Shown one piece after another: positions 1 through 64,000 of a stretch of DNA of 64,000 nucleotides. Both the position numbers and the translations under genes were made by a program. Position 1 is the stretch's first letter. Each line of letters starts with the position of its first letter. The notes under the pieces were generated by a model. The model made no database searches and was not told where the DNA came from. It saw only the letters and a list, made by a program, of their open reading frames with translations. Source of the DNA: Glycomyces tenuis DSM 44171 (lineage in GTDB: Bacteria > Actinomycetota > Actinomycetes > Mycobacteriales > Micromonosporaceae); the NCBI RefSeq assembly GCF_000427885.1, contig NZ_ATYW01000021.1:11824-75823 (forward strand), written 5' to 3'.

Positions 1-307
1 CCGCTCGGCCTGGCTGCGCGACGAGCGGGTCCGCGCCCGCATCGTCCACTCGCTCGGCCTGGGCTACCTCGGCGTGTGCGTCACGACCGTCTGGCAGGCC
101 GCCCGCGGCCAGTCCCTGATCGACCCGGACGCCGCCACTCTCGCCGCGTTCGCCGCCTCGGCCGCGGTCGCGCTCATCGGCATCGCCGTCACGATCGCGA
201 CGGCCCGCAAGAACGCACCCGCCGAGGAGCAGATCCCGGCGGACTTCGCACGGGAGGCCGAGGCCGTCACCGACGACGACTGGGAGCCCGCCGTCCCGCT
301 CCGCTGA
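1..307 (+). CDS. Membrane protein, 5' end outside window
   Basis: This is the C-terminal part of a small membrane protein whose start lies before the window. The frame is open from base 2 and closes with TGA at 305-307, giving about 101 visible residues. It shows two hydrophobic segments, one with the motif GLGYLGVCVTTVW and one with AAFAASAAVALIGIAVTIA, followed by an acidic cytosolic-looking tail ending DDDWEPAVPLR. I do not recognise the family. A GTG at 74 is in frame, but the upstream codons read equally well as membrane protein, so the gene most likely begins earlier. A strong hairpin follows the stop. Confidence 0.6.
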   Translation, partial: RSAWLRDERVRARIVHSLGLGYLGVCVTTVWQAARGQSLIDPDAATLAAFAASAAVALIGIAVTIATARKNAPAEEQIPADFAREAEAVTDDDWEPAVPLR

Positions 308-320
308 CAACGCACGGAAA

Positions 321-364
321 CAGGCCGCAGGCCATGGCTCGACGGGGCCATGGCCTGCGGCCTG
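321..364 (+). terminator. Strong hairpin, probable terminator
   Basis: An 18 bp perfect inverted repeat pairs 321-338 with 347-364 around an 8 nt loop, 14 nt after the stop of the truncated membrane protein gene. There is no clear T-run, as is common for terminators in this GC-rich genome. It should isolate that gene from the carboxypeptidase downstream. Confidence 0.6.
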
Positions 365-469
365 CCCGCCGCCGCTGAGATATAACGTTTGCCTAGATCA
401 TTGTGCCGCCGCCGCCACGGCCGTAGTCTGGCTGTGGCCCAAGCCCACGGTCCTCTGGAGGCAGACACC

Positions 470-1447
470 ATGCAACCGCTCCGTCCCAAGCGCCTGCACC
501 CCGGCGACGTCGTCGTCATCGCCGCCCCCTCGGGGCCCTTCATCCCCAGCCGCCGCGACGAGCTCGACGCCGCCGTCGAGACCGTCAAGGAGATGGGCTT
601 CACGCCCCGGCTGTCCGGCCTCGTCGAATCCGCCGCCAAGCACTTCTGGAACTCCGGGACCCCGGCCGAGCAGGCCGCCGAGCTCAACGCGCTGCTGGCC
701 GACCCCGAGGTCCGCGCGATCGTGCCGTTCGCGGGCGGCAACGCCACCACCGGCTACCTCGACCGGATCGACTACGACGCGGTCCGCGCCGACCCCAAGC
801 CGCTGCTCGGCTTCTCCGACATCACCGCGCTCCACCTCGCCATCCACTCCCAGACCGGCCTGATCGGCTTCCACGCCGACTTCGCGGCCATCGGCTTCGG
901 CGACACGTGGCGCCACGCCGCCCCCGAGCGCCGCACCGAGCTGCTCGAGCTGTACCGCGACCTGCTGACCGGCCGGCTGAACGAGGTCGAGCTGCCCGCC
1001 GAGACCGAATGGGAGACCTGGCGGTCCGGCGCCGCCACCGGCCGCCTCGTCGGCGGCCTCCTCGACCGGCTCATCCGCCTCCAGTCCACCCCGTACGCCC
1101 TCGCCCCCGAGTGGTTCGACGGGGCGATCCTCTTCTGGGAGGACGTCGGCAGGGCCCTCGGCCACATCTGGAACGACCTCCACACCCTCCGCATGCAGGG
1201 CGTGTTCGACCGCGTCGCCGCGATGGTCATCGGCATCCCCACCAGGATCGAGGGGCCGCCCGAGCAGTACGGGCCGGCGACGATCGAGGACGTCGTCGAC
1301 GACGTCCTGGCCGACTACGACCTCCCCGTCCTGGCGGGGGTCGACTTCGGCCACACTGGACCGAACCTGCCGATGCCGATCGGAGTGGGCGCCGCCGTCG
1401 ACGCCGACTCGCGCCGACTCCGACTGCTGGAGTCTCCGGTCGCCTAG
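470..1447 (+). CDS. S66 family LD-carboxypeptidase / MccF-like peptidase
   Basis: The 325-residue product belongs to peptidase family S66, whose members cleave the L,D bond in murein tetrapeptides or inactivate microcin C-type compounds in the cytosol. The nucleophile is the Ser of GFSDIT near residue 116, the Glu of FWEDVG lies near 224 and the His of GHTGPNLPMPIG near 295, so the Ser-Glu-His triad is complete and spaced as in LdcA. Length matches the family. The ATG at 470 is chosen because CTGGAGG lies just upstream; the open frame before it has no homology. It stands alone between a terminator-like hairpin and a GNAT gene. Murein recycling and antibiotic self-protection cannot be separated from sequence alone. 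Confidence 0.85.
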   Translation: MQPLRPKRLHPGDVVVIAAPSGPFIPSRRDELDAAVETVKEMGFTPRLSGLVESAAKHFWNSGTPAEQAAELNALLADPEVRAIVPFAGGNATTGYLDRIDYDAVRADPKPLLGFSDITALHLAIHSQTGLIGFHADFAAIGFGDTWRHAAPERRTELLELYRDLLTGRLNEVELPAETEWETWRSGAATGRLVGGLLDRLIRLQSTPYALAPEWFDGAILFWEDVGRALGHIWNDLHTLRMQGVFDRVAAMVIGIPTRIEGPPEQYGPATIEDVVDDVLADYDLPVLAGVDFGHTGPNLPMPIGVGAAVDADSRRLRLLESPVA

Positions 1448-1534
1448 ACACTTCGTGCACACGCGTCGCGCAGGCGGATTTCTATCCGATTTAGTGGTTG
1501 CATTCCCATTGACCTTCAGGCACGGTTGGTAGAC

Positions 1535-2080
1535 ATGAAGATTCGAACGGCCGGCCCAGCCGATGCGGACGAGATCGTGCAGGTCAAGGTGGCGTCATGG
1601 CGCGCGGCCTACAGCGGCGTCATGGACGCCGACGTGCTCGACAACCTGCGAGACGAACCCTCCGAGCCGTTCGTGATGAACCTGAGTTCGCCGCCGCCGT
1701 TCTGGCTGACCCTGGTGGCCGAGCGCGGCCCCGACGTCATCGGATCCGTCACGATCGGCTGGGACACCCGGGAGATCCCGCGCGGCGAGGCCGGTCCGGG
1801 GCAGCCCGGCGAGGTGTGGAGCCTGTACGTGCACCCCGACCACTGGGGCCGCGGCGCCGGATACGCGCTGATGCGCGAGGCGCACAAGAACCTGGGCGAG
1901 TTCGGGCTCTCGCCGATCCGCGTATGGGTGCTCGAGGGCAACGAGATCGGCACGCGGTTCTACGAGCGCTACGGCTTCGTCGCCGACCACGAGCGGACCG
2001 ACTACGCGATCGGCGAGCACACCTACCCGCTCGTGCGCTACACGCTCCCCAAAGACCGCCTCGTCGACGAACTCGCCTAG
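1535..2080 (+). CDS. GNAT family N-acetyltransferase
   Basis: The 181-residue protein is a GCN5-related acetyltransferase that transfers acetyl from acetyl-CoA to an unknown amine. The acetyl-CoA pyrophosphate loop is visible in WSLYVHPDHWGRGAGYALM (R/QxxGxG/A type), followed by the C-terminal GNEIGTRFYERYGF block typical of the fold. The ATG at 1535 begins MKIRTAGPADAD, the usual N-terminal strand; a TTG three codons upstream is also in frame. The ribosome-binding site is weak. Its stop overlaps the stop of the convergent small gene by 4 nt. Confidence 0.85.
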   Translation: MKIRTAGPADADEIVQVKVASWRAAYSGVMDADVLDNLRDEPSEPFVMNLSSPPPFWLTLVAERGPDVIGSVTIGWDTREIPRGEAGPGQPGEVWSLYVHPDHWGRGAGYALMREAHKNLGEFGLSPIRVWVLEGNEIGTRFYERYGFVADHERTDYAIGEHTYPLVRYTLPKDRLVDELA

Positions 2081-2304
2081 GGATCGCCCCGGATCACCGA
2101 TCCCCACGCCCCGAGCGCCTGCGGCGTCAGTGATTCGACGTCGGCGTCCACGACGGCCGCCGCTGCCGCCGGCGACGCGTGGACCTGCGCCAACGCGATC
2201 CTCTGCATGGTGAGTTCGCGGTCGAACCGCAAGCTGAGGCCCAGGTCGTCCAAGGCCTCGAACAGCAGCTGCTCTGCGCGCCGGCAGTGCTGCGGGCCGT
2301 TCAT
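2077..2304 (-). CDS. Small hypothetical protein (75 aa)
   Basis: This small protein of unknown function has no membrane segment. It begins MNGPQHCRRAEQLL and is rich in Ala, Leu and acidic residues, suggesting a mostly helical cytosolic protein. A good Shine-Dalgarno sequence (GGAGGG) precedes the ATG at 2304, which is the main reason to accept it. It lies 31 nt downstream of the nuclease-like gene on the same strand, so the two probably share a transcript running leftward, and it overlaps the GNAT stop by 4 nt. Confidence 0.5.
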   Translation of the reverse strand: MNGPQHCRRAEQLLFEALDDLGLSLRFDRELTMQRIALAQVHASPAAAAAVVDADVESLTPQALGAWGSVIRGDP

Positions 2305-2335
2305 CCGCCCTCCGGAATCGTCGTCGGCGCCTCGC

Positions 2336-3388
2336 TCACTCCGGCAGCCGGATCGTGGCGAGGACCGGCGCGTGGTCGCTGCCGTCCTTCTCGAGCACCT
2401 CGAAGTCGCTCACGGCGATCCGCTCGTCGACCAGCACGTGGTCGAGCGTCACCGCGGGCGGGCGCACGAACCCGCCCAGGTAGCCGCCCTCGATCGGGCG
2501 CCACGTCGCGGCCAGGCCCTCCCCGGTCGTCTCGGCGGCGTCGGTGTAGCCCCACTCGACGGCCTCGCGCAGCAGCCGGTGGTCGAGCGTCGCGTTGAAA
2601 TCGCCCGCCAGGACCCACGGCACGTCCCCGACCGGCCGCGGGAGCTGCGCGAAGTCGGCCTCCCACTGCGGGATCCGCTCGGGCCGCGCCGGCGCGGCGG
2701 TGTGCACGGCCATGAAGCGCGCCTTCGAGCCGTCGGGCAGGGTCGCCTCGGCGGCGATCTGGTAGAAGATCCCGTCCGGCTCGGAGGACTCGAGCCGCTC
2801 GAGCGGGTGGAGCGAGTACAGGCCGGTCCCGACGGCCAGCTCGGCGGGCTCGGCGATGACGTGCGGCATCCGCTCCTCGAGCCCCAGGTCGGCCAGCTCC
2901 TCATAGGCGCCCGGCGTGAGCTCCTGGATGCTGAGCAGATCCGGCTCGTAGCGGTCGACCAGCTCGACGATGTACTCCAGGTTCGCCGTGCCCACATAGG
3001 CGTTGACCGACAGGACGCGCAGCTCGGCGCCCTCGGCCACGGGCTGCTCGTCGGGGAGCGCGCGAGGGGCGATCACGGCCGCCATGGCCAGGGCGGCCGC
3101 GACGGTGACGATCGCGGCCCGCCAGTGCCGCAGCGCCGCCTGGATCCCCGCGCCGATCAGCGCCGCGCCCGCGACGTACGGGACGAACGCGATCGTCGTG
3201 ACCAGGATCCACCCCGTCTCGAGGCCGAACAGGCGGATCAGCGCGTAGACCCACACCGCGGCCGTCGCCGCCCATGAGCACCACCGGAGGGCGCGGCTGC
3301 GGTACCACGGGGTCCGCGCCGCTTTCACCTGCGGCGCTTCGGCTTCGTCGAGTCGCACCGACGCGTCGTCGGTCTGGGGGTCGCTCAT
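2336..3388 (-). CDS. Membrane-anchored endonuclease/exonuclease/phosphatase family protein
   Basis: The 350-residue protein has an N-terminal acidic tail, three hydrophobic segments in roughly the first 120 residues, then an extracytoplasmic endonuclease/exonuclease/phosphatase fold. The fold is recognised by LRVLSVNAYVG, DLLSIQEL (metal-binding Glu), the AVHTAAP block, VLAGDFNATLDH and the final DGSDHAPVLATI, which together supply the conserved Asn, Glu, Asp and His residues. Proteins of this build are usually called vancomycin-resistance-associated VanJ-like or EEP membrane phosphatases; the substrate is unknown. The ATG at 3388 begins MSDPQTDD; upstream frame lacks family sequence. Confidence 0.8.
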   Translation of the reverse strand: MSDPQTDDASVRLDEAEAPQVKAARTPWYRSRALRWCSWAATAAVWVYALIRLFGLETGWILVTTIAFVPYVAGAALIGAGIQAALRHWRAAIVTVAAALAMAAVIAPRALPDEQPVAEGAELRVLSVNAYVGTANLEYIVELVDRYEPDLLSIQELTPGAYEELADLGLEERMPHVIAEPAELAVGTGLYSLHPLERLESSEPDGIFYQIAAEATLPDGSKARFMAVHTAAPARPERIPQWEADFAQLPRPVGDVPWVLAGDFNATLDHRLLREAVEWGYTDAAETTGEGLAATWRPIEGGYLGGFVRPPAVTLDHVLVDERIAVSDFEVLEKDGSDHAPVLATIRLPE

Positions 3389-3495
3389 CGAGCCGAGACT
3401 AGTCGACGTGTCCAAGCCGAGCGCGTCGTCGCGTCGCGCCGACCATGCGGGCGCGGTCGCCGAAAGCCCCGCTGAAGCCCGGCCCGTCGGATCGT

Positions 3496-4191
3496 TCAGT
3501 CGCTCACGGCGTCGACGTCGCGTTCGATCCAGTACCGGTGCAGCCGCTCGGCCAGCTCCCGCGGCCGGCTCAGCGCGACCATGTGGCCGCCGTCGATCTC
3601 GTCGGCGACGACCCCCAGGCGCTCGGCGGCGTGGGCCCGCGCGAACGCTGGTGGGAAGCAGTGGTCGTCGCGGCACAGCAGGTACCGGGTCGGCACCTCG
3701 GGCCAGGCCTGGAGCGGCGACGGATCGCCGAAGCCGCCGGCCTGGTCCCGCTCGTGCTCGAACGCCTCGGCGACGAGCTCGGGCGGCAGGTCGTTGAAGA
3801 ACGTGTCGATGGTCTCCTGCTCGGTGCCCATGCGGACGTCGAGCTTGTCGTGCCCGGTGGCGGACCACCACTCGTTCCCGGTCTCGCCGGGCTTCGGGAT
3901 CATCGCGGCCACCATGACGAGGAGCTCGGCGTCGGTGCGCGAGCAGACCACGGGGGCGACGAGGCCGCCGAAGGAGTGGGCCGCCACGGCCAGGTTCGGG
4001 CGGCCCGCGCATTCGGCGAGGACGGCGTCGGCGTACTCGGCGATGCCGTTCGCCTCGTCCTCGATGGGCAGGTCGACGGCGATGACGTCGTGCCCGAGCT
4101 CGGCGAGGTGCGGCACGAGCAGGTGCCAGTCCCATGAACTGCCGCCGCCGCCGTGGACGAGGACGAAGGTGGCCGAGGCGCTCGCATCCAT
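3496..4191 (-). CDS. Alpha/beta hydrolase
   Basis: The 231-residue protein is a soluble alpha/beta-fold esterase-like enzyme. The oxyanion loop is HGGGGSSWDW near residue 14, the nucleophile elbow AHSFGG lies near residue 80, an acid sits in CRDDHCF and the catalytic His in DGGHMVAL. It resembles the methylesterase/hydroxynitrile lyase-like group (salicylate esterase family), but the substrate cannot be named. A GGGAG site lies 8 nt before the ATG at 4191. It is the first of a leftward run with the EEP gene, separated by 107 nt. Confidence 0.82.
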   Translation of the reverse strand: MDASASATFVLVHGGGGSSWDWHLLVPHLAELGHDVIAVDLPIEDEANGIAEYADAVLAECAGRPNLAVAAHSFGGLVAPVVCSRTDAELLVMVAAMIPKPGETGNEWWSATGHDKLDVRMGTEQETIDTFFNDLPPELVAEAFEHERDQAGGFGDPSPLQAWPEVPTRYLLCRDDHCFPPAFARAHAAERLGVVADEIDGGHMVALSRPRELAERLHRYWIERDVDAVSD

Positions 4192-4348
4192 TGGCGCTCC
4201 CTTTCGAGCCGAGCCGATCCGGATGTCCGCGAACGTACCAGCCCGCACCGACACGAAGGCCGATCCGCTCGCCCGTCCCGCGGCACGGGCGTGGCGCGGC
4301 GGCCGGAGCCGCCGCGCCACAGGTGCGGTGTCGTCGAAGGAGCGGACG

Positions 4349-5350
4349 TCAGCTACAGGAGACCGACGGCCAGTTCCAGTTGCCGTTGTGCCGGATGGTG
4401 ACGCCGAAGGTGTTGCCGTTGCCGTTGGGCGTGGCGATCATCTGGGTGGCGGTGGGCCAGGTGGGGCTGCAGTTCCAGGTGGCGATGATCCTGGCGGGGT
4501 CCGGGACGTTCATGACCACCCTCCAGTCGCTCTTGCCGGAGACGGAGCAGCTGAGGTTGTAGCGGTCGCTCCACTGCTGCCCGCCGGACAGCGTGACGCT
4601 GCAGTTGCCGCCCGGGTCCGGATCGGGGTCCGGGTCCGGGTCCGGGTTCCCGCCACCGGAGCCGACCGTGATGTTGGAACTGCCGCTGCTCTGGTAGCCC
4701 TCGGTCGCCATGATCATGTAGTAGCTGAAGCTGCCGAGGTTCATGCCGGCGCGCGCCCAGGCGTCGAAGTGCTCGCCGGTGTTGATGGTGCCGGAGCTGC
4801 GGTGGTTCTGGCGGACGCTCCAGTACTGCTGGAAGGTCCTGGTGCCCTCCACGGACGGGGCGTTGGTGCGCGTCGACTCGCCAAGCCAGTAGCTGCCGCT
4901 GCTGGTGTTGAGCGTGCCGCGGCTCTGGGCGCCGCTGCTGGGGTTGTACGGGCCGTGGGATTCGACGATGTAGTACTCCACCAGCGGGTTGGAGGTCCAG
5001 CCGTACAGGGCCAGGTAGCCATTGCTGCCGTGGTTGACGTTGCCGCTGTAGGTGACGGTGCGGCGTCCGCCGTTGGCCCAGCCCTTGCCGCCGACCCAGT
5101 TGTTGGTGCCGTTCCACTGGGAGCTGTAGTTCCCGCCGGGGCCCAGGGTCATGGACACCGAGCCTTGCGTGTCGGTCCAGAACGAGTAGTAGTAGCCGTC
5201 GTGCGTGCCCTCTTGGTTGGTGGTGATGACCTGCTGAGCCTGGGCGGTGCCGGGGAGCATCATCCCCGTGGCGCCGAGCGCGAGGGCCGCGGAGCCTCCG
5301 AGCAGGACGCTCCTGCGGCTGAACGGGCCGCCGCGTGCGTCGTTGTCCAT
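4349..5350 (-). CDS. Secreted GH11 endo-1,4-beta-xylanase with CBM2-type C-terminal domain
   Basis: The 333-residue precursor is a family 11 xylanase. It opens with a twin-arginine signal ([10 protein letters not shown], cleavage after AQA), so it should be exported folded by Tat. The jelly-roll catalytic domain carries nucleophile Glu in [10 protein letters not shown] near residue 125 and acid/base Glu in [10 protein letters not shown] near 217. A Gly/Ser and Pro-Asp repeat linker follows, then a roughly 95-residue cellulose/xylan-binding domain with paired Cys and exposed Trp ([11 protein letters not shown] to NWNWPSVSC), as in CBM2. AGGAGG precedes the ATG at 5350. It should work with the wall-anchored GH10 xylanase encoded near 38 kb. 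Confidence 0.93.
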
Positions 5351-5740
5351 GGACGTCTTCCTCCTTGTGAAGGCCGGCGGGGAGCCGGCCGGCGCGGTGC
5401 GGCCCGGCGGCGGCCGGGGCGTGGCCGCCGCGCGTCGTCGCCGCGTGACGCAGTGGTTCTCATCTGGTCGCCGTGAGGGCGACGACCGACCGGGCCGCAG
5501 CAGCGACTCGGATCGACAAATGTCTATGTCTATCGATGGGACCAGTATGGAGTGGAGGTGAGGGCATGTCAATAATTTCCGGAACATTTTCGAGAATAGT
5601 TCACTCGATTTGGGAGTGACGATGCGCATATAACGCCTGTATATGGACATTATTCGAACAGTAGGCATCGTTTGATATGTATATTATGTCCTATAAATAC
5701 GAACTGTCTAATTTGTGTTATGTCGAAACTTCCGAAAGAA
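5351..5740 (-). promoter_or_regulatory. Long upstream region of the GH11 xylanase with candidate promoter and operator
   Basis: No gene is apparent here. The first 210 bases are GC-rich, whereas 5560-5740 is markedly AT-rich for this genome. On the minus strand a candidate promoter has TTAGAC at 5711-5706, a 17 nt spacer and CATAAT at 5688-5683, which implies a leader of about 320 nt. Just upstream lies CGAAACTTCCGAAAG (5724-5738), which resembles the GAAAGTTTC/GAAACTTTC elements before the GH10 xylanase gene. A common xylan-responsive repressor is possible. A nearer promoter may have been missed. Confidence 0.4.
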
Positions 5741-5894
5741 TTCCGATTCGCTTGGCGGCTCCGCGCCGCCGGCACGGGGCGTGATTCGAAGACGCGGCCC
5801 GCGGCGCGGGGCCTCCCGCGCCACGGGCCCTGAACGAGGGCCCGCTGCCGCCCCTGCGCCCGGTCCGGCGACCCGCTCCCGGCGGACACGCCGA

Positions 5895-5934
5895 CGGCTC
5901 GCGGCGCAGGGGTGCCGTCCTGCGCCGCGAGCCG
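5895..5934 (-). terminator. Hairpin terminator after the small membrane protein gene
   Basis: A perfect 16 bp inverted repeat (5895-5910 with 5919-5934, 8 nt loop) starts 17 nt beyond the TAA of the leftward gene ending at 5952. It would stop transcription before the xylanase regulatory region. No T-run follows. The remaining bases between 5740 and 5894 show nothing recognisable. Confidence 0.6.
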
Positions 5935-5951
5935 CGTCTCTGGTTTCCTCT

Positions 5952-6380
5952 TTAAGCCGTGGTGGCCGCCGCCGGGGCGGCCCCCGCCCCGCTCTCCTTG
6001 CGGGACTCGAGGATCTTCTTGGCACTCCTGCCGGTCGCCTCGGTGAGGCCCATGACGAACAGGGCGTTGATCGCGTGGAGGCCGAAGATCAGCTGCCCCG
6101 CCGTCGTCCCGCCGACGCTGATCACCGCGATCAACGACTGCACGACCATCAGGCCGAACACGCCCGCCGCCATGCCCACGAGCCTCCCGCCCGCGCGCGA
6201 CAGCGCCGCGAACAGGATCGCCACCAGCGCGAGCAGACCGAGAAGCCGTCCGTTCATGATGTGCAGCTCGAAGGACTCGGCCGTGTCGCCGGTTCCCAGG
6301 GCGCCGTAGCCGGCCAGGAAGATCTGGATCCCGATCAGGATCTGGATCAAGGCCATCCAGATTCGGAAGAATTTAAGCAT
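5952..6380 (-). CDS. Four-helix membrane protein, DUF6220-like
   Basis: The 142-residue protein consists of four hydrophobic helices: FRIWMALIQILIGIQIF, LLGLLALVAILFAAL, LVGMAAGVFGLMVVQSLI and LIFGLHAINALFVMGLT. The spacing and the LHAINAL motif in the last helix resemble the DUF6220 family; that assignment is from memory and uncertain. The ATG at 6380 overlaps the last codons and stop of the upstream AhpD-like gene (shared 8 nt), so translation is probably coupled and the two products may act together. Function unknown. Confidence 0.6.
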   Translation of the reverse strand: MLKFFRIWMALIQILIGIQIFLAGYGALGTGDTAESFELHIMNGRLLGLLALVAILFAALSRAGGRLVGMAAGVFGLMVVQSLIAVISVGGTTAGQLIFGLHAINALFVMGLTEATGRSAKKILESRKESGAGAAPAAATTA

Positions 6381-7407
6381 CGATGGTTCCCATCTCAATC
6401 AGGTTGGATTGCATCTGGTCGACGGCCTGCATCACCGCGAAGCCGAAGACGAAGACGGTGGAGTGGTCGGACAGGGCGCCGGCGCGCCACACCGCGACGG
6501 CGTCGTCGTCGATCGAGCCGGGGTCGAGCGCCGCCGCCGCCACCAGGCGGGCGCCCAGCGCCGCCCGGTCGGGCAGGTCCTCGATCCCGCCGACCGCGAT
6601 CGGACCGGTCACCAGCTGCGAGCCCCACCAGCCCACCGACCGCTCGATCGCCTGCTCGGCGCTGTGCGCCACCTGCTCGTCCAGCAGCCTGCGCCCGCAG
6701 CTCGCGACCGCCCGCAGGTGCGCGTACGCGCGCCCGACCGGCGATGCGCCGCCCCAGTCGGGAACGGTGAGGTCGAGCGTCGGCCACCGCCCCTTGAGCC
6801 ACGGCTCCCTCCGGTCGAGCAGCGGCAGGCTCAGTCCCGGCTCCAGGTCCGCCGCCACCGCCTCGCGGACCTGCCGGGACGCCACCGCGCGCCCCAGCTT
6901 CGTGGCCGTGACCGGATGCGGCGAAGCGTTGTGCGCCAAGACCTTCACCAGGCGGGTGATGAACTCGAAGACCAGCGCCGTCCCGATGAACCGCGGCGCG
7001 GCCGAGGCGCTGAACGGCCCGTCCAGGCTCGGCGCGGCGGCCCACTCGGCGAGGTCGGCGTGCGCGTACGGCGCCCCGCCGTCCCGGACGGCCTCGGCGA
7101 GCTCGTGCTCCCCGGCGGCGTGCAGCATGAGCGCGTGCGCGTCGGCGCAGAAGCGGCAGGCGTTCTTGACCGCGATCGTGGTCGCCACGACCTCCTTCGC
7201 GGTGCGCTCGGCCGGACCGCCGACGAGCAGCGACTCGCGCAGCAGCGCCCACATCGGCGCGAGCAGTTCGGGAGCGGGGGAGAGCATCATGAACGGCGGG
7301 CCGACGGTGATGCCGAGTTCGGCCTTGGCCTGCCGGTAGACCTCCGCTACGAGGCCGTCGGCGGCCTCGGGGAGTACGGGGGTGACGTGTCGGACGGTGG
7401 GTGCCAT
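6373..7407 (-). CDS. Carboxymuconolactone decarboxylase/AhpD-like protein
   Basis: The 344-residue protein contains the AhpD-fold signature CRFCADAHA (CxxC followed by His) near residue 80, which in AhpD relays electrons to peroxiredoxin and in the wider CMD family may serve decarboxylation or peroxide defence. It is longer than a single AhpD domain, and the C-terminal half has a second helical region (VAVWRAGALSDHSTVFVFGFAVMQAVDQMQSN) that looks like a degenerate duplicate lacking the cysteines. GAGGAG precedes the ATG at 7407. It forms a coupled pair with the membrane protein downstream and diverges from a histidine kinase gene. Confidence 0.75.
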   Translation of the reverse strand: MAPTVRHVTPVLPEAADGLVAEVYRQAKAELGITVGPPFMMLSPAPELLAPMWALLRESLLVGGPAERTAKEVVATTIAVKNACRFCADAHALMLHAAGEHELAEAVRDGGAPYAHADLAEWAAAPSLDGPFSASAAPRFIGTALVFEFITRLVKVLAHNASPHPVTATKLGRAVASRQVREAVAADLEPGLSLPLLDRREPWLKGRWPTLDLTVPDWGGASPVGRAYAHLRAVASCGRRLLDEQVAHSAEQAIERSVGWWGSQLVTGPIAVGGIEDLPDRAALGARLVAAAALDPGSIDDDAVAVWRAGALSDHSTVFVFGFAVMQAVDQMQSNLIEMGTIDA

Positions 7408-7542
7408 CGCATTGGGCTCCTCGGGTGGGTTCGAGGCACAGGATTTCGCGCCTGCATCGAGAATCCTCTGCCGCGGCGGGGATGTCGTCGGCTCAACGTC
7501 GGCAATCCGCCCCCCTGTGTACGTCGCAACGCTGTCGGCCGC

Positions 7543-7560
7543 GTACGCCCATGGGCGTAC
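7543..7560. promoter_or_regulatory. 18 bp perfect palindrome between divergent genes
   Basis: GTACGCCCATGGGCGTAC is an exact palindrome placed between the AhpD-like gene and the histidine kinase gene, 47 nt before the putative -10 of the kinase gene. A further GTACG half-site lies at 7519. It has the form of an operator for a dimeric regulator; the response regulator of the adjacent pair is one candidate. Confidence 0.5.
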
Positions 7561-7606
7561 ACCACTCATGGAACCGCTGGTCGACGCTGCCGTCGGTGGC
7601 GCTGCC

Positions 7607-7618
7607 TAGGATGGAACG
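7607..7618 (+). promoter_or_regulatory. Putative -10 of a leaderless promoter
   Basis: TAGGAT at 7607-7612 ends 6 nt before the ATG of the histidine kinase gene and there is no Shine-Dalgarno sequence. This is the geometry of leaderless transcripts, which are common in actinobacteria. A good -35 is not visible. Confidence 0.35.
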
Positions 7619-8746
7619 ATGCTGAAGCGCTTGACCGTCCGGAGGGCGGACATCGTCCTCGGGGCCCTGCTCCTGGCGCTCTCCGAGCTGGCCGCCGTGG
7701 TGAGCCACTACTACATCGGCAACCCGCTGCCGGCCTACGCCTGGGTGGTGCTGCTCATCGGGCCGATCGCGCTGGTCTTCAAGCGCGACTACCCGCGCGT
7801 CGTGGTCACCATCGCGGTCGTCGCCATGGTCGTCCTCGCCCACCTCGAGCTCGGCCTGCTGCCCGCCGTCCCCGCCCTGGTGGCCATCGCCACCTCGATG
7901 TACCTCGGCTACCGCTCCTGGACCGTCACCGTCGTGCTCGCCCTGTCCGCGGTCATCGCCTTCGGCTACTGGTGGTCCGCCGATCGGAGCCTCAACGGCG
8001 AGGTCATCCGCAACACCCTGCTGTTCGTCGGCTGGCTGCACGTCGCGATGATCTCCGGTGAGGGGCGGCGCCAGCGCGACGCCTACATCGAGGAGGCCGA
8101 GCGCACCAAGGAGGAGGCGGTCAAGCGCAAGGCCGCCGACGAGCGCGTCCGCATCGCGCGCGAGCTGCACGATTCGCTGACGCACTCCATCTCCGTCATC
8201 CGCGTCCAGGCCGGCGTCGCCGTCCACTTGGCGCGCAAGCGCGGCGAGCAGCCCGCCGAGGCGCTCCTGGCCGTCGAGGAGGCCGCGAAGGACGCTACGA
8301 GGGAACTGCGGGAGACGCTCACGATGCTGCGCGACGACGACGGGCTGCGGCTCGGCCGCGTCAAGGACCTCGCCGAGCGCTACCAGGGGCTCGGCATGGA
8401 GATCGGCCTCGAATGCGAAGGCGTCGAAAGCCTCGACATCGACCCGGAGGCGGACCACGCCGCCTACCGGATCGTGCAGGAGGCGCTCACCAACGCCGTC
8501 CGCCACTCCGCGGGCGGCCGCGTCGAGGTCCGCATCGGCCGCCTCGGCGAGCTGCTCGACGTCGAGGTCGTCGACGACGGCCGCGTCGACGCCTTCGAGC
8601 CCGGCCGGGGCATCACCGGCATGCGCGAACGCGTCGACTCGCTCGGCGGCACGCTCATGGTCGGCCCGGACCCGCGCGGCTTCGCGGTCCGAGCCCAGCT
8701 CCCGGCGAAGGCCGAGGCCGGTGCGGAGCGGGAGGCGCTGCAGTGA
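7619..8746 (+). CDS. NarL-type sensor histidine kinase
   Basis: The 375-residue membrane kinase has four to five hydrophobic segments in residues 10-145, a short coiled linker, a HisKA_3 dimerisation domain with the phospho-accepting His in ARELHDSLTHS (residue 184), and a C-terminal HATPase with EALTNAVRHSAGG (N box) and GRGITGMRERV (G box). It belongs to the DesK/LiaS/NarX group. With very little extracytoplasmic sequence it probably senses the membrane. Its stop overlaps the GTG of the response regulator (GTGA), so the pair is translationally coupled. Confidence 0.92.
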   Translation: MLKRLTVRRADIVLGALLLALSELAAVVSHYYIGNPLPAYAWVVLLIGPIALVFKRDYPRVVVTIAVVAMVVLAHLELGLLPAVPALVAIATSMYLGYRSWTVTVVLALSAVIAFGYWWSADRSLNGEVIRNTLLFVGWLHVAMISGEGRRQRDAYIEEAERTKEEAVKRKAADERVRIARELHDSLTHSISVIRVQAGVAVHLARKRGEQPAEALLAVEEAAKDATRELRETLTMLRDDDGLRLGRVKDLAERYQGLGMEIGLECEGVESLDIDPEADHAAYRIVQEALTNAVRHSAGGRVEVRIGRLGELLDVEVVDDGRVDAFEPGRGITGMRERVDSLGGTLMVGPDPRGFAVRAQLPAKAEAGAEREALQ

Positions 8747-9405
8747 TCCGGGTGCTCCTCGCCGACGACCAGCCGCTCATGCGAGGCGGCTTCCGCGCGC
8801 TCATCGACGCCGAGGACGACATGACCGTCGTCGCCGAGGCCGCCGACGGGGTCGCCGCGGTCGAACTCGCCCTCGCCCACCGGCCCGACATCGCGCTCCT
8901 CGACGTCGAGATGCCCGGCGGCAACGGCATCCAGGCCGTCCGCGAGATCGCCGCGCTGGAGGCGCTGTCCGGGCTGCGCATCGTCATGCTCACCAACTAC
9001 TCCTTCGACGCCTACGTCTTCGACGCGCTGCGCGCCGGGGCGGCCGGGTACCTCGTCAAGGACACCGAACCCGAGGAGCTGCTGCGCTGCGTCCGCGCCG
9101 CCGCCTGCGGGGAGACCCTGCTGTCGCCGGCGATCGCCGCGAAGCTCGTGGCCGAGTACGTGGCCCATCCCCCGGCGCGGCTGGCCGGGAAGGTCGAGGG
9201 CCTGACCGGCCGCGAGACCGAGATCGTCGCGCTGGTCGCGCGGGGGCTGACCAACACCGAGATCGCCGAGCGGCTGTTCATCAGCCCGGCCACGGCCAAG
9301 ACGCACGTCCACCGGGCGATGATGAAGCTCGGCGTCAGGGACCGCGCCGGCCTGGTGGTCTTCGCCTACGAATCGGGCCTGGTGCAGCCCAAGGGCGCCG
9401 AGTGA
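8743..9405 (+). CDS. NarL/LuxR-type response regulator
   Basis: The 220-residue protein has an N-terminal receiver domain with acidic pocket LADDQ, phosphorylatable Asp54 in LLDVEMPGG and the conserved Lys in GYLVKDTEP, then a LuxR-type helix-turn-helix around residues 150-205 (LTGRETEIVALVARGLTNTE). The GTG at 8743 overlaps the kinase stop and is preferred over any later start because it supplies the first beta strand. It is the cognate partner of the kinase upstream. Targets are unknown; the palindrome at 7543-7560 could be an autoregulatory site. Confidence 0.93.
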   Translation: MIRVLLADDQPLMRGGFRALIDAEDDMTVVAEAADGVAAVELALAHRPDIALLDVEMPGGNGIQAVREIAALEALSGLRIVMLTNYSFDAYVFDALRAGAAGYLVKDTEPEELLRCVRAAACGETLLSPAIAAKLVAEYVAHPPARLAGKVEGLTGRETEIVALVARGLTNTEIAERLFISPATAKTHVHRAMMKLGVRDRAGLVVFAYESGLVQPKGAE

Positions 9406-9409
9406 GGGC

Positions 9410-10261
9410 TCAGCCGATCCCCGATTCCTCGGCGCTGTCCCCGCTGCGCTCCCCGGCGTTCGCCGAGACGTTGTACTCGGAGCCGAACAGCAGGACCGCG
9501 TTGGTGATCCACAGCCACACCAGGAAGACGATGACGCCGCCGAGGGTGCCGTAGGTCTTGTCGTAGTTGCCGAAGCTCGCCACGTACAGGCCGAACGCCG
9601 CCGAGGCTACGACCCACAGGACCACCGCCACGATCGCGCCGGGCGCGCGGAAGCGGAACGTCGAGCGCTTCGCCGGGGCCAGCCAGTACAGCAGCGCGAC
9701 GATCACCACCACCAGGACCAGGATGATCGGCCACTTCACCCACTGCCAGACGGTGACGGCGGTGCCGCCCGCGCCCACCGCCTCCCCGATCGCGGTGGCG
9801 ACGGCGCCGCCGGTGGCGGCGACGAGCGCGCACGCCGCCGTCAGCGCGCCGACGACCAGCGTCAGCACGACGCGGACGATCAGGACGGTCCACCACTTGC
9901 GGGTCTCGCCGGTGCCGTTCACCTCGTTGAGCGCCCGCGAGAACGCGGCGATGTAGTTGGAGGCGGCCCACAGCGCGGCGGCGAGGCCGATCAGGGCCAT
10001 GACCCCGGCGGTCGCCGGATTGGTCTGGAGGCCGGTGACCGCGTTCTCGATGATGGACATGGCGTCGGCGGGGGCCACGTCCTCGACGCCGCTCAGGAGC
10101 TCGCGGGTGGCGTCCTCGTCGAGCATGCCGATGAGCGAGGTGCCCACCAGGATCGCCGGGAAGAGCGACAGCACCGAGTAGTAGGTCAGCGCCGCGGCGT
10201 CGTCCAGGCGGTGCTCCGACAGGAACCGCTTCGCCGCGGCCACGAAGGATCGACGGCCCAT
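9410..10261 (-). CDS. YihY/BrkB family inner membrane protein
   Basis: The 283-residue protein is a polytopic YihY (BrkB-like, formerly RNase BN) family member. It begins with the conserved DDAAALTYYSVLSLFPAI block in which a re-entrant hydrophobic segment follows Leu-Ala/Tyr residues, contains NYIAAFSRALN in the middle and ends with the family signature YDKTYGTLGGVIVFLVW and LWITNAVLLFGSEYN. Six membrane segments are likely. The biochemical role of the family is unsettled. The ATG at 10261 follows GGTGGGA; a GTG three codons earlier is less likely. Its stop is 4 nt from the response regulator stop, so the two genes converge tightly. Confidence 0.9.
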   Translation of the reverse strand: MGRRSFVAAAKRFLSEHRLDDAAALTYYSVLSLFPAILVGTSLIGMLDEDATRELLSGVEDVAPADAMSIIENAVTGLQTNPATAGVMALIGLAAALWAASNYIAAFSRALNEVNGTGETRKWWTVLIVRVVLTLVVGALTAACALVAATGGAVATAIGEAVGAGGTAVTVWQWVKWPIILVLVVVIVALLYWLAPAKRSTFRFRAPGAIVAVVLWVVASAAFGLYVASFGNYDKTYGTLGGVIVFLVWLWITNAVLLFGSEYNVSANAGERSGDSAEESGIG

Positions 10262-10279
10262 GCTTCCCACCGTGCCAGC

Positions 10280-10745
10280 TGGGGGCGGCGTGCGCGCCTA
10301 AACGGACGATTCCGTCATCGGCGTCGCCGGTGTCCTCGCCGAGCTGCGTGGTGACCGCCCAGATGACGAAGACGTCGAGCACGATCACCAGCGCTGACCA
10401 CAGTGGGTACCGCGGTGCGAGGAGGCACTGGTTCACGGCGGAGACGGCCGCGACCACCAGCGCCAGCGCCGCCTTGCCGCGCAGGCGGCCGAGGCGCCCG
10501 CCCACCCCGATCAGCGCGAGCCCCAGGACGATCCCGCCGAGGCCGATGCCGAGGTTGACCCAGCCCAGGGCGTCGTCGGCGCGGTACCAGTAGCCGCCGC
10601 CCGAGAGGTCGAAGGTCTCGCCGCCGACCGCGTCGCAGCCGAGGAAGAGCTGCGAGACGCTGATGAGGAGCAGCAGGACCCCGGTGAAGGCCGGTACGCC
10701 GCGCGGTCGGCGCCGAGGCGGCGGATTCCAGTCCTGGCGAGTCAA
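10280..10745 (-). CDS. DUF7144-like membrane protein, 3' end unclear (possible frameshift)
   Basis: From a TTG at 10745 (preceded by AAGGGA) the frame encodes four membrane helices with the pattern of DUF7144 proteins, ending PLWSALVIVLDVFVIWAV and then TTQLGEDTGDADD near 10300. Such proteins normally stop there at about 140 residues. Here the same frame has no stop until 9366, deep inside the YihY gene, while the neighbouring frame has a TAG at about 10301-10303. I therefore give an approximate end at the conserved domain. Either a one-base shift has occurred (real or sequencing error) or the stop has been lost and the protein reads through into low-value Arg-rich sequence. Confidence 0.6.
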
Positions 10746-10821
10746 GTGCGTCCCTTGCGTGCCGTGAAGCGCTCTGCGGCGGATGGTCGGTGCCGCCTCA
10801 GCCTATAGACGAAGCGAGTTC

Positions 10822-11418
10822 CTATGTGGTCTGGCGCGCCGAGTCCGGGAGGCGTCTCAGCCAGTTGTCCAGCAGGGCGCTGCCGTCCTCGGTGAGGATC
10901 GACTCCGGGTGGAACTGCACCCCCTCGACGTCGAGGTCCCTGTGGCGCAGCGCCATGACGACGCCGTCGTCGGTGGTCGCGGCGATCGCCAGCGGAGGGG
11001 CGACGGTATCAGGCTCGACGGCCAGGGAGTGGTACCGGGTGGCGGTCAGCGGGTTCGCGCAGCCGGCGAACAGGCCGAGCCCGTCGTGGTGGATCGGGGA
11101 GGTCTCGCCGTGGCGCAGCTGCGGGGCCCGCGAGACCGTCGCGCCCCAGTGCTCGGCGATGACCTGGTGGCCCAGGCACACCCCGAGCATCGGGATCGAG
11201 GCGGCGAAGCGGTCGAGCAGCTCGTGGCCGAGCTCGGCCTCGTCGGGGCGCCCGGGGCCCGGGGAGAGGAGGATCCCGCCGGGGCGCAGCGCCTCGGCTT
11301 CGGCGAGGGTGACCTCGTCGGAGCGGCGGACCTCGACGCGCGCGCCGAGGGCGCGCAGGTAGCTGACGATGGTGTGGACGAAGGAGTCGCGGAAGTCGAC
11401 GACCAGGACGCTACCCAT
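10822..11418 (-). CDS. pabA: Glutamine amidotransferase, PabA/TrpG type
   Basis: The 198-residue protein is the class I glutamine amidotransferase subunit that hydrolyses glutamine and passes ammonia to a chorismate-using partner for p-aminobenzoate or anthranilate synthesis. It starts with VLVVDFRDSFVHTIV, has the nucleophile in GVCLGHQ, and the His-Glu pair in VQFHPESIL. Length is normal. In actinobacteria this gene sits beside the pknB/crgA region, as here. No PabB/TrpE partner is encoded in the window. The ATG at 11418 follows GGAGGG and lies within the last codons of the upstream small membrane protein gene, indicating coupling. Confidence 0.88.
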   Translation of the reverse strand: MGSVLVVDFRDSFVHTIVSYLRALGARVEVRRSDEVTLAEAEALRPGGILLSPGPGRPDEAELGHELLDRFAASIPMLGVCLGHQVIAEHWGATVSRAPQLRHGETSPIHHDGLGLFAGCANPLTATRYHSLAVEPDTVAPPLAIAATTDDGVVMALRHRDLDVEGVQFHPESILTEDGSALLDNWLRRLPDSARQTT

Positions 11419-11722
11419 CGCCCTCCGCAGTCTCGGCGTCATCGGGTGGCGTCGCGGTCTGGTAGTCCTCAGGGTCGAAGCCGGTGTGCTGGCAGTCGAC
11501 GCCCTGGGTGCAGGTGGGTTCGTCTCCGGCAGGCTGGTCATCGCCGCCCTCCTCGTTCTCGACGGTGCCGCCGACGTCGACGTTGCTCCACGGCATCATG
11601 GGGCGGATCGCCGGGAACGCCACGTACCACAGCAGCGCGAAGACCCCCGCCGCCAGTGCCAGCGAGCCTATGAGCTTACCCGGCAGGCCGCCCGGGATGC
11701 GCCTCCAGATCCATGAGTACAC
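11411..11722 (-). CDS. Small single-pass membrane protein between sortase and PabA
   Basis: The 103-residue protein has one N-terminal membrane helix (LIGSLALAAGVFALLWYVAF, residues about 17-36) and an acidic extracytoplasmic tail with two cysteines (CTQGVDCQH) that could form a disulfide. Nothing identifies a function. The GTG at 11722 follows GGAGG and begins one base after the sortase stop, and its own end overlaps pabA, so it is in the middle of a tight operon. The position suggests a role near the sortase or the envelope, by context only. Confidence 0.7.
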   Translation of the reverse strand: MYSWIWRRIPGGLPGKLIGSLALAAGVFALLWYVAFPAIRPMMPWSNVDVGGTVENEEGGDDQPAGDEPTCTQGVDCQHTGFDPEDYQTATPPDDAETAEGDG

Positions 11723-11723
11723 G

Positions 11724-12725
11724 TCAGGCCTCCGCGTCGATCGCTTCGTCCGGCATCTCGCCGTCGGGATCCCGCTCGTAGGTCTCCACGAGCTGGGAGT
11801 ACACGACGTACCGTTCGTAGTTGTCCCACAACGGATGGCAGGTGAACAGGGTCAGCCAGTAGTCGTCCTCGCCGGGCTCGACGCCCGGCTCGCCCGGCAC
11901 GGGCTCGGTGATCTCGACCTGGGTCTCGTCGACGACGACGTGCTCTTGGACCTCGTAGACGTAGAAGTGGTCCATGGTCTCGATGACGACCTTGTCGCCG
12001 GCCTCGAGCTCGCGGATCTTCTGGAAGATCGCGGGGACGTTGTGCCCCGCGAGGGTGAAGTTGCCCTGCTCGCCGGGGTAGGCGCCGTCGAGGTAGCGGC
12101 CGGGCGCGTACTCGATGTCGGCCAGGTCGGTGCCCTCGACGATGACCCACGACTCGGGGCGGATGTCCGGCGCCCACATGCGGGCGAAGGCGTCGCCGAG
12201 CTCGGGGACGGGGGCGGCGTCGCCGTCCTCCCCGCCCTCGGTGTCCCAGAGGACGTCGAGCTCGCTGGAGAGGTCCTCCTGCTGGTTGTTGATCTCGGCG
12301 CTGACGCCGAAGACCTCGTAGGCCGCGTAGAGCAGGACGACGACGCCGAAGGTGATGAGGACCTCGCCGACGCCGCGGACGGTCTTGCGGGTCTTGCCGG
12401 CGGCCTCGCCGTCGCGGTGACGCTTGACGGTCTGCTTCTTGCGCGTGGCGGACTCGGCGCCTTCGGGCGCGGGGACGGGGGCGTCCGGGATCTGGGGGAG
12501 GATCGCGGTGGCGTCGGGGGCCGGGATGAGGTCGGGCCGGCCTTGCTTCTTGGCCGCCGAGGGCGGCCGCAGCGGCGCGGTCTGGTCGTGCGGAGGGTGC
12601 GGTCGGGGCGACGGGCGCGCCGCAGGGTCGGGCGCGGGCACGGTGGCCCGGCCCGCGCTCGGGGCGGGCCGCGGCGGGGAGGAGGAGAGCTCCTCGCCGA
12701 AGGGCGACCAGTCCTGATCGTTCAC
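11724..12725 (-). CDS. Class E sortase
   Basis: The 333-residue protein is a cysteine transpeptidase that attaches surface proteins to the cell wall. A long Pro/Ala-rich cytosolic region (about 110 residues) precedes one membrane helix (GEVLITFGVVVLLYAAYEVFG), then the sortase barrel with catalytic His in FTLAGHN, Cys in LTLFTCHPLWDNYER and the downstream Arg. The TCHP block is the class E form. Class E enzymes usually read LAXTG-type signals; an LPVTG protein occurs in this window (GH10 xylanase). The GTG at 12725 gives the full N-terminus, although the nearest GGAGG is rather far (12 nt). Confidence 0.9.
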   Translation of the reverse strand: MNDQDWSPFGEELSSSPPRPAPSAGRATVPAPDPAARPSPRPHPPHDQTAPLRPPSAAKKQGRPDLIPAPDATAILPQIPDAPVPAPEGAESATRKKQTVKRHRDGEAAGKTRKTVRGVGEVLITFGVVVLLYAAYEVFGVSAEINNQQEDLSSELDVLWDTEGGEDGDAAPVPELGDAFARMWAPDIRPESWVIVEGTDLADIEYAPGRYLDGAYPGEQGNFTLAGHNVPAIFQKIRELEAGDKVVIETMDHFYVYEVQEHVVVDETQVEITEPVPGEPGVEPGEDDYWLTLFTCHPLWDNYERYVVYSQLVETYERDPDGEMPDEAIDAEA

Positions 12726-13240
12726 CTGGGAACATCGCCTCCGTCAGATCATGTGTTCGACTCGTTGGGGGATGGTTTCGCAACCATAACGCCCCACGCC
12801 ATCCTAAGGTGACGCCTCGAATCCAAGTATCGCCCGAACGGGCCCGTGAGCGGGTACCACCGCGCCATCGAGGCGGGCTCCAGGCCCGATTCCACCGAAG
12901 AGACAGTCCCGCAGCCGCATCGGACGGCCGCATGGGAACACCCTACGGCGCACCGTCAAATCCGCACCGTCGAACTCGCGAACGGCGCACGCGGTCGTCC
13001 CGCGATCCCGGCTCCGAATCGCGGCCCGCCCGACTCCGCTCCGAGCGGTGCGCCGGCGCGCGGTGACTCGACGCCGAGCTCCGCTCGGACACGGATCTCC
13101 CGAGCGCTTTCCGGCCGCGACGCCCGAGCGAAGCGGCGCCGCCGCCGCGGGAACGCTCCCGGACCGGCCTGGGGCGTGGACATCGACGAGGCGGGCGGTA
13201 CCCTGAACTTCGGATATTTCCCTCAATTGGAGAACCGCCG
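12726..13240. other. 515 bp divergent intergenic region, sortase operon / crgA
   Basis: No convincing gene is seen in this GC-rich stretch on either strand; open frames here have atypical composition and no recognisable domains. It contains a small hairpin, ATGGTT-tcgc-AACCAT, at 12772-12787 on the sortase side, and must hold the promoters for both the leftward sortase operon and rightward crgA. Confidence 0.5.
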
Positions 13241-13504
13241 ATGCCGAAGTCACGTGTGCGCAAGAAGAAGGTCTACTCGAGCCCTTCGGGAAAGAGCTCC
13301 CAGGGCGGCGAGAGCTACAACGATCCCAGCCCGCTGTGGGTGCCGATCACCGCTGTCGCGCTCATCGTGATCGGCATCGGCTGGCTGACGCTGTTCTACC
13401 TCTCGGGCATGGCGTACCCCGTCGCCGCCTGGGGCTATTGGAACCTCGCGGTCGGCTTCTCGGCCATGGTCGCGGCCCTGCTGGTCCTCTCCAAGTGGAG
13501 ATGA
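13241..13504 (+). CDS. crgA: Cell division protein CrgA
   Basis: The 87-residue protein is CrgA, an actinobacterial septum protein that binds FtsZ-ring and peptidoglycan synthesis partners and coordinates sporulation septation. It shows the family build: a basic N-terminus (MPKSRVRKKK), a Ser/Gly linker, NPLW-like SPLWVPITAVALIVIGIGWLTLFYL as the first helix, then GMAYPVAAWGYWNL and the second helix ending LLVLSKWR. GGAGAA precedes the ATG. Its neighbours sortase E and pabA match the conserved region near the origin of actinobacterial chromosomes. Confidence 0.95.
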   Translation: MPKSRVRKKKVYSSPSGKSSQGGESYNDPSPLWVPITAVALIVIGIGWLTLFYLSGMAYPVAAWGYWNLAVGFSAMVAALLVLSKWR

Positions 13505-13562
13505 CCACCGAACCGCGACCTTGAACGCTCGCCGCGCGCGACCTATGGGATGACGACCCCGC

Positions 13563-14720
13563 CTACAGGAGCTCGAACACCGTCGCGTTGGCCATGCCGC
13601 CTCCTTCGCACATCGTCTGGAGGCCCCGCCTCGCGCCGACGTCGCGCATGTAGTGCAGCATCGTCGTCGCCAGCCTCGCCCCCGAGGCTCCCAGCGGGTG
13701 TCCCAGCGCGATCGCCCCGCCGCGCGGGTTCAACCGCTCCTCGTCGGCTCCCGTCTCGGCCAGCCATGCCAGCGGGATCGACGCGAACGCCTCGTTGACC
13801 TCGAACACGTCGATCTCGTCGAGGTCCAGCCCGGCCCTGCGCAGGATCCGCGCCGTCGCGGGGATCGGCGCGTCCAGCATCATCACCGGGTCCGAGCCGA
13901 CCGTCGTCGCCGCCGCGATCCGCGCCATCGGCCGCACCCCGAGCCGGCGCGCGTGCGCGTCGGTGGTGATCACCAGCGCCGCCGCCCCGTCCGAGATCTG
14001 CGACGACGAGCCCGCCGTCACCGACCCGTCCGCTCTGAACACCGGCTTCAGACCGGCCAGCTTCTCCATGCTCGTGTCGCGCCGGATCCCCTCGTCGGCC
14101 ACGACGCCGGCCAGCGGCGCGATCTCCGAGGCGAACACGCCCTTGTCGGCCGCCGCCGCGGCCCGCTCGTGGCTGGTCAGCGCGAACGCGTCCATCGCCT
14201 CCCGGCTCACCCCGTAGCGCTCGGCCACCAGCTCCGCCGCGACGCCCTGATTGAACGGCACCGCCGCGGCGGCGTCCACGCGGTCGCCGTAGCGCTCGCG
14301 CACCGCCGGGCCGTACGGCTCCCCCGCGCCCGTGCCGACGTTCGAGCCCATCGGCACGCGCGTCATCGACTCGACGCCACCGGCGACGACCACGTCCGCG
14401 TGCCCGGCCATGACCGCGGCGGCGGCACTGCTGATCGCCTGCTGGCCCGAGCCGCACTGCCGGTCGAGCGTCGTCCCGGGGATCGTCTCGGGCCACCCGG
14501 CCGCCAGGACCGCGTTGCGCGCGATGTTCCAGGACTGCTCCCCGACCTGCGAGACGCAGCCGAGCACGACGTCGTCGACCGCGTCCGGCTCCAGCCCGGA
14601 ACGCTCCAGCGCCGCTCCCAAGGCGTGCGCCGCCAGGTCGACCGCGTGGACCCCCGAGAGTCCGCCGCCGCGCTTGCCGACCGGAGTGCGCGCGGCGGCG
14701 AGGACGACGGCCTCAGGCAT
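13563..14720 (-). CDS. Acetyl-CoA C-acetyltransferase (thiolase)
   Basis: The 385-residue protein is a type II thiolase, condensing or cleaving acetoacetyl/3-ketoacyl-CoA in the cytosol. The acyl-accepting Cys is in LDRQCGSGQQA (residue 89), the NEAF motif follows at about 305, the catalytic His is in GGAIALGHPLG and the second Cys in TMCEGGGMANA near the C-terminus. Length is normal. Its ATG at 14720 lies within the last codons of the upstream PEBP gene, so the two are co-translated. It could serve fatty acid or branched-chain catabolism or ketogenesis; the context does not decide. Confidence 0.93.
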   Translation of the reverse strand: MPEAVVLAAARTPVGKRGGGLSGVHAVDLAAHALGAALERSGLEPDAVDDVVLGCVSQVGEQSWNIARNAVLAAGWPETIPGTTLDRQCGSGQQAISSAAAAVMAGHADVVVAGGVESMTRVPMGSNVGTGAGEPYGPAVRERYGDRVDAAAAVPFNQGVAAELVAERYGVSREAMDAFALTSHERAAAAADKGVFASEIAPLAGVVADEGIRRDTSMEKLAGLKPVFRADGSVTAGSSSQISDGAAALVITTDAHARRLGVRPMARIAAATTVGSDPVMMLDAPIPATARILRRAGLDLDEIDVFEVNEAFASIPLAWLAETGADEERLNPRGGAIALGHPLGASGARLATTMLHYMRDVGARRGLQTMCEGGGMANATVFELL

Positions 14721-15228
14721 TGCGGTACACCGGGGTGATCAGGCCCCTGGCCAGCACGTTGAAGGTGATGTTGAACGAGCCGAACGCCATCGACGCGTCG
14801 GAGGGCACTCCCACCTTCTGCTGCAAGGCGTGGACGGCGAAGATGTAGCGGTGCGGGTAGTCGCCCGGCGGCGGGGCCGCGCCCGCGAAGCCGGCCTTGC
14901 CCGAGTCGGTGCGCAGCTGCACCACGCCGGCGGGCGGGTCGAGGTCGGCGCCGGTGGGCAGCTCGGTGACCGTCGGGTCGAGGTCGAGCATCATCCAGTG
15001 CCACCAGCCCGAGCCGGTGGGCGCGTCGGGGTCGAAGCAGGTCACGGCGAACGCGGCGGTCTCCTCGGGGAAGCCCGACCAGGACAGCTGGGGTGAGACG
15101 TCCCGGCCCGACAGGTGGGCCTCGGGGAGCGTCTCGCCGTCGGCGACGTCGGCGGACGTCACCTCGAACGATGGAACTTGCGGAAGGAAGTCGTACGGCC
15201 AGGGTGCCTGCGGACGGTCGAGCGTCAT
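14713..15228 (-). CDS. YbhB/YbcL family PEBP protein (Raf kinase inhibitor-like)
   Basis: The 171-residue protein has the phosphatidylethanolamine-binding fold as found in bacterial YbhB. Recognisable blocks are RDVSPQLSWSGFPEE, VTCFDPDAPTGSGWWHW and the ligand-pocket sequence GDYPHRYIFAVHAL. Function in bacteria is not established. AGGAGG precedes the ATG at 15228. It is the first gene of a leftward pair with the thiolase and diverges from the aminotransferase gene. Confidence 0.88.
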   Translation of the reverse strand: MTLDRPQAPWPYDFLPQVPSFEVTSADVADGETLPEAHLSGRDVSPQLSWSGFPEETAAFAVTCFDPDAPTGSGWWHWMMLDLDPTVTELPTGADLDPPAGVVQLRTDSGKAGFAGAAPPPGDYPHRYIFAVHALQQKVGVPSDASMAFGSFNITFNVLARGLITPVYRNA

Positions 15229-15420
15229 CGTGTCCTCCTACTGATCGGCGACGGGTGCCGAAAGCCGGGAAGCCATGGCGAACCCGCTGAGGCCCAACAG
15301 AGCCCCACTACAGCACACCGTAGCGCCCCGCGCGGCCGGGCGCGGCCAGGGCCGCCGTGCGCCGCGGGCGGCGCGCATGCCGCTCGACGCTGCCGGGGAG
15401 CGGCGCATACGCTGGTGGGC

Positions 15421-16515
15421 ATGCCGAACACCGACGTCATCTCATTCTCCAGGGGCGCCCCGTCGCTCGACATCGTCGACACCGAGGGCCTCAAGACCGC
15501 CGCGGCCGCCGCGCTCGACGCCGACCCAGCGCGGGTCACCGGCTACGGCACCTCCGTGGGCTACCCGCCGCTGCGCGAGTGGATCGCCGCGAAGCACGAG
15601 GTCGAGCCGGAGAACGTGCTCGTCACCAACGGCTCGATGCAGGCCGACGCCTTCCTGTTCGACGAGCTGGTGGAGTCCGGCTCGCCCGTCGTCGTCGAGC
15701 GGCCGACCTACGACCGGACCCTCCTGGGGCTGCGCCAGCGGCGCGGCGAGCTGCACCCGGTGGCCGTGCAGGCCGACGGCCTCGACGTCGACGAGCTCGA
15801 AGCCGTCCTCAAGGGCGGGGTGCGGCCGAGCCTGGCGCACATCATCCCGAACTTCCAGAACCCCGCCGGTGTGACGCTCTCGGGCGACAAGCGGCGCCGC
15901 CTCCTCGAACTCGCGGACGAGTACGACTTCACGATCTTCGAGGACGACCCGTACCTGGACATCCGCTTCCGCGGCGAGCAGTTCCCGACCATGCTCTCGC
16001 AGGACGCGCAGGGGCGCGTGGTGTACGCGTCCTCGTTCTCCAAGACCGTGTGCCCGGGGCTGCGCACCGGCTACCTGGTCGGCCCGGCCGAGCTCATCGG
16101 CCGGATCGCGAAGGCCGCCACGAACACCTACATCGCGCCGAACATGTTCGCGCAGGCGACGATCTACCAGTTCGCGCAGGCGGGCGCGCTCGAGCGTTCC
16201 ATCGCCACGGTGAAGGCGGCGCTGGAGGAGCGCGTGGACCAGCTCTCGGCCTCGCTGCGGGCGCACCTGCCGAACGCCGAGTTCGTGGTGCCCGACGGCG
16301 GCTACTTCCTGTGGGTGGACCTGGGCGAGGGCGTCGACTGCGAGAAGGTCGCCTCGGCCGCCGCCGACGAGGGCGTGCAGGTCGTCAAGGGCACCGACTT
16401 CGTGGTCGACGGCGGGGAGTCGTGCCTGCGTCTGGCCTACTCGGCCGTGCAGGCCGACCGGATCGACGAGGGCGTGCGCCGCCTGGCGAAGGCCGTCGAG
16501 TCCGCCCGCGCCTAG
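15421..16515 (+). CDS. PLP-dependent aminotransferase (fold type I, LysN/MocR-C-terminal type)
   Basis: The 364-residue enzyme belongs to the class I/II aminotransferases closest in style to 2-aminoadipate aminotransferase. The motifs are YGTSVGYPPLREWIA, VTNGSMQA (PLP phosphate), PNFQNPAGVTLS (Asn binding), FEDDPYLDIRF (Asp to pyridine N) and the Schiff-base Lys208 in SSFSKTVCPGLRTGY. It has no helix-turn-helix domain, so it is not a MocR regulator. Substrate is not determinable. The ATG at 15421 follows GGTGGG. Confidence 0.88.
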   Translation: MPNTDVISFSRGAPSLDIVDTEGLKTAAAAALDADPARVTGYGTSVGYPPLREWIAAKHEVEPENVLVTNGSMQADAFLFDELVESGSPVVVERPTYDRTLLGLRQRRGELHPVAVQADGLDVDELEAVLKGGVRPSLAHIIPNFQNPAGVTLSGDKRRRLLELADEYDFTIFEDDPYLDIRFRGEQFPTMLSQDAQGRVVYASSFSKTVCPGLRTGYLVGPAELIGRIAKAATNTYIAPNMFAQATIYQFAQAGALERSIATVKAALEERVDQLSASLRAHLPNAEFVVPDGGYFLWVDLGEGVDCEKVASAAADEGVQVVKGTDFVVDGGESCLRLAYSAVQADRIDEGVRRLAKAVESARA

Positions 16516-16737
16516 GCGTTCCTCGCCGCCGGGAGAGCAGCGAAAGCGCCTGCCGGGGGCCGGGTTCGCCTGCGCCTAGGGGGCGTTGAACGGTCCCGGC
16601 CGGCCTGAATCCGGCCCGCCCGTCGAGCCCACCACCACAAGGGCGCCGCTGCGCGGCGCCTGGCCGTGTGCCCGTCGCCCACTGCCACCCGACATCGTGC
16701 TCGCTGCGCTCGCTCGGTAAGGGAAGGCTGCGTTGTC

Positions 16738-17040
16738 GGGGTGCCTGGATCCAACACCGGGCTCTGGCACCCCTCCGCTCTCTTGGCGACGCTTGCGAGC
16801 CATGACTTGGCACTGCGAGCGAACAAACGGACTCGGATACCGCCTCGCCCTGATTCACAGGACAGGTCCTGGCCTGTTCGCAAACCCCCGACGGGCGCTA
16901 TCGGGCCCGCCGCCATCCGAACCGGCTAGCGCTGCGCCCGTTCACTGTGTTGCAGGGGTCCCAGATCCGAACACCGGTATCAGGGAGCCCCTCTACCCCC
17001 TTGGCGAAGCTCATGTGCAGCTCGCGAGCGAATGGACTCT
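16738..17040. repeat. Two diverged tandem copies of a ~90 bp element
   Basis: The stretch beginning GGGGTGCCTGGATCC at 16738 and the stretch beginning GGGGTCCCAGATCCG at 16955 share ordered blocks: the opening, AACACCGG, a closing CCCCT, CTTGGCGA(C/A)GC, GCGAGCGAA and GGACTC. The period is about 217 bp. Within each copy the opening and CCCC are roughly self-complementary. The many mismatches show the duplication is old. Origin is unknown. Confidence 0.5.
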
Positions 17041-17427
17041 GATGCGGCCTCGGCCTGGTACGAAGCGCGGCCTGGAGCGCATCGCCTTGTGAGGCGGTGA
17101 ACGCCTCACTCGTCGAGGCGGGCCGGGACGGGGAGGGCCTTCCGTCTTCTCGGCGAAGCCCGCGAACGACGAACCGGCAATGCCGGCGAACGGCGCGGCA
17201 CCGGCTCCCCGTCGGGGCTCGGTGGTCGGCGCCGCCCTCGGCATCGCGGTCCGGTGCCCCGAAACCCGGACTGCCCTGCGAACCCGTGGGAAGTATGTCC
17301 ACATTGTGTGGATTGGCGGGGTGTCGTCGCGACCGCTGCGAACCGCGTGGGGGCATGGGATGCTCGCCGCCCGCCGCCCATGATCGACACTTTCCGTAGC
17401 GACTGCGGCACGCCTTGTCGACGAAGA

Positions 17428-17461
17428 GTGGCGGTTATGCGACATGGCGTATAACCGCCAC
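17428..17461. repeat. Inverted repeat (GTGGCGGTTAT arms)
   Basis: GTGGCGGTTAT at 17428-17438 pairs exactly with ATAACCGCCAC at 17451-17461 around a 12 nt loop. It lies in the gene-free stretch between convergent genes and could be a bidirectional terminator or a relic of a regulator site. Confidence 0.5.
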
Positions 17462-17735
17462 GGCCAAACCCTTCACATTGGGCGCACCGGGCGCGAGAAT
17501 CGTCTCGTGATCGCGGCACTTGCCGCGCGGAAGGCCGTATTCCCGCCCCCATTGGCGCCGGATCGGTGAACTCGCCCACTCCCCCCCGGGGCGAGGCACC
17601 GGTCCGGCGTTCAACTTCTCCCAGCGGACCGGGCACTGTGCGGCGCGGTCCGCGCAGCCGGAAACACCTCCGACCGGCGGGTCACGCAGGTCGAGGCATG
17701 GCGCGGTGAGCCGCGCCCGAACGGTCCGCGCCCGC

Positions 17736-18110
17736 TCAGCGGCGCGCGTGCTCGATCAGTTCCTCGTTGATCGCCTCATCGGTGATGCGGGGATTCTGCT
17801 CGGTGTCGTCGAGCAGCTCATCAGCCAGCAGCGACTCGCCGATCGTCTCGGTGCGCCGGCGGTACCACATGTACGCGGCGGCTCCGCCCGCCGCGACCCC
17901 GGCGCCGATCGCGCCGACCACCCACGGCCACCTGTTGGGGCGCTGCTTCCTCAGGCCGACCTTCGTCAGTACGACGTTGACCTTCGGCGTCGCCGCCTCG
18001 CGCGTCCCCCGCGCGGCGGCCACCCCTGCGTTCTTGAGATAGACCGCCCCCTGGGTGAGGTTGTCCTTGACCTCCCTGGCGGGAGTCGTGGAATTCCGGC
18101 TGAAACCCAT
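17736..18110 (-). CDS. CwsA-like small membrane protein (by position)
   Basis: The 124-residue protein has an Ala-rich amphipathic N-terminal half, one membrane helix (WPWVVGAIGAGVAAGGAAAYM, residues about 61-81), a basic stop-transfer YRRR and an acidic tail. Sequence alone gives no firm family. In mycobacteria the small cell-wall protein CwsA is encoded divergently from ppiA, exactly the arrangement here, so I suggest a CwsA-like role; this is inference from synteny. GAGGAGGG precedes the ATG at 18110. Confidence 0.6.
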   Translation of the reverse strand: MGFSRNSTTPAREVKDNLTQGAVYLKNAGVAAARGTREAATPKVNVVLTKVGLRKQRPNRWPWVVGAIGAGVAAGGAAAYMWYRRRTETIGESLLADELLDDTEQNPRITDEAINEELIEHARR

Positions 18111-18226
18111 CGTGATAGCCCTCCTCTAGGTGCTCGTAGTCTCATGTTGCACCGCTCTGGGAGACCCGTCGAGGGAAACGGGGGAGAAAGTTGGACCAAC
18201 CTGACGCGTCTGGCACCATTGACGCC

Positions 18227-18739
<513 letters not shown>

Positions 18740-19702
18740 ATGAGCGACGAGCAGTCGGCCCCGGTCTGCTATCGCCACCGGAATCGCGAGACTTATCTGC
18801 GGTGCGTCCGCTGCGACAAGCCGATCTGCGCCGACTGCCGAATCGACGCCCCCGTCGGGTTTCAATGCCCCGACTGCGTCGCCGCGGGCCGGCGCAAGGA
18901 GCGCCGGGCCCGCTCGGCCTTCGGCGGGCGCGCCGCCACGGCCTTCGGCGGATCCTCCGCCGGATCGGCCGGCACGGTCACGAAGACCATGATCGGCATC
19001 AACGTCGCCATGTTCGTGCTGACGCTCCTCGTGGGCGGCATGAGCGCGGTCGGCGGCGCCAGGACCGAACTCCACAACGCGCTGGCGCAGGCCTCCATTT
19101 TCGTGTACCAGGGCGGCTTCTACTCGACTCACATTCCGGTCGAGCTCTTCGGAACCGTATACGACCTCCCCGGCGTCGCGAGCGGCGGCGAGTACCGGCT
19201 GCTGACCTCCACGTTCATGCACTACGGGGCCATCCACCTGCTCATGAACATGGTGGTGCTGTGGATCCTGGGCCGGGTGCTGGAGAAGGACCTGGGGTCG
19301 CTGCGGTTCCTGGCGGTGTACCTCATCTCGGGTCTGGCCGGGAGCGTGGCGACGTACCTGTTCGCCGCGCCCGAGACGATCAGTGCGGGCGCCTCGGGGG
19401 CGATCTACGGCCTGTTCGGCACGCTGATCCTGGTGAACCGACGCCTGAGCCGGGACAACACCGGGATGTACATCCTGCTCGGACTCAACCTGGTGATGAC
19501 CTTCGCCCTGCCGGGCATCTCGATCACCGGCCACCTGGGCGGTCTGGTCGGCGGCCTGCTGTGCGGAGCGGTACTGGCCTTCACGCCGAGGGAGCAGCGG
19601 CGAGTCCTGCACTGGGTCGGTTTCGCCGCGATCCTGGCGTTGATGGTGGCCCTGACGGTGTGGCGCACCGGCGTGATCGTGAGCGAATTCGGCATCACCT
19701 GA
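18740..19702 (+). CDS. Rhomboid intramembrane protease with N-terminal B-box zinc finger
   Basis: The 320-residue protein begins with a Cys/His zinc-binding B-box-like domain (CYRHRNRETYLRC to CPDC, residues 10-46), followed by a Ser/Gly linker and a six- or seven-helix rhomboid core. The HYGAIHLLMNM motif in helix 2 precedes the catalytic Ser219 in GASGAIYGLFG and His265 in GHLGG, so the dyad is intact. It cleaves membrane proteins within the bilayer; substrates are unknown. It abuts ppiA with no gap, and this ppiA-rhomboid pair is conserved in actinobacteria. Confidence 0.95.
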   Translation: MSDEQSAPVCYRHRNRETYLRCVRCDKPICADCRIDAPVGFQCPDCVAAGRRKERRARSAFGGRAATAFGGSSAGSAGTVTKTMIGINVAMFVLTLLVGGMSAVGGARTELHNALAQASIFVYQGGFYSTHIPVELFGTVYDLPGVASGGEYRLLTSTFMHYGAIHLLMNMVVLWILGRVLEKDLGSLRFLAVYLISGLAGSVATYLFAAPETISAGASGAIYGLFGTLILVNRRLSRDNTGMYILLGLNLVMTFALPGISITGHLGGLVGGLLCGAVLAFTPREQRRVLHWVGFAAILALMVALTVWRTGVIVSEFGIT

Positions 19703-19710
19703 CGCCGAAG

Positions 19711-19914
19711 CCGCCCTCACGACCGGCTCTCAGTGCCGCCGCTCTGGGGCTGGTGGCGCTTCCGTCCTCGCGGTGTCTTCCGCCCTCACGACCGGCTCTC
19801 AGTGCCGCCGCTCTGGGCGCCGATGGTGTTCCCGTCCCTGCGGTGCCTTCCGCCGCTGGTTCGCCGATCACCTCCGCCAGATCGTGGTGCCCTCCTCTCT
19901 GCGGTGCCTTTCGC
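19711..19914. repeat. 69 bp tandem repeat (2 close copies plus a diverged third)
   Basis: The unit starting CCGCCCTCACGACCGGCTCT at 19711 recurs at 19780; the first 38 bases are identical (19711-19748 and 19780-19817), and the remainder ending GCGGTG(T/C)CTTCCG is similar. A third, poorly preserved unit runs from about 19849 to 19914 and ends in the same GCGGTGCCTTTCG. The array fills the gap between the convergent rhomboid and mobA genes, so it may also terminate transcription. Confidence 0.7.
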
Positions 19915-19915
19915 T

Positions 19916-20590
19916 TCAGCAGCCCTCGGCGGTTTTCAGGCAGTCCGCCCATGCGCGGGCCTGTTGCAGGTCTTCAGGGGTGTCGCAGTCGAACCACGGC
20001 GGAGGCCCCGGCTCGTTCCAGTACACCCCCTCCACGCCGATGCCGTTGAACAGGATCCTCGCCGCGTCGCCCGGCATCGCCTTCGCGGCGTTCGCCCGCA
20101 CCGCCTCGGTGGGCCAGACCCCGCACAGCCACTGCCTGCGCCCCGCGTCGTCGCAGTACACCGCGCCCGCGTCCCTCCCGGCCTCCTCGGCCCGGCGCAG
20201 CAGCACGAGCAGCGCCTCGGGGCACATGAACGGCAGATCGCCCGGCAGGATCGCCACCCGCTCACAGCCGGCGGGCACGGCCTCCAGTCCCGAGGCCACC
20301 GCCCTGGCGGGCCCCGAGCCCGGCGGGTCCTCCAGCACCGACACCACGCCTTCGGGCAGCGGCTCGGCCGTCTTCGGACGCGCCCCGACCACCACCCGGC
20401 GCGCGGCGTCGGCGCAGGCGGTGAGCATCCGCTCGAGAATGGTGCGGCCGTCGACGACCAGTTCGCTCTTGGCGGTGCCGGCGAATCTCCGTGCCCTGCC
20501 GCCGACGAGGAAGAGTGCGGCGAAGCCGTCCTTCCCTCGCTCGCCGCCCGAACCGGAGTGACCACTGCCCGCAACGGGGGTGTCTCCCAT
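19916..20590 (-). CDS. mobA: Molybdenum cofactor guanylyltransferase
   Basis: The 224-residue protein is a MobA-type nucleotidyltransferase that couples GMP to molybdopterin. The nucleotide loop is LFLVGGRARRFAGTAKSELVV (GG...R..G..K), VLEDPPGSGPARAVASGLEA binds the base region, and the metal-binding Asp is in ILPGDLPFM. The C-terminus FDCDTPEDLQQAR is typical. The ATG at 20590 gives a slightly long Gly/Ser N-terminus; a later start is possible. moaA and moaD in this window belong to the same pathway but are 16 kb away. Confidence 0.85.
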   Translation of the reverse strand: MGDTPVAGSGHSGSGGERGKDGFAALFLVGGRARRFAGTAKSELVVDGRTILERMLTACADAARRVVVGARPKTAEPLPEGVVSVLEDPPGSGPARAVASGLEAVPAGCERVAILPGDLPFMCPEALLVLLRRAEEAGRDAGAVYCDDAGRRQWLCGVWPTEAVRANAAKAMPGDAARILFNGIGVEGVYWNEPGPPPWFDCDTPEDLQQARAWADCLKTAEGC

Positions 20591-20599
20591 ATCTCCAGC

Positions 20600-21577
20600 C
20601 TAGCCATCGAGAGCCTCGCTCGCTTTCCCGCTGCCGATTCCGGCCAGCGTTCCTGGTGGGATTCCGGCCTGGAGCGCGGCCATCAGCATCTGCGCCAGGC
20701 GGTAGTTCGGCCGCGCCCGCAGCGCCAGCTCCAAGGCCTCGAGCGCCAGGACGCCGTTGCCGAAGCGGTAGGCCGCGAAACCGGCGACCGTCGCGGCCGG
20801 GGCGACCAGTTCCTCTTCGAGGTGCCGAGCCAGCCAGATCCACAGATCGGTGCGGTTGCCCTCGAAATCGCCGGAGTTGATGCGGTCGATCGCGTGGTCG
20901 CGGATGTCGAGATCGCCCAGCGCCAGACCGAGCGCGGCGATGTCGGCGGTGTCCGGCAGCTCGGACGAGGCCATCCACCGGTCGACGGTGCGGAGGTCGC
21001 GTCCGCGCTGCTCGGCCCAGTCGAGCTCGGCCTCGGCGAGCAGGGCCGCCTCGACCGCGGCGGTGACGGCGGCGCGGCGGCCCGGTTCGGCCGGGTCGAG
21101 CTGGGCGGCCACGGCCGAGCGGTCGGGGAGGGCGTGGCCGCCGGCGACCGCGACCTCGCACGAGGCGGGGGAGGTCTGCGGAACGGGCTTGCCCTCGGCC
21201 GGGCAGCAGGTGTCCTCGCAGTCGGGGCTGAACCAGCGGCCGTCGGCGACGCGGAAGCGGTTGAGCGGCTTGATGCCCGCGGCGTCGAAGCGGTGGGCGG
21301 CGCGCGCGAGCGCGGCCTCGCCGACCTCCCGCTCGCCGTAGGCGATGAGGACGCACGCGTCGCATTCGTTGCGGCACAGCTGCCCCGTGAGATCCCGCAG
21401 GTGCTCGATGTGCTCGGCCGAGCCCGGCAGGTCGACGCGGAAGGTGCACTGGAAGTCGCCCTCGTTGAGGCCGACCACGACGAGACTGTGCTCGGGGTGG
21501 AAGCCGAGCAGCAGCGGGATGGTCGTTATCAGGTCGACAGGGCCTTTGATCCTGATTTTCGTCTCTGTCATGTTCAT
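20600..21577 (-). CDS. DUF4192 domain protein
   Basis: The 325-residue protein shows the opening signature of DUF4192, KGPVDLITTIPLLLGFHPEHSLVVVGL, followed by RVDLPGSAEHI and CVLIAYG, with an Ala-rich helical C-terminal half (ALDWAEQRGRDLRTVDRWM region). The family is confined to actinobacteria and has no known function. Two starts, MNM, lie at the N-terminus; there is no Shine-Dalgarno but a leaderless promoter fits. It ends 10 nt before mobA and is divergent from dnaE. Confidence 0.88.
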   Translation of the reverse strand: MNMTETKIRIKGPVDLITTIPLLLGFHPEHSLVVVGLNEGDFQCTFRVDLPGSAEHIEHLRDLTGQLCRNECDACVLIAYGEREVGEAALARAAHRFDAAGIKPLNRFRVADGRWFSPDCEDTCCPAEGKPVPQTSPASCEVAVAGGHALPDRSAVAAQLDPAEPGRRAAVTAAVEAALLAEAELDWAEQRGRDLRTVDRWMASSELPDTADIAALGLALGDLDIRDHAIDRINSGDFEGNRTDLWIWLARHLEEELVAPAATVAGFAAYRFGNGVLALEALELALRARPNYRLAQMLMAALQAGIPPGTLAGIGSGKASEALDG

Positions 21578-21943
21578 GGCATAAGTGTCGATCTGATGTC
21601 AACAGATGGCAAGAATTATTTTTTGGGCTGTGGATAACTCATCGCGTCCTGTGGACAACCTTATATATGAAAAGTCCTTATAAGTGTTCTCTTGCTCTTT
21701 GAGCTGTTCCGAGCAGGCCGCGGGCGAGGCGCCGCAGGCCACTCGCCGAGGTCTCGACACGCGTCCCGGCAGTCTCCGCGAACCGCCCTGCGGCATTGAG
21801 GCGGACCGCATTCGGGCCGCGAGTCGACGCGCCGCGCTCGCGGCAGCGACTAGGCTGAAAGCTGTATCTCACCGGCGGCGCCGCGGCGGGGCTCGGTGTC
21901 GGTGGCCGGGTGTTGAATAGGGCGCAGAACCAGGGAGCATCTC
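21578..21943. promoter_or_regulatory. Divergent DUF4192/dnaE control region
   Basis: This 366 bp gap has no gene and includes an unusually AT-rich core (21600-21690). On the minus strand TTGCCA (21612-21607), a 17 nt spacer and GACACT (21589-21584) end 6 nt before the DUF4192 ATG, the layout of a leaderless promoter. On the plus strand TAGGCT at 21851-21856 is a possible dnaE -10. Two DnaA-box-like sites are annotated separately. Confidence 0.5.
21629..21658 (-). promoter_or_regulatory. Pair of DnaA-box-like sites upstream of dnaE
   Basis: On the minus strand TTATCCACA (21637-21629) matches the classical DnaA box exactly and TTGTCCACA (21658-21650) matches the form preferred in high-GC actinobacteria. 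They have the same orientation and start 21 bp apart, two helical turns. Position between dnaE and DUF4192 suggests replication-linked regulation. Confidence 0.55.
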
Positions 21944-25483
<3,540 letters not shown>

Positions 25484-25594
25484 CCGCCCTCAGGCGAGAA
25501 GGGCCGGCCACCGCTCGGCGGATGATCCAGCAGCGGGTCTACGCCGCCCGGGCCGACTGGCGGGAGTTCTCCCCGGAAGCGCAGGGCGCGGCTT

Positions 25595-25613
25595 GACGGG
25601 CGGCTCGCCCGTC
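25595..25613. terminator. Hairpin between dnaE and methyltransferase gene
   Basis: GACGGGCG (25595-25602) pairs with CGCCCGTC (25606-25613) around a 3 nt loop. It lies between the convergent dnaE and methyltransferase genes and may stop transcripts from both sides. The rest of the 140 bp gap shows nothing. Confidence 0.45.
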
Positions 25614-25624
25614 CCTCCGCCACG

Positions 25625-26278
25625 TCACTCGACCGGTTTGCGGACCAGGACGTGACCGAATTCGAAGCCGCGTTCGCTGTCGGCGGGCGGCTGCTCGATC
25701 AGCCTGGCGACTTCGGCGAAGCCCGCCTTGCGCAGCAGCTCCCCGACCCGGTCGACCGACAGCCGGTAGGCGAGCGTGACCTTGTGGTCGAAGGGCCATG
25801 CCAGCTGCGAGGAGTCGGTGTCGGCGAAGAAGAGCAGGAGCACACAGCCGCCGGGCGCGAGCACGCGGTGGAACTCGGCGAAGACCGCGGGGAGCTCCTC
25901 GGGCGGGGTGTGGATGATCGAGTAGCTGGAGACGAGGCCGCCGAGCGAGCCGTCCTCGACGTCCAGCGCGGCCATCGAGCCCTGCTCGAACCGCAGGCCT
26001 GGCTGCTCCCGGCGGGCGATCGCGAGCATCTCGGACGAGAGGTCCACACCGAACACGTCCAGGCCGAGGCCGTGCAGGTGAGCGGTGACCCGCCCCGGGC
26101 CGCAACCGAGGTCGGCGACCCGACTCGCACCGGCCTCCTTCACCAGCTCGGCGAAGGCGCCCATCATCGCGCGGGCGAAGGGGTTGCCCCGCACCGCGTC
26201 CCCGACGACCTCGGCGTACTCCTCGGCGACGGCGTCGTAGGACGAGCGGGTGGTGCTGATGAATTCGGGTTCGCTCAT
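25625..26278 (-). CDS. Class I SAM-dependent methyltransferase
   Basis: The 217-residue protein has a Rossmann methyltransferase fold: motif I VADLGCGPGRVTAHL near residue 55, the acidic ribose-binding residue in VFGVDLSSEML, motif II/III around GLVSSYSIIHTPPEE and the post-motif EFHRVLAPGGCVLLLFF. The opening SYDAVAEEYAEVV is typical of small-molecule methyltransferases of the UbiE/Methyltransf_11 type. Substrate unknown. The ATG at 26278 is the first Met with family sequence after it. Confidence 0.88.
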   Translation of the reverse strand: MSEPEFISTTRSSYDAVAEEYAEVVGDAVRGNPFARAMMGAFAELVKEAGASRVADLGCGPGRVTAHLHGLGLDVFGVDLSSEMLAIARREQPGLRFEQGSMAALDVEDGSLGGLVSSYSIIHTPPEELPAVFAEFHRVLAPGGCVLLLFFADTDSSQLAWPFDHKVTLAYRLSVDRVGELLRKAGFAEVARLIEQPPADSERGFEFGHVLVRKPVE

Positions 26279-26352
26279 GACGAGGACCCTACGCCCCGCG
26301 TGGGACATGCTCGGGCCGGCCGAGGACGGGCCGGCCCGCCGCGGCGCCCCGC

Positions 26353-26880
26353 CTACTCGGCGAGCGCTTCGGTGAGGGCGGCCTCGTAGTCCGCCCGCGC
26401 GTCCTCCGGCGTCTCGTTGGCGGCGTAGTCGAGGACCACGGACTGCTCGGCGTGGGCGTCCTCGAACGACTCGGCGGCGGCAGCGGCCATCTCGTCGCTC
26501 ATGTACAGCATCACGGCGACCTGCTGGCCCTCCGCGCCGATGGTGAACGCCTGCACGCAGTCGGTGAGGTCGCAGGACTCGGTGTCGGCGCCGAGGTCGG
26601 TGAACTGGCCGTCGCTCAGCTCGGCGCTGGTGAAGGCGTCCACGACGGCCTGGGTGCTGACGGGCGGCTCGAGTTCGGCGGAGGCCGCGGCCGGCATGTT
26701 GTCGAGTTCGCCGGAGGACTCCCACTGCTCCTCGACCGACGAGGTGACGGTGTCCTCTCCCGCCTCCTCTTGCTCTGCCGCCGTGGGCTCGTCGGGGGAC
26801 TCGGGGTCTTCCGCCTCGCCGCAGCCGGCGGCGACACCGAGCAGGGCCGCAGCGGCGGCCGCCATCACCACACGTCGCAT
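26353..26880 (-). CDS. Secreted lipoprotein, function unknown
   Basis: The 175-residue precursor has a lipoprotein signal: basic MRRVV, hydrophobic AAAAAALLG and lipobox VAAGC (Cys 20). A low-complexity acidic linker (about residues 22-60) precedes a compact domain with two cysteines in CDLTDC, likely a disulfide, and QVAVMLYMSDEMAAA. I do not recognise the domain; it could be a small ligand-binding or PepSY/DUF-type module. AGGAG precedes the ATG at 26880. Confidence 0.75.
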   Translation of the reverse strand: MRRVVMAAAAAALLGVAAGCGEAEDPESPDEPTAAEQEEAGEDTVTSSVEEQWESSGELDNMPAAASAELEPPVSTQAVVDAFTSAELSDGQFTDLGADTESCDLTDCVQAFTIGAEGQQVAVMLYMSDEMAAAAAESFEDAHAEQSVVLDYAANETPEDARADYEAALTEALAE

Positions 26881-26981
26881 ATATCGACTCCTATCGAATC
26901 GTTGGCTACGCGGATCATATCGGTTGCGATCGATGCCTCGGCGTCCGGGTGGAAGCGGTACCAGTTCGTTGCCGGACATGC

Positions 26982-27016
26982 CGACGGGGTGCGGGCAGAC
27001 CGCCCGCACCCCGTCG
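26982..27016 (-). terminator. Terminator hairpin closing the ECF operon
   Basis: A perfect 15 bp repeat (26982-26996 with 27002-27016, 5 nt loop) starts 10 nt beyond the stop of the truncated Rpn-like frame on the minus strand. It is the first strong hairpin after the ECF transport genes and would end their transcript. Confidence 0.6.
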
Positions 27017-27025
27017 TCTGCTCTG

Positions 27026-27315
27026 TCAGTCGAAGACCTCGTCGATGCCGGAGGCGTTCGCCGCGCGCGCGAACCAGCGGTCGACCGTGTCCGAGTCGGT
27101 GCAGCCCTCGATCCGCGCCCGAGTCTCGGCGGGCACCTCGATGCCGCGAAGGTCGAGCAGCTTCAAAAGAGACCTGATCTCGCCGCGCCTCTCGCCGCGC
27201 AGCTCGAGCTGACCGGCCGGGCTCTCGAGGTACTCCTGGTATGTCAAGCTCATGTAAGCCTCCAGTACATTGCGTGCTTCGTTCGAAAGAAGTCGCCATT
27301 CGTCTTCGGGCGGTG
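27026..27315 (-). pseudogene. C-terminal remnant of an Rpn/PD-(D/E)XK-like protein
   Basis: The frame encodes LSNEARNVLEAYMSLTYQEYL and then RGERRGEIRSLLKLLDLRG, ending DRWFARAANASGIDEVF. This matches the C-terminal tail of the actinobacterial family of Rpn-like or transposase-associated nuclease proteins, in which a G-E-R/A-G-E helix is followed by a 'LLxxLxxRGI' segment and a 'CTDxDxxDxWxxRA' motif. The N-terminal nuclease part is missing and the frame abuts the end of the EcfS gene. An ATG at 27253 could still make a 75-residue peptide. I treat it as a degraded gene. Confidence 0.6.
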
Positions 27316-28119
27316 TCAGTTCCACTGCGCCCGGCGGGCCGTCCTTCGCATGAGCCGCAGCAGGATCGGCCCGGTCAAGGCGATCAGCAGCGCCGTCGTC
27401 ACCGCCCGCCCCAGGTCCCAGCCCAGCGAGGTCGCCAGCGAATAGGCCAGGAGCCGCGAGAGGTTCTCGCCGAGCCCGCCGCCCGGGACGTACGCGAGGC
27501 TCCCCTGCGTGATCGCGAACGGCCAGAACGACATGTTCAGCAGCAGCCCGAACGCGAGCGACGCGACCACGGCATAGGACGCCAGCATCGCCAGCTCCGC
27601 GAACCGCCCGCGCCGCGTCCGCGGCGCCGCCGCGCCCGGCCCCGGCAGCAGCCCCGCCCCCAATCCGACGAAGGCCGCCGCGAACATCTGGTACGGCATC
27701 CACGGCCCCACGCCGCCGGTCAGCAGCGCCGAGGCGAACAGGCCCGTGTTGCCCAGGACGAAACCGAAGCCAGGCCCGAACACCCTGCCCGCCAGGATGA
27801 TCAGGAAGAACACCGTCTCCACCCCGGCCGCTCCGGCTCCGAACGGGCGCACCGCAGCCACCACCGCCGACAGGACCCCGAGCATCGCCACCGCCCGCGC
27901 GTCCATGCCGCCCTCCGACAGCTGCACCAGCACCACGGCCGTCACCACCGGCAGCAGCAGCGCGAACAGCCATGGGCCCGAAGTGGACTCGGTCAAGGCC
28001 CCGCCGGGGGCGGCCAGCAGCGGCCAGGCCGTCGCCACCAGCCCGAACGCCGCCGCGAGCGCCACCGCCGCCGCGCCCCGCCGACGGACGGCCGGGCGCG
28101 GGCTACGCAGGTCCGCCAT
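27316..28119 (-). CDS. ECF transporter S component (predicted cobalamin-type)
   Basis: The 267-residue membrane protein has about six helices and matches the actinobacterial ECF substrate-binding family typified by GMDARAVAMLGVLSAVVAAV, RPFGAGAAGVETVFFLIIL, GRVFGPGFGFVLGNTGLFAS and GGVGPWMPYQMFAAAFVG. It should capture the vitamin and release it on EcfT-driven toppling. Substrate is inferred as cobalamin from the riboswitch at the operon head and the transcobalamin-like surface proteins. The ATG at 28119 overlaps the 3' end of the EcfA gene by 17 nt, showing coupling. It is last in the operon. Confidence 0.85.
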   Translation of the reverse strand: MADLRSPRPAVRRRGAAAVALAAAFGLVATAWPLLAAPGGALTESTSGPWLFALLLPVVTAVVLVQLSEGGMDARAVAMLGVLSAVVAAVRPFGAGAAGVETVFFLIILAGRVFGPGFGFVLGNTGLFASALLTGGVGPWMPYQMFAAAFVGLGAGLLPGPGAAAPRTRRGRFAELAMLASYAVVASLAFGLLLNMSFWPFAITQGSLAYVPGGGLGENLSRLLAYSLATSLGWDLGRAVTTALLIALTGPILLRLMRRTARRAQWN

Positions 28120-29707
28120 CGGACGCGTCCAGAGCCGCCGCCACCTCGGCCACCGTCAGCCGGCCCGGCAGGATCTTCTCCACCTGCGGCGCGAACATCG
28201 GCGAGGCCGCCACGATCGACCGCGCCGGGCCGTCGGCCACCACCTGCCCGTCCGAGAGGATCACCACCCGCCCGGCGAACTCCGCAGTGAACTCCACGTC
28301 ATGGGTCGAGACGACGACGCAGTGCCCGGCATCGGCGAGCCTGCGGAGCCTGGCCGCCAGCGCGGCCTTCCCCGGGTAGTCCAGGCCCCTGGTCGGCTCG
28401 TCCAAGAGCAGCAGCGGCGGCGCGGCCGTGAGCGTCACCGCCAGGGCCAGCGCGAGCCGCTGGCCCTCCGAGAGGTCCCTCGGATGCGCCTCGGCGTCGA
28501 CGCCGTCGACCAGGTCCGCCAGGATCTTCGCGCAGGCCCCGGCCGGGGCGTCCCCGTCGCGGTCCGCGGCCTCGCATTCGCCCGCCACCGTCTCGGCGTA
28601 GAGCAGATCGGCCGGTTCGGCGGGCACCAGGCCCGCCAGGGTCCGCCGCCGCCCCGGCTTCAGCGCGGCCGGGTCGCCGCCCTCGATCGACACCGTCCCC
28701 GCCGAGCGCTTCCCGGTGCCCTGCAAGGCCCACAGCAGGCTCGACTTCCCCGAACCGTTGCGGCCCATGAGCGCGATCCGCTCGCCGCGCCTCGACACGA
28801 GGTCGACGCCGTCGACGGCGCGCACGCCCGGGTAGTCGACCGCCACCCCGGCGGCCTCCAGCAGCGGCGGGCCCGCGGGCGGCGGCTCGACCGGCGCGGG
28901 CGCCGACGCCAGCCGCTCGCGCAGCGGCGCCGCCTGCCGCCGGGCGGCCCTGATCGTCACCGGCGGCCCCTCCCAGCCGGCGAGCTCGCCGAGCCGGACC
29001 ACCGGCGGGGCCACCGGGGCGCCCGCCAGCACCTCGCCGAGCGACCCCGCCCGCACGCGGCCGCCTTGCAGCAGCAGCGCCGAGTCGGCGTACTGCACCA
29101 CCCGCTCCAAGCGGTGCTCGGCGAGCAGGACGGTCACGCCGAGGTCGTGGACGAGGCGGTGCAGCGCCGAGAGCACCTCGTCGGCCGCGCCCGGATCGAG
29201 CGCCGACGTCGGCTCGTCCAGCACCAGCGCCGAAGGGCCCGCCACGAGCGCCGCGCCGATCGCCACGCGCTGCCGCTGGCCCGACGACAGGGCGGCCAGG
29301 GCCCGGCCCCGCACGTCCGCCAAGCCGAGCAGGTCCACGATCTCGGTGACGCGTTTGCGCATCGCGTCCCGCGGCACGCCCAGCTGCTCGGCGGTGTAGG
29401 CCAGTTCGAGTTCCACGTCGTCGGTCACGAAGCCCGCCAAGGGGTCCTGGGCGACATAGCCGACCACGTCGGCCAGGTCCGCCGGGGTCGATGCACGCAC
29501 GCTCCTGCCCGCCACGGTGATCGCGCCGCTCATCGTCCCGCCGGTGAAGTGCGGCACCAGGCCGTTGACGCACCGCAGCAGTGTGGACTTGCCCGCGCCG
29601 GTGGTGCCGACCAGCAGGCAGAACTCGCCTTCGGGGACGTCGAAGCCCACGTCGTCGAGGACCGCGCGGTCCTCGTAGCGGAAGGTCACTCGGTCGAAGT
29701 GGATCAT
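28103..29707 (-). CDS. Fused EcfA-EcfA' ATPase
   Basis: The 534-residue protein contains two complete ABC ATPase domains, so one chain replaces the usual EcfA1/EcfA2 heterodimer. Domain 1 has Walker A GTTGAGKSTLL, signature LSSGQRQRVAIG, Walker B ALVLDEPTSALD and switch His in LLAEHRLE. Domain 2 (from about residue 290) has GRNGSGKSSLL, LSEGQRLALALAV, LLLLDEPTRGLD and STHD. It powers the EcfT/EcfS complex at the cytosolic face. Its ATG overlaps the EcfT stop (ATGA). Confidence 0.93.
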   Translation of the reverse strand: MIHFDRVTFRYEDRAVLDDVGFDVPEGEFCLLVGTTGAGKSTLLRCVNGLVPHFTGGTMSGAITVAGRSVRASTPADLADVVGYVAQDPLAGFVTDDVELELAYTAEQLGVPRDAMRKRVTEIVDLLGLADVRGRALAALSSGQRQRVAIGAALVAGPSALVLDEPTSALDPGAADEVLSALHRLVHDLGVTVLLAEHRLERVVQYADSALLLQGGRVRAGSLGEVLAGAPVAPPVVRLGELAGWEGPPVTIRAARRQAAPLRERLASAPAPVEPPPAGPPLLEAAGVAVDYPGVRAVDGVDLVSRRGERIALMGRNGSGKSSLLWALQGTGKRSAGTVSIEGGDPAALKPGRRRTLAGLVPAEPADLLYAETVAGECEAADRDGDAPAGACAKILADLVDGVDAEAHPRDLSEGQRLALALAVTLTAAPPLLLLDEPTRGLDYPGKAALAARLRRLADAGHCVVVSTHDVEFTAEFAGRVVILSDGQVVADGPARSIVAASPMFAPQVEKILPGRLTVAEVAAALDASDGGPA

Positions 29708-30804
29708 CGTGGTCCCGTCTTCGTGGAGGAGGTGGGTGCCAGCAGCGCCGGGGCGGCGGCGAGGAGGACGCCGCAGGCGGCGTACAGCGGCAGCGGCGGC
29801 ACGGCGAGCGTCGCCTGCGGCCAGAGCGTTCCCGGCTCGGCGACGCCGCTGAGCACGGTGCCCGCCACGGCGGCCCCGCCCGAGAGCAGGATCGCCCAGT
29901 CGCGGGCGCCGAAGGCGTCGGTCCGGTAGCGGGTGTGCGGGACGCGCCTGGAGGCGAACGCGATCCCGAAGACCGCCGCGCCCGCGCCCGCCGCCAGGAG
30001 CGACCACGCCGCGGGCGCCGGGGTGGCCGTCCCGAGCAGGGCGTACGCCCCGGCGCACAGGCCGAGCAGCCCGGTGAGCAGGAACGCGGAGGTGACCCGG
30101 CGCGCCCCGGCCGGGACGCCCGCCGCCCGGCCGTAGCCGCGCGAGGCCATCGCCGCCGCGAGCGCCAGTGACCGGTCCAGCGCGTCGTGCAGGACCGGGA
30201 CGACGACGGTGCGCATCAGGTTCGCCGGGCTGCGGCCCGTGTCGCCGCGCAGCGCCCTGGCTCTGCGGATCCGCGCCACGCCCGAGACGAGCTGCGGCGC
30301 CACCGACAGCGCGACCACCACCGCGACGCTCACCTCGTACAGCGCGGCCGGGACCGAGCGCAGCAGCCGCCTGGGGCTCGCGAGCGCGTTGGCCGCACCA
30401 ACGCACACCAGCAGCGTCGCCAGCCGCAGCCCGTCCCAGGCCGCCGCCAGAGCGCCCTCGGCGGAGACCGCGCCGCCGAGGCGGAACCCGGCGGCCCACT
30501 CCGGCAGCCGCACCGACGGGAGCTCGAACAGGACGGTCGCGCCCTCGGCGCCGCCGAAGACGACGTAGAACATCATGCGCACCGCGATCGCCGTCGCGCC
30601 GATCAGCAGGAACACTCGATACGCGCCCGACCACGGCTCGTCGCCCCTGCACCACACGACGACGAGCCCGGAGACGGCGACGACGAGCAGCAGCAGCCAC
30701 GGGTTCGCGGTGCGGCTGGCGGCGGTGGCGAGGAGCAGCGCCCAGCCCCACCAGGCCACGGGGTGCGCGCCGCGCCGGGCGGCGCGGCCGGGGACGGTGT
30801 TCAC
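29704..30804 (-). CDS. ECF transporter transmembrane component EcfT
   Basis: The 366-residue protein is the scaffold subunit: hydrophobic N-terminus, then coupling-helix motifs in the cytosolic domain, VARIRRARALRGDTG (the Ala-Arg-Gly-type motif) and AMASRGYGR, which contact the ATPases. The C-terminal extra four hydrophobic segments make it longer than a minimal EcfT (about 260 residues). The GTG at 30804 overlaps the stop of the upstream DUF4430-like gene (GTGA). With the fused EcfA and EcfS it forms a complete dedicated (group I-like) ECF importer. Confidence 0.9.
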   Translation of the reverse strand: MNTVPGRAARRGAHPVAWWGWALLLATAASRTANPWLLLLVVAVSGLVVVWCRGDEPWSGAYRVFLLIGATAIAVRMMFYVVFGGAEGATVLFELPSVRLPEWAAGFRLGGAVSAEGALAAAWDGLRLATLLVCVGAANALASPRRLLRSVPAALYEVSVAVVVALSVAPQLVSGVARIRRARALRGDTGRSPANLMRTVVVPVLHDALDRSLALAAAMASRGYGRAAGVPAGARRVTSAFLLTGLLGLCAGAYALLGTATPAPAAWSLLAAGAGAAVFGIAFASRRVPHTRYRTDAFGARDWAILLSGGAAVAGTVLSGVAEPGTLWPQATLAVPPLPLYAACGVLLAAAPALLAPTSSTKTGPR

Positions 30805-31409
30805 GCGCGTCGGTCGCGCCGCAGCCGCCAGACGACGAGCCCGGCGATCACGGCGAGGGCCAGGGCCGCGAGCACCCACGTCAGCGACCCGCCGCCTTCA
30901 GTGCCCGCCGCGTCGTCGGCGGCGGCCTCCCCGCCGTCGTCGGCCGCGCCCGAGGCCTCGCCCGGGGTGAGGCTCGGCGGGGCCGAGCCGTCGCCGAACA
31001 CCCAGCCCTCGACGTCGCCGTCGTCCGGGTCGCGCGTCATGGCCCCGCCGCTGGCGTACACCCATTCGCCTTCGGCGTCGGCGTACCAGTACGACCAGGA
31101 CGCGTCGGCCGGGGGCATCGGGCCGCAGTCGGCCTCGGGGTAGTCGTCGATCCGGCACACCGCGCCGGGGAAGGAGCTCACCTCCGCGACCGCGAACCCG
31201 GCCTGCGTGAGCGCCTCGATCCCGTCGGCCGGGTCGGCGGCGCAGCCGACGGCCGCCTCGCCCCGCCCGGAGTCGACCACGACCGTCACTCCCTCGCAGC
31301 CGCCGTCCTGGGCTCCGGCCGTCGAAGCCCACGCCGGTGCGGCGACGGCGGCGAGCACCGCCGCCGCACCGACGCGAGCGAGCCGGTCCCGCAGGGGTGC
31401 GCGGGTCAT
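30801..31409 (-). CDS. Secreted, membrane-anchored transcobalamin beta-domain-like (DUF4430-type) protein
   Basis: The 202-residue precursor has a signal peptide (cleaved near AGAQD), a compact domain of about 110 residues and a C-terminal anchor helix (LTWVLAALALAVIAGLVVW) with RLRRDRR. The domain reads VTVVVDSGRGE, GIEALTQAGFAV, AVCRIDDYPEADC, WSYWYADAEGEWVYASGG and VEGWVFGDG. This order of a short sheet, disulfide and Trp/Tyr-rich strand resembles DUF4430, the fold shared with the C-terminal domain of eukaryotic transcobalamin. It overlaps its neighbours on both sides by 4 nt. I infer it caps or hands over cobalamin at the membrane surface. Confidence 0.75.
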   Translation of the reverse strand: MTRAPLRDRLARVGAAAVLAAVAAPAWASTAGAQDGGCEGVTVVVDSGRGEAAVGCAADPADGIEALTQAGFAVAEVSSFPGAVCRIDDYPEADCGPMPPADASWSYWYADAEGEWVYASGGAMTRDPDDGDVEGWVFGDGSAPPSLTPGEASGAADDGGEAAADDAAGTEGGGSLTWVLAALALAVIAGLVVWRLRRDRRA

Positions 31410-32653
31410 TCGCGATCCTTGCCCTCGGCGGACTCGACCCCGGCGCCCCGCCCGCCGCGGCGGGCGCGGACGATCACGAACGCGACGATCGCGAGCAGCA
31501 CGAGCGCGGCGCCGACGATCACCCACGGCAGCCACGCGTTCGCGCCGTCGTCCTCGTCCGAGGCCGCGTCGCCGGCGTCGCCGGTGCCCGCGTCCTCGGC
31601 GGACTCGCATTCGACGGCCGGGACGTCGCGGGCCTGGTCGGAGGCGTCGAGCTCGGCGAGGTTCTGGGCCGACAGCGGGACGAGCGCCTGAGCGGTCGCG
31701 AGCAGGCGCGAGGACTCGCCGAACTCGGGGTCCTCGGGGTCGGAGAAGCGGATCGCTCCCTCGCCGTCCTCGCCGCAGCCGATCTGGAGTCCGATGAGAT
31801 AGGTCACGGACAGCTCCGCGGCATCGGCGGTGTCCTCGGACGTCAGCAGCGCCTGCGCGGCCAGCGCCGTCGAGTTCGCGTTCGCGCCGAAGCCGCCGTC
31901 GAAGGAGCCGTCCTCGCCCTGCTGGTCTTGGAGCCACTGGAGCGCGGTCCCGCGCGCCTCGGCCCCGTCCTCGCCGATGGCGGTCAGCGCCGAGACGGCG
32001 AGACCGGTCGTGTCGGGGTCGCTGGCGCAGTCGCCGCCTTCGGGCACGGAGAAGGAGAAGCCGCCGTCGGAGCACTGGGCGGCCAGGAGCGCGGCGGCGA
32101 CCTCCTCGCTCACGCCCTCCTCGGTGCGCGAGAGGCCGAGCGCGGCCCACGACAGCGTGCCGCCGTCCAGGCCCTCGGTCGGCGCGGCGGTGACCTCCTC
32201 GGCGAGCTTGACGCCGCCGAAGTCCGAGGGGTCGCCGCCCGCGGTGGCGACGACGTACATGACCTTGCCGGCCGCGCCGAGCGCGATCGGGGCGTCCTCC
32301 TCGCCCTCACCGGAGTAGACATAGGAGCTCAGCACGTCCGGCTCGTTGATCCATTCGAGGGAGGCCTGCACCTGGTCGCCGCCGACCTGGGCGGCCATGA
32401 GCCCGATGAGCGAGTCGAGGGTCGCTCCGACGTCCGGAGCGCCGTTGAATTCGAAGTGGTCGCCACTGGCCTGGGCGGCGAGCCAGGAGGCGGCGGCCCC
32501 GGAGGGATCGGAGTACGGCGCGTCCTGGGCGTGGGCCGCGGAGGCCGGAGCGAGGGCGGCGACGGGCAGGACCACGGCGGCCGCTGCGCCGAGCAGGGCA
32601 TGGCGAAGCTTGCGGGCCGTGAATCGGCGCGGCCGTGTCGACAGGTGGCGCAT
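31406..32653 (-). CDS. Secreted, membrane-anchored alpha/alpha-repeat protein (intrinsic factor alpha-domain/prenyltransferase-like)
   Basis: The 415-residue precursor has a signal peptide (cleavage after AAHAQ), a domain of about 300 residues built of helical-hairpin repeats, an acidic linker and a C-terminal membrane helix (WLPWVIVGAALVLLAIVAFVIV) followed by RARRGGRG. Repeats are marked by AASWLAAQ, AALLAAQCSDGGFSF, DPDTTGLAVSALTAIG, LQWLQDQQGEDGSF and ANSTALAAQALL, the pattern of squalene-cyclase/prenyltransferase barrels and of the alpha domain of intrinsic factor and transcobalamin. No DxDD cyclase motif is present. First gene after the riboswitch; its end overlaps the beta-like gene (ATGA). 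Confidence 0.78.
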   Translation of the reverse strand: MRHLSTRPRRFTARKLRHALLGAAAAVVLPVAALAPASAAHAQDAPYSDPSGAAASWLAAQASGDHFEFNGAPDVGATLDSLIGLMAAQVGGDQVQASLEWINEPDVLSSYVYSGEGEEDAPIALGAAGKVMYVVATAGGDPSDFGGVKLAEEVTAAPTEGLDGGTLSWAALGLSRTEEGVSEEVAAALLAAQCSDGGFSFSVPEGGDCASDPDTTGLAVSALTAIGEDGAEARGTALQWLQDQQGEDGSFDGGFGANANSTALAAQALLTSEDTADAAELSVTYLIGLQIGCGEDGEGAIRFSDPEDPEFGESSRLLATAQALVPLSAQNLAELDASDQARDVPAVECESAEDAGTGDAGDAASDEDDGANAWLPWVIVGAALVLLAIVAFVIVRARRGGRGAGVESAEGKDRE

Positions 32654-32708
32654 TGCCTGACCTTTCTGAAGCGCGGGCGAGGTCTTCGGCAGGCGGCGAC
32701 GCCGCAAG

Positions 32709-32730
32709 CGCCTGTAGACCACGACAGGCG
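32709..32730 (-). promoter_or_regulatory. Hairpin between riboswitch and first gene (possible expression platform)
   Basis: CGCCTGT and ACAGGCG pair around an 8 nt loop, about 55 nt before the start codon of the first operon gene. Together with a second possible stem (CCGAGC near 32808 with GCTCGG near 32785) it could form the alternative structures by which the cobalamin aptamer controls expression. The mechanism is not provable by eye. Confidence 0.35.
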
Positions 32731-32799
32731 TTGACAATGAAAATGGCGGCCGGTGGGCATTCGGGCTCACGCGGGTGGACCGAGCTGAAGAAAGAGGTT

Positions 32800-32900
32800 G
32801 CTCGCTCGGCTGGTGTTCGGAATCGAACCGCGACTACCGCTGCGGGTCAGCGCCGGCTTCCGACCGGACTTCCCCCACAGGACGCCTGTTGAGTTTGGCT
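32800..32900 (-). ncRNA. Cobalamin riboswitch
   Basis: On the minus strand the leader contains, in order, GGGAAGTCCGGT (32874-32863), a CCGG/CCGG hairpin, GCTGACCCGCAGCGGT (32851-32836) and ATTCCGAACACCAGCC (32823-32808). These correspond to the conserved aptamer core (GGGAA...CCGG...CCCGCAnCnGT) and to the 3' B12 box consensus AGYCMGGAGACCTGCC (12 of 16). The promoter just upstream places the transcription start at the 5' edge. It controls the five-gene operon ending at 27316, identifying its substrate as a cobalamin. Exact ends and sub-class need a covariance search. Confidence 0.85.
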
Positions 32901-32902
32901 TC

Positions 32903-32932
32903 ATTCTGTCCGTCGGTGCTACGGGGTGTCAA
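32903..32932 (-). promoter_or_regulatory. Promoter of the cobalamin riboswitch operon
   Basis: TTGACA at 32932-32927, an 18 nt spacer and CAGAAT at 32908-32903 form a good sigma-70-like promoter on the minus strand. The predicted start at about 32896 coincides with the beginning of the riboswitch. Confidence 0.6.
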
Positions 32933-32997
32933 GGCGGTGGTGCTGTGAGTGGAGCCCTTCACTGCGTCCCGAGAGGCGGGCGCCCGCTCACAGGTCA

Positions 32998-33025
32998 TTG
33001 ACCCGTAGCGCCGGGTGTCGATACC
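32998..33025 (+). promoter_or_regulatory. Putative leaderless promoter of the TetR gene
   Basis: TTGACC at 32998-33003, 16 nt spacer and GATACC at 33020-33025 end 8 nt before the GTG start of the regulator gene, which lacks a Shine-Dalgarno sequence. Transcription would start at or near the GTG. Confidence 0.4.
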
Positions 33026-33033
33026 GTGCAGAC

Positions 33034-33693
33034 GTGAGCAGAAATAAAAATGCCGATTTGGACAGAGTTCTCCGCGCCGCCACCAGGGCTTTTCTGGAAC
33101 GCGGATTCGCTGCGACCTCCATGTCGGACCTAGTGGCGGCCACGGGCATGAACCGGGCCGGCCTGTACTCGGCCTTCGGTTCGAAGCATCAGCTCTACAT
33201 CACCGCGCTCGCCCGCTACCGCGAGGACACCGAGCCGGAGATGCGGGCGATCGCCCGCCGCGCCCTGGATCGGCCTCCCCCTGAACGCCTGGACGCCCCG
33301 CGGGTCGTCGGCGACATCCTCGAAGTGGTGGCCAGGCACAGCAAGGAGGGCGGCTTCGTCGTGCGCGCGGCCGTCGAACTGGCCGACGACCCGGCCACCA
33401 TGCGGCGCGTGCAGGAGGCCTGGTCCGAGCTCGAACGCGACCTGGCGGCGATCCTGGCGCGCGCGAGCGACACCGGGGAGATGGCCGATCAGATCGACCC
33501 GGCCCGGCTGGCGAGGACGCTGCTGGTGTTCATCCAGGGCGCGTTCGTCGTCGGGCACGCCGACGAGGACGACGGGCGCCTCGACGACGCCGCGGCCGGC
33601 CTGGTCGCGCTCCTCGACCGTCATAGACCCTCGGCCACCGCCGAACCGATACGAAGCCAAGCCCCCAACGACGCCTTACTCAGCGAGTCATAG
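33034..33693 (+). CDS. TetR family transcriptional regulator
   Basis: The 219-residue protein has a TetR-type helix-turn-helix at residues about 8-55 (ATRAFLERGFAATSMSDLVAATGMNRAGLYSAFGSK region) and a helical ligand-binding domain resembling the TetR_C_16/AcrR-like group with FIQGAFVVGHAD. Ligand and targets are unknown. It is divergent from the cobalamin operon, though that operon already has a riboswitch, so a regulatory link is not implied. Its last 73 bases overlap the 3' end of the convergent ParA-like gene. Confidence 0.9.
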   Translation: MSRNKNADLDRVLRAATRAFLERGFAATSMSDLVAATGMNRAGLYSAFGSKHQLYITALARYREDTEPEMRAIARRALDRPPPERLDAPRVVGDILEVVARHSKEGGFVVRAAVELADDPATMRRVQEAWSELERDLAAILARASDTGEMADQIDPARLARTLLVFIQGAFVVGHADEDDGRLDDAAAGLVALLDRHRPSATAEPIRSQAPNDALLSES

Positions 33694-35006
33694 CGAATCG
33701 GCTCCCCCGAATCCAGCAGCTTCTCATAGGGCGCCAGTAGCACCGCCCTCGTTCTGGCCGCGAAGTGCCGTTGCACCGCAGGCAGATCCACATCCTTCCG
33801 ATGGGCGGGCATCGAGACCACCGAGACCGCGTTCCGCACCAGGTCCCTGCGGCCGGTCTGCTCCAGGTGGTCGAGCATTCGAGCCGCCGTCTCAGCGGAG
33901 TCGTTGCGCGCCGACATCGTCACCACCAGCTGGTCGGTCGCGTCGATGGCCGACTGCCAGTTCTGGGCCCGGACGTTGTTCCCGGTGTCGACGACGATGA
34001 GCTTGTAGAAGCGCGAGACGGCCTCGCGCAGATCCCCGAAGGCCTGCGAGGTCAGCATCTCCCCGGCCGTGGCCGACTCGTCCGAGGCGAGGACGTCGAA
34101 CATCGCCCCGCCTTGGGCGCGGACGTACTGCGACAGGTCGCCGACCCGCCCCGTGGGGCCCTTGAAGTGGTCGAGGTCGCGCAGCAGATCGCGGACGGTG
34201 CGGATGTGGAAGTCCTGCTGGGCCCGCATCCCGAGGGTGCCCTGGGTCTCGTTGTTGTCCCAGGCCAGGACGTAGCCGCCTCGGTGGCGGCCGAAGGTCA
34301 TGGCGAGCATGAGGACGGCGACGGTCTTGCCCGCGCCGCCCTTCGGATTGACGACGGTGACCTGGCGCAGGCCGCCGAAGTTGCGCCGCACCGTCTCGAT
34401 CGCGTGCTGGTGCGCCCGCTCGCGCGGGCTGGGCGGCAGGGCGAGCAGGCCGAAGCTGAATCGGTGGAGCGCGCCGCGCAGACCGGTCTCGGCGACGGGC
34501 GGGCGCGGCGGGACGACGCGGCGGCTGGCGAAGTCGTCGGCGGTGACGCCGACGCGCTCGAGCGCGCCCGGCTGGTCCGGGAACGCCCGCACCGGTCCCG
34601 CCGGTGACCGCGGATCCGGCGGCGTCGGCTGCCTCACCGGGGCCGCCGGCACGCCGAACGCTTCGCTCTGCGGCCACTCCTCGCGGCGCTGTTCTTGAGC
34701 CGGTGGAGCGGCCCGACGATCGCCGCCCGGCGGCTCGGCCTCCGGCCGTCCGTCCGCTCGATCCACGCCGTACTCGTGATCCGCACCCGGCTGTGCGTCC
34801 TGGTCCCCACCCGGCTGTGCGTTGTACTCCTGGTCCGCACCCGGCAGCGCGCTGTGCCCTTGGTTCGCACCTGGCGGCGCGCTGTACTCCTGGTCCGCAC
34901 CTGGCGGCGCGCTGTACTCCTGGTCCACACCTGGCGGCGCGAACGGCGACCACGCTGGAGCATCGGGCCGATGCAGAGGCACGGTGTCCTCTTCGGTGTG
35001 CTCCAT
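33621..35006 (-). CDS. MinD/ParA-like ATPase with repetitive Pro-rich N-terminus (T7SS-associated type)
   Basis: The 461-residue protein has a disordered N-terminal half with tandem decapeptides of the form PPGADQEYSA (about residues 20-80), then a deviant Walker A ATPase: VTVVNPKGGAGKTVAVLML, the switch region LAWDNNETQGTLG and KLIVVDTGNN. The FGLLALPPSPRER block before the ATPase is typical of ESX-linked MinD-like proteins such as EspI. No ESX genes are in this window, so the link is by family only. ATG at 35006. The 3' end overlaps the TetR gene by 73 bp. Confidence 0.82.
   Translation of the reverse strand: MEHTEEDTVPLHRPDAPAWSPFAPPGVDQEYSAPPGADQEYSAPPGANQGHSALPGADQEYNAQPGGDQDAQPGADHEYGVDRADGRPEAEPPGGDRRAAPPAQEQRREEWPQSEAFGVPAAPVRQPTPPDPRSPAGPVRAFPDQPGALERVGVTADDFASRRVVPPRPPVAETGLRGALHRFSFGLLALPPSPRERAHQHAIETVRRNFGGLRQVTVVNPKGGAGKTVAVLMLAMTFGRHRGGYVLAWDNNETQGTLGMRAQQDFHIRTVRDLLRDLDHFKGPTGRVGDLSQYVRAQGGAMFDVLASDESATAGEMLTSQAFGDLREAVSRFYKLIVVDTGNNVRAQNWQSAIDATDQLVVTMSARNDSAETAARMLDHLEQTGRRDLVRNAVSVVSMPAHRKDVDLPAVQRHFAARTRAVLLAPYEKLLDSGEPIRYDSLSKASLGAWLRIGSAVAEGL
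34771..34950. repeat. 30 bp coding tandem repeat
   Basis: Units in exact 30 bp register begin at 34801, 34831, 34861, 34891 and 34921, with a degenerate one at 34771. Each encodes about ten residues of the ParA-like protein's N-terminus. The two central units are nearly identical, so copy number probably varies between strains. Confidence 0.8.
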
Positions 35007-35098
35007 CGGGCCTCCTCGGGTCGGATGCGGTTACCGACCTATTGTGGCCTATCGGTGCGTGGCCGCGCCGGAACTCCGCGTTGTCGCCACTGTCCGTT

Positions 35099-36298
35099 TC
35101 ACAGCAGTCGCGGCTGCTCAGGGCCCGAACGCGTCACGGGAACCATCCCGAAAGGACTGAACAGGCCCTGGTCCACTTCGGCCAGCAGCGGGGAGCCCTC
35201 GCCGGTGTGGCTGACGTAGGCCAGATCGCGGGTGCGGCTGAGCGCCACGTACAGCTCCCGGCGGGCCTCGGGCGTGTTCGGCCACGCCTCGGCGGTCATC
35301 CCCGTCAGGCACACCACCCGGTACTCCTCGTCGGCGGCCTCGGCGACCGAGATGCCGCCGGGCCCGATCACGGCCAGCTCGTCGTCGTCGACCCCGAGCT
35401 CGGCCAGGCGGTCGGTGAGCCGCTCGACGAAGCGCTTCTCGTCCTCATCGTCGACCGCGTAGCACCGGCCGATCCCCGAGCCCTCGAGCGCCGGACGCTG
35501 CGGCTGGGTGAGCCTGCCGGGGACGCGGCTGATCGGCTCGATGACCTGGGAGGCGGCGACGAGGACCGCGGCCGGGCTGCGGTGGTTGCGCGACAGGCGC
35601 ACGACGTGGGCGTGCGAGAACCGCTCGGCGAAGGCGCCGAACGCGGCCGGGCCGCCCTCGCGCAGCGCCGAGTCGGGGTCGCCGGTGGCGGTGACGTCGG
35701 CTTCGGCGCCGCGGTGCTCCATCAGCCGCCGGTACAGCCGCATGGGCATGACCGGCAGGTCGTCGATGAACAGGTGCCCCAGCTCCGGCGGCGCCTCGCC
35801 CGCGAAGTCGTCGAACTCGGCGACGGTGATCGCCGCGGCCTCGCCGCCGAGGAGGGCGCCCAGCTCCCGGCGGATGCGGGCGGCGCCGGCGGTGGAGGCG
35901 GCCAGGACGAGGCACTGCGCGGCGGGCACGCCGAGCTCTTGGACGAGGTAGGCGACCCGCCGGATGAGCAGATGGGTCTTGCCGGTGCCGGGCGAGGCGT
36001 TCACGAGCAGCGGGCCGGGCCCGGCCGAGGCGGCCACGCGCTGCATCGCGTCCAGGGAGTCGAGCAGGCCCGCGCCCACCTCGTCCATGCCTGTGAGCAG
36101 TGGAGCGGAGTCCTGCCACGGGTCGCGGGACGGTGTGGTGGGCGCCGGGTCGGGCATCGGGACGGCCTCGCGCGCGGATCTGAGGTGCGGCCTGCTCGAC
36201 CGGCGCCGCTTCTCGGCGGTGGTCCGCATGTCCGCTGACAGCTCGAACAGCGGGGACGCCACCTGTGGTCTCGTTCGTTCATCAGGACGGCGCACCAC
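35099..36298 (-). CDS. Small UvrD-like superfamily 1 ATPase
   Basis: The 399-residue protein carries SF1 helicase motifs: Walker A NASPGTGKTHLL (motif I), LVLAASTAGAARIR (Ia), LFIDDLPVMP (motif II variant, DD rather than DExx), GDPDSAL (III), SRNHRSP (IV) and VALSRTRDLAYV (VI). It lacks the 1B/2B insertions of true UvrD and has a DD in motif II, so unwinding activity is doubtful; it may be a reduced helicase or signalling ATPase. The GTG at 36298 follows GAGGA; later Met codons (36229) are possible starts. It lies 92 bp upstream of the ParA-like gene on the same strand. Confidence 0.7.
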   Translation of the reverse strand: MVRRPDERTRPQVASPLFELSADMRTTAEKRRRSSRPHLRSAREAVPMPDPAPTTPSRDPWQDSAPLLTGMDEVGAGLLDSLDAMQRVAASAGPGPLLVNASPGTGKTHLLIRRVAYLVQELGVPAAQCLVLAASTAGAARIRRELGALLGGEAAAITVAEFDDFAGEAPPELGHLFIDDLPVMPMRLYRRLMEHRGAEADVTATGDPDSALREGGPAAFGAFAERFSHAHVVRLSRNHRSPAAVLVAASQVIEPISRVPGRLTQPQRPALEGSGIGRCYAVDDEDEKRFVERLTDRLAELGVDDDELAVIGPGGISVAEAADEEYRVVCLTGMTAEAWPNTPEARRELYVALSRTRDLAYVSHTGEGSPLLAEVDQGLFSPFGMVPVTRSGPEQPRLL

Positions 36299-36390
36299 TG
36301 CATCCTCGCAAATGGGAATCGGCGTCGACCAGGCGGCTCCCGGACAGGAGCGGTCGCCGCCGAGCGGTCATCTGGCATTGATCCTGTACA

Positions 36391-36410
36391 ATATAGGATA
36401 TATCCTATAT
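36391..36410. promoter_or_regulatory. 20 bp perfect AT-rich palindrome, candidate operator
   Basis: ATATAGGATATATCCTATAT is an exact palindrome two bases past the moaD stop and 93 bp before the SF1 ATPase start. On the minus strand it sits between a possible -35 (GCTGAC) and -10 (TATATT), where a bound repressor would block transcription of the ATPase gene. The AT content contrasts sharply with the surroundings. Confidence 0.55.
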
Positions 36411-36412
36411 GG

Positions 36413-36664
36413 TCAGCCGCCCGCGAAAGGCGGAAGAACCTCCACCGTGGCGCCCTCGGCCAGTGGCGCGTCCTCGTCCCGGGCCGCCAGGCCGTCCACG
36501 AGGAGCGTCGAGACCTTCAAGACCCGTTCGAGCTCGTAGCCGTGCCGTTCGGCCAGGATCGTCTTGAGCCCGGCGAGGTCGGCCGCCCGCGCCGTCTCCT
36601 CGGCGGTGCCCGAGGCGGCCTTCGCCCCCGCGAAATAGCGGACCGTCACCACGTTCTCGGCCAT
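36413..36664 (-). CDS. moaD: Molybdopterin synthase small subunit
   Basis: The 83-residue protein has the ubiquitin-like MoaD/ThiS fold: VVTVRYFAGAKAASG at the start, VLKVSTLLVDGLAARDEDAPLAEGATVEVLPPFAGG at the end, with the C-terminal Gly-Gly that is thiocarboxylated. It supplies sulfur for molybdopterin. It starts one base after the moaA stop, so they form an operon. Confidence 0.9.
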   Translation of the reverse strand: MAENVVTVRYFAGAKAASGTAEETARAADLAGLKTILAERHGYELERVLKVSTLLVDGLAARDEDAPLAEGATVEVLPPFAGG

Positions 36665-36665
36665 C

Positions 36666-37721
36666 TCAGCCCCCGATCGCCGACATCGGGCGGGCGGGCT
36701 GGAGGAACGAGGGGTCGTCGATGCCGTGCCCGGGGAGCTTGCCCCACATGGCCTCCCGCCACCGCTCGGCGATCGCCGCGTCGTCCGCGCCCGAGCGGAC
36801 GAGGCCCCGCAGGTCGGTCTCGCCGCGCGCGAACAGGCAGTTGCGGATCTGGCCGTCGGCGGTCAGGCGGGTGCGGTCGCAGTCGCCGCAGAACGGGCGC
36901 GTGACCGAGCCGATGACGCCGACCTTCGCGGGCCCGCCGTCGACCAGCCACGTCTCGGCGGGCGCCGAGCCGCGGTGGGCCGGGTCCGGCACGAGCTCGA
37001 AGACAGTGCGGAGCGAGTCGAGGATCTCCGCGGCGGTGACCATCTCCTCGCGCCGCCACACCCCGGCCGCGTCGAGCGGCATCTGCTCGATGAACCGCAG
37101 CTGATAGCCGTGGTCGACCGCGAAGCGCAGCAGCTCGGGCGCCTCGTCGTCGTTGACGCCGCGCATGAGCACGGTGTTGATCTTGACCGGGGCCAGCCCC
37201 GAGGCCGCGGCGGCCTCCAGGCCGCGGAGCGTCGCCGCGAGCCGGTCGCGTTTGGCGAGCGCCTCGAACCGCTCGGGTTCGAGCGTGTCGAGCGAGACGT
37301 TGACGCGGTCCAGGCCGGCCTCGACGAGCGCGCCGGCGAGCCGGTCCAAGCCGATGGCGTTGGTGGTCAAGGAGATCTCGGGCCTGGGTTCGAGTTTCGC
37401 GACGGCGGCGACGATGCCCGGCAGCCCCGGCCGCAGCAGCGGCTCGCCGCCGGTGAAGCGCACTTCGCGCACGCCCAGCTCCTCCACGGCGACGCCGACG
37501 AGGCGGATCACCTCGTCATCGGTGAGCAGCGTCGGCTTCGGCAGCCACGGCAGCCCGGCCTCGGGCATGCAGTAGGTGCAGCGCAGGTTGCACCGGTCGG
37601 TCAGCGAGACCCGCAGGTCGGTGGCCGTCCGGCCGTGGCGGTCGCGGAGGGCGCCAGGCGACGGCTGGCGGGCGCCGCCGAGAGCGGGCGTTCGCGCTGG
37701 GCCGTTGGTCGTTGCTGGCAT
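36666..37721 (-). CDS. moaA: GTP 3',8-cyclase MoaA
   Basis: The 351-residue radical SAM enzyme makes the first molybdopterin intermediate from GTP. The N-terminal cluster is in DRCNLRCTYCMPE (Cys 44, 48, 51), the GGEPLLRP motif binds SAM, NVSLDTLEPERF is conserved, and the second cluster is supplied by RPFCGDCDRTRLT and RNCLF. The C-terminal Gly-Gly needed for activity is present (SAIGG). The pathway partner MobA is encoded at 20 kb. Confidence 0.96.
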   Translation of the reverse strand: MPATTNGPARTPALGGARQPSPGALRDRHGRTATDLRVSLTDRCNLRCTYCMPEAGLPWLPKPTLLTDDEVIRLVGVAVEELGVREVRFTGGEPLLRPGLPGIVAAVAKLEPRPEISLTTNAIGLDRLAGALVEAGLDRVNVSLDTLEPERFEALAKRDRLAATLRGLEAAAASGLAPVKINTVLMRGVNDDEAPELLRFAVDHGYQLRFIEQMPLDAAGVWRREEMVTAAEILDSLRTVFELVPDPAHRGSAPAETWLVDGGPAKVGVIGSVTRPFCGDCDRTRLTADGQIRNCLFARGETDLRGLVRSGADDAAIAERWREAMWGKLPGHGIDDPSFLQPARPMSAIGG

Positions 37722-37854
37722 GACTCGAGCCTAATGCGCCTCTGTGACAGGTTCGTAAAATGAGACGCGTTTCCCACTTTCCGGGCGAGATGTCAGCGGT
37801 TCGCAAGGTGGCGCGCCCCCAAGCGCCGAGCGGCCCGACCGCCGCGTCCTCCAG

Positions 37855-37883
37855 TTGACACCCGTCGATATCTCTCATAGCAT
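37855..37883 (+). promoter_or_regulatory. Promoter of the GH10 xylanase gene
   Basis: TTGACA at 37855-37860, exactly 17 nt, then TAGCAT at 37878-37883 form one of the best promoters in the window. The predicted start near 37890 precedes the operator-like inverted repeat. The rest of 37722-37854 shows nothing distinct. Confidence 0.65.
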
Positions 37884-37898
37884 GACGGGGCCCCGATT

Positions 37899-37927
37899 GA
37901 AAGTTTCATGAATTCACTGAAACTTTC
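37899..37927. promoter_or_regulatory. Inverted-repeat operator for the GH10 xylanase gene
   Basis: GAAAGTTTCA (37899-37908) and TGAAACTTTC (37918-37927) are exact reverse complements around a 9 nt spacer and lie just downstream of the predicted transcription start, a road-block position. GAAA-TTTC elements of this type have been described before Streptomyces xylanase genes. A related element occurs upstream of the GH11 gene at 5724-5738. Confidence 0.6.
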
Positions 37928-37966
37928 GGAATCCCGAAATCCCTCCTCCTTCGGAGCTGAAGCACA

Positions 37967-40330
37967 ATGAACGATCGAACCCCTTCCCTGCGACGACGCC
38001 TGCGCGCGTTCGCCGCCGGAGCGCTGGTGCTGCCCTCGGCGGCCCTCGCGCTCGCCTCACCCGCAGCGGCCCAGGACGCCACCGTCGTCTACTCGGCCGA
38101 CTTCGAGGACGGCCAGGTCGGCGACTGGGCCCCCCGCGGCCCGGTCACCCTCGCCGTCGAGGACGGCGCCCTGCTGACCACCGGCCGCGAGGCCGACTGG
38201 AACGGCCCCTCCCTCGACATCACCGAGCACATCGCCCCCGGCGGGCAGTACGAGATCGCCCTGTCCGCGCGCTTCGCCGACGGCAGCGCCGGCGAGCAGC
38301 TCTCCGTCACCGTCCAACGCGAATCCGGCGGCGAGACCAGCTACGACAGCGTCGTCTTCCAGGCCGCCGCCGGCGCCGACTGGACCGAGCTCAGCGGCGA
38401 GTACAGCATCGCCGCGCCCGCCGACAAGCTCACCCTCTACGTCGAGTCCCCGACCGTCGAGGCCTCCTACCTCATCGACGACGTCGCCATCACCGAGCTC
38501 GCCCCGCCCGGCATCGAAGAGGACATCCCCTCCCTCAAGGACTTCCTCGCCGACGACTTCCTCATCGGCGCGGCCATCGACTCACGCGACATCGTCGGCT
38601 CCTACGGCCAGCTGCTGAACAAGCACTTCAACTCCATCAGCGCCGAGAACCACATGAAGCCCGAGGCGATCCAGCCCACCGAAGGCGAGTTCACCTGGGC
38701 CGAGGCCGACCAGCTCGTCGAATACGCCGAGGCGAACGGCATGCGCGTCTGGGGCCACGTCCTGGTCTGGCACAGCCAGACCCCCGACTGGTGGTTCCAG
38801 TACCCCGAAGGCCACCCGAACGCCGGCGAGCCGATCGGGAACTCCGAAGAGGACCGCCAGATCATGCGCGACCGCCTCGCCGCCCACATGGGCGCCATCG
38901 CCGACCGCTACGGCGACCGCATCTGGGCCTGGGACGTGGTCAACGAGGTCATCAGCGACAACAACGCCGAGGTCTACCGCCAGAGCCGCTGGTACGAGAT
39001 CTTCGACGGCACCTCCTACATCAACGACGCCTTCGACATCGCCCGCGAGCAGTTCGACGAGGCCGGCGCCACCGACGTGAAGCTGTTCATCAACGACTAC
39101 GGCACCGAGAACCCCGGCAAGCGGGACAACCTCTACAACCTGGTCGAGGACCTCCTCGCCGACGGCGCCCCCGTCGACGGCGTCGGCCACCAGACCCACA
39201 TCAACCTCAACACCTCGATCCAGCAGATCGAGGACTCGATCGTCAAGTTCGACCAGCTCGGCGTCCTCCAGGTGATCACCGAGCTCGACGTCGTCATCGG
39301 CGCCCCCGTCGAAGGCGAGGAGTTCCCCGAGTACGAGGCCAGGCTCATCGAGCAGGGCCACTACTACCGCGACCTGTTCGAAGTCTTCCGCGAGCACGCC
39401 GACAAGATCGAGCTGGTGACCGTCTGGGGCCTCCACGACGGCCGCACCTGGCAGCGGTCCCGCGAGACGCCCAGGCCGCTGGAGAGCCCGCTGCTGTTCG
39501 ACGACCGACTCCAGTCCAAGTGGGCCTACTGGGGCATCGTCGACCCGAGCGTCCTGCCCGAGGTCCCCGACACCGAGGAACCCGAGTACGCCCGCGTGCA
39601 GGTCCCGCGCGCCGACACCGCTCCGGTCGTCGACGGCGAGACCGACGACGTCTGGTCCTCGGCATCGACGGTCACCACCGAGGTCACCGTCGAAGGCAGC
39701 CCCGACGGCGCCAAGGCCGAGGTCTCGCTCCTGTGGGACGAGACCGCGGTCTACGCCATGTTCGAAGTGGACGACGCGGTGCTCGACGACACCAGCGCCA
39801 ACGCCTACGAGCAGGACTCGATCGAGGTGTTCCTGGGCCCGGGCAACACCCGCACCGGCGGCTACGGCGAGATGGACGGCCAGTACCGCGTCAACTTCGA
39901 CAACGTGGTCAGCGTCGGCGCCAACGGCCCCGACGCGGGCGAGCTCACCAGCGCGACCGCTCTGACCGACGGCGGCTACCGCGTGGAACTGGCGATCGCG
40001 CTCGCCCCCGAGTTCGCCGAGGTCGGCGTCGAGCAGGGCCTCGAACTCCAGGTGAACGACGCCGCCGACGGCGCGCGCACCGCCGTCCACACCTGGTACG
40101 ACCCGACCGGCCAGTCCTGGAACACCAACGCCAACTGGGGCATCGCCGAGTTCGTCGAAGAGCTCGACGCGCCTCCCGGCGGCGGTGACGGGGACGGCGA
40201 CGGCAAGCTCCCGGTGACCGGGCTCGGCCTCGCCGGCGGCATCGCCGCCGCGGCGGCGATGCTCGCGGCCGGAGCGGTCGTCCTGTGGACGGTGCGCCGC
40301 CGCCGCACCGCCGCGAACTGGGGCGAGTGA
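37967..40330 (+). CDS. Cell-wall-anchored GH10 endo-xylanase with N- and C-terminal carbohydrate-binding modules
   Basis: The 787-residue precursor has a signal peptide (cleaved near AAAQD), a CBM4/9-like or CBM22-like jelly roll (residues about 40-185), a GH10 barrel (about 190-530) with acid/base Glu327 in WDVVNEV and nucleophile Glu439 in VITELDV, a CBM9-like domain (about 545-725), a Gly/Asp linker and a sorting signal LPVTG (748-752), hydrophobic helix and RRRR tail. It should be fixed to peptidoglycan by a sortase; a class E sortase is encoded at 11.7-12.7 kb. The ATG at 37967 follows GGAG. It works with the soluble GH11 enzyme on xylan. Confidence 0.94.
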   Translation: MNDRTPSLRRRLRAFAAGALVLPSAALALASPAAAQDATVVYSADFEDGQVGDWAPRGPVTLAVEDGALLTTGREADWNGPSLDITEHIAPGGQYEIALSARFADGSAGEQLSVTVQRESGGETSYDSVVFQAAAGADWTELSGEYSIAAPADKLTLYVESPTVEASYLIDDVAITELAPPGIEEDIPSLKDFLADDFLIGAAIDSRDIVGSYGQLLNKHFNSISAENHMKPEAIQPTEGEFTWAEADQLVEYAEANGMRVWGHVLVWHSQTPDWWFQYPEGHPNAGEPIGNSEEDRQIMRDRLAAHMGAIADRYGDRIWAWDVVNEVISDNNAEVYRQSRWYEIFDGTSYINDAFDIAREQFDEAGATDVKLFINDYGTENPGKRDNLYNLVEDLLADGAPVDGVGHQTHINLNTSIQQIEDSIVKFDQLGVLQVITELDVVIGAPVEGEEFPEYEARLIEQGHYYRDLFEVFREHADKIELVTVWGLHDGRTWQRSRETPRPLESPLLFDDRLQSKWAYWGIVDPSVLPEVPDTEEPEYARVQVPRADTAPVVDGETDDVWSSASTVTTEVTVEGSPDGAKAEVSLLWDETAVYAMFEVDDAVLDDTSANAYEQDSIEVFLGPGNTRTGGYGEMDGQYRVNFDNVVSVGANGPDAGELTSATALTDGGYRVELAIALAPEFAEVGVEQGLELQVNDAADGARTAVHTWYDPTGQSWNTNANWGIAEFVEELDAPPGGGDGDGDGKLPVTGLGLAGGIAAAAAMLAAGAVVLWTVRRRRTAANWGE

Positions 40331-40386
40331 AAGACGCGCTGAGAGCCGCCCTCGACCCTGTTGAGGAGTGTCGGTGATCAGTGAAC

Positions 40387-40412
40387 GGGGCGGCGGCTTG
40401 CGCCGCCGCCCC
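40387..40412. terminator. Bidirectional terminator hairpin
   Basis: GGGGCGGCGGC (40387-40397) pairs with GCCGCCGCCCC (40402-40412) across a 4 nt loop, between the convergent GH10 and excalibur genes. It can serve both. Confidence 0.65.
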
Positions 40413-40435
40413 GCGCTCAAGCGTTACCGGTCTTG

Positions 40436-40858
40436 CTATTCGCATCCGATGCCGTCGTTGTCGGCGTCGAGGTGCGGGCCGAAACCGTGATCGCTCTCGA
40501 GGACGGGAGCCGCTCCGGCTGCGCGGGCCGCGTCGCAGTTCTCGTAGGCGAACCCGGAATCCTCGGTATCGGGATCCGCGGTACCGGGCTCCTCCGCCGG
40601 CGATTCGCCAGCGTCGTCGTCCGACTCCTCCGCCATCGTTTCGTGGTCGCCCGTGTCGGTCGGCTGGACGTCGACCAGTTCGAAGTTGTGGGCGGTTTCG
40701 CGCTCTTGCGTCTGATCTCCGGGCGAAGTCGCGATGACGCCCAGGACGAGCGCCATGACTCCTGCTGTTTCGAGCAGTGCCCGAAGCAATGGGCGATTGC
40801 GGTGGGAAAGCTTTTTGTGCCGTCTTTTGTGGATTGACGGCGAGGATGGTGATTGCAT
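40436..40858 (-). CDS. Excalibur calcium-binding domain protein
   Basis: The 140-residue protein has a basic N-terminus, one membrane helix or uncleaved signal (LLRALLETAGVMALVLGVIA), an acidic Asp/Glu/Pro-rich linker and a C-terminal excalibur motif: YENCDAARAAGAAPVLESD then HLDADNDGIGCE, with paired Cys and the DxDxDG calcium loop. These are extracytoplasmic modules common on actinobacterial surface proteins; the role is unknown. GGAGG precedes the ATG at 40858. Confidence 0.88.
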   Translation of the reverse strand: MQSPSSPSIHKRRHKKLSHRNRPLLRALLETAGVMALVLGVIATSPGDQTQERETAHNFELVDVQPTDTGDHETMAEESDDDAGESPAEEPGTADPDTEDSGFAYENCDAARAAGAAPVLESDHGFGPHLDADNDGIGCE

Positions 40859-41219
40859 CACTACCTCCAATAGCAACGCTGTCGTGCTATTCGAAGATCC
40901 CTCTGGGATCCTTCCTCGAACAGGATAGGGCGGCGGCTCGCATCGATCACGAAGATCATGAATTGAGTTCAGTCCTTTGGTCGCGACCGGCGGAGGGGCG
41001 CGTTTCGGACGCTTTCGGCACAGGTCGATCATGTCGAAGGCAACCAAAGAACGCGTCGGCCAGGCGTGGAGTCGGCAGTGCTTTGTCTGGTCTCTGGCGA
41101 TGCTTTGGTATTACCGGTCGTTTGTCGGTTTCCCGTGCCCATGGCTGCTGCGGGCCCCGAGCATCGCCGTGGCGGGTGCCGAGCTGCTGCGCGTTCACGG
41201 CCGGGTCCCGCCGGGCCGA
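40859..41219. other. 361 bp intergenic region upstream of the excalibur gene
   Basis: No gene is supported. The first 120 bases, of lower GC, should hold the leftward excalibur promoter and include the hairpin GATCCC-tct-GGGATC near 40898-40912. The remainder, up to the stop of the fructosamine kinase gene, has frames without family sequence. Confidence 0.45.
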
Positions 41220-42116
41220 TCAGGTGTACCCGGCGACCAGTTTCATGAGCTGGGGGCGGAACGACCTGCCGAACAGCGTCGTGTGGACCAGCAGCGGGAA
41301 CAGCTGGTGGAGCCCGATGCGCTCCTCCCAGCCGTCGGCGAGCGGGCGCACCTCGCCGTACCCGGCGAGGATCGCGTCCAACAGCGGCACCCCGCCCCAC
41401 AACCGCAGGTTCGCCAGGTCGGTCTCGCGGTGCCCGCCGTGCGCGGCCGGGTCGATCATCCAGGCCCGCTCATATCCCCAGTGGACATTGCCCCACCACA
41501 GGTCGCCGTGCGTGCGCGCGGGCGGCTCCTCCGGCCCGGCCAGACCCGGCAGCCGCGCCGCGAGCGCCTCGACGGCGGCGACGTCGGCCGCGTCGAGCGC
41601 GCCGTTGTCGCGCGAGGGCCGCAGGTACGGCTCGATGCGCCTGGCGGCGAACCACTCGGCCCAAGTGGCGCCGTCCGGCTCGTTGTCCATGAACGTCTCG
41701 CCGATGTAGCCCCGCCACGGCGCGCCGAACCGCTCGGCTCCCGCGCCGTGCATGCGCGCGAGTTCGCGGCCCAGCTCGGCGGCGTGCTCGGCACTCGGCT
41801 CGGCCGGCTCGATCCACGGCTCGACGAGGAGCCGCTCGTCGGCGTACAGCACCGGTACCACCGCTTCGCTGGCTTCCGCGAGCCAGCGCAGCCCGTTCGC
41901 CTCGGCCGCCAGGTAGTCGCCGCCGCCGTCGGCGATCTTGGCGAACACCGAGGCGCCGTCGTCGAAGGTGAGCCGCTGCGCCGAAGCCCCCGCGAGCACC
42001 GGGGAGGCCTGCGGCATCGTGAAGTCGCTCGCCTTCACCGGAGTGGTGCGGATGCGCTGGTGCTCGATGAGCTCGGGCAGCAGCCGCCACCGGTCTGCGT
42101 CTGGGGCTCGTTCCAC
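41220..42116 (-). CDS. Fructosamine kinase family protein
   Basis: The 298-residue protein has the protein-kinase-like fold of fructosamine-3-kinases, which phosphorylate glycated amines for repair. Visible motifs are DGASVFAKIADGG (ATP lysine), EANGLRWLAEA, the catalytic RTHGDLWWGNVHW near residue 200 and MIDPAAHGGHRETDLA (metal-binding Asp). Length is normal. The GTG at 42116 lacks a strong ribosome-binding site; an ATG at 42017 would shorten it by 33 residues. It diverges from the sulfotransferase gene by 83 bp. Confidence 0.86.
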   Translation of the reverse strand: MERAPDADRWRLLPELIEHQRIRTTPVKASDFTMPQASPVLAGASAQRLTFDDGASVFAKIADGGGDYLAAEANGLRWLAEASEAVVPVLYADERLLVEPWIEPAEPSAEHAAELGRELARMHGAGAERFGAPWRGYIGETFMDNEPDGATWAEWFAARRIEPYLRPSRDNGALDAADVAAVEALAARLPGLAGPEEPPARTHGDLWWGNVHWGYERAWMIDPAAHGGHRETDLANLRLWGGVPLLDAILAGYGEVRPLADGWEERIGLHQLFPLLVHTTLFGRSFRPQLMKLVAGYT

Positions 42117-42199
42117 GCGCCCAATCTAGCGGAGGGCGACGCGGCGCCTCCGATGTGCAAAACTCTTCGTGTTCACCCCTCGCCGCCCCGGAGGCCCCC

Positions 42200-43393
42200 A
42201 TGCGCCGCACCGCCCGCTGGCTCCCCGTCGCCAACGCCCTGAGCGCCTCGCACGTGCGCCGCCAGCGGGCCCGAGCCGCCCAGGTCTTCGACCGCATGGT
42301 CCGCAAAGCGGAGCGGCAGTCCGGGGCCGACGCCGGCATCGCCGCCGAATTCGTCGACTCCTACCGCCTCCTGCTCGGCGAGGTCGCCCGGCAGGAGACC
42401 CTCTCGGCGATCGGCTGGCAGGGCTACATCGACGACCTGACCCGCCGCATGACCAACCACCTGCGCGTCGAGCGGCTCATCGCCGAGGACCCCGAGATCG
42501 CCGACGAGCCGATCGAGCGGCCCGTCGTCGTCGTGGGCCTGCCGCGAACGGCCACCACCCTCGCCCACAAGGTCCTCCTCGCCCCCGAGGGCAACCGGGC
42601 GCCGCTGATGTGGGAGCTGATGAACACCCACCGCGGCGACATCGACCCGCAGCTGCGAGCCGAACTCGTCAAGGACGCCCAGACGATGGCGAGTCTGGCG
42701 AGCAAGGCCTCCCCGGTATGGGACCTCATCCACCCGATGAACGCCCTCCAACCCGAGGAGTGCGTCTTCGCCCTGCCCCACGGCTACGGCTTCTACACGC
42801 GCTCGGCCATGCCCGGCTACCGGAAGTTCATCGACGAACGCGACTACACCGGCGACTACGAGCACCTCAAGCGCGTCCTCCAGGTGCTCCAGTGGAACCG
42901 GCCGAAGCGGCGCTGGGTGCTCAAATGCCCGTTCCACCTGTTCAACCTCGACGTCCTGCTCGGAGTCTTCGCCGACGCGACGATCGTGTGGACGCACCGG
43001 GACCCCTCGACCGCCATGGGCTCGTGGTGCTCCCTGGTGGAGACCGGCCGGGCCCTGCACCACCGCCGCTACGACCCCTCGACGATCGGCCCCGAATGGC
43101 TGGAGATCCTCTCGCGCGGCGTGGCCGCCGCCCGCGAGGTGCGCGCGAAGTCTTCCGAGGAACGGTTCGTCGACGTCCCCTACCACTCGCTGACGGCCGA
43201 GCCGCACACGTTCCTGCCCGGGCTGTTCGAACGGCTGGACATGCCCTGGACCGAGGCCGAGGCGGACAAGCTCGACAAGGCCCTGGCGCGGCCGGGGACA
43301 CGCCGCGGCCACGAATACGACCTGTCGCGGTACGGCATCGGCCTCGGCGACGTCGAGGCCGCCTTCGGCGACTACGTCCGCCTCGGCACCTGA
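42200..43393 (+). CDS. Sulfotransferase family protein
   Basis: The 397-residue protein resembles the large bacterial Sulfotransfer_3 family. The PAPS 5'-phosphate loop is VVVVGLPRTATTLAHKVL near residue 115, the 3'-phosphate motif is IVWTHRDPSTAMGSWC near 275, and RWVLKCPFHLFNLD supplies the conserved Lys. Substrate is unknown; such proteins often act on lipids or glycolipids. GGAGG lies 5 nt before the ATG at 42200. Stands alone. Confidence 0.88.
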   Translation: MRRTARWLPVANALSASHVRRQRARAAQVFDRMVRKAERQSGADAGIAAEFVDSYRLLLGEVARQETLSAIGWQGYIDDLTRRMTNHLRVERLIAEDPEIADEPIERPVVVVGLPRTATTLAHKVLLAPEGNRAPLMWELMNTHRGDIDPQLRAELVKDAQTMASLASKASPVWDLIHPMNALQPEECVFALPHGYGFYTRSAMPGYRKFIDERDYTGDYEHLKRVLQVLQWNRPKRRWVLKCPFHLFNLDVLLGVFADATIVWTHRDPSTAMGSWCSLVETGRALHHRRYDPSTIGPEWLEILSRGVAAAREVRAKSSEERFVDVPYHSLTAEPHTFLPGLFERLDMPWTEAEADKLDKALARPGTRRGHEYDLSRYGIGLGDVEAAFGDYVRLGT

Positions 43394-43451
43394 CGGCGAA
43401 GGCACCGCGGGCCCCGGAGTCACGAGGCGAGCACAGCGAGCGACGTTCCTC

Positions 43452-43457
43452 TATAGT
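43452..43457 (+). promoter_or_regulatory. Putative -10 of the WXG/hydrolase cassette
   Basis: TATAGT at 43452-43457 is followed after about 14 nt by a small hairpin GAATC-gcc-GATTC (43471-43483) and then by TGGAGG before the first ORF. A clear -35 is not seen. Confidence 0.4.
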
Positions 43458-43508
43458 GAAAAACGCCTGAATCGCCGATTCGGACCGTTTCCCCCTGGAG
43501 GTTCCCCT

Positions 43509-43601
43509 ATGACCCGGCGTGCACCCGACCCTGCGTTCTTCGAAGGGACCCGTGACGACGTCGCGGCGTCCCCGGCCCTCCGATCCACCGGCGGGCACTG
43601 A
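43509..43601 (+). CDS. 30-residue leader ORF of the WXG/hydrolase cassette
   Basis: A short frame starts with ATG at 43509, preceded by a strong TGGAGG site, and ends with TGA overlapping the ATG of the next gene (TGATG). The peptide begins MTRRAPDPAFFEGTRDDVA and ends STGGH. The ribosome-binding site and stop-start overlap suggest it is translated and couples translation of the WXG-like gene, or is a small protein in its own right. I do not recognise it. Confidence 0.5.
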   Translation: MTRRAPDPAFFEGTRDDVAASPALRSTGGH

Positions 43602-43975
43602 TGTCCGGCGCCGACGTCTTCACCATGGACCCCGGCGAGGTCCACAAGTCGGTGGAGATCCTCTTCGACGTCGAATCCGAGGTCGAAGCCCGCACCGGCA
43701 CCCTCGTCGAGTCCACGGGCTCCCTCGCGCAGGGACTGACCGACTCCCGCACCGCACTCGGCCCGGCACTGGCCGAGGCCGCCGACTGGTGGAAGGTCCT
43801 CCGCGCCGGCGGCTTCGCCGGGCTGTGCGGCAACACCGGCGAGTACCTCGCGGTCTGCGCCGAGGAGGCCGTCGAGGTCGACGACTACAACGCGGGCGAC
43901 TTCGCCTCCTACGCCGACCACGACCGCTACCCGGGCCGGGACAACGCGAACGCCTCGGCCCGCCCGGACTGGTAG
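43601..43975 (+). CDS. WXG100-like/ESX-type small protein
   Basis: The 124-residue soluble protein has no signal peptide. It is predicted helical, begins FTMDPGEVHKSVEILFDVESEVE, contains LAEAADWWKVLRAGGFAGLCGNTGEYL and has the length and build of ESX-associated DUF-type partners of secreted toxins (PE/WXG-like helical pairs). A canonical WXG turn is not certain. The gene is immediately followed (9 nt gap) by the large hydrolase, so I infer that it is the secretion partner or chaperone. Confidence 0.6.
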   Translation: MSGADVFTMDPGEVHKSVEILFDVESEVEARTGTLVESTGSLAQGLTDSRTALGPALAEAADWWKVLRAGGFAGLCGNTGEYLAVCAEEAVEVDDYNAGDFASYADHDRYPGRDNANASARPDW

Positions 43976-43984
43976 GGGACCGCG

Positions 43985-45811
43985 ATGAGCGACCTGACGT
44001 GGAAAGACCTCCGAGACCTCGACTGCGCGGCTGTCCGCGACATCGGCGAGCGGTGGAAGACCTATGTGGCCGAGATGGCCGAGCAGTCCGAGCGGCTGCG
44101 CGGCGACGTCGTCGACGGGCACCTGAGCGCCGCCGACTACGAGTCCGACACCGCCGACCAGATCCGCGAGCACATCGGCCTCTTCGCGGGGCGGTTCGAG
44201 GACGACCTGGCCGACTACGCCGACATCCGCCTCGCCACCACGCTGCTGGAGACCGCCGACGCTCTGGAGGCCGAGCAGAAGGAGCTCAACGAGGTGGTCG
44301 GCCTGATCGAGGAGCACGACTTCGAGATCGAAGGCGGGCCCCGCGAATACGAGGTGAACCCGACAGGGCACCTCCACCGCGCGATCTGGCTGCACCTGGA
44401 CCCGCCGCAGTGGCTCTGCGACCGCGCCGGAGTCGGCAAGCCCTCGGCCTGGTACGACCTGCTCAGCGAGGCCGAGGTCCTCGGCAATCTCAACGACATC
44501 TACAACGCCGCGAACGAGCTCTGCGGGCAGTACCAGGACTGGCTGCGAGCGGTCATGTCCCGCGCCCACGACGCCGACGACGACGCGGCCGCTGCGCTCG
44601 CGGCGATGCGCGAGAACCCCTCGGAGCTGCCGCCGCAGCTGGGGGCGACCTATGACGAGCTGATCGACGACTACAAGAGCGAACTGAGCGAAGAGGTCGC
44701 CGCCGAGATGGAGGCGATCGCGAACGGTGACTCGGACATGTCGCCCGAGCAGGTCAACCGGTGGTGGGAGAACCTGAGCGACGCCGAGCGGGAGGCGCTG
44801 ATCGCCGAGCATCCGGAATGGGTCGGCCCCACCGACGGCATTCCCGTCGAGGCCCGCGACACGGCGAACCGGACCGTCCTGGACGACCGGATCAGCGAGC
44901 TCGACATGCAGATCGCCTCCATCGAGGCCCAGTTGGAGACGCTGAACGGCGACCCGAACGCGGCGGGCATGTACGGGCAGAGCGGCGCCGACCCCGACGA
45001 GCTGCGGGCCGAGCTGGAGGAGCTGCGCGAGGACCGCGACGGGCTCGCGGCGTTGCAGGACAGGATCACCGACGACAATGGCGAGCCAGCTATCACTGAC
45101 AAAACCGGTCAACCCTACTACCTGATGGACTTCGGCACCGAGGGCAGCGGCCAGGCCGTCGTCTCCATCGGCAACCCGGACACGGCCCAAAACGTCAACG
45201 CCTACGTGCCCGGCACGACCGCCGACCTGCAAGGGGCTGCGGGCGGACTCATGAACCGCACCGAGACCATGGCTCGTGACGCCCAGTACCTGGCGCCCGG
45301 AGAGGAGACCGCAACGATCCTATGGATGGGCTACGACGCGCCGGACACTGTCTTCCCCGAGGCGACCCAGACCGAGTGGGCCGAGGGCGCCGCTGACGAC
45401 CTCGAATCCTTCACCCAGGGCATCCGCGCCACCGCCGAGGGCGATCCGTCGAACCTGACGCTCACCGGGCACTCGTACGGCACCACCGTCATTGGCGAGG
45501 CCGCCGCCACCGAGGGCGTCGACGCCGACAACCTGATCTTCGTCGCTTCCCCCGGTGTCATTGTCAGTACCGCTGATGCGCTCGGTGTCGACGGTGAGAA
45601 CGTGTACGCGTCCACCAACAGCCTCGATCCCATCTCGCTCACCCCGGACTTCCTGCTCGGTGAGAACCCGACTGAAGGGGTCTTTGGCGGCAGTACCTTC
45701 CACAGCGATCACGGGGCCTGGAACGCCAACAACCACAGCACCTACTGGGACGACACGAATACGGCGGGCCGCGACAGTATGGCCAAGATCGTTACGGGGG
45801 CGGGGGGCTGA
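43985..45811 (+). CDS. DUF1023 alpha/beta hydrolase with ESX-type helical N-terminus
   Basis: The 608-residue protein has a helical WXG-like N-terminal region (about residues 1-100), a long charged coiled segment (LDDRISELDMQIASIEAQLE, about 300-360) and a C-terminal DUF1023 hydrolase: NVNAYVPGTTADLQ, MGYDAPDTVFPEA, nucleophile in LTGHSYGTTV near residue 500, ASPGV and the final His in FHSDHGAW. No signal peptide is seen; type VII-like export is plausible. Likely a lipase/esterase, possibly an effector. The stretch around 45,075-45,120 is less GC-biased than its surroundings. Confidence 0.82.
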   Translation: MSDLTWKDLRDLDCAAVRDIGERWKTYVAEMAEQSERLRGDVVDGHLSAADYESDTADQIREHIGLFAGRFEDDLADYADIRLATTLLETADALEAEQKELNEVVGLIEEHDFEIEGGPREYEVNPTGHLHRAIWLHLDPPQWLCDRAGVGKPSAWYDLLSEAEVLGNLNDIYNAANELCGQYQDWLRAVMSRAHDADDDAAAALAAMRENPSELPPQLGATYDELIDDYKSELSEEVAAEMEAIANGDSDMSPEQVNRWWENLSDAEREALIAEHPEWVGPTDGIPVEARDTANRTVLDDRISELDMQIASIEAQLETLNGDPNAAGMYGQSGADPDELRAELEELREDRDGLAALQDRITDDNGEPAITDKTGQPYYLMDFGTEGSGQAVVSIGNPDTAQNVNAYVPGTTADLQGAAGGLMNRTETMARDAQYLAPGEETATILWMGYDAPDTVFPEATQTEWAEGAADDLESFTQGIRATAEGDPSNLTLTGHSYGTTVIGEAAATEGVDADNLIFVASPGVIVSTADALGVDGENVYASTNSLDPISLTPDFLLGENPTEGVFGGSTFHSDHGAWNANNHSTYWDDTNTAGRDSMAKIVTGAGG

Positions 45812-45816
45812 GCGAC

Positions 45817-46512
45817 ATGAACTTCATCTCGAACCGGGTGGCGTCTGTGGTGCTCGCTGTGGCCGCCATTCTCGCATTGACCGCCTGCTCTGCCGTAGGA
45901 GATGCCTTGAACCAGCCGCCCCAGACCGAGTACACCCAGGCCGAGGCCTATGCCCCCATGGAAGCCGTCGCCGCTGAGGCGGTCGAGTCCCTGACCGACT
46001 TTCCCGGATTCGAACAGCGCAGCTGGGGAGAGATGCCGTGCAGTCACAATGGTATCGACGATCCCGACTACACCAACATCGAGATCGACTACAGTTTCTC
46101 GCTTGAGGTCTCCGAGACCGACCAGATCCGCGAAGACTACGTAGAAGAGCTGCGGGAATACTGGACCGCGCAAGGATACGAGATTACTCGTGATGAGGAG
46201 TCGACTTACGACGATCGTCTTGATCGCAATCTGGTCGTGCGGACTGACGATGGCATCACCCTCTGGTACCGGGTCGCCGGATACGTCGGTCTCGTGATCC
46301 AGTCCGGCTGCGTCCCGGTCAGCGACCTTAGCGAGATCGAGTACGTGCCCCCGATCGGTGGCATCGAGCCCGGAGGCGAAGGCGACAAACTCGACCGGTA
46401 CTTCCCCGACGGCATCCCCACCGACCAGGCCGCGGCCGTCGATCCTTTCGCCAACACGCAGGCCGGACCGGCGCCGTTCGACTCGCCCGGGTCCTACGAC
46501 AACCTCCTCTGA
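45817..46512 (+). CDS. Lipoprotein encoded after the DUF1023 hydrolase
   Basis: The 231-residue precursor has a lipoprotein signal with lipobox LTACS (Cys near residue 24) and an extracytoplasmic domain with two Cys (MPCSHNGID and QSGCVPVSD) and mixed alpha/beta pattern. Codon use is distinctly less GC-rich than the genome average (gat, aat, tac frequent), suggesting recent acquisition. It starts 5 nt after the hydrolase stop. By analogy with toxin-immunity cassettes it may protect against the hydrolase; that is inference. Confidence 0.7.
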   Translation: MNFISNRVASVVLAVAAILALTACSAVGDALNQPPQTEYTQAEAYAPMEAVAAEAVESLTDFPGFEQRSWGEMPCSHNGIDDPDYTNIEIDYSFSLEVSETDQIREDYVEELREYWTAQGYEITRDEESTYDDRLDRNLVVRTDDGITLWYRVAGYVGLVIQSGCVPVSDLSEIEYVPPIGGIEPGGEGDKLDRYFPDGIPTDQAAAVDPFANTQAGPAPFDSPGSYDNLL

Positions 46513-46519
46513 AACGACT

Positions 46520-46559
46520 TCCGCCTCGCCGCCAGGACAAACCCTGGGGACGAGGCGGA
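46520..46559. terminator. Bidirectional terminator
   Basis: TCCGCCTCG (46520-46528) pairs with CGAGGCGGA (46551-46559) with an inner CCAGG/CCTGG stem. It lies between the lipoprotein gene and the convergent serC gene. Confidence 0.6.
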
Positions 46560-46572
46560 GGACGCGATGTTC

Positions 46573-47688
46573 TTAAGCGAGCCGCTCGACGACGTAGTCG
46601 ATCGCCTCGGTCAGCTTCGCAGTGTCCGAGGGGTCCACGGCCGGGTAGGTCGCGACGCGCAGCTGGTTGCGGCCCAGCTTGCGATACGGCTCGGTGTCGA
46701 GGATCCCGTTCGCGCGCAGCACCTTCGCGATCTCGGCGGCGTCGACGCCGTCGAAGTCGATCGTGGCGACCACGTTGGACCGCAGCCGCTCGTCGGCCAC
46801 GAACGGCTGCGCGAACTCGCGCGAGGCCGCCCACGAGTACAGTGCCCCGGCCGACTCGGCGCAGCGCTTGGTGGCCGACGCGAGCCCGCCCGCGGCGTTG
46901 AGCGCGTCGACCTGCTCGGCGGCGAGCACGAGCGTGGCCACCGCCGGGGTGTTGTACGTCTGGTCCTTGCGCGAGTTGTCGATCGCGGTCTTCAGGTCCA
47001 GGAACGCCGGGATGTAGCGGCCGGAGGCGGCGATCCGCTCGGCGCGTTCGATCGCGGCCGGGCTCATCAGCGCGATCCACAGCCCGCCGTCGGAGGCCAG
47101 GCCCTTCTGCGGCGCGAAGTAGTAGCAGTCGGTCTCGGCCATGTCGACCGGCAGGCCCGCCGCCGCGGAGGTGGCGTCGTGCAGCATCAGCGCGCCTTCG
47201 GCGCCGACGCGCTCGACGTCGACGGCCACGCCGGTCGAGGTCTCGTTGTGCGGCGTGGCGTACACGTCGACGCCGTCCTCGGCGCTCAGGTACGCGGCCG
47301 AACCGGGCTCGGCGGTGACCACGGTCGGCTCGGACAGGTGCGGGGCGATCTGGACGGCCTTGGCGAACTTGGAGCCGAACTCGCCGAAGCTGGCGGCCTG
47401 CGCCTTGTCCTCGACGAGGCCGAAGACGGCGACCTCCCAGAACGCGGTGGCGCCGCCGACGCCGAGGACCACCTCGTAGCCCTCCGGCAGGGAGAACAGC
47501 TCGGTCAGGCCGCGGCGCAGCCGCCCCACCTGGTTCTTGACCGCGCTCTTGCGGTGGGAGGTGCCCATGACGGACTTGCCGACCCCGGCCAGTGCGCTCA
47601 TCGCGTCGGCGGGCACCTTGGAGGGCCCGGATCCGAACCGCCCGTCGGCGGGCAGCAGCTCGGCTGGGATGGTGATCTCGTCGGTCAC
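46573..47688 (-). CDS. serC: Phosphoserine aminotransferase
   Basis: The 371-residue PLP enzyme makes 3-phosphoserine in serine synthesis. It is the actinobacterial/archaeal-type SerC: FGSGPSKVPADAM and MGTSHRKSAVK at the N-terminus, GGATAFWEVA, HNETSTGVAV, the Asp in LMLHDATSAAAG, the PLP Lys in FAPQKGLASDGGLW, TYNTPAVATL and the C-terminal RVATYPAVD. GGAG precedes the GTG at 47688. Convergent with the lipoprotein cassette. Confidence 0.95.
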   Translation of the reverse strand: MTDEITIPAELLPADGRFGSGPSKVPADAMSALAGVGKSVMGTSHRKSAVKNQVGRLRRGLTELFSLPEGYEVVLGVGGATAFWEVAVFGLVEDKAQAASFGEFGSKFAKAVQIAPHLSEPTVVTAEPGSAAYLSAEDGVDVYATPHNETSTGVAVDVERVGAEGALMLHDATSAAAGLPVDMAETDCYYFAPQKGLASDGGLWIALMSPAAIERAERIAASGRYIPAFLDLKTAIDNSRKDQTYNTPAVATLVLAAEQVDALNAAGGLASATKRCAESAGALYSWAASREFAQPFVADERLRSNVVATIDFDGVDAAEIAKVLRANGILDTEPYRKLGRNQLRVATYPAVDPSDTAKLTEAIDYVVERLA

Positions 47689-47731
47689 TTCAGGCTCCGT
47701 TCTCGTCGGTCCTCGGCCACCATAACGCCGG

Positions 47732-49780
47732 TCAGTCGCCCTGCCGCAGCGCGGGGGCCCATGTCGTACCAGGTGGGACGCCGGGCGCGGAGGAGGCGGT
47801 GTAGACCTCGCCGTCGACGGCGGTCGCCCACAGCCGCAGGCCGCCCTCGCCGTCGAAGGCGATCGCGGGGCGTCGGGTGAGGACGACGTCGCCGTGGCTC
47901 CAGTGGACGTCCAGGGGCTCGGCGAGGCCGTGTTCGAGTTCGCCGAGAGCGAGGGTGACGACGGCCGGGGCGCCGGTGGCGTCGTCGGCGGCGACGGCGA
48001 CGGTGCCGCCTGCGCTGACCGCGACGGCGGGCGGGAGGATGCCGCCGTCGAGGCGCAGGAGCGTCGGCGTCCACTCCGCGCCGAGCCCGTAGTGCAGGAC
48101 GACGTCGGCGCTGCCGGCGCTGCGGGAGGCGATGACGATGCGCCCGTCGGGCGCGGCCGCGGCGGCGACGGCGCCGGCCGGGACGTAGCCTGCTTCGCCG
48201 CCGACGTGCGGCAGGTCGAGGTCGCGGGTGGTCCAGTCGTCGCCGTGCCGTTCCCAGATCGCCAGGCCCTCGGGGGTGGCGGCGAGGATGGCGATGCCGT
48301 CCGCGGTGGCGATGGCGGCCGGGGAGTCGTGGACCATGCGGCCGTCGAGGTGGGTCCAGTCGCCCCATTCGCCGCCGTCCGGCTTGGTGCGCACGTGCAC
48401 GCCCCGGTCGGGGCTGCGGACGGCGACGACGGTCGCCGCGCCGTCGTCGGCGGCCGTCGGCGGCCCGATGTGGCGCGCGAGGTCGCCGCTCCCGGCGGGG
48501 TTGCCCAGGTTCGTCCACTCGCCGCTGTCGAGATCGAGGCAGTGGACGTCGCGGGTGTGGTCCTCGCGGGCGGGGGTGTACTCGGGGCTGACGGCGAAGA
48601 CACGGGAGCCGGCGACGCCGATCGACGGGAGCAGTTCGGGCCCGCCCGCGTCGTCCCACGACTGGCCGCGTTTGACGCGCAGCCTGCTGCCCTGCACGGT
48701 GAGCGGCCGGAGGGCGCTTTCCGCGGTCGTGGCCGCGACGGCGACGGAGTAGCGCGGGTGGGTGGCGATGCCGTAGGTGTCGCCCACGTTGGGGCCGATG
48801 ACGAGCCGGTCGCCGCAGCCGGCGGGGTCGCCGCAGTCGAAGCCGTCGGCCCAGGCGTAGACGTTGAGGGCCCGGCCCTTGGTGTCGCGGTCGGCGCTGC
48901 CGAGGTTGCCCGGCCAGCGGCGGTTGTAGTAGCCGCGCCAGGACTCGACGACGGCGGCCTGCCCCCATTCGCGGACGGCTTCCCAGGCGAACAGGGCGGC
49001 GGCGGTGTGGTCGATGTGGTCGGAGTAGCCGGTCTGCTCGGCGCCGAGCTTCTCGCCGACGACCGGGTCGGGGTCGGGGTCGAGCGTGTTGACGACGGCG
49101 GGCCGGTAGTGCTCGAGCAGTTCGAGGAGGGTCGCCTGGATCGTCTCGCGGTCGACGGTGGACTCGCCGGTGAGCGGGGAGCCTTCCGGCGGCAGCACCA
49201 GGGAGTCCCCGAGGCCCCCTTCCCACAGCGAGAGCAGGCGGGTGAAGTCGCCGGTGAGACGCCCGAGGTTCGTCCACAGCGAGCAGAATATGAGGTGGAC
49301 TTCGGGCCGGTCGCGCAGGACGCAGATCTCGACCTGCTGGCCCGAGTCGAGGTCGGCGGCCTCCCGGTCCCACTCCGACTCGGAGTCGCCGGTGGCGAGG
49401 TGGGCGTAGGCGCGGCGCAGGCCGGTGTTGCGGGCGGCGGCGTAGCCGGCGTAGTCGGGGGCTCTGGCGATGTCGCGGGTGTTGCGCCCGTCGGCTTCGC
49501 CGGCGGTGAGGACGACGGTGCAGATCCCGGCGCCGGCGGCGAGGACGCGGGCGATGCGCGGGTTGATGAAGTACAGGCAGTCGTCGGGGTGGGCGACGAT
49601 CTGCATGTGGACCGGGCCGGTCCTGGGGTGCTCGGGGAGGGGGTGGGCGCCGTTCAGGCTCGAACCCCACAGCGACCAGCCGGTCTCCCCTGCGGCGGCC
49701 GCGACGGCGAGACCGGCGATCCCTCCGAACAGGAGTGATCGTCGGCGCAGCACGGAAGGCCGGGGGGCGGGGGAGGACAT
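47732..49780 (-). CDS. Secreted PIG-L family deacetylase with propeller-like C-terminus
   Basis: The 682-residue precursor has a twin-arginine-type signal (LRRRSLLFGG) and a PIG-L (LmbE-like) deacetylase domain with the zinc motif VAHPDDCLYF near residue 63 and HID in SDHIDHTAA near 245. The C-terminal half (from about 350) has repeated Trp/Gly/Asp blocks such as GEWTNLGNPAG, GEWGDWTHLDG and DDWTTRDLDLP, consistent with a beta-propeller that may bind glycan. Substrate is probably an N-acetylated sugar. The ATG at 49780 is chosen for the signal peptide. Confidence 0.88.
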   Translation of the reverse strand: MSSPAPRPSVLRRRSLLFGGIAGLAVAAAAGETGWSLWGSSLNGAHPLPEHPRTGPVHMQIVAHPDDCLYFINPRIARVLAAGAGICTVVLTAGEADGRNTRDIARAPDYAGYAAARNTGLRRAYAHLATGDSESEWDREAADLDSGQQVEICVLRDRPEVHLIFCSLWTNLGRLTGDFTRLLSLWEGGLGDSLVLPPEGSPLTGESTVDRETIQATLLELLEHYRPAVVNTLDPDPDPVVGEKLGAEQTGYSDHIDHTAAALFAWEAVREWGQAAVVESWRGYYNRRWPGNLGSADRDTKGRALNVYAWADGFDCGDPAGCGDRLVIGPNVGDTYGIATHPRYSVAVAATTAESALRPLTVQGSRLRVKRGQSWDDAGGPELLPSIGVAGSRVFAVSPEYTPAREDHTRDVHCLDLDSGEWTNLGNPAGSGDLARHIGPPTAADDGAATVVAVRSPDRGVHVRTKPDGGEWGDWTHLDGRMVHDSPAAIATADGIAILAATPEGLAIWERHGDDWTTRDLDLPHVGGEAGYVPAGAVAAAAAPDGRIVIASRSAGSADVVLHYGLGAEWTPTLLRLDGGILPPAVAVSAGGTVAVAADDATGAPAVVTLALGELEHGLAEPLDVHWSHGDVVLTRRPAIAFDGEGGLRLWATAVDGEVYTASSAPGVPPGTTWAPALRQGD

Positions 49781-49843
49781 GGGTGTCTCGTTCGGGTCGT
49801 CAGATGGTGTTCCACAGGCATCGTAGCCGAGCCCGGCATGTGC

Positions 49844-49881
49844 GAGGCCCGCATGCCGCGGCGGCGCGGCATGCGGGCCTC
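49844..49881 (-). terminator. Terminator after citrate synthase gene
   Basis: A 17 bp perfect repeat (49844-49860 with 49865-49881, 4 nt loop) begins 25 nt beyond the citrate synthase stop on the minus strand, separating it from the PIG-L gene. Confidence 0.65.
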
Positions 49882-49905
49882 AAGTGCGGTTTCGGGCCTG
49901 GCGGC

Positions 49906-50994
49906 CTACTCCCAACCCTCCACGTCGGAGGGCTTGCGGGGGCCGGGGCCGACGTAGGTCGCCGAGGGGCGCACGATCCGGCCGAGCTTCTTCTGCTCGA
50001 GGATGTGGGCGCTCCAGCCGGCGACGCGGGCGCAGGTGAACATGGGCGTGAACAGCTCGGCGGGCACCTCGGCGAAGTCGAGGACCACCGCGGACCAGAA
50101 CTCGACGTTGGTGGCGAGCACGCGGTCGGGCTTGCGGGCCTTGAGCTCGGCCAGGGCGGCCTTCTCCAGGGCCTCGGCGACCTCGTAGCGGGGGGCGCCC
50201 AGTTCCTTGGCGGCGGCGCGCAGCACGCGCGAGCGCGGGTCCTCGGCGCGGTAGACGCGGTGGCCGAAGCCCATGAGGCGCTCGCCGGAGTCGAGGAGGT
50301 TCTTGACGTAGGCGTCGGCGTCGCCGCTCTTCTCCACGCCTTCGATCATGTGGAGGACGCGGGAGGGGGCGCCGCCGTGGAGCGGGCCGGAGAGCGCGCC
50401 GATCCCCGAGGAGATCGCGGCGGCGGCGTCGGCGCCGGTGGAGGCGACGACGCGGGAGGTGAAGGTGGAGGCGTTCATGCCGTGCTCGGCGGCGGACATG
50501 AGATAGGTGTCGACGGCCTTGACGTGGGCGGGGTCGGGCTCGCCCCTCCAGCGGCGCATGAACCGCTCGGTGATGGTCTCGGCCTTGTCGATCTCCGACT
50601 GCGGGACGGCGGGGCGGCCGGATCCGCGGGCGGACTGGGCGATGAACGACAGCGTGGTGACCGAGACGCGGGCGAGGTCGTCGCGGGCGGTGTCGTCGTC
50701 GATGTCGAGCAGGGGCTTGAGACCCCAGAAGGGCGCGAGCATGGCGACGGCGGCCTGGGCGTCGACGCGCGTGTCGCCTGAGGAGACGGGGACCGGGACG
50801 GGTTCGGCGGCGGGCAGGCCGTTGCCGAACTTGCCATCGACGAGCAGGCCCCAGACGTCGCCGTAGGAGGTCTGGCCGACCAGGTCCTGGATGTCGACGC
50901 CGCGGTAGCGGAGCGACCCCCCTTCCTTGTCGGGCTCGGCGATTTCGGTCTCGAAGGCGACTACGCCCTCGAGACCGGGCTTGAACTCAGACAT
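49906..50994 (-). CDS. citA: Citrate synthase (CitA/citrate synthase 2 type)
   Basis: The 362-residue protein condenses acetyl-CoA and oxaloacetate. It shows SLRYRGVDIQDL, SAAEHGMNASTF (His), LSGPLHGGAPS, LMGFGHRVYRAEDPR (second His) and NVEFWSAVVLDFAEVP where a Glu stands at the usual catalytic Asp position, as I recall for the actinobacterial CitA group. The C-terminus ILEQKKLGRIVRPSATYVGP is characteristic. AGGAG precedes the ATG at 50994. Divergent from the epimerase gene. Confidence 0.95.
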   Translation of the reverse strand: MSEFKPGLEGVVAFETEIAEPDKEGGSLRYRGVDIQDLVGQTSYGDVWGLLVDGKFGNGLPAAEPVPVPVSSGDTRVDAQAAVAMLAPFWGLKPLLDIDDDTARDDLARVSVTTLSFIAQSARGSGRPAVPQSEIDKAETITERFMRRWRGEPDPAHVKAVDTYLMSAAEHGMNASTFTSRVVASTGADAAAAISSGIGALSGPLHGGAPSRVLHMIEGVEKSGDADAYVKNLLDSGERLMGFGHRVYRAEDPRSRVLRAAAKELGAPRYEVAEALEKAALAELKARKPDRVLATNVEFWSAVVLDFAEVPAELFTPMFTCARVAGWSAHILEQKKLGRIVRPSATYVGPGPRKPSDVEGWE

Positions 50995-51350
50995 CGTTGT
51001 ACTCCTGAGTGGTTGTCCCTGTGGTTGCCGACCGGGGGCTTCCGGGAGGCGACGGTTCGTAGTTATTGGGGAAATGGTGCCTCAATGCGTTCGGCTACGG
51101 AAGGCCGCGCTCCGCGAGGGTGATCCCGTTTCGGGCCCGAAAAGTGGCGCAAAATATGAGACAGGCAAAGTGAGACGGGTATTTTATGGTGTTTTGACTG
51201 TTTTCATGGGAGGGTTTCAATAAAGTGTCTTGTCGGGTTCAACGGTTCGCTGCGATCTCCCCCACATCGATATGCGTGCCGCAGATCATCCGCCATGAGC
51301 TAACGTCAAAGCACGTCCCGCCCCATCCCGAACGACATGGAGGTACCCCG
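50995..51350. promoter_or_regulatory. Divergent citA/epimerase control region
   Basis: This 356 bp region has no gene. Its centre (51150-51240) is AT-rich. On the plus strand TTGACT (51194-51199), 18 nt and CAATAA (51218-51223) form a weak promoter candidate for the epimerase gene, with ACATGGAGG just before the ATG at 51351. On the minus strand several TAAAAT/CATATT boxes between 51150 and 51190 could serve citA. Confidence 0.35.
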
Positions 51351-52247
51351 ATGGCGCTGTCCGGCGAGCAATGGTCTATCGCCTACAACGACCACGAGGC
51401 GACCATCGTCGCCGTCGGCGGTGGCGTACGCGCCTACACCTACCGCGGACGCCATGTCGTCGCCACCTACGGGGACGAGGAGCTCGCCCCCGGCTGGTCC
51501 GGCCACGTCCTCGCCCCATGGCCCAACCGAGTCCGCGACGGCCAGTACGCCTACGACGGCGAGCAGTACCAGCTGCCCATCAACGAGATCCCGACCAACA
51601 CCGCCCTCCACGGCTTCGTCGCCTGGGCCGAATGGACCGCCTCCGAGGTCACCGACACCTCGGTCACGCTCGAATGCCGGCTCCCCGCGCGGATGGGCTA
51701 CCCGTGGACGCTCCAGCTGCGCACCCGCTGGTCGGTGGGCCCCGGCGGCCTCCGGGCCGCCCACACCGTGTCCAACCCCGGCACGCGCACCGCGCCCTTC
51801 GGCCTGGGCACCCACTCCTACCTGCACGCCGGCGAGCTCGACCGCATCGACCAGGCCACGCTGCACGTCCCGGCCAAGAAGAAGCTGAAGCTCGACAAGC
51901 AGCAGATCCCGGTCGGCTCGGGCCCGGCCGACCTCCCCGAGTCGACCGTCCTGGGCGAGCAGGTCATCGACGACGCCTACGGCGACCTCCAGCGCGGCTC
52001 GGACGGCAAGGCCGAGGTGCGCCTCGCCGACCCGGTCTCCGGCACGGCCGTGACGGTGTGGATGGACGAGTCGTTCAAGTGGGTCCACATCTACACCTCC
52101 GACGGCCTCGAGGGTGGCCGCAAGCGCGGCTCGGTGGCGATCGAGCCGACCACCTGCCCTCCCAACGCGCTCGCCACCGGCGAGGACCTGATCGAACTCG
52201 CGCCGAGCGAGGCGTGGTTCGGCGTCTGGGGCATCCGCCCGGAGTGA
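51351..52247 (+). CDS. Aldose 1-epimerase family protein
   Basis: The 298-residue protein is a galactose-mutarotase-like enzyme interconverting sugar anomers in the cytosol. The family features are VLAPWPNRVRDGQY (Asn-Arg substrate contact), TALHGFV with its His, LGTHSYLH with the catalytic His and VAIEPTTCPPNA with the catalytic Glu. The ATG at 51351 has GGAGG upstream and is preferred over the longer open frame beginning at 51225. A strong terminator follows. Confidence 0.9.
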   Translation: MALSGEQWSIAYNDHEATIVAVGGGVRAYTYRGRHVVATYGDEELAPGWSGHVLAPWPNRVRDGQYAYDGEQYQLPINEIPTNTALHGFVAWAEWTASEVTDTSVTLECRLPARMGYPWTLQLRTRWSVGPGGLRAAHTVSNPGTRTAPFGLGTHSYLHAGELDRIDQATLHVPAKKKLKLDKQQIPVGSGPADLPESTVLGEQVIDDAYGDLQRGSDGKAEVRLADPVSGTAVTVWMDESFKWVHIYTSDGLEGGRKRGSVAIEPTTCPPNALATGEDLIELAPSEAWFGVWGIRPE

Positions 52248-52260
52248 CCCTGAACTGATC

Positions 52261-52299
52261 CGAGCCGGGGACCGTCGCGAAGCGACGGTCCCCGGCTCG
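52261..52299 (+). terminator. Terminator after the epimerase gene
   Basis: An 18 bp perfect stem (52261-52278 with 52282-52299) and a 3 nt GAA loop lie 13 nt after the epimerase stop. It isolates the downstream ssd-tad locus. Confidence 0.75.
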
Positions 52300-52319
52300 T
52301 CTCAACCCGCCACCGAAGG

Positions 52320-52416
52320 TTATCCACAGGCCCTGCGCCGCAAGGCAAAGCGAATCAATCTCATGTGGAAACTCTCTGAACTGCGGAAACATCCGATCGC
52401 TTCGAAGTTATCCACA
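52320..52416 (+). promoter_or_regulatory. Two perfect DnaA boxes upstream of ssd-tad
   Basis: TTATCCACA occurs at 52320-52328 and 52408-52416, both on the plus strand and both within GTTATCCACAGG(C/G)C, 88 bp apart. The interval is AT-richer than its surroundings and also contains ATGTGGAAA at 52363. They precede the septum-related ssd gene by 87 bp. Confidence 0.55.
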
Positions 52417-52502
52417 GGCCAAAAACTTTTCCTTGTCAACCCTTGACGACCCCGTCATGGTTACTCCAGGCAACAAAAAGCACACTCAACGTAGGAGTAG
52501 CC

Positions 52503-53693
52503 ATGGCCGCGCCCACACCCGATCGCGCCGCACGAGCCGCGAAGCACACCGGGCCGCAGCGCCCCGCCGCCGAATCACTGCTCGTCACCGGAGACGACCG
52601 CCTGGCCGAAACGATCACGCCCCTCGCCGCCGCGGCCGGCCACCCGCTCCACCGAGTCAGAGGCCCCGGCGACGCCGAGACCCGCTGGCGGAGAGCCCCG
52701 CTGGTCATCGTCGGCGCCGACGCCGCCGCCGACTGCCTCGCGCACGGTCTGCCCGAACGGCGCGACCTCATCCTGTGCACCACGCTGCCGTGGATCGGCG
52801 CCGACCCCACCGGCACGTCCATGCTGTGGCCCCTCGCCATCAAACTCCAGGCCGACCACGTCATCGCCGTCCCCGAAGCCACCGAATGGCTCCTCGACCG
52901 CTTCACCCGCACCGCCCGCGACACCACGCACGCGCCGGTGGCGGCCGTCGTGGCCGGACACGGCGGCGCCGGCGCCTCCACGCTCGCACTCGCCGGCGCC
53001 ACCGCCGCCGCCCGCGACGGCAAGCGCGTCGTCCTGATCGACCTCGACACCACCGGCGGCGGCATCGACACCGCCGCCGGGCTCGACGCGCAGCCCGGCT
53101 GGCGGTGGCCGTCGCTCGCGAGCGCCTCGGGCCAGCTCGAACCCGAACGGCTCCTCTCCGGACTGCCGCAGCGCGACGGCCTCCACCTCATCGGCCCCGA
53201 CCCCCGCGACCGCACCGCCCCCGAGGCCGCCGCGCTCGAACGGGTCCTGCACGCCGCCCGCATCGGCGCCGACCTCGTCCTCATCGACCTCCCGCGCACC
53301 CGCACCGAAGCGGCGGCCCGCGCCGCGGCCGCCGCCACCGCCATCGCGGTCGTCAACGGGCCGTCGCCCCGGTCCCGGACGGCCTCACGCGCCACCCTCG
53401 CCGAATACGGCCTCTGCGCCACGAACATCGGGACGGTACTGCGCGGCGCGGCCGCCCCCGACCCCGCCCGACCGGCCCGCGGCACCGAACCGTTCGAAGC
53501 GATCGACCCGCCGGTGTGGGGCCGGATACCGGACGACCGGCGGCTCCCCGAACGGCTGCGCCGAGGACGCCCCCCGCGAGGCCGCACCGGACGCCGCCTC
53601 CGCGAGCTCATGGCCGAACTCACCCGCCCGCGTACCGCCGACGCGGCCACCGACCACGAACGGTCACTCGCGCAGACAGGAGCCGCCCGATGA
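52503..53693 (+). CDS. ssd: Septum site-determining protein Ssd (CpaE-like)
   Basis: The 396-residue protein matches the actinobacterial Ssd/CpaE-like family that heads the tad locus. After an N-terminal receiver-like region (LLVTGDDRLAETITPLAAAAG, LVIVGADAAA) it has a MinD-type ATPase: AGHGGAGASTLALAG (the usual Lys is Ala), VVLIDLDTTGGGIDT and LVLIDLPRT. The missing Lys is usual in this family. It may localise pilus or septation factors. AGGAG precedes the ATG at 52503; the stop overlaps the tadA start (ATGA). Confidence 0.88.
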   Translation: MAAPTPDRAARAAKHTGPQRPAAESLLVTGDDRLAETITPLAAAAGHPLHRVRGPGDAETRWRRAPLVIVGADAAADCLAHGLPERRDLILCTTLPWIGADPTGTSMLWPLAIKLQADHVIAVPEATEWLLDRFTRTARDTTHAPVAAVVAGHGGAGASTLALAGATAAARDGKRVVLIDLDTTGGGIDTAAGLDAQPGWRWPSLASASGQLEPERLLSGLPQRDGLHLIGPDPRDRTAPEAAALERVLHAARIGADLVLIDLPRTRTEAAARAAAAATAIAVVNGPSPRSRTASRATLAEYGLCATNIGTVLRGAAAPDPARPARGTEPFEAIDPPVWGRIPDDRRLPERLRRGRPPRGRTGRRLRELMAELTRPRTADAATDHERSLAQTGAAR

Positions 53694-54862
53694 ACCTCGA
53701 ACTGATCAACCGGGTCCGCCGCCAACTCGCCGCCCAAACCCACCCGGGCTGGCCCTCACCGAACCACCCGGCCGCCAGAGCCGACATCGTCAAGGCCCTG
53801 TGCGCCGCCGGAGCCGCCCCGCCAGACCAAACCGGACTGCTCGAGATGTCGGCGGCACTGGCGGCCGACCTCAACGGCGCCGGCCCACTGCAACCGCTGC
53901 TCGACGACGCCACCGTCACCGACGTCGTCGTCAACGGCACCGACGGCGTCTGGATCGACCGCGGCGACGGACTCCAGGCCGCCCCGGTCAGCATCGGCGA
54001 CGCCGATGCCATCCGGTCGCTCGCCTGCCGCCTGGCCGCCGCGGCCGGACGCCGCCTCGACACGGGCAGCCCATACGCGGACGTGCGCCTCCCCGACGGC
54101 ACCAGGTTCCACGCGATCCTGCCGCCCATCGCCCCCGGCGGCCCCTACCTGTCGTTCCGCACCCACCGCGCGAAGGCGTTCACCCTCTCCCAACTGGTCG
54201 ACGCCGACACGCTCACCGCCGACATGGCCGACCTGCTCCTGCGAGTGGTCACCGCACGGCTGCCGCACCTCATAACAGGCGGCACCGGCACCGGCAAGAC
54301 CACGCTCCTGTCGAGCCTGCTCTCGGCCGTCCCCGCCACCGAGCGGATCGTCATCGTCGAGGACGCCGCCGAACTGGCCCCGGACCACCCGCACCTGCTG
54401 ACACTCGAAGCGCGACCCGCGAACATCGAAGGCGCCGGCGCGGTCGACCTGGCCGCGCTGGTCCGCCAGGCGCTGCGGATGCGGCCCGACCGCATCGTCA
54501 TCGGCGAATGCCGCGGCGCCGAGGTGAGCGAACTGCTCGCCGCGCTCAACACCGGCCACGACGGCGGCGCCGGAACCCTCCACTGCAACGCCGCGGCCGA
54601 CGCCCCGGCCCGCCTGGAGGCACTCGCCCTCCCGCACGGCATGCCCAGGGCCGGGCTCCACGCCCAACTCGTCGCCGCCCTGCGCGTCATCATCCACTTG
54701 CGACGAAACGGGCGGAAGCGGCAGGTCGCCGAGATCGCCCTCATCGACGCCGGCGACACCGGCGGCGTCCGCGGCCTCGGCGTCGCCACCGCCTGGACCC
54801 GCCACGGACCTGGCCCGGCCGCAGGCATCCTCGAACGCCTCCTCAGGGAGCGCGGCGCATGA
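53690..54862 (+). CDS. tadA: TadA/CpaF-type secretion ATPase
   Basis: The 390-residue ATPase drives assembly of the Tad/Flp-like pilus. Motifs: GPLQPLLDDATVTDVVVNG at the N-terminus, Walker A GGTGTGKTTLL (Lys about 203), the Asp box IVIVEDAAELAPDHPH, Walker B DRIVIGECRGAEV and the His box with LHCNAAADAPARLEAL. Complete. It follows ssd and precedes tadB with 4 nt overlaps, identical to Rv3660c-Rv3654c order in mycobacteria. Confidence 0.95.
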   Translation: MNLELINRVRRQLAAQTHPGWPSPNHPAARADIVKALCAAGAAPPDQTGLLEMSAALAADLNGAGPLQPLLDDATVTDVVVNGTDGVWIDRGDGLQAAPVSIGDADAIRSLACRLAAAAGRRLDTGSPYADVRLPDGTRFHAILPPIAPGGPYLSFRTHRAKAFTLSQLVDADTLTADMADLLLRVVTARLPHLITGGTGTGKTTLLSSLLSAVPATERIVIVEDAAELAPDHPHLLTLEARPANIEGAGAVDLAALVRQALRMRPDRIVIGECRGAEVSELLAALNTGHDGGAGTLHCNAAADAPARLEALALPHGMPRAGLHAQLVAALRVIIHLRRNGRKRQVAEIALIDAGDTGGVRGLGVATAWTRHGPGPAAGILERLLRERGA

Positions 54863-55518
54863 ACGGCATCGCGACACTGCTCATCAGCCGCCCGAAAACC
54901 ACGGCCGCAGCCGCCGCCGCGACGGCGGCCCTCACCGCCGCCTGGCTCGCCTCGGGCCTCGGCCTCCTCGGCACGCTCACCGCCTCGGCGGTCGCCGCCG
55001 CCTACACCGCCGCCGCGGCGACCGCCTGGCGCGGATCGCTGACCGGCAGACGACGCCGCGAAGCCCGCCGCAGCGCCGCCGACACGGTCGCCTACCTCGC
55101 GGCCGACCTCGCCGCGGGCACCGACCCGGCGCGCGCGATAGCCGCGATCGAAGCCGACTGGCCGCGCGGCGCGGCCACCACCACCAGACGCCTCGCCACC
55201 GCCTGGGTGGTCGCCGCCGAACTCGGCGCCCCCGCCGCCGAACTGTGCCGCAGACTCGCCGAGCACCTCCGCGAGGACGAACAGGCCGCCGCCCGCGCCA
55301 GGGCCCAGACAGCCTCCATCCACGCCACCGCCGCACTGCTCACCGCCCTGCCGGCCGCCGGAGTCGCACTCGGCGAAGCGCTCGGCGTCGGCGCGGTCGC
55401 CTTCCTCTTCGCGACCCTCCCCGGCCTCGCCTGCCTGGCCGCGGCGATGGCACTGCAAGCGGCAGGGCTCGCCTGGACGAGAACGCTCATCCGATCCGTC
55501 GGAGTGGAGGCCGCATGA
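54859..55518 (+). CDS. tadB: TadB-like inner membrane protein (type II secretion F family)
   Basis: The 219-residue protein has two N-terminal membrane helices, a basic loop GSLTGRRRREARRSA, the GspF-like helical domain with DTVAYLAADLAAGTDPARAI and LREDEQAAARARAQTAS, and C-terminal helices. It is shorter than typical TadB (about 250-320 residues) but equals other actinobacterial versions. ATGA overlaps on both sides show it is in the middle of the operon. Confidence 0.88.
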   Translation: MNGIATLLISRPKTTAAAAAATAALTAAWLASGLGLLGTLTASAVAAAYTAAAATAWRGSLTGRRRREARRSAADTVAYLAADLAAGTDPARAIAAIEADWPRGAATTTRRLATAWVVAAELGAPAAELCRRLAEHLREDEQAAARARAQTASIHATAALLTALPAAGVALGEALGVGAVAFLFATLPGLACLAAAMALQAAGLAWTRTLIRSVGVEAA

Positions 55519-56138
55519 AACGCACCGCCCACCGCAGGCTCACCGCGAAAGCCCTGAGCCCGCTCATCGGAATCGCCGCGGCACTGGCGATCGGCGGCCC
55601 GACCGGGCTCGCGATCGGCATCGCGGCCTGGTGGATCAGCCGCAGGCTGCTGCGGGCCGACCCGGACCGGGCCGAACGGCTGGCCGCCTCCCGGCTCGCC
55701 CCGCACTGGCCCTGGACGCTCGACCTCATAGCCGCCGGCATGCGGGCCGGAGCGCCGTTCCCGCAAGCCGCCTCCGCGGTCGCGAACGCCGAGCGGGGCC
55801 CGATGGGCGAACGGCTCGCCCGCTTCGCCCAAGCCGTCCACCTCGGCGCCACCGCGGTCGAGGCGGCACCCGAACTGGGCCGGCTGCCGGGCGCCGACCG
55901 GCTCGCCAGGCAACTCGACCGCTCCTCCAGCAGCGGCGCCGCCGTAGCCGGAGGGCTCGAACAACTGGCGGCCTCACTGCGAGCCGAGCACCGCACCCAG
56001 ACCGAAGAACGAGCCGGACGCGCTGCCGTGGCCCTCATCGGGCCGCTGTGCCTGTGCTTCCTCCCAGCCTTCGTCATAGCGGGCATCGGACCGGTGGTGT
56101 TCGGCATCGTCGCCGACACCGTCACCACCGGGCTGTGA
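55515..56138 (+). CDS. tadC: TadC-like inner membrane protein (type II secretion F family)
   Basis: The 207-residue protein is the second GspF-type subunit: one N-terminal helix pair (SPLIGIAAALAIGG, GLAIGIAAWWISRRLL), the central domain with LDLIAAGMRAGAPFPQAASAVA and LEQLAASLRAEHRTQTEERA, and C-terminal helix GPLCLCFLPAFVIAGIGPVV. It pairs with TadB to form the pilus platform. Start overlaps the tadB stop. Confidence 0.88.
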   Translation: MKRTAHRRLTAKALSPLIGIAAALAIGGPTGLAIGIAAWWISRRLLRADPDRAERLAASRLAPHWPWTLDLIAAGMRAGAPFPQAASAVANAERGPMGERLARFAQAVHLGATAVEAAPELGRLPGADRLARQLDRSSSSGAAVAGGLEQLAASLRAEHRTQTEERAGRAAVALIGPLCLCFLPAFVIAGIGPVVFGIVADTVTTGL

Positions 56139-56185
56139 CCGCCCCGGACCCGAGCGAGAACACCACAAGGAGAAAGGCAACCACG

Positions 56186-56638
56186 ATGACCGCCACCGAT
56201 TCGAACCCGACCGCCGCGACGCGACTCGACCTGAAGCCGAAAGGCGCCGAGCGATGCGCGAGCGCCTGCCGCCTCAAAGCCCGATGCCGCCTCGACGGCC
56301 CCGGCGGAACCGACTGCCCGGCGAAGAACCGCCCGGCCGAGACCGACCGCACCGAGCCCGCGCCCCCGAAGAACACGGCATACCAGCCGCAACCGAACAG
56401 GCGCCGCCCGCGCCCGAAGGAGGACGAATGGAGCCCGGGACGCATGAAGGGCGTGACGAAACCGAGCTGGGGCGGCAAGTTCGCCTCGAAGATGCGAGGC
56501 GAGAGCGGGATGTCGACGGCGGAATACGCCGTCGGGACCTTGGCGGCGGTGGCCTTCGCCGGAGTGCTGCTGAAGGTGCTCACCTCCGGCACGGTCCAAA
56601 GCGCCCTGACGGACCTCATCGAACGCGCCCTGTCATGA
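56186..56638 (+). CDS. DUF4244 Flp-pilin-like protein with Cys-rich N-terminal extension
   Basis: The 150-residue protein ends with a DUF4244 pilin-like segment: processing site GESG followed by MSTAEYAVGTLAAVAFAGVLLKV, with Glu at +5 after Gly as in Flp prepilins. The preceding 110 residues are unusual; DUF4244 proteins are usually 60-80 residues. They contain a Cys cluster (CASACRLKARC and GTDC) and a basic Pro-rich stretch. AAGGAG precedes the ATG at 56186. It is probably the major pilin of the locus. Confidence 0.8.
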   Translation: MTATDSNPTAATRLDLKPKGAERCASACRLKARCRLDGPGGTDCPAKNRPAETDRTEPAPPKNTAYQPQPNRRRPRPKEDEWSPGRMKGVTKPSWGGKFASKMRGESGMSTAEYAVGTLAAVAFAGVLLKVLTSGTVQSALTDLIERALS

Positions 56639-57234
56639 CCGGGGCCCGCAGACACCGGCGAAAGGCGCCGGGCAGGACCCGCCGCACCGCCGAAGAAGCC
56701 ACCCGGACCAGACCCGACAGGGCCGGTCCGGGCCCGGACGAAACCCGGAGCAGCGGCGCCGAGACAAACCGGCCTCGGCAAGCGGCCCCACGCCCGAGCG
56801 GCGGCCCGGACGGCAGCCCCCGCGGCAGAGCGGCCAGGTGCCGGTTCCGTCCACCGCCGCGCGGACCGGGAGACAGCGGCCGCCGGCGGAGCGACGCGCG
56901 CCAGCGCGGCTTCGTCACCGCCGAACTGGCCGTCGCGCTCCCCGTCGTCGTGGCGGTGCTCGGACTGTCGATGTGGGCGGTGGCGACGGTGGGGCTGAAG
57001 GTCCGCGTGACCGACGCGGCCCACAGCGCGGCGCTCGCGGCGGCGAGGGGCGAGGACCCGCAGGTGGTCGCGGCGGCGTACCTGCCGGACGGGGCCTCGG
57101 TGTCGGTCTCGCACGACGGCGACGTGGTGCGGACGACGGTGACCGCGTCGACGCATCCGCTCGGCGCGCTGGCCCCCGCAGTGGAGGTCAGCGCCGAAGG
57201 GACGGCGCCGAAAGAACCGGGGCTGCCCGAATGA
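56635..57234 (+). CDS. TadE-like minor pilin with long basic N-terminus
   Basis: The 199-residue protein has a TadE-type prepilin segment, RGFVTAELAVALPVVVAVLGL (Glu +5 from Gly), then a small extracytoplasmic domain (AHSAALAAARGEDPQVVAAAY, VSVSHDGDVVRTTVTAS). The first 90 residues are Arg/Pro/Gly-rich and lack structure. No other start is available in frame, since the only upstream Met/Val codons are at the very beginning, and the ATGA overlap with the previous gene supports it. Confidence 0.8.
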   Translation: MTGARRHRRKAPGRTRRTAEEATRTRPDRAGPGPDETRSSGAETNRPRQAAPRPSGGPDGSPRGRAARCRFRPPPRGPGDSGRRRSDARQRGFVTAELAVALPVVVAVLGLSMWAVATVGLKVRVTDAAHSAALAAARGEDPQVVAAAYLPDGASVSVSHDGDVVRTTVTASTHPLGALAPAVEVSAEGTAPKEPGLPE

Positions 57235-57782
57235 CCGGACGACTCGACCTCACCGGGTCCGCCCGCCACCGGCCGAGACCACCGGTCCCCGGCCACCGAG
57301 GCGCGAAGCGAGACCCGAACACCAGAAGCCGCGCCCCGACCGAGGGCCGGAGCTCCGACCGCGAGCGAGCCCCGAACCACGGGCCAGGCTCCGAACACGA
57401 GCGCGAACGAGGCTCCGACCATAACCGCGGTTCCGTCCACGAACGAGGCTCGGCGACGGTCCTGGCCGTAGGAGTGGTGGCGACGCTGGTGGTGCTCGCC
57501 GGCGCGTTCGCGGCCCTGGGCCAGGCGACCGCCGCGCGGCATCGGGCCCAAGGGGCGGCCGACGCCGCGGCGCTGGCGGGAGCGGCCCGAGTCCTCCTCG
57601 GTGACGGAGCGGCCTGCGAGGCCGCGGCGGAATTGGCCGCGGAGGGCGGCGCCGATATCGAACGATGCGTAGTGGAGGACTTGGAGGTCACGGTCACCGT
57701 CACGGTCGAACCGTCCGGCATCCCGGCCGCGTTCGGCCCCGCCCGGGCGGTCTCCAGAGCGGGGCCGGTCATGACTCACTGA
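57231..57782 (+). CDS. Rv3654c-like TadE-type protein
   Basis: The 183-residue protein is the last tad gene. The core RGSATVLAVGVVATLVVLAGAFAALGQATAARHRAQGAADAAALAGA is typical of the Rv3654c-like (TadG/TadE-like) family with its Flp-like helix and A-A-D-A-A-A-L-A repeat, followed by a domain with paired Cys (GAACEAAAE, IERCVVEDL). The first 72 residues are again basic, with a repeating HERGS/HNRGS pattern. ATGA overlap with the TadE gene. Confidence 0.8.
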   Translation: MTGRLDLTGSARHRPRPPVPGHRGAKRDPNTRSRAPTEGRSSDRERAPNHGPGSEHERERGSDHNRGSVHERGSATVLAVGVVATLVVLAGAFAALGQATAARHRAQGAADAAALAGAARVLLGDGAACEAAAELAAEGGADIERCVVEDLEVTVTVTVEPSGIPAAFGPARAVSRAGPVMTH

Positions 57783-58231
57783 CGACACTCCTGACTCATG
57801 GGCGCCACGGCTCATGAGCGACGACGAGACGCACAACAGGGCCGCGGCGGCCCGAGGCCAGGCCGCCGCGACCCGACATATGGAGCCGGTGGAAGGCCGG
57901 TGAATGGTCGACTTAGCGGGTCGAGGAGGTGCGCGGGACGCGGTCCCGCGGCCGGATCCCCGCGCGGGCGCGAGCCCGCTCTCGAAATGGGTGCTGGTCG
58001 GCGGCGGGTGGGCATGGGGAGGGGAGGCCCCGGAAGGGCCCGGCGGGCGGGCACGCGGGGAGCTTGTCCGCACCGCCACCGCGTTCGACCGGCGTATGGG
58101 CGCGCGGGCAGGGAACTCGTCCGCGGAACGACCGAGATCGGGCAGACGCACAGCGGCGGTTCGGTCACATCTCGCATGTTCCCGGGCCCACGGCGGCCGA
58201 TTCCCGCTCTCTTCTGTTTACACTCGCTGAC
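57783..58231. other. 449 bp gap after the tad operon
   Basis: No confident gene is present. An 8 bp hairpin (57932-57939 with 57943-57950) could end the tad transcript. A 29-codon frame at 57814-57903 has no ribosome-binding site. At the right edge TACACT (58219-58224) ends 7 nt before the next ATG and is the probable leaderless -10 of the dimethylargininase-like gene. Confidence 0.45.
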
Positions 58232-59077
58232 ATGGAGAAACACCGTTCTTCAACCGAGGCCCCCGCGATCCGGGAGCCCGGCGGGCGCACCTACCTCATG
58301 TGCCGCCCCTCCTATTACGCCGTCGAGTACGCCATCAATCCGTGGATGGACACCTCGGCCCCCGTCGACACCGCCCGCGCCTGCGCGCAGTGGGAGGCCC
58401 TCGCCGAGGTCTACACCGGCCTCGGCCACGAAGTCCTGCGCATCGAGCCCGAGCCCGGCCTCCCCGACATGGTCTATGCCGCCAACGGCGCCTTCGTCGT
58501 CGACGGCATCGCCTACGGCGCCCGCTTCCGCCACCCCGAGCGCGCCCCCGAAGCCGACGCCCACGAGAAGTGGCACCGCGCCGCCGGCCGCGCCTTCGTC
58601 AAGCCCGAGCACACCAACGAAGGCGAAGGCGACTTCACCTACCTGCCCGGCCGCGAGCTCATCCTCGCCGGCTGGGGCTTCCGCACCGACGCCCGCGCCC
58701 ACGCCGAGGCCGCCGACGTCTTCGGCCGCCAAGTCGTCTCGCTGCGCCTGGTCGACCCCCGCTACTACCACCTCGACACCGCGCTCGCGCCCCTCGACGA
58801 CGGGCGGATCGCCTACTACCCCGACGCCTTCGCGCCGGGCAGCCGCCTGCTGCTCGAGCGCCTCTTCCCCGACGCGGTCATCGCCGACGCCGACGACGCC
58901 GCCGCGTTCGGCCTCAACTTCGTCTCCGACGGCACCCACGTCGTCGTCAACGCCGAGGCCGCCGGCATGGTCCGCAAGCTCCGCGACGCCGGTTACGAGC
59001 CCGTTCCCGTCGACCTGTCCGAGCTGAAGAAGGGCGGCGGCAGCGTCAAGTGCTGCACCGCCGAGCTGCGCCGATAG
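58232..59077 (+). CDS. Dimethylargininase/amidinotransferase-like enzyme
   Basis: The 281-residue protein belongs to the guanidino-group-modifying superfamily (DDAH type), hydrolysing dimethylarginine or related guanidines. Key segments: LMCRPSYYAVEYAINPWM, DMVYAANGAFVVDG, EGEGDFTYLPG (Glu/Asp), the His in YYHLDTALAPLDDG and the C-terminal Cys in GGGSVKCCTAEL. It lacks a Shine-Dalgarno and a putative -10 ends 7 nt upstream, so the mRNA is likely leaderless. Could also be an N-succinylarginine- or ornithine-related member; DDAH-like is best. Confidence 0.85.
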   Translation: MEKHRSSTEAPAIREPGGRTYLMCRPSYYAVEYAINPWMDTSAPVDTARACAQWEALAEVYTGLGHEVLRIEPEPGLPDMVYAANGAFVVDGIAYGARFRHPERAPEADAHEKWHRAAGRAFVKPEHTNEGEGDFTYLPGRELILAGWGFRTDARAHAEAADVFGRQVVSLRLVDPRYYHLDTALAPLDDGRIAYYPDAFAPGSRLLLERLFPDAVIADADDAAAFGLNFVSDGTHVVVNAEAAGMVRKLRDAGYEPVPVDLSELKKGGGSVKCCTAELRR

Positions 59078-59101
59078 CGCCGCGCTGACGCCTCGACCGG
59101 C

Positions 59102-59698
59102 TCACACCGCGGCGAGGCTCGGACCGAGGCCCGCCGTGCCGGCCGGCCGCGACTCCCACGACTGCGGGTCGCCGATCGGCCTGTGCGGCGGGTTCTGAAG
59201 CTCGTCGATCGGCCCCCTCGGCGGAGCCTGCGCGCCGTCGATCGGCACCGCCACCGCCTGGGGGCGCCGGAAGGCCCGCGCGAGCAGCGCGTCGATCCGC
59301 CACACCCGCTTGGCGTGCGAGGCGGGCAGCCAGAAATGCCACCGGTGCGGCGCCGCCGCGCCCGGTCCCTCCAAGACCGTGAAGTTCAGCTCGACGCCCG
59401 GCCCGTTCGGGTCGGCCGACCAGCGCAGGTTCTCCACGGCCTTCACCGGCGCGTCCAGGCACGACCGGATCCGTCCGAGCAGCCGCGACTGGCGCGTGAC
59501 CACGATGCGGCCGGAGGTGAGCATGAGGAGACATTCGCCGCTGGCGAGCCCGTCGGAGCCGATGCAGCCGGTCAGCAGCGCCACCGGCTCGGTCGGCCCG
59601 ACGTTGCGGCGGAGGAGTGGAACGTGGCGGCTGAGGGTCGCCGTGGTCAGCCCGGCCTCGGCCGAGGAGGCGAGCATGGTGCGGGAGAAAAGGTCCAT
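59102..59698 (-). CDS. Hypothetical protein with PH-like core
   Basis: The 198-residue protein has no signal peptide. Its middle, LLTGCIGSDGLASGECLLMLTSGRIVVTRQSRLLGRIRSC and LNFTVLEGPGAAAPHRWHFWLP, alternates strands as in bacterial PH (YokE-like) domains that convert a value to a membrane-linked scale; a Pro-rich tail with GPIDELQNPPHRPIGD follows. Function unknown. The ATG at 59698 follows GTGGGG; a GTG at 59812 would add 38 residues, but codon bias there is AT-leaning and looks non-coding. Confidence 0.55.
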   Translation of the reverse strand: MDLFSRTMLASSAEAGLTTATLSRHVPLLRRNVGPTEPVALLTGCIGSDGLASGECLLMLTSGRIVVTRQSRLLGRIRSCLDAPVKAVENLRWSADPNGPGVELNFTVLEGPGAAAPHRWHFWLPASHAKRVWRIDALLARAFRRPQAVAVPIDGAQAPPRGPIDELQNPPHRPIGDPQSWESRPAGTAGLGPSLAAV

Positions 59699-59830
59699 GT
59701 GCTTGTACCCCACAGATATCCGTATGCGTTCGTCACTCTGCGATGCGCTCTCAATACCTGTAACGGAAATCCGCGTATGCAGGTTACGGCTGCGGTTGTG
59801 GATTTCGGACACTCACCCCTTCGGGCGAGA

Positions 59831-60337
59831 TCACCGCGTGTTCGGCTGTTCGACAAGGCTGACGCTGCTCGAACCGCCGTCCGAGGAGCCGCCCTGCTCG
59901 TCCGGCTCGTGCTCCGGAAGCGACTCGACCGGTACGAGCTCCCGCTCCTCGCGCGGGCCCTCCGGCGACGGCTCGGGTTCGACCGGCACCAGCCGCGGCT
60001 CCTCCTCGGCGGAGCGCTCCGGCTCCGGTTCGGCCGGCGGCGTCTCCTCCACCGTCGCCGCCTCGGGTTCGGGCGCCGACAGCGTCTCGGCGCTCGGCTC
60101 CGCGCCCTCGCTCGCCGAGGGCTCCTCCGGCTCCCCGCCGGTGGTCTCCTCGGCCTCGATCACGACCCTGTCCTGGTCCCATGCGAGTGCCTCGGCGTCC
60201 CCGTCCGCTCCGACCGCGTGCAGGAACACCCATCCCACCGCGGCGAACGACGCGACGGTCCCCGCGCTCGCGCCCACCAGCGCGAGCCACACCTCCCACG
60301 GCCAGCGCCCCACCTGGTCGCTGCCTCTGCGGCGCAC
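59831..60337 (-). CDS. Single-pass membrane protein with Pro/Glu-rich tail
   Basis: The 168-residue protein has a short cytosolic N-terminus, one helix (EVWLALVGASAGTVASFAAVGWVFL, residues about 14-38) and a long acidic extracytoplasmic tail of Glu/Pro/Ser repeats ending in SSSVSLVEQPNTR. No domain is recognised. AAGGGAG precedes the GTG at 60337. It is 133 nt upstream of the PH-like gene and on the same strand. Confidence 0.6.
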   Translation of the reverse strand: MRRRGSDQVGRWPWEVWLALVGASAGTVASFAAVGWVFLHAVGADGDAEALAWDQDRVVIEAEETTGGEPEEPSASEGAEPSAETLSAPEPEAATVEETPPAEPEPERSAEEEPRLVPVEPEPSPEGPREERELVPVESLPEHEPDEQGGSSDGGSSSVSLVEQPNTR

Positions 60338-60532
60338 GACGCGCTCCCTTCACGCCACCCCCGTGCGGCGAAACGCCCGTTCAGGACCGATGATGTCTCG
60401 AGTCGCAGCGAGGATGGCTACTCAGCGTCGAATGTCAGCCTACTAATCGTAGTTGGACGCGAGCTGTGAAGCGCGCACGCCACGGCTTTGAGATGCTTGG
60501 ATACACCGGAATATCAATACGAGGAGGCAACC

Positions 60533-61690
60533 ATGGGCTCAGTTGACCGACCGCGCCCCGCCAAGAAGACGGCCAAGAGCCGTCGGAACTCCGCCTCGGC
60601 GAACGAACCAGAGTTCGTCCAACTGCTGACCCCCGAGGGGAAGCGCCGTTCCCATCCCGACTACGACGTGACGTTCACCGACGAGGAGTACCGGGGCCTG
60701 TACCGCGACCTCGTCATCACCCGCGAGCTCGACGCCCAGGGCACGGCCCTCCAGCGCCAGGGCCAGCTGGGCCTGTGGCCGAGCCTGCTCGGCCAGGAGG
60801 CCGCCCAGGTCGGCTCCGGCCGGGCCCTCAAACCCCAGGACACCGTCTTCCCCGCCTACCGCGAGCTCGGCGTCCAGTGGTGCCGCGGCCTCGACATCAT
60901 CTCCGCGTTCTCGCTGTTCCGCGGCGTCGACCTCGGCGGACGCGACACGGCCGCCGACCGCTTCCAGATGTACGAGATCGTCATCGCCTCCCAGACGCTC
61001 CACGCCGCCGGCTACGCCATGGGCGTCGCCAAGGACGGCGCCGTCGGCGGCGACGACGGCGAGGCCGTCATCGTCTACCACGGCGACGGCGCCACCTCCG
61101 AGGGCGACTTCAACGAAGCGCTGATCTGGGCGGGGGTGTTCAACGCGCCGCTGGTGTTCTTCTGCCAGAACAACCAGTACGCGATCTCCGAGCCCAACAC
61201 CCGCCAGTTCCGCGTCCCGCCCCACCGGCGCGCCGAGGGCTTCGGCCTGCCGGGCGTCCACGTCGACGGCAACGACGTCCTGGCCTCGTACGCGGTCACC
61301 GAGGCCGCGCTCGACCGGGCCCGCGCCGGTGAGGGCCCGAGCCTGATCGAGGCCTTCACCTACCGGATGCAGCCCCACACCACCTCGGACGACGCCACCC
61401 GCTACCGCGACGAGGCCGAGCTGGACTACTGGAGGGCCAAGGACCCGATCCTGCGCTACCGCACCTGGCTGGAGGCCGAGTCGCTGGCCGACGCCGACTA
61501 CTTCGCCGCGGTCGACGACGAGGCGGCGGGGGAGGTCCGGGAGCTGCGGCAGCGGGTCATGGACCTGCCCGATCCGGACGTGACCGACATGTTCGACGCC
61601 GTGTACACGGAGATGCCCGCGCCGCTGCGGGCCGAGCGGGCGGAGGCGGTCGCCTTCCGCGCGTCGCTCGACGAGGGGAGTGAGTCCTGA
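60533..61690 (+). CDS. 2-oxo acid dehydrogenase E1 component, alpha subunit
   Basis: The 385-residue protein is the TPP-binding E1 alpha of a pyruvate or branched-chain 2-oxo acid dehydrogenase. After a charged N-terminus it has QGQLGLWPSLLGQEAAQVG, FPAYRELGVQWCRG, and the TPP/Mg motif GDGATSEGDFNEALIWAGVF with NN in FFCQNNQYAIS, followed by the phosphorylation-loop-like region EAFTYRMQPHTTSDD. GAGGAGG precedes the ATG. Its stop overlaps the E1 beta start (TGATG). Substrate: branched-chain versus pyruvate is not decided; the heterotetrameric E1 plus single-lipoyl E2 fits both. Confidence 0.93.
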   Translation: MGSVDRPRPAKKTAKSRRNSASANEPEFVQLLTPEGKRRSHPDYDVTFTDEEYRGLYRDLVITRELDAQGTALQRQGQLGLWPSLLGQEAAQVGSGRALKPQDTVFPAYRELGVQWCRGLDIISAFSLFRGVDLGGRDTAADRFQMYEIVIASQTLHAAGYAMGVAKDGAVGGDDGEAVIVYHGDGATSEGDFNEALIWAGVFNAPLVFFCQNNQYAISEPNTRQFRVPPHRRAEGFGLPGVHVDGNDVLASYAVTEAALDRARAGEGPSLIEAFTYRMQPHTTSDDATRYRDEAELDYWRAKDPILRYRTWLEAESLADADYFAAVDDEAAGEVRELRQRVMDLPDPDVTDMFDAVYTEMPAPLRAERAEAVAFRASLDEGSES

Positions 61691-62664
61691 TGGCGACGAT
61701 GACGATGGTCAAGGCCCTCAACGCGGGCCTGCGCCGCATCCTCGAGGAGGACGACAAGGCGCTCATCATGGGCGAGGACGTCGGCCGCCTCGGCGGCGTG
61801 TTCCGCGTGACCGACGCGCTCCAGAAGGACTTCGGCGCCGAGCGGGTCGTCGACACGCCGCTGGCCGAGTCCGGCATCATCGGCACCGCGATCGGCCTGG
61901 CCCTGCGCGGCTACCGGCCGATCTGCGAGATCCAGTTCGACGGCTTCGTCTACCCCGCGTTCGACCAGCTGGTCTCGCAGCTGGCGAAGATCCCGAACCG
62001 CTCGGGCGGGCGCGTGCGCCTGCCGGTGGTCGTCCGCATCCCCTACGGCGGCGGGATCGGCGCGATCGAGCACCACTCGGAGTCGCCCGAGGCCTATTTC
62101 GCGCACACCGCGGGCCTGAAGGTCGTCACCTGCGCGGACCCGAACGACGCCTACTGGATGATCCGGCAGGCCGCCGCCTCGGACGACCCGGTGATCTTCT
62201 TCGAGCCGAAGCGCCGCTACCATGCCAAGGCCGAAGTGGACACGACCGGGGCCCCGCTGGGCCTGCACGACGCCAGAGTCGCCCGCACCGGCTCGGCGGC
62301 GACCCTGATCGCCTACGGCCCGACCGTGGACGTGGCGCTGAACGCCGCCTCGGCCGCCGCCGAGGAGGGCGTGGAGCTGGAGGTCGTCGACCTGCGCTCG
62401 CTGTCCCCGATCGACTGGGAGCCGCTCGAGGCCTCCCTGCGCAAGACCGGCCGCGCGATCGTCGTCCACGAGGCGCCGGGCACGCTCGGCATGGGCTCCG
62501 AGATCGCCGCGCGGCTCTCGGAGCGGTGCTTCTACTCGCTGGAGGCGCCGGTGCTGCGGGTGACCGGCTACGACGTGCCGTATCCGGCGAGCCGCCTCGA
62601 AGACGACTACCTTCCGAACCTGGACCGGGTCCTCGACGCCGTCGACCGGTCCCTTGAGTACTGA
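61690..62664 (+). CDS. 2-oxo acid dehydrogenase E1 component, beta subunit
   Basis: The 324-residue protein pairs with E1 alpha. It shows MGEDVGRLGGVFRVT, DTPLAESGIIGTAIGLAL (contains the catalytic Glu in the LAE motif), RPICEIQFDGF, the active-site His region IGAIEHHSESPEA and the C-terminal domain with VVDLRSLSPIDWE and VVHEAPGTLGMGSE. Full length. It is followed after 10 nt by the E2 gene. Confidence 0.95.
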   Translation: MATMTMVKALNAGLRRILEEDDKALIMGEDVGRLGGVFRVTDALQKDFGAERVVDTPLAESGIIGTAIGLALRGYRPICEIQFDGFVYPAFDQLVSQLAKIPNRSGGRVRLPVVVRIPYGGGIGAIEHHSESPEAYFAHTAGLKVVTCADPNDAYWMIRQAAASDDPVIFFEPKRRYHAKAEVDTTGAPLGLHDARVARTGSAATLIAYGPTVDVALNAASAAAEEGVELEVVDLRSLSPIDWEPLEASLRKTGRAIVVHEAPGTLGMGSEIAARLSERCFYSLEAPVLRVTGYDVPYPASRLEDDYLPNLDRVLDAVDRSLEY

Positions 62665-62674
62665 GGAGCGGGCC

Positions 62675-64000
62675 ATGGGTCAGCAGATCACGTTCAATCT
62701 GCCCGACCTCGGTGAGGGACTCACCGAGGGCGAGGTCGCCGCGTGGCTCGTCGAGCCGGGCGGCGAGGTCAAGCTCAACCAGCCGTTCGTGGAGGTCGAG
62801 ACCGCCAAGGCACTGGTGGAGGTGCCCAGCCCCTACGACGGGACGCTCGCCGAGCACCACGCCTCGGCGGGCGACACGGTCGACGTCGGCGCGCCGCTGG
62901 CGACGTTCGAGGTCGAGGGCGCCGAGCCCGAGCAGCGGGGCGAGGACAAGCGCACCCCGAACCTGGTCGGGTACGGCGCCAAGGAGTCGGCGCCGAAGCG
63001 GCGCAGACGCAGGCGCGAGAACGGCGAGGCGACGGCGGCGGAGCGGCCCCCGGCGCCCCCCGAGCCGGTCACCCCGCCTCCGATCCCGGCCCCGGTGGAG
63101 GCCCCGGTCACGCCCGCCGCCCCGGCCGCGCCGACCCTGGCCAAGCCCCCGGTGCGCAAGCTCGCCAAGGACCTCGGCGTCGATTTGAGCCGGGTCACGC
63201 CGACCGGGCCGCACGGCACCGTCTCCCGCGCCGACGTCGAGGCGGCCTCCCGGGCCCAGGCGGCACCGGAAGCGCGTCCGCGCCGTGCCGCGGCCCCGTC
63301 GGGCGGCGAGGAGCGCATCCCGATCAAGGGCGTCCGCAAGCTCACCGCGCAGAACATGGTGGCCTCGGCGTTCACCGCCCCGCACGTCACGGTGTTCCTG
63401 ACCTGCGACGTCACCGGCATGATGGAGGCCGTCGCCGAGCTCAAGGGCCGCCGGGAGTTCGCCGAGGTCAAGGTCTCGCCGCTGCTGCTGGTCGCCAAGG
63501 CCGTCCTGCTGGCGTGCCGCCGCCACCCGATGATCAACGCCTCCTGGGACGAGGCCGCCGGGGAGATCGTCGTCAAGGGCGATGTCAACCTGGGCATCGC
63601 GGCGGCCACGCCGCGCGGCCTGGTGGTGCCGAACATCAAGGCCGCCCAGGACCTCAGCCTCGTCGAGCTGGCCGAGGCCATGGCCGAGCTGGTGCGCACC
63701 GCCCGCGACGGCAAGACGCAGCCGGCCGACATGGCCGGCGGGACGTTCTCGATCACCAACGTCGGCGTCTTCGGCGTCGACACGGGCACCCCGATCCTCC
63801 CTCCGGGTGAGTCGGCGATCCTGGTGTTCGGGGCGGTCCGGCCGCAGCCGTGGGTCCACGGCGGCGAGCTCGCCGTACGGCAGGTCACGACCCTCGGCCT
63901 GTCCTTCGACCACCGGCTCGTCGACGGCGAGCTCGGTGCGCGGTTCCTCGCCGATGTCGGTGCCTTCCTTGAAGACCCGGGGACTGCGCTGCTCGCTTGG
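62675..64000 (+). CDS. 2-oxo acid dehydrogenase E2 (dihydrolipoamide acyltransferase), 3' end outside window
   Basis: The frame is open to the last base (442 codons) and lacks only the final residues. Domains: one lipoyl domain with the lipoylated Lys45 in VETAKALVEV, an Arg-rich and Pro-rich linker, a peripheral-subunit-binding domain (VRKLAKDLGVDLSRVTPTG) and the catalytic CoA-dependent acyltransferase with SFDHRLVDGELGARFL (His413, Asp417). GAGGAG precedes the ATG at 62675. With one lipoyl domain and this E1 pair it resembles branched-chain or pyruvate complexes of actinobacteria. E3 is not in the window. Confidence 0.95.
   Translation, partial: MGQQITFNLPDLGEGLTEGEVAAWLVEPGGEVKLNQPFVEVETAKALVEVPSPYDGTLAEHHASAGDTVDVGAPLATFEVEGAEPEQRGEDKRTPNLVGYGAKESAPKRRRRRRENGEATAAERPPAPPEPVTPPPIPAPVEAPVTPAAPAAPTLAKPPVRKLAKDLGVDLSRVTPTGPHGTVSRADVEAASRAQAAPEARPRRAAAPSGGEERIPIKGVRKLTAQNMVASAFTAPHVTVFLTCDVTGMMEAVAELKGRREFAEVKVSPLLLVAKAVLLACRRHPMINASWDEAAGEIVVKGDVNLGIAAATPRGLVVPNIKAAQDLSLVELAEAMAELVRTARDGKTQPADMAGGTFSITNVGVFGVDTGTPILPPGESAILVFGAVRPQPWVHGGELAVRQVTTLGLSFDHRLVDGELGARFLADVGAFLEDPGTALLAW

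Follow-up and report, generated by a model that had tools for sequence, protein, structure and literature searches.

The 64-kb window (the whole stretch of DNA analysed) contains a five-gene operon that is probably a cobalamin-riboswitch-controlled importer of intact cobamides, in which two surface proteins, P0001 and P0002, would form a clamp that hands B12 to the predicted EcfS protein P0005. In the mechanism predicted from sequence, the operon would be expressed when B12 is scarce. The toroid half (P0001) and the beta half (P0002) would then be secreted and tethered outside the membrane through their C-terminal helices, where they may jointly clamp B12 in the manner of the two transcobalamin domains. 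The clamp would pass its ligand to the S component, which together with the T/A-A module would bring in B12 as the presumed cargo. With ample B12, binding of the vitamin to the leader RNA would, through a hairpin switch, allow the GCCTGCC element to mask the ribosome site, presumably as a form of translational control. The identity and linkage of the riboswitch, the gene set, the secretion and anchor segments, the toroid family and a statistical link between the beta domain and DUF4430 were all computed. The features are as follows:

32903..32932 (-): sigma-70-like promoter, TTGACA-N18-CAGAAT (10/12 matches; 1 occurrence, shuffle mean 0.1)
32735..32925 (-): cobalamin riboswitch, RF00174 (34.1 bits; gathering cut-off 31.5)
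32756-32874 (-): conserved riboswitch core and B12 box (strict core scan, 0 mismatches)
32709..32730 (-): hairpin CGCCTGT...ACAGGCG behind the aptamer (7/7 pairs possible in 14/14 leaders, G-T counted)
32651..32694 (-): GCCTGCC element (32694-32688) and complementary CAGGC beside the ribosome site and start codon (leader comparison)
31406..32653 (-): P0001, secreted alpha/alpha-toroid protein with a C-terminal membrane segment; toroid domain 31631-32503
30801..31409 (-): P0002, secreted beta-domain protein with a C-terminal membrane segment; beta domain 30987-31295, probable remote DUF4430 relative
29704..30804 (-): P0003, EcfT of the CbiQ family PF02361 (31.5 bits; cut-off 25)
28103..29707 (-): P0004, fused EcfA-EcfA ATPase (two ABC_tran stretches)
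27316..28119 (-): P0005, probable EcfS substrate-specific component of PF12822 type (23.2 bits, below the cut-off of 30.7)

Both the sigma-70-like promoter and the cobalamin riboswitch claimed in the preliminary description were recovered, the latter by a covariance search in which RF00174 was the sole Rfam gathering match within the window. Leaders of the Glycomyces type carry a like promoter with a variable spacer in 13 of 14 cases, the window counted, with none in L016, and the riboswitch core and B12 box form invariant columns across 13 leaders. At the window locus, the outer helix (P1) of RF00174 contains several non-standard pairs, and the predicted promoter, which is conserved among leaders, overlaps the 5' strand of this helix in the Rfam match; together these observations suggest that the aptamer in the window is probably compact and lacks a canonical P1. 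The conserved hairpin behind the aptamer varies on one side in the L005 and L016 leaders with pairing kept, and probably serves as the expression platform. The GCCTGCC element and its CAGGC complement both occur in 14/14 leaders, and the former may sequester the start region. Scanning the leader for terminators found none, which makes control at translation more likely than termination.

Related loci come from Glycomyces, Streptomyces, Kitasatospora, Lentzea and several Micromonosporaceae, as well as Dietzia and Corynebacterium MAG loci. Of 80 related loci, 53 have a riboswitch core upstream of the operon, 20 are truncated and seven are without a core. These counts derive from a strict core scan that gave 0 matches on reversed-sequence controls and that replaced a loose motif scan yielding too many chance matches. 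In support of the cobalamin control proposed earlier, 11 of 18 loci submitted to Rfam also returned gathering matches upstream (10 to RF00174, one to RF01689). Toroid and beta domains occur with P3 and P4 in 57/80 loci, both upstream of the ECF S gene, and in the window they lead an operon whose five genes overlap by 4, 4, 4 and 17 nt, so that they overlap each other and the ECF genes. This arrangement argues against a reading in which the ECF module alone imports B12 while the tethered proteins do otherwise in B12 metabolism, for example by catching B12-protein complexes. Such a division of labour would accord with ECF-CbrT, whose specificity is reported to come from its S component (PMC5997447), and with four loci with sufficient upstream sequence (L019, L047, L079 and L081) in which no toroid or beta gene was found beside the ECF genes, although L019 carries toroid/beta pairs elsewhere on the same locus; overall it appears rather unlikely.

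The complete importer (T, A-A and S) claimed in the preliminary description is supported by matches to PF02361, ABC_tran and the PF12822 family. The best NCBIfam models for P0004 are ECF ATPases, below cut-off (248.6 vs 315 bits), and the protein exceeds the cut-off of the cbiO model TIGR01166 (215.9 vs 211.8). P0005 has six hydrophobic segments and an operon position that fit an S component, and 22 of the 27 members of its family match PF12822 at E <= 0.01 (best 3.2e-9). Among named NCBIfam families it scores best against a folate family, though far under the cut-off (20 vs 60); 18/27 family members match that model at E <= 0.001, and judged by these profiles this EcfS groups with no named vitamin family. 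At E <= 5, the P0005 family profile matched none of the ECF chains in the PDB, and hence gave no tie to CbrT.

Given T and A subunits of the CbiQ/CbiO type, the imported substrate might instead be cobalt or a precursor of B12, such as a late corrinoid or lower-ligand base, with the riboswitch merely reporting B12 status; in S. lividans, cobalt transport genes likewise stand behind a cobalamin riboswitch (PMC8079986). However, the three synthesis markers searched, CobN, CbiC and CobS, had no match in the window's genome, leaving no visible use for cobalt or a lower ligand. Moreover, P0005 matched PF12822 alone in Pfam at E <= 1, with no match to CbiM, and two exported ligand-clamp-like proteins fit a large ligand. 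Cobalt uptake is set aside because the synthesis genes were not found, and this explanation as a whole is considered unlikely. The same genome encodes an adenosyltransferase (Cob_adeno_trans), a methylmalonyl-CoA mutase B12 domain and pieces of MetH-like and lysine-aminomutase-like B12 domains, and its other cobalamin riboswitch precedes metE. The host therefore seems to be an actinobacterium unable to make B12, and import of intact cobamides is the best reading because these B12-using functions and the riboswitch-led metE occur without the synthesis markers; the B12 uptake role claimed earlier is thus likely. This argument from auxotrophy covers the window's genome only, and relatives in Streptomyces may be B12 producers: S. 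lividans carries a riboswitch-led cobD-cobQ-cobN, and of the two cobalamin riboswitches in the RNA-seq-validated table for this species, neither stands at an operon like that of the window (PMC8079986). The further claim that no Btu-type binding protein is used holds for the operon, as no Peripla_BP_2 (BtuF-type) protein was found among P0001, P0002, P0003 and P0005. Elsewhere the genome encodes three Peripla_BP_2 (PF01497) proteins, none reaching the BtuF cut-off; one is a weak BtuF match (38.9 vs 234 bits, scanned as a 250-aa piece).

In each of P0001 and P0002, the only hydrophobic segments are one at the N-terminus and one at the C-terminus, which, with the gene overlaps, bears out the earlier account of five overlapping genes including two secreted, anchored proteins. 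The toroid matches of P0001 itself lie under Pfam cut-offs, two of six scanned relatives exceed a toroid cut-off (40.7 and 48.6 bits), and the family profile matches cyclase toroids at 5.5e-47. By profile, then, P0001 belongs to the alpha/alpha toroids, as had been proposed. A search with PF01122 was unsuccessful (no Pfam match to P0001 or P0002 at E <= 1), and the best 60 of 84 matches to the toroid profile include no transcobalamin, being mostly cyclases, prenyltransferases and complement proteins. While the toroid's strongest matches in Pfam and the PDB are to squalene-hopene cyclase, prenyltransferase and TED/complement, it is highly improbable that P0001 acts at the surface as an enzyme of terpene-cyclase-like or TED-like type whose link to B12 is purely regulatory, given that it scores below cut-off, that it has export and anchor segments, and that such toroids recur fused to or paired with beta or DUF4430-like domains behind cobalamin riboswitches.

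The claim that P0002 is DUF4430/transcobalamin-like receives indirect support only, from profile-profile comparison. PF14478 (DUF4430) matched 0/75 relatives of P0002 in Pfam scans at E <= 0.1, and direct Pfam, NCBIfam and PDB searches with P0002 or its family gave no match that would identify it as DUF4430 or transcobalamin. In contrast, profile-profile comparison of the beta domain with DUF4430 gave a score of 28.6 (P 1e-4, HH probability 58%), which none of 300 shuffles equalled (best 19.2; reversed 8.5), whereas the S-component and toroid control profiles gave P values of 0.72 and 0.55. Another beta/DUF4430 profile comparison yielded P 3e-4 and an HH probability of 40%. The beta domain is thus a probable remote DUF4430 relative. 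P0002 falls under the SCO2322_fam (NF040672) cut-off (30.6 vs 85 bits). Weak matches of unrelated name were also recorded, namely designed 'Bagel' proteins in the PDB for the beta profile (E 0.00039, 32 positions), a metallo-beta-lactamase in the PDB (E 0.0047) and FeoB_associated in Pfam (E 0.77) for P0002, and Cupin_3 (E 0.08) for one of the 75 relatives. The DUF4430 profile itself finds a putative metal-binding protein best in the PDB (E 0.026), with transcobalamin-1 next (0.16).

Domain fusions in relatives support the earlier claim that the two domain types are paired. Streptomyces relatives carry toroid and beta domains in one chain, including beta-toroid-toroid chains. Of 26 divergent riboswitch-led units, five were examined, and each encodes a toroid protein that has no anchor and whose C-terminus weakly resembles DUF4430; in P0014 and P0015, unanchored proteins from Streptomyces, the toroid precedes this weakly DUF4430-like part, the same N-to-C order as in transcobalamin. 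At L114, EcfT, A-A and S are followed by a gene for a toroid protein and one for a DUF4430 protein that Pfam recognises (33.4 bits; cut-off 23.8). PDB searches with this DUF4430 protein and with an unanchored S. griseus protein returned nothing useful. These relatives raise the tentative possibility of a two-stage actinomycete transcobalamin system, in which diffusible carriers led by their own cobalamin riboswitches (toroid and DUF4430-like domains within a single chain, or the toroid and beta parts as two unanchored chains) might scavenge extracellular B12 in a hemophore-like manner and pass it on to toroid/beta receivers tethered to the membrane or wall and to a dedicated ECF pump. The window would then show the system at its simplest, entirely tethered and with each half of the clamp on an anchor of its own.

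For most B12-requiring prokaryotes, the membrane proteins for uptake are described as not identified (PMC6072759). If the clamp-and-pump reading is true, many actinomycetes use a transcobalamin-like clamp with a dedicated ECF pump, the proposed bacterial forebears of animal B12 carriers gain a regulated, testable system, and proteins named only as SCO2322 family or prenyltransferase-like gain a function; the riboswitch makes the hypothesis directly testable. The transcobalamin-route idea of the preliminary description, supported in its domain pairing and toroid class, is not itself new: for other bacteria, Burroughs et al. (2007; PMC1796856) had proposed that secreted toroid/SLBB proteins scavenge B12 together with CbiO/CbiQ. 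What appears new is the split, anchored actinobacterial form, its riboswitch linkage and the possible diffusible carriers; the riboswitch-linked actinobacterial form was not found described in a literature search with little subscription or preprint coverage, which is weak evidence of absence.

As in the systems of Burroughs et al. (PMC1796856), secreted or anchored toroid and (here probable) beta-grasp domains, there often with a second SLBB paralogue, are encoded in an operon with a CbiO-like ATPase and a CbiQ-like protein, and the hosts, usually described as without key B12 synthesis enzymes, are proposed to scavenge B12. Toroid-SLBB fusions are described as common in those systems, whereas the window has split halves, each with its own anchor, a beta domain unmatched by PF14478 and an S component in the operon. 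Their clade is reported as widespread in low-GC Gram-positives and planctomycetes and rarer in euryarchaea, while the present operon belongs to Actinomycetes and has a riboswitch, a word that occurs 0 times in their main text. Animal transcobalamin, intrinsic factor and haptocorrin likewise combine a toroid with a beta-grasp domain (PMC1796856), the latter probable here; the putative binder of the window differs in having separate membrane-tethered chains and no significant direct sequence match to this family. ECF-CbrT of Lactobacillus delbrueckii is also an ECF importer of B12 (PMC5997447), the presumed substrate here, but the window adds dedicated fused A-A and T proteins and two surface proteins, and its P0005 family profile has no sequence match to the ECF chains of the PDB. 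BtuFCD similarly mediates ATP-driven B12 uptake (PMC5997447), though the window operon has no BtuF-type gene. Finally, P0001 and P0002 would resemble BtuG of gut Bacteroides in capturing B12 at the surface ahead of a transporter, with the difference that BtuG associates with BtuB in a Gram-negative setting (PMC6143338).

The operon in the window comprises a promoter, a cobalamin riboswitch and five overlapping genes, an arrangement that the preliminary description had read from the sequence and that the gene calls and a covariance search upstream of the operon bear out. RF00174 exceeds its gathering cut-off there (34.1 bits against 31.5) and is the sole Rfam gathering match within the 64 kb. 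The first two products, P0001 (an alpha/alpha-toroid protein) and P0002 (carrying a second domain type, here termed beta), each have a hydrophobic segment at the N-terminus and another at the C-terminus, and an ECF importer follows, with P0003 as its T, P0004 as its fused A-A and P0005 as its S component; the earlier picture of two secreted, tethered proteins encoded with a complete importer is upheld by these segments and by family matches. P0005 by itself scores below its Pfam cut-off and 22 of 27 members of its family match at E ≤ 0.01; its closest named relative is the S protein of Glycomyces arizonensis (91%). The operon and two neighbouring frames are as follows:

32932-27316, minus strand: promoter, cobalamin riboswitch and five overlapping genes (P0001 to P0005)
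32926-33693, plus strand: TetR-family regulator gene, divergent from the operon, its true start probably inside this listed frame
27026-27253, minus strand: small frame of about 75 aa directly 3' of the S gene, with no Pfam match

Relatives of P0005 are encoded in 395 stretches of the genome collection, and the best 80 loci of these were kept and searched with profiles derived from the domains of the window. Among these 80 loci, of which many are from Streptomyces and same-genus relatives are not independent, 57 have both surface domain types upstream along with T and A-A genes, seven have the beta type alone upstream and 16 have neither (12 of the latter are cut by a contig end). The best aligned A-A piece in L070, L071 and L081 spans only about half of the protein length; in these loci the two ATPases may have diverged or be separate proteins. 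A strict scan for the conserved riboswitch core plus B12 box gave 93 matches in 83 sequences (1.2 Mb), namely 82 loci and the window, with two of the loci being fragments of the window's genome and the window's core counted twice; the control scan of reversed sequences gave none. In 53 of the 80 loci a core lies at most 900 nt upstream of the first domain of a surface protein (the ECF genes served as reference where no such domain was found); 20 with less than 700 nt of upstream sequence were set aside, and the strict scan found no upstream core in seven. Counted without the distance rule, 55 of the 80 have a core upstream of the S gene. One of the seven, from Lentzea flava (L017), is led instead by an AdoCbl-II riboswitch (RF01689; 2408-2479, plus strand), and Rfam, run on 18 of the 80 loci, gave upstream gathering matches in 11 (ten RF00174, one RF01689). 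Cores were found in loci of Glycomyces, Streptomyces, Kitasatospora, Micromonosporaceae, Actinotalea and Phycicoccus, as well as in Dietzia and Corynebacterium MAG loci.

Promoter hexamers are present in 13 of 14 Glycomyces-type leaders compared, with a drifting spacer, and all 14 keep a hairpin (CGCCTGT...ACAGGCG; 32709-32730 in the window) followed by GCCTGCC, an element complementary to the CAGGC adjoining the ribosome site. Because the hairpin and GCCTGCC are conserved and a scan of the window leader found no terminator-like site, control likely occurs through a translational switch. Promoter and Rfam riboswitch match overlap at the 5' end of the latter, and the aptamer therefore probably lacks the canonical outer helix.

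The P0001 family profile matches the toroids of squalene-hopene cyclase and prenyltransferases (5.5e-47); among six P0001 relatives scanned in Pfam, two score over a cut-off and two have no match at E ≤ 0.1. In L030, L052, L063, L070, L071, L075, L078 and L082, the toroid fits the profile with the C-terminal part ahead of the rest, the pattern of a putative circular permutation. The beta family of P0002, in which three cysteines and three tryptophans are invariant, had been assigned to the DUF4430 type; PF14478 (DUF4430) matches none of 75 members directly, and profile-profile comparison points to a probable remote relation. Compared with 22 Pfam-positive DUF4430 domains, 20 of them from relatives at phylum level and two from the same class, the beta profile aligns over 67 columns with a score of 28.6 (P 1e-4, HH probability 58%), against 19.2 for the best of 300 column-shuffled controls and 8.5 for the reversed one; set against the S-component profile it gave P 0.72, and against the toroid profile P 0.55. 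A separate tool, using 20 DUF4430 domains, gave P 3e-4 and a probability of 40%. Matches of the DUF4430 profile in the PDB are weak (a putative metal-binding protein, E 0.026; transcobalamin-1, 0.16; transcobalamin-2, 0.85). A class-wide search with the beta profile gave matches at E ≤ 0.001 in 82 of 148 genomes, so a wider predicted beta-domain family is present in Actinomycetes; the match covers more than 80 of 110 positions in 37 of these genomes and only a shorter stretch in the other 45, usually the C-terminal part rich in tryptophan. No match to this profile came from nine genomes that belong to a single family of the same order.

Streptomyces operons commonly open with a gene for a single beta-toroid-toroid chain, followed by one for a second beta domain, with the C-terminal hydrophobic segment under threshold in the S. 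roseus fusion and over it in that of S. bikiniensis. In L114 the beta, T, A-A and S genes are followed by a toroid gene and by a Pfam-positive DUF4430 gene, with no riboswitch core seen in about 0.3 kb upstream. A DUF4430 gene over the Pfam cut-off in L113 (4995-5714, minus strand) has a core at its 5' end. Its product and that of L091 2550-3215 (minus strand; assigned by our own DUF4430 profile) are small secreted-looking DUF4430-type proteins of Streptomyces-like genomes.

A second core, within 400 nt and pointing away from the operon, occurs in 26 loci. In the five of these divergent units examined (L091, L092, L115, L116 and L117), the proteins are alike over about 450-470 aa, score at least 650 bits to the S. 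griseus one (P0014) and all lack a C-terminal hydrophobic segment; two of them were checked for the N-terminal one. Our toroid profile recognizes four of these five proteins. PF14478 scores 15.8-15.9 bits at the C-terminus of the S. griseus and S. roseus proteins, under the cut-off of 23.8, and has no match at E ≤ 0.05 in those of L115 and L116; our DUF4430 profile matches four of the five weakly (E 0.0079 to 0.44). The divergent pair of Catellatospora (L055) encodes toroid and beta as separate chains, neither C-terminally anchored.

Further toroid and beta genes behind riboswitch cores
L055, 482-2094 (-): neither chain with a C-terminal membrane segment
L117, 2418-4112 (-): neither chain with a C-terminal membrane segment
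L019, L074 (-): toroid and beta genes

In the unanchored divergent-unit proteins a toroid precedes a weakly DUF4430-like C-terminus, the domain order of animal transcobalamin. Its occurrence in bacteria that encode tethered forms too suggests a diffusible carrier that would pass B12 to a tethered receiver.

Glycomyces tenuis seems to use B12 but to be unable to make it, since CobN, CbiC and CobS have no match in its assembly (rated 100% complete; in 14 control genomes CobN was found in five, CbiC in seven and CobS in ten), while its genome encodes a Cob_adeno_trans protein (205.6 bits) and B12 domains of three kinds, methylmalonyl-CoA mutase (over cut-off), MetH-like and lysine 5,6-aminomutase-like (the latter two scanned as domain pieces only), and its only other RF00174 match precedes metE. 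The auxotrophy argument applies to this genome; relatives in Streptomyces may well be B12 producers themselves, as passages on S. lividans suggest (PMC8079986), and in them the importer would be a salvage route. A BtuFCD-like uptake route is possible alongside the operon in the window's genome, which encodes three Peripla_BP_2 proteins: the first scores weakly for BtuF (38.9 bits, cut-off 234) and is closest to an F420-0 model, the second is closest to FhuD and the third has no match at E ≤ 1e-5.

For the operon itself, low B12 would free the ribosome site, P0001 and P0002 would be exported and tethered side by side to clamp B12, and P0005 would take it from the clamp for import powered by the T/A-A module. 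This reading as a whole, from switch and two-part clamp to hand-over and ECF import, is probable; riboswitch-controlled cobamide uptake is the firmer part of it, and the putative clamping of B12 by two separate halves the less certain one. Secreted SLBB/toroid proteins in CbiO/CbiQ operons are described by Burroughs et al. 2007 (PMC1796856) for a low-GC Gram-positive, planctomycete and euryarchaeal clade, in whose hosts key enzymes of B12 synthesis are usually missing and for which B12 scavenging was proposed; the word riboswitch does not occur in the main text. Given that proposal, and since no published work on the riboswitch-linked actinobacterial form was found in the open-licence literature, the importer is apparently a new variant of a kind already predicted in other bacteria. 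Among the systems found, the nearest tested ones in function are ECF-CbrT (PMC5997447), for which an E. coli strain without btuF, btuC and metE was employed, and BtuG (PMC6143338).
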